Of a stretch of 27,940 nt of DNA, positions 1 through 27,940 are shown in pieces. Position 1 is the stretch's first letter, and every line of letters starts with the position of its first letter. The DNA is taken from contig MU130002.1 of NCBI GenBank assembly GCA_015039465.1, positions 132,501 to 160,440 of the forward strand. The letters are read 5' to 3'. Made by a program: the position numbers and the translations under genes. The DNA comes from Phlegmacium glaucopus. Its lineage: Eukaryota; Basidiomycota; Agaricomycetes; Agaricales; Cortinariaceae. Under the pieces are notes generated by a model, which searched no databases, was not told the DNA's origin, and saw only the letters and a list, made by a program, of their open reading frames with translations.

Positions 1-3000
1 TTGGTAGGAATTCCGTCATAGTATACCGTACCTTCTGTGAGTATACATCGCAATAAAGCGAGGGTCAATGAACTCTGTGAAACAAATGAGTTATGGCTGG
101 AGTTGGGTGGAAAGTCAAACACTATACCTTTCCGCTGCCTGTCCTGCCCACTAGGTTTCACTAAATTAGCCATAGGTTTCCATGAACTGTTGAGACAAGA
201 CTTGCCGACTCCTATGCGTTCTCCGGACTTGATATGGAAGGAAATATTATGAAGAACTGCTGGGCCTGTCTGAGAAGAATCATGAGTTTGTGATTGTGCT
301 TTCAACATGAGCCACACCTCTGAATAGCGAGTTGAAAGCTTTTCCACACGGAGATCGCCGCTACTAGGCCATGCAGCAGGGGGCTTCCCAGTCTCAGTTG
401 CTTCCGGTTCATGTTCGATATCAATGTATCCTTGGATGCGCTCCAGACTACGATGATGTTAACAACATCTATGCACCGCACATCATGAGGCTCCTTACCT
501 GTTACTTTCCACTTCAAAATCGTTGAAAAATCTAACCCAGACTACGATCATACTGCAAAATTCAACGACCATATTCAATGAGAACCCGGTGTTACCAGCT
601 CCAACCGAACGGCCGTAAACTAGATAAGAAGCTAGTGCAGCGGTGAAAATAGCCCCTAAGACGTCGATTCTTACGCCAATCCATCGATTTAGATTGTAGG
701 ACATTCGCGCAACTCGGACGTAGTGATTTACCCGTTCCAGACATACAGTTTTGAAAGGAGCCTCAGCACCATATGCGCGAATTGAGACTGGTTCACATTA
801 ATAGTGTATTTAACTTAGGAAGCAGATGAACATTACCTATACCCACAATTGCTGCGCTAAAATGAGCCAGTAGCGGTGAACGTGCATTGCTGAATAACAT
901 ATGTGAACCTGTATACCAATGATAACCAGTGTTTGCCTACCTCATCTCGCGTCTGACGGATAATTGAGCTCGCAGATAGAGATTACCCAGAGAGGCGCCC
1001 AAAATTGCGACGGCAATACCGGGGAACAAGAATATTGGGGTAAAGATGACGATAACAACAAGTTTAGTGAGCATTGCTATCCCAATCTCATTCAGCGCCA
1101 CCAGTGCATCGGGTATAGGACCGTCGACAGCGCGTATATCTTGTGTACATCGAGAAATGATTCTTCCTGTCGGCGTCTCGTCTAGCCATCTATGAAATAT
1201 CCTCAGTTGTTAAGTGATTAGCTATGTTTCCTTCGAACTCACCGAAGTGTGCTTCCCAAGACCGAATCAACCAATGAAGCGTTAATCCTCCTCGATGCCC
1301 TGAGACTTCCATAGATGTAGAAGATTTCCGACGAAGCGAAAATGGCAACCATTGTACAGAGAATAAGAGAAAATTGGGCGAGGTAACTGAATGTGAGCAA
1401 CCCATCAATTCTGAACCGAATCGATGAAAGAAAAAGCCCTACGGGAATGGATTGACCTCAGAGGATGTGTGGCTTTCATACTTGGAACCCCAATATCCAA
1501 GGAACCAGGTCTGGAAAGTGTTCACGCAAGCTGTTAGAAGTGTAGCAGAAATACAGATCGAAAAGAAGGCAAGGGGATAGTCTCCTCCTAATCCAGAAAG
1601 GTAAAGTTCAATAGACTTCCATGTAACATGTCCCTCTGCAATTTCTTCTGCAATCACGAGCTTTCCATCTGTAGGCTTGTTGCTTTTGATTGTGGGCTTG
1701 ACTCCTTCAATGACTCTCCCCGGACCTTGCTCTGCTTCTGATATTAGAGAGAGGTCATTGGGTAGAGTAGAAGCAAAGTGTTCGATCCCTTGACTTCGTA
1801 CAGTACCATCTTGACCAATCGACATCACATATTGAGCAATGGGCGCAGCGAGGGCGACATTATGTGTCTTTCAAGAGACGTTGTCAACCAGGGAAATTTC
1901 CTAGAAGAGTTGTTCCTTTCTTACCACGAGTAAAACTGTTCGTCCCTTCACTAAATCGCCTCGCAAACAACGGTCAATGATCCAGGACGAGCTAACCGCC
2001 AGCCTGGTTCAGCCCAAAAAACACAGTGAACACGGGGAATGGATAGCACGTACGTGTGCACATCCAGGGCAGCGAGAATGTCGTCGAGCAGAAGTATCTC
2101 GGCCGACGAATAGATGGCTCTTGCCAGGGTGACTCTAGCCTATCAAAACGATAAAACAGTGCTGCAATAGCACTTTGAGGCGTCTCACCTTCTGCCCTCC
2201 GCTGGTACGAAGATATCAAAAGACTGCCAAAGATATCTTGAAAGATGGCTAACCTTAACGTAAGTCCTCGTTCGCCAACTTCTGTCTTATCACCAGCGTC
2301 AAATAACTCTAGATCACGTTCCAAAGCGCACTGGTGCAGGACTTGAAAAGATTGCCTCAGGTGAAGTAACAAGAGGCGAAACGAGCACGTTTCCTACCTT
2401 TCCGGTATCGAACTTCATCATACGCAGAACCGAACAAGATGTTATCGCGGATTGTTTCATTCTGAACCCATGATTCTTGTGCAGCATATGCCACACCTCC
2501 TTTCCTGGGGAGATTGAACCATACATCAGCTGTTGATGGAATGAAGTGCATCTCTCCTATCCATTGCCGTTGTAATAAGGTCTGGGAAAACATCAACCAA
2601 ACTCACCAAGTAAAGCCATCAGCACAGAAGTTTTTCCCGATCCACTGCAAATGATTGCAGTTCATATCGGTTATGCAGAAAATGAAACGCACGTAGGTCC
2701 GATGATCAGATTGATACAATCACGTTTAAATAATTGCTCGCCACCGATATGAAGCCGGAACGTCCGGTTGGATGGCGTTGAAGTACCACTAGGGGATTCA
2801 ACAGACCAGGAGAATGTAGCGTTTTTGAATCCAATCTCGTCTTCATACTGAGTTGTGGTGGGGATATCCACAATATGCGGAGGCTTATCTGCGAACGAGT
2901 CCAGCAATTCTGTTTTGTGCAGAAACTCAGTCATACGATCTAATGAGACTTTGCCTGAACAGCAAAACGTGAGAGAAATATCAAATGCGACCGAGGAGGG

Positions 3001-5776
3001 CACACCTTGAATCATAGTGCTAGTTTGTGATGACAATAGGTGTAAATGCAACCTCAACAAAGAAAATACCGTCATACTAGAGAAGATCTTGGAAGCTAGA
3101 TATATTCCCTTTTAGCAGTAAATTTATATTGCAATGTTTGACGCACCGGCAAGCTCTTGTTTCATAATCACAGTATAGGTGGCGTAGGTGACCAACATCA
3201 CAATAGAAGGGATAATGTTGCTGTAAAACGTTCAGTTCTTCCTGAACAAAACGATAGCGCAATCGGCGATCCTCACTTCGCGATCACATTTAATGTCTCT
3301 AACACCTAGCATATGATATCAAAGACAGGCAGATTGAAGGAAATGTTATTCTGCCAACCTTAAGCTTCCATAACCAACCAAGTTCATCATTTCGCTTCTC
3401 CCTAATCCTCTCCGACATGCTACGTTCCCACCCGAAGAGCTTTATCATTCGTATAACATTGACGGCTGCGAATACAAAAGCTCAAGCGTCTGAGTTGGAG
3501 ATCAAGTTAGCGTGCGATGTACCTTCTGTAACATCTTGCACTCGAGCATCCGTCTTGAATTTCAACAGAAAGTCAGGCGGGATGAGGGAGAGAAACACTA
3601 GAGGTGACAGTACCAATTTCATTCTCTGAACTTGTGTGTCTTGAATCTTTTTGGCAATATATCCGGGTATTGGAAACAGGACAAGCATCGTAGCGACACC
3701 AACGAAGGCGCTTGAGCATGAGAAAAGTGAGATTACTCTTTCAATCCAGAGTAGGAAGACAAGCCGACCTCCACCCAAGTACTTGATATAAGAATATGGT
3801 GCACAGGACCGTTTGCAGTGGGACATATAAGACTGATTGGTGTATCACAAAATGGTTCTAAATTCAAACGAAAGGACTGAAGCGTACTGATCAGAAGGAA
3901 GTCCCGTCCACCAACGATATTGCCTAAATCTGTGGTGACTAGATTGTTGATTTTACCGATGAGATTTTGTGCGCCCTTTGTGCTCTTGCTTGCTTGCTTA
4001 GCACCACTCTTGAAAGTCGATGAGTCGTCATGATCTTTTCCCTTCACACCAACCTTTGATGCGGATTGAGAGTCATTGGAAGGATCCTGAGATATGGCCG
4101 TCAAAGCTTCGGAAGGTTCACTGGCTCTCTCATCCGAATTTGCATCCATGGCTTTGCCCTCAGCGACGGATGCGCTATCTGGTGTACCAACGACAGTAAC
4201 ATTATCTTCTTCATTTGAAGCTTCAGCTTTCAAACGAATCCGTAAGCTGTGTTCGAAGACGAGCTGCGTGAGCAATCCCTCCGTGCGAACCAATGTCCTC
4301 GTTGCAATGAAGATATACCACTGGATGCATATATTTCTGATAATTGGCCCAGCAAGGAGACATAAGATCCAGAACCATGGCCGAATACGAGCACCTGCGC
4401 CACCAGTTTCCAGGTAACTGGGGGGCGATAATGAATAAAAAGTCGTTTACACAAATTATAATAACCGACTTCAACAGCCTATTTATGCCGACCGGTGCAG
4501 CAAAGACGGCAAAGACTTGTACAATGAGACACAACGAAATGATCGTATACTCCACGCCTGCCACCAAGACGTGTAATTATTGGTTATGAAATTAGCACTC
4601 GAACTCACGAAAAATACGCATTAAACCAAAGAACAAGTGTCTCCGTTTAGCACCACAGTAAGGATCTAGATGCTATACATTAAACTCAGCATGTGTTTTG
4701 TGTAAAAGATAAATATAATACCGGAAAGGCGTTCTTAGTGATATGTTGGGAATAATCCGAATCTGAAAGAGGAGGAAGTTGATCGAATCGCAAATGTGGA
4801 ACACGATAGCCTAGCATTATAACCGGATCCAGATACGTATAAAACACCAAAGCAAAAAGTGAGCACGTCTGTTCTGGATTTGGTTCTGGCATCGGATCCT
4901 ACGTATTCAGAAAATAGGTCAGCGCCTGGAAATAACATTGACCGGATGGATTAATGAACTTTTGGATCAACTGGCACATATCGACGAGGAATAAATAGTG
5001 GGATGACCACGGCCGTCAATGTAACGATGCTGAATTTGATCCAAAGCATGTAACCTTCTTGCAGATCTTTCGGTTCCTCTGTGAATGTAGCAAGGGGCCA
5101 GATATCTCTGTAGAGGTAAACTCCAAACACGCTCAACAAGACTAGGATATTGTATCGCGTCGTTGAGACGCTCCAGTGCTTTATGGTAACAGATACTATG
5201 GCCATGATAGAGGAATAGAACTAGAATTGTTTACGACTTCAGGTGTTGCAATGGAAAACGAACGAAAGGGGATTCACGAATGTCACAGTCATAAGAACCT
5301 CCAGACACCCGACGGAGAGATGCTTCAAAAGTGTGCCGACTATGTTTGAGTGATTTCTCTGGCATTTTAGCAAGGAGTTCACGGAAAGAGCGAAAAGGAC
5401 GAGACATCCAAATAAACGCGCCACCATGAACAAGTAGATCGTCCATCCACCGTGACTTTTCACCTTCTTCTTTACTGAATGCGAAAAGGTGGAAGCGGTT
5501 GCATCAACCAAAGGCTCAATCTCAAGGACGCAACCAGGCTGCCGGGAGGTGCTGATCCAATGGTGGAGAATGTGGATAGTTTGAAGGAAGAGACAGATAC
5601 ATGAAACCGCGAAGGGGACAGACCAAGAACCATATGGAAAGCTAGTGTGAGGATTGAAATGTAAATCTATTTCTGAGAAACGTCGTGGAAAAGACTTGCT
5701 TTAATTTCAATCCCTTCGCCTTAATCTGCCCATTTAACAAGAAGTTTATTGCGTTATATTCCCTCCAGGTATCCAT
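1..5776 (-). CDS. ABCC-type (MRP-like) ABC transporter, copy A, 3' end off the window
   Basis: This is a multi-exon gene for a full-length ABC exporter of the ABCC/MRP family, expected in the plasma or vacuolar membrane and driven by ATP. From the N-terminus it shows hydrophobic TMD0 segments (about 5650-4950), a linker with the motif FYTYLDPVI (about 4840), and TMD1 (about 4560-2950) carrying a Ser/Asp-rich insert (about 4230-3990). NBD1 follows with a Walker A GPTGSGKTS split by an intron (2640-2705), the signature [15 protein letters not shown] assembled from three exons (about 2270-2110), the Walker B LLLDD, and the H-loop THNVALAAP (about 1865-1835). TMD2 contains [20 protein letters not shown] (about 1180-1110). 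NBD2 stops being visible just after its Walker A (GRTGSGK, about 140). I set the start at the ATG at 5776, after a CT-rich leader, but the phase of the first intron is unresolved. No frame break was seen in the parts I joined. The transported substrate cannot be read from sequence. Confidence 0.88.
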
Positions 5777-6844
5777 CGTTGAGCCAGGTATGAGCTATCG
5801 AATGGGATATTGAACACTCTGCTTGTTTTGATGATGGAGGGAAAGAAGAGAAAAGTTTAAGGTGGTTTGGGAAGGTTACTCGGTGGGGTTCAAGTTGCTT
5901 TATTTAAATCCTAAGAGGTTGGCATCAATCAACTGCTATTCGTGAAACGACGCGTACTCCGTGGTCGTCGCATACAACTGCTAAAGATTCAGAGCCCTTC
6001 TCAAATTTCACTACATACTGCTGCAGGTACTTCTTACCTTGACCTAGATCCACTTAAATTCAACTTCTTCGCTCACATCGTCACAAAACAAATGTACTCA
6101 CAGAGAAGACGACCAATTCCAGTTTCGCAGCAATCGTGCGCTGGGAAATTTTAATTTGTTATTCCACAATGCTGGTCTGATAGGGATTGATCAAGGATCC
6201 AGGCAAGATAGGGAGGCAACCGGCATCTTTACAGTGTCAGCTCAAGTCACTTGACGCCGAAACCTTCCATTCAAAAAGTTGTGTTCACTACATTATTTTC
6301 TATTCTATGTATAAATCATTTCTTTGTTGTATTTTTTATCTCACTCCCTTTTCGAATCATCAAGAATGTCTGGTGGAAGTTGCCACCGGCGCCAGAAGCC
6401 GTCCGGCTGAGCCGATTTGTGAGCCAAGCCATGACTCCGCTTGGCATGAACACATGATGATGAATGTGGATGGAACAAGGAGACCCCAGTCGGGTTTCAC
6501 AGGGGCGAGTCACAACCTTTTCGTGACCCTACGCAAAAATTGGCAAGAGGTCACCGAAATTGGTGAATCGCTCTAGGGCATGTAGTGGGCTATATACTTT
6601 ACGAGGCCACTATGTATTCAACGGTTTGTTGTGCACCTTATAAAAATATTCATTGTTGAAAGCCTGTGGCCAAGGCTCCAGCCGATCTCGGGACAATGTA
6701 CATTTTATGTAGAATGTAGGATCGAGGATTAGGCCACAGTTTTGAAGGTACATAATTTTAAATAAACATATACCCTCAACTGACCTTTCTACTTGCATAC
6801 TATCTTCTCTACAGGCCTAACCCAGTGTTTTATCGCCTGTATTG
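5777..6844. other. Intergenic: copy A promoter region, then unassigned DNA
   Basis: Positions 5777 to about 6172 are the upstream region of copy A, shared with copy B, including a CT-rich leader on the minus strand and a TATA-like box. From 6173 to 6844 the sequence has no counterpart in the copy B flank. Small ORFs here (6187-6576 plus, 6610-6798 minus) have no recognisable motif and no splice-supported extension, so I do not call them genes. The stretch presumably contains the promoter of the recombinase gene starting at 6845 and the left boundary of whatever was inserted. I could not find a convincing terminal repeat. Confidence 0.6.
5899..5909 (-). promoter_or_regulatory. TATA-like box upstream of copy A
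   Basis: Read on the minus strand this is ATTTAAATAAA, about 125 bp upstream of the proposed ATG at 5776. A CT-rich stretch lies between the two, as is common in fungal promoters. The element is conserved at 26380-26389 and, with one change, at 26100-26109 in front of copy B. Function is inferred from position and conservation only. Confidence 0.4.
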
Positions 6845-9800
6845 ATGTTGAATTCAGCCTTCAATCCTAAACCAGCAGGAGTACCAAATGCGGCCGGTTG
6901 CTCCGAGTCCGAGCCAAGCCATGATTACCAACCATCAGTCAGCAGCGTACTTTCTCCCACCAAAGATGCAAGTGGTGCTATTATCTCAAGTCGTGAGCAA
7001 TATCTACAGCAATTGTGAGTGTGTTTGATCCAGTGCTATATCACCACATTAATTGTCCTTACTATGTTAGAAACGCTATACGACGAAAAGATCCCTTGCG
7101 AGAAGCATGCACAGCTTTGAATCTTGTCATTCCCAAAACTGCAAATCTCGAGCGCTTAAGAGGTGCTCTTCTCGATTATTGGTATTTTATTTATACAAAT
7201 TTACGAAGCCAGCACCAAATCATTGATATCATTCGCAGGTTCTCGCCCAAAGCCACTATCTCAGGCTCTGATGACGATACTACTACTCAAGCCACACCTC
7301 ACACCCTATCTCTCTCAACCTCGACAACAACCCCATCTTCAACTATTGATGCCATTGCAATGCCTCACTGTACACAAGATTTGGCGGTCAACAAAGATGA
7401 TGAAGAAACTCTCCTCAATCAATACGACGTTGATGGTGCAGCTGAAGAGATATTGGGGTATGATGATGATGATGAGGAGGAGGAGGAAGAGGAATACTAC
7501 GATAGAAGGGAAGATGATGATGAAGGTGGTAAATTACTTGATGAGGACTCAGAGTTTAAGGCCTTCCAAAGGCGGGTCCGAATTGATGAGACACAACGTG
7601 CAGAGGGAAATCGACGTGCTGGAGGGATTAAGACCCAACGTGCAATGGTGAAGGCCTGGGAGGTAGGTTGCTAACAAAATTTGAATTTATTACATGCTGA
7701 AGGTTGCCCGTTAGGAATTCTTGGAGCGTGCTCTGAAGAAAGGTGAAATCAGAGATAGGATCATCAATGAACACCACCTTCTTTTGTATATCAAGTTTTG
7801 TGCTGAGAGGCCAAAGCGTACTCGCAAGGGACATGACATACCCGGGACCTTCATTGGTGCAGTAAGCTGCTAAATTTATTGTTTTTCTTTATTCTCACTT
7901 AATCCCAACATCATCTTTATAGTCTCATATAAAGAAACTTTACTTTGGTGCACTTCGTATTCGCAAAGAACAAGAAGCAGATGATCCGACTCTCACAAGA
8001 CGGCGACCTGCCACATCGGTTCGTGTGTGGGATGCCTTAAAGGGTCGAATGAATGAAGCCTTGCATCGCGTACGCAAGAAAGTTTTTTTTTTTGGGTTTT
8101 GCGCTCTTCTAATCAAAATATGTCTCATAGTGGTCTTATTCCAGAAGAGGATGCGCCAGATATCATTGCAAATACATTTCTGGCTGGAATCACTGATGAA
8201 CAGATGGCCGCTGTAGGGAAGGGGTTTCTGAGTCATCGAGAATGTGAGTTTACGGCTTTTTATTGTTCATAAGTCATGCTGATTCCATACAGTACGCTCT
8301 GTCATTAACGGACACTTGTGCTGGACTGCCCAAAATGCATCTGGTAATCGAGGTGATGATTTCCGAGCGCTGAAGCTGAGCGAACTCCAGCCATACATTT
8401 TCCTTCATCCTAATAAGGAAACACCGGTTGAATGTATTTTGGGCCTTCAAGGGGAAGAAAAGGCTGGCGCTGGCCGTGGAATGCGCACGGTAAGATCCAA
8501 TACAAACTAATCCCCTTTTTTCTGAAACATTTATAGAAAATAAATCCTGTTTATACCGTATTCATTGCCCACCTTCAACCTGAGATGTGTCCACTTGGAG
8601 CCTTCGCGTTTTATCACCATTACATCCATGATATGAAAGACATTACAGGTTCCGTGAACATTGATTGGTCCATCAATAAAAGCTGGCGGCAGGTATGTTT
8701 TTATCCTTCAAATATATAACCCATTACTCACCCAATTATCAGGTCCGCATATTGCATGGTCAAAAGTCTCCGACAACACCCTACAACGAACAAAGTCTTT
8801 ACAACCTTTATGTGAAAGCTTTTGCGTCGGCCGGATTTGTTTCAGGGATTAAGGCACATCTTCCACGACACATTCTTGGATATAGACAGGAAAAACTAGG
8901 GTACAAACAGAATGAACCATGAATAATTTATCGTTTTGAATGCTAAACCTTGCCTTCTTTTCAATTTAGAGTTGATAGTCAACACACATCAAAGCTGGGT
9001 TGGACACGTGGCGAAACTTACTTTGATACCTATGCCCCTTCACTTCCAAAGGAGGTACTAGTCTTTTTACTTTCAGCAAGCAATTTCTCATGCAGGAATA
9101 TAGGCCATCCTTGGTGCTCACGGATATAAGGTACATGAAGTCTACGATCCAGTTTGGCGTCATGTCCATGTTCCGGAACAATTCCTCAAACTCGTCTGCC
9201 CCATGGCTGAACAAATTCATGCTGAGGTTGTAGGGAAGGATAATCTATCAGGTACTACAAACTATTGGGCAATGGTAATCTCTTTACGGCCTTACCTCTT
9301 CCAGGTTCATAGAATATACTGATTTCAAGTACAAAACTGATGCTAAAATTTATTAGTGTGGCGCTGTAATATTCCAATCCTGTCCAAATTCAGCTCTCTT
9401 CAAACTGCCTGCCCTCGCGAATCATGATGTCCAAGCCTGGATGAAGACAGATTTCCCTACAAATCTTTCACTTTTGCAGGCAAAGGCAGGTAATCCTGTG
9501 GACTTTCAACGGATTCAAGATGAGGCGATGAGGCTCTCACTCGAAGATATGCGGTGCTTGCTCACAGCTCAAACTTTAGAGTTACGAGCATTACATCACA
9601 AATTAGAGCGACGCACAGCTGTTCTTTCTCCAACAAAATCTTTCTCAACTGAGGCATATCATCGAAGCTATACTAACATTTCTGGTATTTTTTTTATGTG
9701 TTTGTTTATCTTTTCTCACAACCTATTCATTCAGATTCAACTTCAAGCTCGACACTTCAGCCATCCTTTGTTCTCGCACCATCCCAGTCTGAGCCCGCCT

Positions 9801-10678
9801 CACATAACGAGTCTCCAAGCACCACATTAGCACCGCAGTCCACAGCACAAATTGATCTTGTGTTGCCCCATGCTATGGCATTCTCTAAGCCTGGTTTGAT
9901 TATATTTTAATATCAAGATCTATGACTTTTCTTTTCTGACTTTCGGTTTCACTCAGGTGCACCTCAGCTCTTCTGGCCACCAATCCTTGGTCAACGTTCT
10001 GTCACTTGGGACCAAGTCTTTGCACTTATTGAACGTCCAGAGATGTTATGGGAATGTTGGCGACCATCAAAATCACTTGATAAATATAGTCTCGATGAAC
10101 TGTGGGAGTGTTATAATGCGGGTGAGAAGGTTTTCAACTCGGAAGGTGTTCAAACGGGTGTTAAGCCTCCGTTACGTCAAGTTGAGCAATATTTTCAGTC
10201 AAAGTGGCGAAAAGAAGGAGCGGTAAGTCCCTTAAATCATACAGTAGTAATGAATCAATAAAAGCCTTGCTCACTCAAAACATAGGCACGAAAGGCATGG
10301 GAACGAATGCGTGAGATTCCTGAGTTTGTGGAATCTGAATCAGCGACTCGTGGTGTTTCACCCTGGGCGGTTTTAAATGAACTCGAGTCTTCATGTATTG
10401 GAAAAGATGGAAAGGCAAAGGGTCTCGCAGCACTCACGAAATATGTCAAAAACCAACGGTTTGAGAAAGTTCAATTGATTGGCTCGGTAAGTTGTGCTTT
10501 TTCTACATAATGTTGTATAAGATTCATTTTCTCAATTCAGTTACCACCATCTCAACCAGTAGCAACAACGTCTGGAACTCAACAGCCGAAAGTGAGTGAA
10601 CAAGCACTGGAGGGAAGAAGCGCAAAGCACCACCCATTGACCCACGCAAACGCCCAAAAAAGATCAAGTCCTAAATAA
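6845..10678 (+). CDS. Crypton-type tyrosine recombinase (Ndc10-like core plus GCR1_C-like domain), 16 exons
   Basis: I recognise a fungal Crypton-like tyrosine recombinase, an enzyme that cuts and rejoins DNA through a tyrosine nucleophile. Exons: 6845-7014, 7071-7181, 7239-7662, 7715-7861, 7923-8081, 8131-8243, 8293-8489, 8537-8692, 8743-8900, 8970-9054, 9104-9274, 9357-9684, 9735-9893, 9957-10222, 10286-10486, 10541-10678. Exon 3 encodes an acidic run (DDDDEEEEEEE). Candidate catalytic residues are Arg in NRGDDFRALKL (exon 7), His and Arg in AHLPRH (exon 9), the QHTSKLGW segment and Tyr in ETYFDTYAP (exon 10). Exons 14-15 resemble GCR1_C (LWECWRPSKSLDKYSLDELW). The start at 6845 gives an open first exon in the right phase for the second. 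One problem: exons 5 and 6 are off by one nucleotide. The product is about 990 residues. It may be an active transposase or a recently decayed one. Confidence 0.8.
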
Positions 10679-10881
10679 ACTTATATCATACTTTTGTGTA
10701 CTCGTCTTTCTGTGAATTGAAATCTTCATTCGCCTGATTCTCTGTTCAACACCAACTCTCTTGAAAAAAATAGCACGTCCAAAAATGGTAATGAAAACTG
10801 AAATTGTGAAACATAGTGATCGACATTATTTCCCTGTACTTCCATCTTCTCTGCCCTTTCAGCTTTCAAATTTCAGATATC

Positions 10882-12886
10882 ATGGGAATTAATGGGCTTT
10901 GGAAGGTGGGTTTGTTCTTTTTTGAAAAGGATTCAGTATTGTAATGACATGGATGATGGTACAGACTGTTGCTCCTGCTGGAGAACGGAAGTCATTGTTT
11001 CAGTACTCTGCTTCTCAAAAAATTCAAGATAGAAAGAAAAACCTTTGCCTTGGGGTTGATATGAGGCAAGCCAGATCGCTTTATATAGTTATTGGTCAAT
11101 TTGATCATTGACTTTTCAATGTTTTCATGCGCTTTTTTGAGCAGACCTTGCATGGCTGAATGCACTGCTGCTACATTAGCAGCTGGAGTAAATGGCCAGC
11201 TCCCTGGAGGAGGTCTCTACATATTTTTTAACAAACTAGCTGCATATCTCAAGTGCGCCATTACACTGGTATTTGTCTTTGATGGGTCAGAACGTCCCGC
11301 GATCAAGCGCAGAAAGACAGTAAGGCATGTTTTGCCATGGTGGACAGATCGCGCAAAAGATCTCATTCATTATTTTGGGTACCATGTTCATCAGGTGAAC
11401 TAAATGCTTCCATATTTATCCGACTTATTGCTGATATCTTGAGACTTGTATGTATTAAATGTGATAATAGGCGCCTGGAGAGGCTGAAGCAGAACTCGCA
11501 AAACTCAACCGCCTTGGTCTCATTGATGGTGTGATTACAACTGATAGTGACATAATCGTATTTGGAGCACAACTTACTTTTCGAAGGTGAGTTTATATCT
11601 ACGGCCCACTTGTTTTGCAATTGGCTAAAATTTGTCTCCACTACGCATTGGTGCTATTGGCAGCATCCCAAGCAAGGAAAAGCGGTTTGAGAATGAGGTC
11701 ATAGTCTACACCTCTGAAGCACTAGAAGACCCACAAGGACCAGTATCGCTATCGTGGGGCGGATTTATTCTATTTGCTTTATTATGTGGTGGTGACTATG
11801 ACCAGGGGATTGAGAAGTGTGGCAGTGCGACTGCCTTTGGTCTTGCGAGATGCGGTTTCGGAGACGAGCTTCTTGAAGCTGCGCAAAATTTCCAAGGCAA
11901 AGCATTTGATGACTTCCTTCTTCGATGGCGCATTGAACTGCAACATGAACTTGAAAGCAACTCAAGAGGTATGTTGCACAGTCGCCAACCTCAGCTGGCG
12001 GGACAAATCCCCGACAGTTTTCCCAACCGGGATATAATCCAACTCTACGTTGACCCTCTCACCTCATGGTCAACCCCTCAAAACATACCTGACACCTCCT
12101 CGTGGAAATCCAAGGAGCCTTGCATCGTCGAACTTGTCAAATTCTGTGTGGATAACTTTAACTGGAAAACCTCGCAATTGCTGAGGAAGAAATTTAATAG
12201 TATCTTATGGGAGGGCATTTTTTTGCAAATGTTGTATTCGGTAGATTCTCATTTTATTTTTTATTGGCGACAAACAAATTGGTGACTAAAATACTATAAA
12301 GCCATTGGCATTATACGATGCGACGCAAAACCTTCTGCGCACCCCGAACACAAAATCCCAAATAATCAAAGCCACCACGCGTTCACGGAAGGGCCGTTTC
12401 GCATTGATGATGGGACCAGAACCACAGGGAAGGCTCGTTGTAGCAACTGGAAATTTCGTTTCCTTGATGGGTGCCGGGTTGATGGCAAATGAATCGGATG
12501 AGATTGTAGTGTGGGCTCCGCTACCCCTACTGCCGCCTGGGCTGCTTGTAAACGATCGTCCATGCTCTTCTCGATTGCTCGGGGGGAGAAAGCCTTCGTT
12601 TAACTCAGATGTTGGACTGGAGTGGAAAGGAAATGGTAAGGACGATGAAGACGTGGAAGACAGCAGGGAAAATGGCAGAGGCAATGATGAACGTTTCGAG
12701 GTCAAGGGATGGGAAGGTGAAGGTGGTGGTGGTGGTGGCAGTCCTGATTTTTTTACCGCAGGAGAAACATCGGCAGCTGGAGCGCATCGCGGTCGCAAAT
12801 CTTCGACGACCACAGCCAAACGAGCCACAGCAGGTGCGAATCGAGCACCGGCAGGGAAGTGGCTGGGTTTCCTTGACTTGACCTGA
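10882..12886 (+). CDS. GEN1/XPG-family structure-specific nuclease (PIN-like), 6 exons
   Basis: This is a member of the XPG/FEN1/GEN1 nuclease family, which cuts branched DNA such as flaps and four-way junctions with two metal ions. Exons 10882-10905, 10965-11065, 11145-11394, 11471-11586, 11664-12240 and 12302-12886 join in frame to 550 residues. The obligatory N-terminus MGINGLWK is present. The acidic active-site positions are all there: VDM (exon 2), FVFDGSERP (exon 3), PGEAEAELA and TTDSDIIVFGA (exon 4), and LCGGDYDQGI with the helix-hairpin-like CGSATAFGLARCGFG (exon 5). The C-terminus is Gly- and basic-rich and ends FLDLT. It lies 203 bp after the recombinase stop on the same strand, so the two may be one unit. 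Intron 2 appears to use a GC donor. Mushroom genomes carry many such PIN-domain genes as I recall, which would fit a mobile origin; a host Holliday-junction resolvase is the alternative. Confidence 0.82.
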
Positions 12887-13838
12887 CAGAGTCTATCTCC
12901 AGTGGTGAGCACAGGATAACGGAAACAGGAAGAGGTGGAATATACAAAAAATGAAGTGATTCACTTTGACGACCAGAGAGTAGGACCAACCTAACTAGAG
13001 CACGCATCGTTTATCTGTATGAAAAAAAGAGTAAGTGAACGAACGAACACGATTCATTGGCAAGATATGTACATGTTACCATGGGCATCTGAGCTGGGGT
13101 AATGGATAGTGTGCTGCGTCAAGCAGCAGCAGCCTCTGACAGCAGCAGCAAGCGACCAGATATCCGTATGCGCTATCGCGTCCGTGGAATGGAGACGCCG
13201 GGGAAGGGAAGGCCTGATTCGGAGACCTTTTCTTACTGTAAAGGGCAGGAGAGAGCGGAGGGGTGTCGAGAAGGCTGTGACGGCCGCTGCTGCCGCCCAC
13301 CAAGACGATGGTGACTCGACGGGGGCCCGCCGATCGAGCGATGCAGCAGAGGGACCAAGCACGGTAGGAGAAGGGGGTCGGTTGGCAGGTGCCGAAGGTG
13401 TCATGCGAGTGACGAGCGTCCCAAAGACGGCAGCATCCGTGCTTACCTAATCTCTTGGCCGCTGTGTCGGCGTCTCAAGGTCACAGCGAATGCTAGATGG
13501 AACATATACCCTCATCTTCGCACAAAAGTGCCGAAAACAGATCTTGCCTCTCACTCTGTACGACTACACCTGACTATTCAATAAAAATAAAAATTTACAT
13601 AGAATGTTTCTTTGTATGTGAAAATATGGTCCCCCTGCTTGCAACCATGAAAGCATGAAAGGGTGATTGGAAATTACAATCTCTAAATCTCGTCTTCTGT
13701 CACAGGGCTGGAAATGTTTCCGGCTGTTTATACCTTATTCAAGGATTCGTATATGCCATTCAGGGCAATGGCCCACACCTGCAAGTACTACACAGCGGTG
13801 ACCACAGAGTGAATTGCCAGAATTCGTTTTCGGCTGCC
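12887..13838. other. Intergenic, with a GC-rich block and AT-rich tail
   Basis: No gene can be supported. Positions 13100-13450 are clearly richer in G and C than the surroundings and carry a CAG/AGC triplet run at about 13123-13155. Open frames overlap here on both strands (13109-13450 plus, 13054-13404 minus), which is what GC-rich non-coding DNA does, and neither shows a motif I know. From about 13,560 the sequence becomes AT-rich, with AATAAAAATAAAAA-like tracts near 13580 that could serve as a polyadenylation region. The right boundary of a recombinase/nuclease element may lie here, but I saw no terminal repeat. Confidence 0.5.
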
Positions 13839-13841
13839 AGT

Positions 13842-13889
13842 AGGGGAATTCAAAGTTAACGAAGACGCGACTTCGAAGCAGCTGCTTCA
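13842..13889 (+). repeat. Harbinger left terminal inverted repeat
   Basis: The repeat begins AGGGGAATTCAAAGTTAAC and ends in the palindrome GAAGCAGCTGCTTC. It is the reverse complement of 17310-17357 except at one base (G here, A there, at 13861). The preceding AGT at 13839-13841 is the left copy of the putative target duplication. Confidence 0.95.
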
Positions 13890-14088
13890 CTTTTTATTGT
13901 TAGTTTTTGAAGCGGTTCAACTTTGACCACTTGAGTACCCCGACTTCATTTTCAATTTTGAAGTTGCTTCAAATCCGGCGGGGTTTGAAGTTACATGTCA
14001 GCTGTGACAAACGATGTGATGATAAGATCTTAGATGTCCTAGATAGAGATAAGAAATTTTAGACAGTAGATATCTTCCTCTCTTTGAC

Positions 14089-15427
14089 ATGCCTCGCATT
14101 ACAGAACGCCAAGAAGACACAAATGTACTTCTCAACATATTTATTGTACACCTGCTGGCCCGCATGGAGGCAGATGCCTTTCGTGCAGGTGCTGACTCTG
14201 AGTCTGACTCAGAGGCTAGCTCAGACTCCTCACAGGCCAGTGATGACCCAATAACAGAAGGGATCATCAACTCAATTGAAGAACTCTACAAGGATAGGTA
14301 TACAGGGCCACGTCGTGACATCCCAAAGACTCAAGAAAATCTCCGCCTCCTCCTTGATGATTACCACAAACACTTTCCTGATATCTTCCGCTCCTATACC
14401 CGCATCACACCAGAATGCTTTGATGACCTCGTCAATTCTATCAAGGATCATCCTGTCTTCCACAACAATTCAAATAATCCACAAATGGCTGTCAAGGAGC
14501 AGGTGGCCATTGCACTTTACCGATTTGGGCATTATGGTAACGCTGCCAGCACCATGAAAGTTGCACTTTGGGCTGGCGTCAGCTATGGAACAGTCAGGAA
14601 TATCACAATCCGAGTCATGACAGCCCTCTGTGATCCCCGTTTTCGTGCAGCCATCATGCCTTGGCCAAATCCAGAGGAAATTGAGCGTGCAAAGGCCTGG
14701 GTGGAAGGCAATTCATGCCCAGCTTGGCGCGATGGATGGTGGATGGTGGATGGTACCCTTGTTCCCCTTTTTCAACGCCCACACCACTTTGGCAATACCT
14801 TCTTTGATCGCAAATCCAATTACTCAATGAATGTTCAGGTGTGTGATCTGCAATTACATTTTCTATGATTATTAAATTGTCCTAGGTGATCAATCGTCCT
14901 GACTTAAAGATCATTGACTATGGAATTGGCTATCCAGGAAGCCAACATGATGCAACAGCCTGGAGAGAAACTCGTCTACCTCCTGAGCATGAACAACTTT
15001 TTGGTCCAGGTGATTTTGTTTGGGCAGACTCTGCATACCCACTAAAAACATGGTGTCAAGCACCTTATAAGGAGTGAGTTATTCTATCTGAGCCATAACT
15101 ATGATATTAACATATTTCAGACCTGAAAAGTTTGATAAAGATAACACTGATCACAACTATCATGTTTCACGTATTCGAATTCGATCAGAACACTGCATGG
15201 GATACTTAAAGGGAAGATGGTCATCATTACGTGGGCTACGATTGTGGATTGATGACCCAGATGCTCACAAGCTTGCTACACTCTGGATTGCCAGCTGCAT
15301 CCACCTTCACAACTTTGCTATTGGACATGAAGGGAAAGAAAATCCAGAGGCAGACATATTCTATATTGAAGGTCACCGGTATCTAGAAAAGGAGAGAGAA
15401 GAACAGAATAGGTGGAGGGAAGAGTGA
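14089..15427 (+). CDS. Harbinger DDE transposase (DDE_Tnp_4 type), 3 exons, premature stop
   Basis: Exons 14089-14838, 14886-15073 and 15121-15427 join in frame to 414 residues. The catalytic triad of the DDE_4 endonuclease fold is visible: Asp in WMVDGTLVPLF (about residue 221), Asp in WADSAYPLKT (exon 2), and Glu in RIRSEHCMGYLKGRW (exon 3). The typical GYPGSQHDATAW block and the helix-turn-helix-like segment before the first Asp are also present. The N-terminus has a Ser/Asp-rich patch (residues 43-60). The enzyme should cut the element out by binding its ends together with the partner protein encoded at 15636-17079. The reading frame stops at TGA 15425-15427, but the same frame continues open and strongly charged to TAA at 15551-15553. 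That suggests a CGA-to-TGA change that removed about 41 C-terminal residues outside the catalytic core. Confidence 0.92.
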
Positions 15428-15635
15428 AGGGTGCAGCTACAAGAGGAGGAGGCAGAATATGATGTGGTGGAGAATGTTGAATTACTTGAAGGGAAGATTA
15501 GGCAGGAGGAACTCAAGAAAGCATTATTCAATTACTTAGAAAACAATCAGTAAAAGGTGAAGGAGTGTTAATTATAAAATAATTTTGACACAAGGGGAAA
15601 GGGATATCAGGTATCGCAAATTTTTGTTGAAGGCC

Positions 15636-17079
15636 TTAAAAGCCTTGAGAATAATTGTCGTAGCCAAGGCCACTCTGTGAATAGGCCATATTAGTATTGC
15701 CTACATTTGCATTCCCAGCATGAAGTTGAGCAAGGGTAATTTGCTTCTCAATCATCTGGAGCTCGTGCTGTCGCTGACGTTCATGTTCCTCGGCATCATG
15801 TTGGTGTTGACGAACCTGTGCCTCGTTTTTCAACTGCTGGATGTTGAGCTCATTCTCCAGGCGTTGGCGTTTACTTTCTGCTCGAAAACGCTCTGATTCT
15901 ATACGTGATTGGGTGTATGTAGCTGTCAATTCCCGAACCTGTTCAAAGGGGTCTTTACGCTTTCGGGTAGCACTCCCAGGGATTTCAAAAGATGATGATG
16001 ACGAGGACTTGGAAACAGGTGGCACAGTAAAAAGGGTATCAGGGATGCTATCAGGTTCCGGCAACTCCAAACGAGAGGATAGAGGAGTGGTGGATTGTGT
16101 TTCCGGGAGCAAGGATAGCGTCTCATCCTGCTCAGTGCGATCGTGATCTGCAAATGATGCGTCGATGGCGGCATCATCCCAATCAGGGGAGTGTTGGCGA
16201 TTAGAGTTCATCTGGGTGGTAAGAACACTGGTGTCAAGGGGGGTGGCTGAGTTTGCAAGAGCAGAGGTATCGTAGACAGGACTACCATGGAGAAGGGCAT
16301 GCATCCTCTTATACCACGGAAACTTGACACGCATCTTGTCTGTTACAGTCTCAGAATAATATACAGATCGTAAAAATTAAATAATGTACCCCACACATTG
16401 CAAATTGGTGTACCGCTACTGATTTCGGCTGTGCGGTCTTCAATGACGAGCCCATGCCCAGTCTGACCAAGGCTCTTGTGATAGGCTGCATACCGAGTCT
16501 TCAGGCTACCATTTAAAAATTAGTTATAACCGGAAATGCAATAAAAATCATACGCACGTCCTAATACGGTTGGAAATGGCTTTGCCAATCTTGTCAGAAG
16601 GCAGTGAGGAATGGGGGAAGAGTTTATCCCCGATGTCGCGGCTGATCTGCGCAGTTGTATAACCACCACTGGTGACCCCCGGAACATCACCTCCCTTGAA
16701 GCCAAAAGCCTTGCGGTATCGGATACTTTCTTCAATTAAAAGGATAAGTCGGGAGGTGTCATCAGGATTTTTAAGCCAACTGCAACAATTTTAGGCTGTT
16801 TCTTGGAAATATGGACTCGAAAACATACTTGATACCATCGGAAGAGTCTGCATTTTCTTTATCAGATTCCTGCCCTTCCTCTTGGCCACCATTCATCCTC
16901 TCCTTATTGACAGTCTTCTTGGATTTTGAGGATGCCTTCTTGGCCATGGTCTTTGTGGGAGCCAGGATTGCCGAAGCCTTCTTGGCTTTTTTTGCCTTGG
17001 AACTAGCAAGCTTGGCCTTTTCAACAATAAGCTGGGCTTTTAGGATAGATGCCGGAGATGGGGGTGGGGAATCAGCCAT
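15636..17079 (-). CDS. Harbinger second protein, Myb/trihelix-like DNA-binding, 4 exons
   Basis: Exons 17079-16829, 16779-16558, 16505-16390 and 16339-15636 join in frame to 430 residues. The N-terminal 80 residues are Ala/Lys-rich and basic (AKLASSKAKKAKKAS), then acidic. Exon 2 opens with WLKNPDDTSRLILLIEES and carries YRKAFGF, the tryptophan-led pattern of a SANT/trihelix domain. Exon 3 continues it (TRYAAYHKSLGQTGHG), and exon 4 begins with WDKMRVKFPWYKRMHALLHG. The C-terminal third is a long charged Gln/Arg/Glu-rich segment likely to form a coiled coil (about 15960-15750). In Harbinger elements the Myb-like partner imports the transposase and helps it bind DNA, and the tail-to-tail placement next to the transposase fits that role. 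The family assignment rests on context as much as on motifs. Confidence 0.85.
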
Positions 17080-17309
17080 ATATACAGTAAATTATAATTT
17101 ATATGAAGTATGAAGTTATTAAGAATGAGAAAACACAATAAGTATCTATGCGACGCAACGCGCGTCGTGCGTCGTGTTGACGGTCATCTCCGAGACAATT
17201 CAAGTGCCGCCATAACTAGAAACTCGGCAAAAAATGAAGCTGCTGCAATTTGAAGTCGTCGCTTCAAAATTTCATCAGAAAAGTGAAGCGTGGGAATAAA
17301 ATATGAAAA

Positions 17310-17357
17310 TGAAGCAGCTGCTTCGAAGTCGCGTCTTTGTTAACTTTGAATTCCCCT
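17310..17357 (-). repeat. Harbinger right terminal inverted repeat
   Basis: This is the inverted partner of 13842-13889 with one mismatch in 48 bp. It is followed by AGT at 17358-17360, the right copy of the putative target duplication. Confidence 0.95.
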
Positions 17358-17360
17358 AGT

Positions 17361-17813
17361 GTGTGTCAGGGCTTGTCACATACAGAGAAGCGGTGCCAAG
17401 TACCCCAAATACCCCTCCTTCCTTGAGGATCCCTACCAAATGTAGACCTGAGCCCAGCCGGCAACGGTAGACAATGTATAAATTACATTTTATTGATCAG
17501 TGGCCAGCAAGTACGATCTATATTGATCAACAAGCACAATGTCACGGTCTAAACAGTAAGTTTTATTGATGCCAGATGGGAAGGCCCGAGAGGGCGATGT
17601 ATAAATGAACAGCAGAATCAACAGTGGGTGAGCAATAAGTGCAACGGCGATCTATAAAGTACAATGTATAGACGGAAAGCTTTAAAGTCGTATTGATGGA
17701 AAGGCCCGAAAGGGCGATGTAGGTGACATGTTTTTAGGGGCGCGGTAGAAACTTGAACAGGACTAGGGTCCGACCCTCTGCGTCAGTCACACACTTACAC
17801 AAAGTCACATTAT
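17361..17813. other. Non-coding spacer with repeated palindromic motif
   Basis: No ORF of note. The stretch between 17470 and 17725 is built from loosely repeated phrases (TTTATTGATC, GATCTATA, ACAATGTATA). It holds two copies of a unit containing GGCCCGARAGGGCGATGTA, at about 17561-17602 and 17691-17721, whose core GCCCGARAGGGC can fold into a 4-bp-stem hairpin. It may be the decayed end of a transposon; I do not recognise it. Confidence 0.5.
17561..17602 (+). repeat. Short direct repeat unit 1 (partner 17691-17721)
   Basis: TATTGATG, a few bases, then GGAAGGCCCGAGAGGGCGATGTA. The second unit at 17691-17721 has TATTGATGGAAAGGCCCGAA followed by AGGGCGATGTA. The two differ by an internal deletion of six bases and one or two substitutions. 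They are about 120 bp apart. Confidence 0.6.
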
Positions 17814-18227
17814 CGTGTCAGAAACTTCTTATGTAATCTTCGGAGCTTCAATTATCGTCGCGTCGAGTGGACGCGACGGGGTGGATATTTTGCGATGTTT
17901 TATATGCAAGGGATATGGAATTAGTTTAAAGAATATCGGTTGAAAATTTCGTCCTGAGCGGCTGAGTTCTCGTTGTCGATTTTGTTCCTGTGGGTCAGAC
18001 GAGAGAAAGTACCTTACATAATCATTGAGATTGCCTTGAACTGCCCACCCATTTGCCTAACTCTTCCACATCAGCTCATAAGCCCCTAAATTTTTACAAC
18101 AATGATTATTGTGATCTCTTAAAAGTCTTGTTCTCTAAATTTTATCCAACAACCACTTCCTCGTTCAGAAAAACGCCTGCGACCAGATTTTCAAAGTCCG
18201 AAGATTACATAACAACTTTCTGACACG
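17814..18227. mobile_element. Short non-autonomous TIR element (MITE-like), 414 bp
   Basis: Positions 17814-17844 (starting CGTGTCAGAAACTTCTTATG) and 18197-18227 are inverted repeats of 31 bp with two mismatches. The interior is 350 bp of AT-rich sequence with no ORF of significant length, as expected for a MITE mobilised by another element's transposase. I could not identify a clear target site duplication, so the superfamily is open. Confidence 0.72.
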
Positions 18228-18249
18228 GTTCGGAGGGCGCGGTAAACAA

Positions 18250-18300
18250 CAGACTTCATATATCGTGATCCGTAGGGCACATCACATATATCGAAGTCTG
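18250..18300. repeat. Near-perfect 20-bp-arm hairpin
   Basis: The arms 18250-18269 (CAGACTTCATATATCGTGAT) and 18281-18300 are reverse complements with only a few mismatches, separated by an 11-base loop. It sits 22 bp beyond the right end of the 414-bp TIR element. It could be a tiny independent palindromic element, a remnant of a transposon end, or an RNA hairpin if transcribed. No tRNA features are present. Confidence 0.6.
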
Positions 18301-18427
18301 GCTAGGAGAGACTAGGCCCAGGGGCAGAATCTCGAATACCGGAACGTCCTCTCAACTTCACTTTCCTCGGATGATATAACGACGGAATTGAAGACACCCA
18401 GTTCTTAACTTGTTAACCTAGCCTTAC

Positions 18428-18927
18428 ACCTGTTACGGTTGCGATACTGGAAGCCCTCCACTATCAAAGTTTTCATTCTCCGGGGGGTTGCCGGTGGACG
18501 GCTTTACATGTGAGCTACGCATCAAGCAATCAACAAACATTTGGAATTGATAATTTTAAATCTTACATGCTCGCGCTTGCTCTTCTTCTGTGCGAGAATG
18601 CTGGAGTCATTGGTACTATGAATGGGATGGGATAGCAAGGCTGAAAAGCGGGTGTATGTATGTCATTATACCCAACTTCTAGGGGGTTTTGGGTTGGTGT
18701 TTCTGGTGTTTCTGGTATAGCTGTTGTGTTAACAGATATCTCTGACTCTTCCTGAGTATGTTCTTCCATTGCTAGGATATAATGAATAAATCATATATTA
18801 TTCTTCACTATATTAGAGGCAAAGGGGAGTCACATGCGACGAGAAATGGCAGCTCAGGGACCGGCATTGTTTCGGAGTCCGAATTTTTTGATAGTGGAGG
18901 GCTTCCAGTATGGTAACCGTAACAGGT
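18428..18927. mobile_element. Short TIR element of about 500 bp, different family
   Basis: Positions 18428-18468 (starting ACCTGTTACGG) and 18887-18927 are inverted repeats of 41 bp with about three mismatches, sharing TACTGGAAGCCCTCCACTAT. The ends are unlike those of the 17814-18227 element, so this is a separate family. No convincing target duplication was seen. A 12-bp direct repeat TTGTTAACCTAG lies outside it at 18410-18421 and 18992-19003 but is too far from the right end to be a simple duplication. A possible 94-codon gene lies inside. Confidence 0.72.
18433..18769 (-). CDS. Possible small two-exon gene inside the 500-bp TIR element
   Basis: An ATG at 18769 opens a frame of Glu/Thr/Pro-rich sequence (EEHTQEESEISVNTTAIPET) that runs to 18567. 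A good donor GTAAGA and an acceptor TAG at 18515 allow a 52-bp intron. After splicing, the frame continues through 18514-18433, reading into the left terminal repeat, and stops at TAA; the total is 94 residues. No known domain is visible. A gene ending inside its own element's terminal repeat is unusual. It may instead be an exon captured from a host or transposase gene, or chance. Low confidence. Confidence 0.25.
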
Positions 18928-19263
18928 ACCAGGCGTTATATCGGTGAACGTCGTTCTTCACTGATCATGTGACGACTGGCTGGCGAGGCTATTGTTAACC
19001 TAGTACAAGCGTCTATCACATCACGTGATACTTTGTTTATTATCTACTCTTCTTCTTTTTCACTCCTCAGTTGTCAATGATCACTTTCCGACACTGAGGC
19101 AGTACGATATCCTTTCCTTTTATTATATCGATGTGTAACTGAGTCCGATCCTAGTACGCTCTACGCATCTAAGTAAATACATTTAGTTGTCAACCATCAC
19201 TTTCCGACACTGAGGCATATGCTCTATGCGTCTAGTTCATCACAATTGAATCTCAAAACGCAA
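18928..19263. other. Spacer downstream of copy B, with a duplicated segment
   Basis: No ORF. It contains a 33-bp direct repeat (19069-19101 and 19185-19217; see the separate entry), each copy followed at some distance by CTCTAYGCRTCTA. It also holds the 3' flank and presumably the polyadenylation region of the copy B transporter, whose stop codon is at 19264-19266 on the minus strand. Confidence 0.55.
19069..19217 (+). repeat. 33-bp direct repeat pair, 116-bp period
   Basis: AGTTGTCAA, two variable bases, then ATCACTTTCCGACACTGAGG occurs at 19069-19101 and 19185-19217. The two copies differ at two bases. The surrounding sequence is only loosely similar, so this could be two remnants of one small repeat or an old tandem duplication. 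Confidence 0.65.
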
Positions 19264-22200
19264 CTACCTCACACCAGAAGTCGAGGCTATTCCATCTGCC
19301 ATGTCATATAGCACATCCTTATCACCACTACCGTCTACTAAAGACTTCAGGAAACCGTCTGTCTTTTGGAGCAAAATTTTCGGACTGTCGAATTCAGCCT
19401 AGAAAAAGCTATCAATGAAAAGCCATGTTTCAATTTCGAGGATAACCCACAATCCGTCCATCATCAAGGACCATCTGAGCTTGGTGTTCAGTAAGAAAAG
19501 AAAAGAAAAGTTACGTTGACATACTATTCTGTCGGCATCCATGATTGTCTGCAGTCGATGAGCAATGGTGATAATAGTAACATCTGAACTCATTTTGTGT
19601 CGCAAAGTAGTTTGAATGATGGAATCTGTCTTGTAATCTGAAATCATATATTATAGAGGCCAAAGAGAAGCAATCATAATGGTCAAACACACCGATGGCA
19701 GAGGTTGCTTAAGAAAGAAAACTGGAGTCAACATTGTGGAGTCCATAAAAGACCGCACAACTCACCTTCATCTAAAATCAGGAGCTTGCTTCCTCGAACA
19801 ATTGCACGAGCCAAAGCAATGATCTGTCGCTGACCAACAGATAAATTACCGCCACCGCTAGCTATGTTGCTGTCCAAAGTTAGACGAGCTTCCTCAAGTT
19901 CTTCTTGAAGTGAAAACAGTCCCGCAGCACGCAAGGCATCATTCAAAGTAGCATCATCATGTTGCTCGAACGGATCCAAATTACGCCGGAGTGTACCTAC
20001 CCACTTGATAAGCCAGAAGGGCTAAAATGTCCTTGATGAGTACGCACCACTTAAAAGTTCGGGCTTGGAGGAGAGAATATGTCAGTAATCAACGACAATG
20101 CTTATCACACCCACTCACAGTTTGCGGAATGATGGTGATATTTGATCTCAATGCATCCAGATTGATTTGGTTGGTAGGAATTCCATCATAGTATACCGTA
20201 CCTTCTGTGAGTATACATCGCAATAAAGCGAGGGTCAATGAACTCTGTGAAACCAATGAGTTATGGCTGGAGTTGGGTGGAAAGTCAAACACCATACCTT
20301 TCCGCTGCCCGTCCTGCCCACTAGGTTTCACTAAATTAGCCATAACATTTTATGAACTGTGGAGACAAGACTTGCCAACTCCTATGCGTTGTCCTGACTG
20401 GATATGGAAGGAAATATTGTGAAGAACCACTGGGCCTGTCTGAGAAGAATCGTGAGCGTCTGATTATGCTTTCAACATGAGCCACACCTCTGAATAGCGA
20501 GCTGAAAGCTTTTCCACACGGAGATCGCCACTAGTAGGCCATGCGGCAGGGGGCTTCCCAGTCTCAGTTGCTTCCGGTTCATGTTCGATATCAATGTATC
20601 CTTGGATGCGCTCCAGACTACACGGGACAATGTTGAAGCCATTTATGCACCACACATCATGATGCTTCTCACCTGTTGCCTTGCACTTCAAACTCGTTGA
20701 AAATTCTAACCCACCACAAGATCATAGTGCAAAATTCAACGACCATATTCAATGAGAACCCGGTATTACCAGCTCCAACCGAACGGCCGTAAATTAGATA
20801 AGAAGCTAGTGCAGCGGTGAAAATAGCCCCTAAGACGTCGATTCTTACACCAATCCATCGATTCAGATTGTAGGACATTCGGGCAACTCGGACGTAGTGA
20901 TTTACTCGTTCCAGAGACCTGGTTTTGAAAGGAACCTGAGCACCATAAGCGCGAATCGAGACTTTGTCGCATTAAGAGTATGTTTAAATTAAGAAGTAGA
21001 TGAACGTTACCTATACCCACGATTGCTGCACTAAAATGAGCCAGTAGTGGGGAACGTGCATTGCTGAATAACATATGTGAATGGTATATAAATGATAACC
21101 AGTGTTTGCCTACCTCATCTCGCGTTTGACGGATAGTTGAGCTCGCAGATAGAGATTACCCAGGGAGGCGCCCAAAATTGCGATGGCAATGCCGGGGAAC
21201 AAGAATATTGGGGTGAAGATGACGATAACAACAAGTTTAGTGAGCATCGTTATCCCGATTTCAGTCAGCGCTGCAACTACACCGGGTATAGGACCGTCGA
21301 CAGCGCGTATATCTTGTGTACATCGAGAAATTATCCTTCCCGTCGGGGTCTCGTCTAGCCATCTAAGAGATATTGTGAGTTGTTAAGTGATTAGCTATGT
21401 TTTCTTCGAACTCACCGAAGTGTGCTTCCCAAGACCGAATCAACCAATGAGGCACTGATCCTCCTCGATGCCCTGAGGGTTCCATAGACATATAAGATAA
21501 ACGACGCAGTGTAAATGACAACCATTGTAGAGAGAATGAGAGAATATTGCGTGAGGTAACTGATTTTGAGCACGTCATCAATTATGGGCCCAATGTATGA
21601 AAGACAGCCTAGCCTTACGGCAATGGATTGACCTCAGGGGAGGTGTGGGTTTCGTACTGAGAACCCCAATATCCTAGGAACCAGACTTGGAAAGTGGACA
21701 CCCAATCTGTTAGGAGTGTAGCAGAAATCCAGATCGAAAAGAACATAAGAGGATAGTCTCCTCCTAATCCAGAAAGGTATAGCTTCATAGACTTCCATGT
21801 AACATGTCCCTCTGCAATTTCTTCTGCAATCACGAGCTTTCCCTCTGTAGACTTGTCCCCTTTGATTCTGGGCTTGACTTCTTCAATGACTGTCGCCAGA
21901 ACTTGCTCTGCTTCTGATACTAGAGGTGGGTCATCGTCTAAAGTAGAAGCGAAGTGTTCGATCCCTTGACTTCGTACAGTACCATCTTGACCAATCGACA
22001 CCACATGTTGAGCAATGGGCGTAGCAAGGGCGACATTATGCGTCTTTCAGGAGACGTTGTCAGCCAGAGAAATTGCCTAATAGAATTGTTTATTTCTTAC
22101 CACGAGCAAAATTGTTCTTCCCTTCACTAAATCACCTCGCAAACAACGGTCAATGATCCAGGACGACCTAATCGCCAGCCTGGTTCAGCACAAAACACAC

Positions 22201-25200
22201 AGTGAATAGATAGCACGTACGTGTGCACATCCAGGGCAGCGAGAATGTCGTCGAGCAGAAGTATCTCAGCCGACGAATAGATGGCTCTTGCCAAGGTGAC
22301 TCTAGCCTATCAAAAAGATAAAACAGTGCTCGCAAGAGCGCTTTGAGGCGTCTCACCTTCTGCCCTCCGCTAATACGAAGATATCAAAAACTGCGCAGAT
22401 GATCTGAAAAGACGGCAAACCTTAATGTAAGTCCTCGTTCTCCAACTTCTGTCTTATCACCAGCATCAAATAGCCCCAGGTCACGTTCCAAAGCGCACTG
22501 GTGGAGGACTTGAAAGGGATGGCTCAGACGAAGCAACAAGAGCCGAAACGAGCATGCTTCCTACCTTTGCGGTATCGAACTTCATCATACGCAGAACCGA
22601 ACAAGATGTTATCGCGGATTGTTTCGTTTTGAACCCATGATTCTTGTGCAGCATATGCCACACCTCCTTTCCTGGGGAGATTGAACCATGCATCAGCGGT
22701 TGATGGAATGAAGTGCATCTCTCCTATCCATTATCGACTATTAACTGTAATAAGGTTGAAAAAACATCATCCGAACTCACCAAGTAAAGCCATCAGTATA
22801 GACGTTTTCCCCGATCCACTGCAAATGATTACAATTCATATCGGTTATGTATAAAACACGAAAACTCACGTAGGTCCGATGATCAGATTGATACAATTAC
22901 GTTTAAACAATTGCTCGCCACCGATATGAAGCCGGAACGTCCGGTTGGATGGCGTTGAAGTACCACTAGGGGATTCAACAGACCAGGAGAATGTAGCGTT
23001 TTTGAATCCAATATCGTCTTCATACTCAGTTGTGGTTGGGATATCAACCATACTCGGGGGCTTATCTGCGAACGAATCCAGCAACTCTGTATTTTGCAGA
23101 AAGTCGGTCATACGATCTAATGAGACTTTGCCTGAACAGCAAGCGTGAGCGAAAGACCAAATCCAACCGAGCAGGGCACACCTTGAATCGTAGTGATAAC
23201 TTCATTTGTGAAGCGGTATAACTGCATCCTCAACAAAGAAAACACCGTCATACTGGAGAAGATCTTGGAAGCTAGATATATGTCCCTTTTAGCAGTAAAT
23301 TTCCATTGCTATGTTTGACGCACCGGCAAGATCTTGTTTCATAATGACAGTATAGGTGGCGTAGGTGACCAACATCACAATAGTAGGGATGATGTGGCTG
23401 TAAAACATTGGGTTCTTCCTATATAAACGATAGCGCAATCGGCGACGCTCACTTTGTGATCCCACCCAATGTCTCTAACACCTAGCATATGATATTAAAG
23501 ACAGGCAGATTGAAGGAAATGTTATCCTGCCAACCTTAAGCTTCCATAACCAACCAAGTTCATCATTTCGCTTCTCCTTCATCCTCTCCGACATGCTACG
23601 TTCCCACCCGAAAAGCTTGATCATTCGTATAACATTGACGGCTGCGAATATAAAAACTCATCCGTCTGAGATCATGATTGCGTGCGATATACCTTCTGTA
23701 ACATTTTGCACTCGGGCATCCGTCTTGAATTTCAACAGACAAGTCAGTGAGATCAGAAGGGAAACACCAGATGTGACAGTACCGATTTCATTCTCTGAAC
23801 TTGTGCGTCTTGAGCTTTTTTGCCAATATATCCGGGTATCGGAAACATGACGAACATCGTAGTGAGACCAACGAAGGCGCTTTAACATGAGAAAAGTAAG
23901 ATTACTCTTTCAATTCAGAATAGGAAGGCAAGCCGACCTCCATCCAAGTACTTGGTACAAGAACACGGTGCACAGAACCATTTGAAGTGGGACATCTAAG
24001 ACTAGCTGGAGTATCAGACAATAATTCTAAACCCGAACAAACAGGACTGAAGCGCACTGATGAAGAGGAAGTCCCGTGCTTGAACAATATTGCCTAAATC
24101 TGTGGTTACTAGATTGTTGATTTTACCGATGAGATTTTGTGCGCCCTTTGTGCCCTTGCTTGCTTGCTGAGCGTCACTCTTGAGAGTCGATGAGTCGTCC
24201 TTATCCTTTCCCTTCACACCAGCCTTTGAGGTGGATTGAGAGTCACTGGAGGAATCCCGGGATACGGCCATCGAAGCTTGGGAAAGTTCACTGGTTCTTT
24301 CATCCGAATTTGAATCGATGGCTTTGCCCTCAGCGACGGATGCGCTATCTGGCGTGCCAACGACAGTAACATTATCTCCTTCAATTTTTTCATTTGAAGC
24401 TTCAGCCTTTAAACGAATCCGTAAGCTATGTTCGAAGACTAGCTGTGTGAGCAATCCCTCTGTGCGAACCAACGTCCTTGTTGCAATGAAGATATACCAC
24501 TGGAAGCATATATTTCTGATAATCGGCCCAGCAAGAAGCCATAAGATCCAGAACCATGGCCGAATACGAGCACCTGCGCCACCGGTTTCCAGGTAACTGG
24601 AGGCAATAATGAATGAGAAGTCGTTTGCACAAATTACAATTTATGATAACTGACTTCAGTAGCCTATTTATGCCGATCGGTGCAGCAAACACGGCAAAGG
24701 TGGATCCAATGAGACACAACGAAAGGATCGTATACTCCACGCCTGCCATCAAGACGTGTAATTATTGGTTATGAAATTTGACTGCTAGCACTCGAACTCA
24801 CGAAAAACGCGCATTAAACCAAAGAACAAGTGTCTCCGTTTAGCACCACAGTAAGGATCTAGGTGCTATACATCAAATTCAGCATGTGTTTTGGTTGTGT
24901 CAAAGATAAATATAATACCGGAAAGGCATTTTTAGTGATATGTTGGGAATAATCCGAATCTGTAAGGGGAGGAAGCTGATCGAATCGCAAATGTGGAACA
25001 CGATAGCCTAGCATGATAACCGGATCCAGATATGTATAAAACACCAACGCAAAAAGTGAGCACGTCTGTTCTGGATTTGGTTCTGGCATCGGATCCTATG
25101 TAAACAAAATAGGTCAGTGCCTGGAAATAACATTGACTGAATGGATTAATGAACCTTTGGATCAACTGGCACATATCGACGAGGAATAAATAATGGGATG

Positions 25201-25974
25201 ACCACGGCCGTCAATGTAACGATGCTGAATTTGATCCAAAGCACGTAACCTTCCTGCAGATCTTTCGGTTCCTCTGTGAATGTAGCAAGGGGCCAAATAT
25301 CTCTGTAGAGGTAAACTCCAAACACGCTTAACAAAACCAGGATATTGTATCGCGTCGCTGAGACACTCCAGTGCTTTATGGTAACAGATACTATAGCCAT
25401 TATAGAGGAATAGAACTAGAATTGTTTACGACTTCAGGTGTTGCAATGGGAAACGAACAAAAGGGGATTCACGAATGTCACAGCCATAAGAACCTCCGGA
25501 CACCCGACGAAGAGATGCTTAAAAAGTGTGCCGACTATGTTTGAGTGATTCCTCTGGCACTTTAGCAAGGAGTTCACAGCAAGAGCGAAAAGGACCAGAC
25601 ATCCAAATAAACGTGCCAGCATGAACGAGTAGATCGTCCATCCACCGTGACTTTTCACCTTCTTCTTTACTGAATGCGAAAATGTGGAAGCCGTTGCATC
25701 AACCAAAGGCTCAGTCTCAAGGACGGAACCATGCCGCCGGAAGGTGTTGATCCAATGGAGGAGAATGTGGATAGTTTGAAGGAAGAGACAGATACATGAA
25801 ACCGCGAAGGGGACAGACCACGAATCAGATGGAAAGCTAATGAGAGAAATGAAATGAGAATCTATATGTGAGAAACGTCGTGGAGAATACTTGCTTTAGT
25901 TTCAACCCTTTCACTCTAATCTGCCCATTTAACACGAAATTTATTGCGTCATATTCCCTCCAGGTATCCATCAT
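19264..25974 (-). CDS. ABCC-type (MRP-like) ABC transporter, copy B, complete
   Basis: This is the complete paralogue of copy A. N-terminal TMD0 helices lie at about 25850-25150, the cytosolic linker at about 25090-24900, and TMD1 at about 24750-23100 with a Ser/Thr/Asp-rich insert of roughly 90 residues (24420-24150). NBD1 has GPT GSGKTS split by an intron (22801-22876), [20 protein letters not shown] and THNVA (about 22030). TMD2 spans about 22000-20640. NBD2 has Walker A GRTGSGK (20298-20318), [15 protein letters not shown] (19800-19844), Walker B KLLILDEATSA and the H-loop IAHRL (about 19560). The stop is TAG at 19264-19266. NBD1 has Asp where NBD2 has the catalytic Glu, the usual ABCC asymmetry in which site 1 hydrolyses poorly. 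Many short introns were inferred from GT/AG and frame. The start at 25974 (ATGATGGATACC) and the first intron are the least certain parts. Confidence 0.9.
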
Positions 25975-26099
25975 TGAGACAGGTATGGACTGTCAAACGG
26001 GATCTCACAAGTCGACAACACTTGGTTGAGTTTTGAGCCTGTATTGATGATGTGGGAGAAGAAGAGAAAAGTTTAACGTGGTTACTTGGTGGGGTTCCT

Positions 26100-26109
26100 T
26101 TATTTAAGT
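26100..26109 (-). promoter_or_regulatory. TATA-like box of the inner copy B promoter
   Basis: TTTATTTAAG on the plus strand, about 127 bp upstream of the ATG at 25974, corresponding in position to the box in front of copy A. One base differs from the other two copies. Confidence 0.35.
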
Positions 26110-26379
26110 CGGTATCTGTCATATGGAAAGCTAGTGTGATGATTGAAATGTAAATCTATTTCCGAGAAACGTCGTGGAAAAGACTTGCTTTAAATTCAAT
26201 CCCTTCGTCTCAATCTGCCATTTAACAAGAAGTTTATTGCGTTGTATCCCCTCCAGGTATCCATCGTTGAGCCAGGTATGGGCTGTCGAATGGGATATTG
26301 AACACTCTACTTCTCTTTATGATGGAGGAGAAGAAAAGAAAAGTTTAACGTGGCCTTGGGAAGGTTACTCGGTGTTGCT

Positions 26380-26389
26380 TTATTTAAAT
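26380..26389 (-). promoter_or_regulatory. TATA-like box of the outer, duplicated copy B promoter
   Basis: TTATTTAAAT on the plus strand, about 118 bp upstream of the duplicated ATG at 26264. It is identical to the copy A element. If used, transcripts would start about 290 bp further upstream and would contain both first-exon copies. Confidence 0.35.
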
Positions 26390-26410
26390 CCTAAGAGGTT
26401 GGCATCGGTC

Positions 26411-26928
26411 AACTGCTATTCGTGAAACGATGCGTACTCCGTGGTCGTCGCATACAACTGCTACAGATTCAGAGACCTTCTCAAATTTCACTACATACTA
26501 CTGCTGCAAGTACTTCTGACCCTGACCTAGATCCACTTGAATTCAATTTCTTCGTTCACATCGTCACAAAAAAAATGTACTGACTAATTCCAATTTCGCA
26601 GCAACCGTGGGCTGGGAATTCTTAATTTGTTATTCCACAATAGGTTGTTCAGAGTAGACGATTTGGGCTTGATTTGAACTTGATTTGAGTTTGATTGAAT
26701 TTTCATTTGAGACACGGCAGTGGTGGTGGGCAATGCCTGTTACCGATTTGGCAGCGTTACGTCACGTCACGACGCCAAATACGTGACAAAGTGTGAAACA
26801 AGCTTACTCACTCAGTTCTGCCCTGTTTTGGATGATTTTTTTTGTATTATAAATGTATTATAGTATCATAGGAACATGTAGTGAATTATATTTATGACAA
26901 AAAATGGTAATTATACTGCAAAATTAAC
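26411..26928. other. Intergenic between copy B and the right-hand pseudogene
   Basis: Up to 26640 this is upstream sequence shared with copy A. From 26641 to 26928 the DNA is unique in the window. It contains a degenerate tandem run of TTGATTTGAACTTGATTTGA-like words (about 26668-26710), a cluster of CACGTCACG/ACGTGAC words (26759-26787), then AT-rich sequence that is probably the 3' untranslated region of the minus-strand gene ending at 26929. The break in homology at 26640 may mark one end of an inserted element. Confidence 0.5.
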
Positions 26929-27059
26929 TCAACTGTCTGATTCATCATCTTCTGACTCCCAAGCAAACTCTTCCCCAGTATCATCTTCTATCTCCACTGT
27001 AGGAACCCACTCCCCTTGCCTGTGTAGGTGAATTGAATACATCAGGGCTTTCTTAGATA
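26929..27059 (-). pseudogene. C-terminal end of a degenerate gene of unknown family
   Basis: On the minus strand a frame of 43 codons ends at TGA 26929-26931 with an acidic tail (TGEEFAWESEDDESDS). The residues before it read KKALMYSIHLHRQGEW. It is the natural continuation of the protein hidden in the mirrored block 27060-27940: when that block is reversed in place, the codon AGG joins GTA TCT AAG AAA across the boundary with the frame kept. I recall similar proteins as an abundant mushroom family of unknown function, possibly transposon-borne, but cannot verify this here. Confidence 0.7.
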
Positions 27060-27940
27060 CCTTACGGGAGGTAACATGTCGTTGATTCTGACTTTACCGT
27101 CAAAATCGAAATATACGAGTTCGTTAATGTGTAGGAATATACTTCCAACATGCACGTTGACCTCTTTTTGTTCTTTTATACGAGTTAGAACCAGGTAAAG
27201 TAGTTTCCCAAGTTTTAGTATACATTGCGTAGTAACCACTAGGATTTAAAGAAGAACCTGGTTTACGTCGAATACTTTACCCAAGAGATCTACCTTTCCT
27301 GACTTTAAAGGTCTTTAAAAATTACGATAAGTTTTCTATAGTGGTCTCGAAGGGGTGGAACTCGGAGAGAACCAAAGTAAAAAGTTTCCTCGTAGATTTT
27401 GAACCTTTACCAAATGAAGACTTAAACGTGGACCACCAAATTAACTACTCCGTTGTCACCTTCTCTCTCTTGAACGTACCTACGGTCGATGTTTACTACA
27501 GTTACTTCCACGAGAACCTAGTAAGGCACAAGATGAGGCGGCGGTTGGAGTTGACTGAGTCGTCCCAATATTACGAAATAGGTACAAGAAGGCTTTACTA
27601 TGTCTTCGTAAATACTTCCGTTTTAAGTGTCTTTTCCTTCTGGTAAGTAAGAACGCGTCACTCCGTGCACTTTATTTTCCTCTACTTTTCTTTTTCTTCG
27701 ACCTCATACACTAAGTGTTACTTCGGGCACGACTTGTTGTTCGTCGGTGGTCCTATTTTTGATTTCTCTCTTCCGTTTATCTACGTCTTACCCGTCGACT
27801 TCAGTCTTATTTGGAGTTTTCTTGGTGGAAAAGTCTAAATTTTCCGGATCGAGACTTCTTCGTTAACTTTTATAAGTTCGAACGACCTCGTGGTTTAGAC
27901 TTCTTTTATTTATGTTCATGGTTCCACCCACTGTAATCCC
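27060..27940. other. Mirror-image block: sequence reversed without complementing, hiding a pseudogene
   Basis: Neither real strand here encodes anything convincing. The simple complement read left to right does. From 27307 to 27939 it has 211 codons without a stop, with sequence such as FTSEFAPGGLIDEA, LAWMPATNDVNEGALGSFRV and NALSMFFRNDTEAFMKAKF. From 27062 the same reading in another phase gives ALHCTATKTEMAVLALYAQA and HPYMKVVRATGEKQENMLNL. Two defects separate the parts: a stop at 27224-27226 and a one-base loss near 27304, where the frame shifts. Reversing 27060-27940 (limits uncertain by two bases at each end, because the end bases are identical) turns it into an ordinary minus-strand gene that continues into 27059-26929. 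A natural inversion would be the reverse complement, which this is not. The block ends at, or within two bases of, the end of the window. Confidence 0.9.

What the first reader, a model, noticed from the sequence alone, without database searches (positions are those of the whole stretch)
27060..27940. The last 881 bases are a mirror image (reversed, not complemented)
Reading the complement left to right, a direction no polymerase or ribosome uses on this record, gives 211 consecutive sense codons (27307-27939) with a clearly protein-like sequence. Reversing exactly this block in place makes that frame run without a stop into the real minus-strand C-terminus at 27059-26929. Because strands are antiparallel, recombination, inversion or repair cannot produce a mirror copy. 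The simplest explanation is a fault in the record, an assembly or gap-filling bug, or deliberate editing. The flipped block ends at the window edge, which also points to data handling. Any annotation of ORFs, repeats or sites inside it as written is invalid.
Basis: seen in the sequence. Interest (0 to 1): 0.92.

Follow-up and report, generated by a model that had tools for sequence, protein, structure and literature searches.

The report
Gap patch written backwards in assembly

Summary
Confirmed, and an artefact. Reversed, it matches un-mirrored copies of the same repeat at 96.6-96.7%. The contig's last base (27050) and the block's gap-side base (27940) are consecutive on those copies. Read as complement left to right it gives a protein 91% identical over 210 aa to an intact 982-aa copy; no natural frame matches.

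The window ends at 27940 because 2,938 Ns follow. The held genome carries the same letters. Searching the mirror as written finds 11 places: 10 in blocks beside N gaps, one inside a closed gap. In 7 of 7 blocks aligned at their junctions the reversal is exactly in place. On scaffold C10, 4 of 12 gap edges are mirrored.

Contig lengths identify the genome as Phlegmacium (Cortinarius) glaucopus. Mechanism: patches were spliced in backwards, likely minus-strand patches complemented but not reversed, probably at a PBJelly-type step; the tool is inferred. The sequence concerned is the 3' part of a predicted hAT/Hermes-like transposase gene. Not a biological feature, but a detectable data-quality problem.

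The parts
27051..27940 (.). Mirror block: 890-bp gap-fill patch written reversed, not complemented; flush with the N gap at C10:160441-163378
26720..27050 (-). Correctly oriented end of the same repeat copy (C-terminal codons of the transposase-like gene and 3' flank); contig end before the patch
   Evidence: 97-98% to L011/L012, ends at L012 1407
27050..27051 (.). Junction between the original contig and the reversed patch
   Evidence: window 27050 aligns to L012 1407, window 27940 to L012 1408
27277..27939 (.). 221 sense codons when the complement is read left to right; 210 aa of it 91% identical to residues 733-942 of the intact copy L013:529-3474
27341..27646 (+). ORF as written (101 aa): spurious, produced by the mirroring
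   Evidence: the stretch 27239-27643 that holds it gave no protein hit at E<=1

Best explanation
Shown: the block is an in-place string reversal, it starts where correctly oriented sequence stops, it abuts an N gap, and the same happens at other gaps of this genome on either side of the gap, and once in a stretch without Ns between natural-reading sequence. Inferred: that these are patches from a long-read extension step; that only minus-strand patches were flipped (complement(revcomp(F)) = reverse(F)), so roughly half of all patches should be mirrored; and the tool. The true sequence there is the 3' part of a multi-copy gene with a predicted Hermes/hAT-like DDE transposase fold.
For: Held genome identical to the window; 2,938-N gap from the next base. 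In 7 of 7 blocks aligned at their junctions (C10 gaps 13401, 88144, 111212 and 160441; C200; C75 left; C191 right flank) the last contig base and the gap-side block base are consecutive on an un-mirrored copy (at C200 the gap-side base itself is a mismatch, so consecutive by position; at C10 13401 and C75 only about 400-450 of 1,510 and 915 of 1,512 block bases align). Mirror search as written: 11 of 11 matches lie in mirrored blocks, 10 beside an N gap and one (C224) in a stretch with no Ns. Viterbi segmentation of the whole C10 scaffold (190,843 bp, 6 gaps) finds 3 mirrored segments, all flush with a gap; alignment adds a fourth. Of 29 gap edges held with 300 bases or more, 15 have a negative score and one more is mirrored by alignment; 8 of these 16 were fetched because of the mirror search. 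Genome identity: among 28 G000 contigs whose length was shown, 5 equal 5 of the 7 distinct contig lengths of Phlegmacium glaucopus proteins, and P0002 matches C62 at 98-99%. [quoted passage not shown] PBJelly shortens gaps by flank extension and leaves the remaining Ns, replaces all Ns in closed gaps, with about 97% fill identity in its simulated test (PMC3504050, passages).
Against: No raw reads were seen. Whether this species was one of the hybrid (PBJelly) assemblies was not verified. No paper found describes such a fault in PBJelly (search listings). Three blocks in the transposon carry 0-1 gaps per 740-1174 columns and C75 carries 2 in 917 against L011, cleaner than I would expect of raw early PacBio consensus. 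On C10 all 4 mirrored flanks are left of the gap (0 of 6 right), which a strand-random rule predicts only weakly. Not every gap edge is mirrored. The Markov score alone missed the C10:111211 edge (+4.7 over 450 bp) and gives negative values in 9 of 156 un-mirrored windows.
Confidence: 0.94

Rival explanations
1. The reversal came from another step than PBJelly: an in-house finishing script, another gap closer, or conversion of the patch list to FASTA.
For: The tool is inferred from a methods sentence about a set of genomes; the patches are clean in sequence.
Against: PBJelly's published behaviour (partial extension leaving Ns, full closure replacing Ns) fits both block types seen.
Confidence: 0.35
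2. A real biological mirror duplication or reversal in the living genome.
For: None found beyond the letters themselves; short natural mirror matches (up to 90 bp with dust on, 158 bp with dust off) exist in the held sequence.
Against: No templated process joins parallel strands (established knowledge). The mirrored blocks found sit at gap edges or, once, in a stretch that fits a closed gap; at the 7 junctions aligned no base is lost or repeated; different kinds of sequence (transposase-like repeat, ABC-like tandem unit, other repeats) are affected alike.
Confidence: 0.01
3. Only this window was altered (deliberate edit or a fault in how the window was cut).
For: The block ends exactly at the window edge.
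Against: The held genome has the same letters, the edge is the start of an N gap, and 16 other blocks exist in the genome, 14 of them firm.
Confidence: 0.02

Closest known systems
Gap-filling assembly errors (PBJelly-type flank extension)
   Same: Patch lies between contig end and remaining Ns, or fully closes the gap; lengths from under 1 kb to 3 kb
   Different: Usual faults are wrong copies, inverted (reverse-complement) pieces or collapsed repeats (recalled); here the letters are right but in mirror order
Natural inversion (reverse complement)
   Same: In-place order reversal between fixed junctions
   Different: No complementation; the strands would have to run parallel, which no polymerase or recombinase produces (established knowledge)
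Mirror repeats (short, H-DNA type; recalled)
   Same: Reversed, non-complemented symmetry
   Different: Those are short and compositionally biased (recalled); this is 890 bp of mostly coding sequence whose un-mirrored match lies at other loci
Hermes/hAT DDE transposases (for the gene underneath)
   Different: Sequence identity 13%; no Pfam match above its cut-off; long N-terminal helical region; a BED finger was not looked for

Membership tests
Gap-fill splice artefact | Block lies between contig end and gap, or inside a closed gap | tested here: met
   10 of 11 mirror-search matches in blocks beside N gaps, 1 in a stretch without Ns between natural-reading sequence
Gap-fill splice artefact | Same fault at several unrelated gaps of the same assembly | tested here: met
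   7 of 7 blocks aligned at their junctions are in-place reversals, in different kinds of sequence
Gap-fill splice artefact | Absent from raw reads | not testable with these tools
   no reads available
PBJelly patching | Assembly was a hybrid patched with PBJelly | tested here: inconclusive
   PMC7550596 passages name the species and name PBJelly for hybrid assemblies; the per-species table was not readable
PBJelly patching | Partial extension leaves Ns, closure replaces all Ns | tested here: met
   against PMC3504050 passages; other gap fillers may do the same
Natural inversion | Block matches natural copies as reverse complement | tested here: not met
   0 of 8 mirrored blocks as written match the held un-mirrored sequence on either strand at E<=1e-6
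hAT/Hermes transposase (underlying gene) | RNase H-like DDE fold with helical insertion | tested here: met
   [not shown]
hAT/Hermes transposase (underlying gene) | Terminal inverted repeats and 8-bp target duplication (recalled) | not tested
   element ends not mapped

The most novel reading that the evidence does not exclude
A strand-handling fault in a widely used long-read patching step has written a large share of gap patches backwards in this and possibly other hybrid genomes of the same period, leaving mirror DNA in public databases that ordinary alignment, repeat masking and gene prediction cannot recognise; a natural-versus-mirror Markov scan backed by reversed-flank searches would find it everywhere.
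Probability: 0.4. Interest if true: 0.45.

Novelty: not a real feature. Interest (0 to 1): 0.22.

Why it matters
Mirror blocks look like unique DNA with no homologue, hide real genes and repeats, create spurious ORFs, and can pass as orphan sequence. On scaffold C10 they are 6,809 of 162,816 non-N bases (4.2%; one repeat-rich scaffold, not a genome estimate). The fault can be spotted without reads, by searching reversed gap flanks and, less surely, by an order-5 Markov comparison, so affected assemblies could be screened and flagged. Biologically nothing new is claimed.

Tried and rejected
Biological mirror duplication: rejected. Window-only editing: rejected. Uppercase-only complement failing on lowercase letters: considered; it would give the complement in place, comp(F), not the reversal seen, so rejected by reasoning. 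A public protein made from the mirrored ORF: none at E<=1 (2 candidates shared words). Paper searches for the fault or for the assembly's tool listed no title or abstract start that reports reversed patches; one listed paper holds the phrase 'reversed but not complemented' (PMC8920891, on regulatory elements; listing only). Papers were seen as search listings, plus passages only of PMC10401856, PMC6324547, PMC7550596, PMC3504050 and PMC6733440. PDB sequence search with the protein alignment gave only weak matches to the N-terminal region, mostly coiled-coil proteins. The C75 right flank looks mirrored by score, but its homology matches are short and on both strands, so it is counted as weaker; likewise the C106:112466 flank (score -7.2, one 45-bp exact mirror match and two of 77-78% identity). 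A draft of this report said that the lowest Markov control window lay in a mirrored block; one search showed it does not, and the text was mended.

Full report
Observation. The last part of the window is a mirror image. The complement of 27277-27939 read left to right is open for 221 codons. In a script, that reading matched an intact 982-aa protein of the same genome (L013:529-3474) at 91.4% over 210 aa, and an adjoining frame matched at 72% over 119 aa; the ten other frames tested gave nothing better than E 0.29. At DNA level the reversed block matches un-mirrored copies on C106 (L011, 96.7%), C75 (L012, 96.6%) and C195 (L013, 94.4%) over 889-891 columns with one gap.

Exact edges. Window 27050 aligns to L012 1407 and window 27940 to L012 1408, so the block is 27051-27940, 890 bp, and nothing is lost or repeated at the junction.

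Setting. The window is C10:132501-160440 of a 60.5-Mb, 259-contig genome. The held genome carries exactly these letters, and 2,938 Ns begin at the next base. The window also starts right after Ns (C10:124728-132500). The coincidence of block end and window end is therefore the gap edge.

The same fault elsewhere. Searching the block as written gives 11 matches: itself, C200 (97%), C191 (98%) and eight older relatives at 67-77%. Ten lie in mirrored blocks beside an N gap. For C198 the Viterbi block starts 115 bases from the gap, but the 450-bp edge score is -19.5. The eleventh, C224, is a mirrored stretch of roughly 119340-121990 with no Ns inside; left of it the sequence reads naturally by score and by a 73% match, right of it by score alone: it fits a fully closed gap. 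Searching the natural copy finds 42 matches (40 of 53 candidates scored, several being pieces of one element).

A homology-free test. An order-5 Markov model trained on C10 scores natural against mirror reading. Interior 800-bp windows average +20.5 (sd 14.5, n 156), the block -30.7, the C200 block -52.8, and the natural copy +38.3. Against it: 9 of the 156 windows are negative, none in a mirrored block, and one (C10:8101-8900, G+T-rich) scores -40.1. Viterbi segmentation of all 190,843 bases of C10 nevertheless returned only 3 mirrored segments, each flush with a gap. Alignment added a fourth, at 109806-111211, where the score was ambiguous. Of C10's 12 gap edges, 4 are shown to be mirrored, all on the left side of a gap; elsewhere right flanks are mirrored too, for example on C191. 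Over all 29 edges held with 300 bases or more, 15 scored negative; eight of those were fetched because of the mirror search, so this is not a rate.

Exactness. Seven blocks were aligned at their junctions; in 7 of 7 the last contig base and the gap-side block base are neighbours on an un-mirrored copy (at C200 the gap-side base is itself a mismatch). Lengths are 738-3003 bp. In some blocks only part of the length aligns (C10 gap 13401, about 400-450 of 1,510; C75, 915 of 1,512). The sequences differ in kind: the transposase-like repeat, an ABC-transporter-like tandem unit also present in the window (C10:85141-88143, 91% to window 274-3250 once reversed), and other repeats. Control: 205 reversed 1-kb pieces of un-mirrored sequence gave 3 hits with dust on, longest 90 bp (51 hits from 12 pieces with dust off, longest 158 bp), against 8 of 8 mirrored blocks; as written, 0 of 8 mirrored blocks hit un-mirrored sequence.

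Count. 17 mirrored blocks on 12 scaffolds, including the window's: C10 (4), C200, C75 (left and right), C191, C189, C8, C198, C224, C45, C107, C105, C106 (two). Fifteen are firm; the C75 right flank and C106:112466 are weaker.

Which genome. Among 28 contigs of G000 whose length was shown, five (880866, 1397198, 297805, 262649, 352062) equal five of the seven distinct contig lengths listed for Phlegmacium glaucopus proteins; P0002 matches C62 at 98-99%. Phlegmacium glaucopus is the NCBI name of the species called Cortinarius glaucopus in PMC7550596 (equation of the names recalled). That paper says JGI used ALLPATHS-LG, followed by PBJelly patching for hybrid assemblies (passages). I could not read the table that says whether this species was hybrid.

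Mechanism. Observed = reverse(F), F being the true patch. If the local consensus lay on the minus strand, R = revcomp(F), then complementing R without reversing it gives reverse(F). This is the simplest single slip and predicts that about half of patches are affected; it is inferred, as is the tool. PBJelly's published behaviour (flank extension that shortens a gap and leaves Ns, or full replacement of Ns; about 97% fill identity in its simulated test) fits both block types (passages of PMC3504050). No described case was seen in the search listings.

Verdict. Interest is low biologically, moderate for genome quality control.

Noticed in passing
[not shown]
   Followed up: partly
window 1-4500 and 20171-24685: Two ABC-transporter-like gene copies, part of a tandem array on C10 (natural copies at C10 119543, 132501 and 152671; a fourth cut by a mirrored patch at 85141-88143). 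The ABC label rests on my reading of the ORFs; Pfam gave no hit for the two short pieces tested.
   Followed up: partly
window 14089-15427: ORFs, the first with a weak DDE_Tnp_4 (PF13359) match below cut-off: likely a Harbinger-type transposase remnant (the Harbinger label is recalled).
   Followed up: no
L019/L020, C10 19928-20014 and about 20323-20408: Short natural mirror match (90 bp, 87%) not at a gap.
   Followed up: no
C10:8101-8900 (L018): G+T-rich stretch that scores strongly 'mirror' (-40.1) and matches its own reversal in short pieces with dust off, without being in a mirrored block: a false positive of the Markov score, probably low-complexity sequence.
   Followed up: partly
C224:119340-121990 (L047, L042, L048): Mirrored stretch with no Ns beside it: closed gaps can hide the fault where no N marks the place.
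   Followed up: yes
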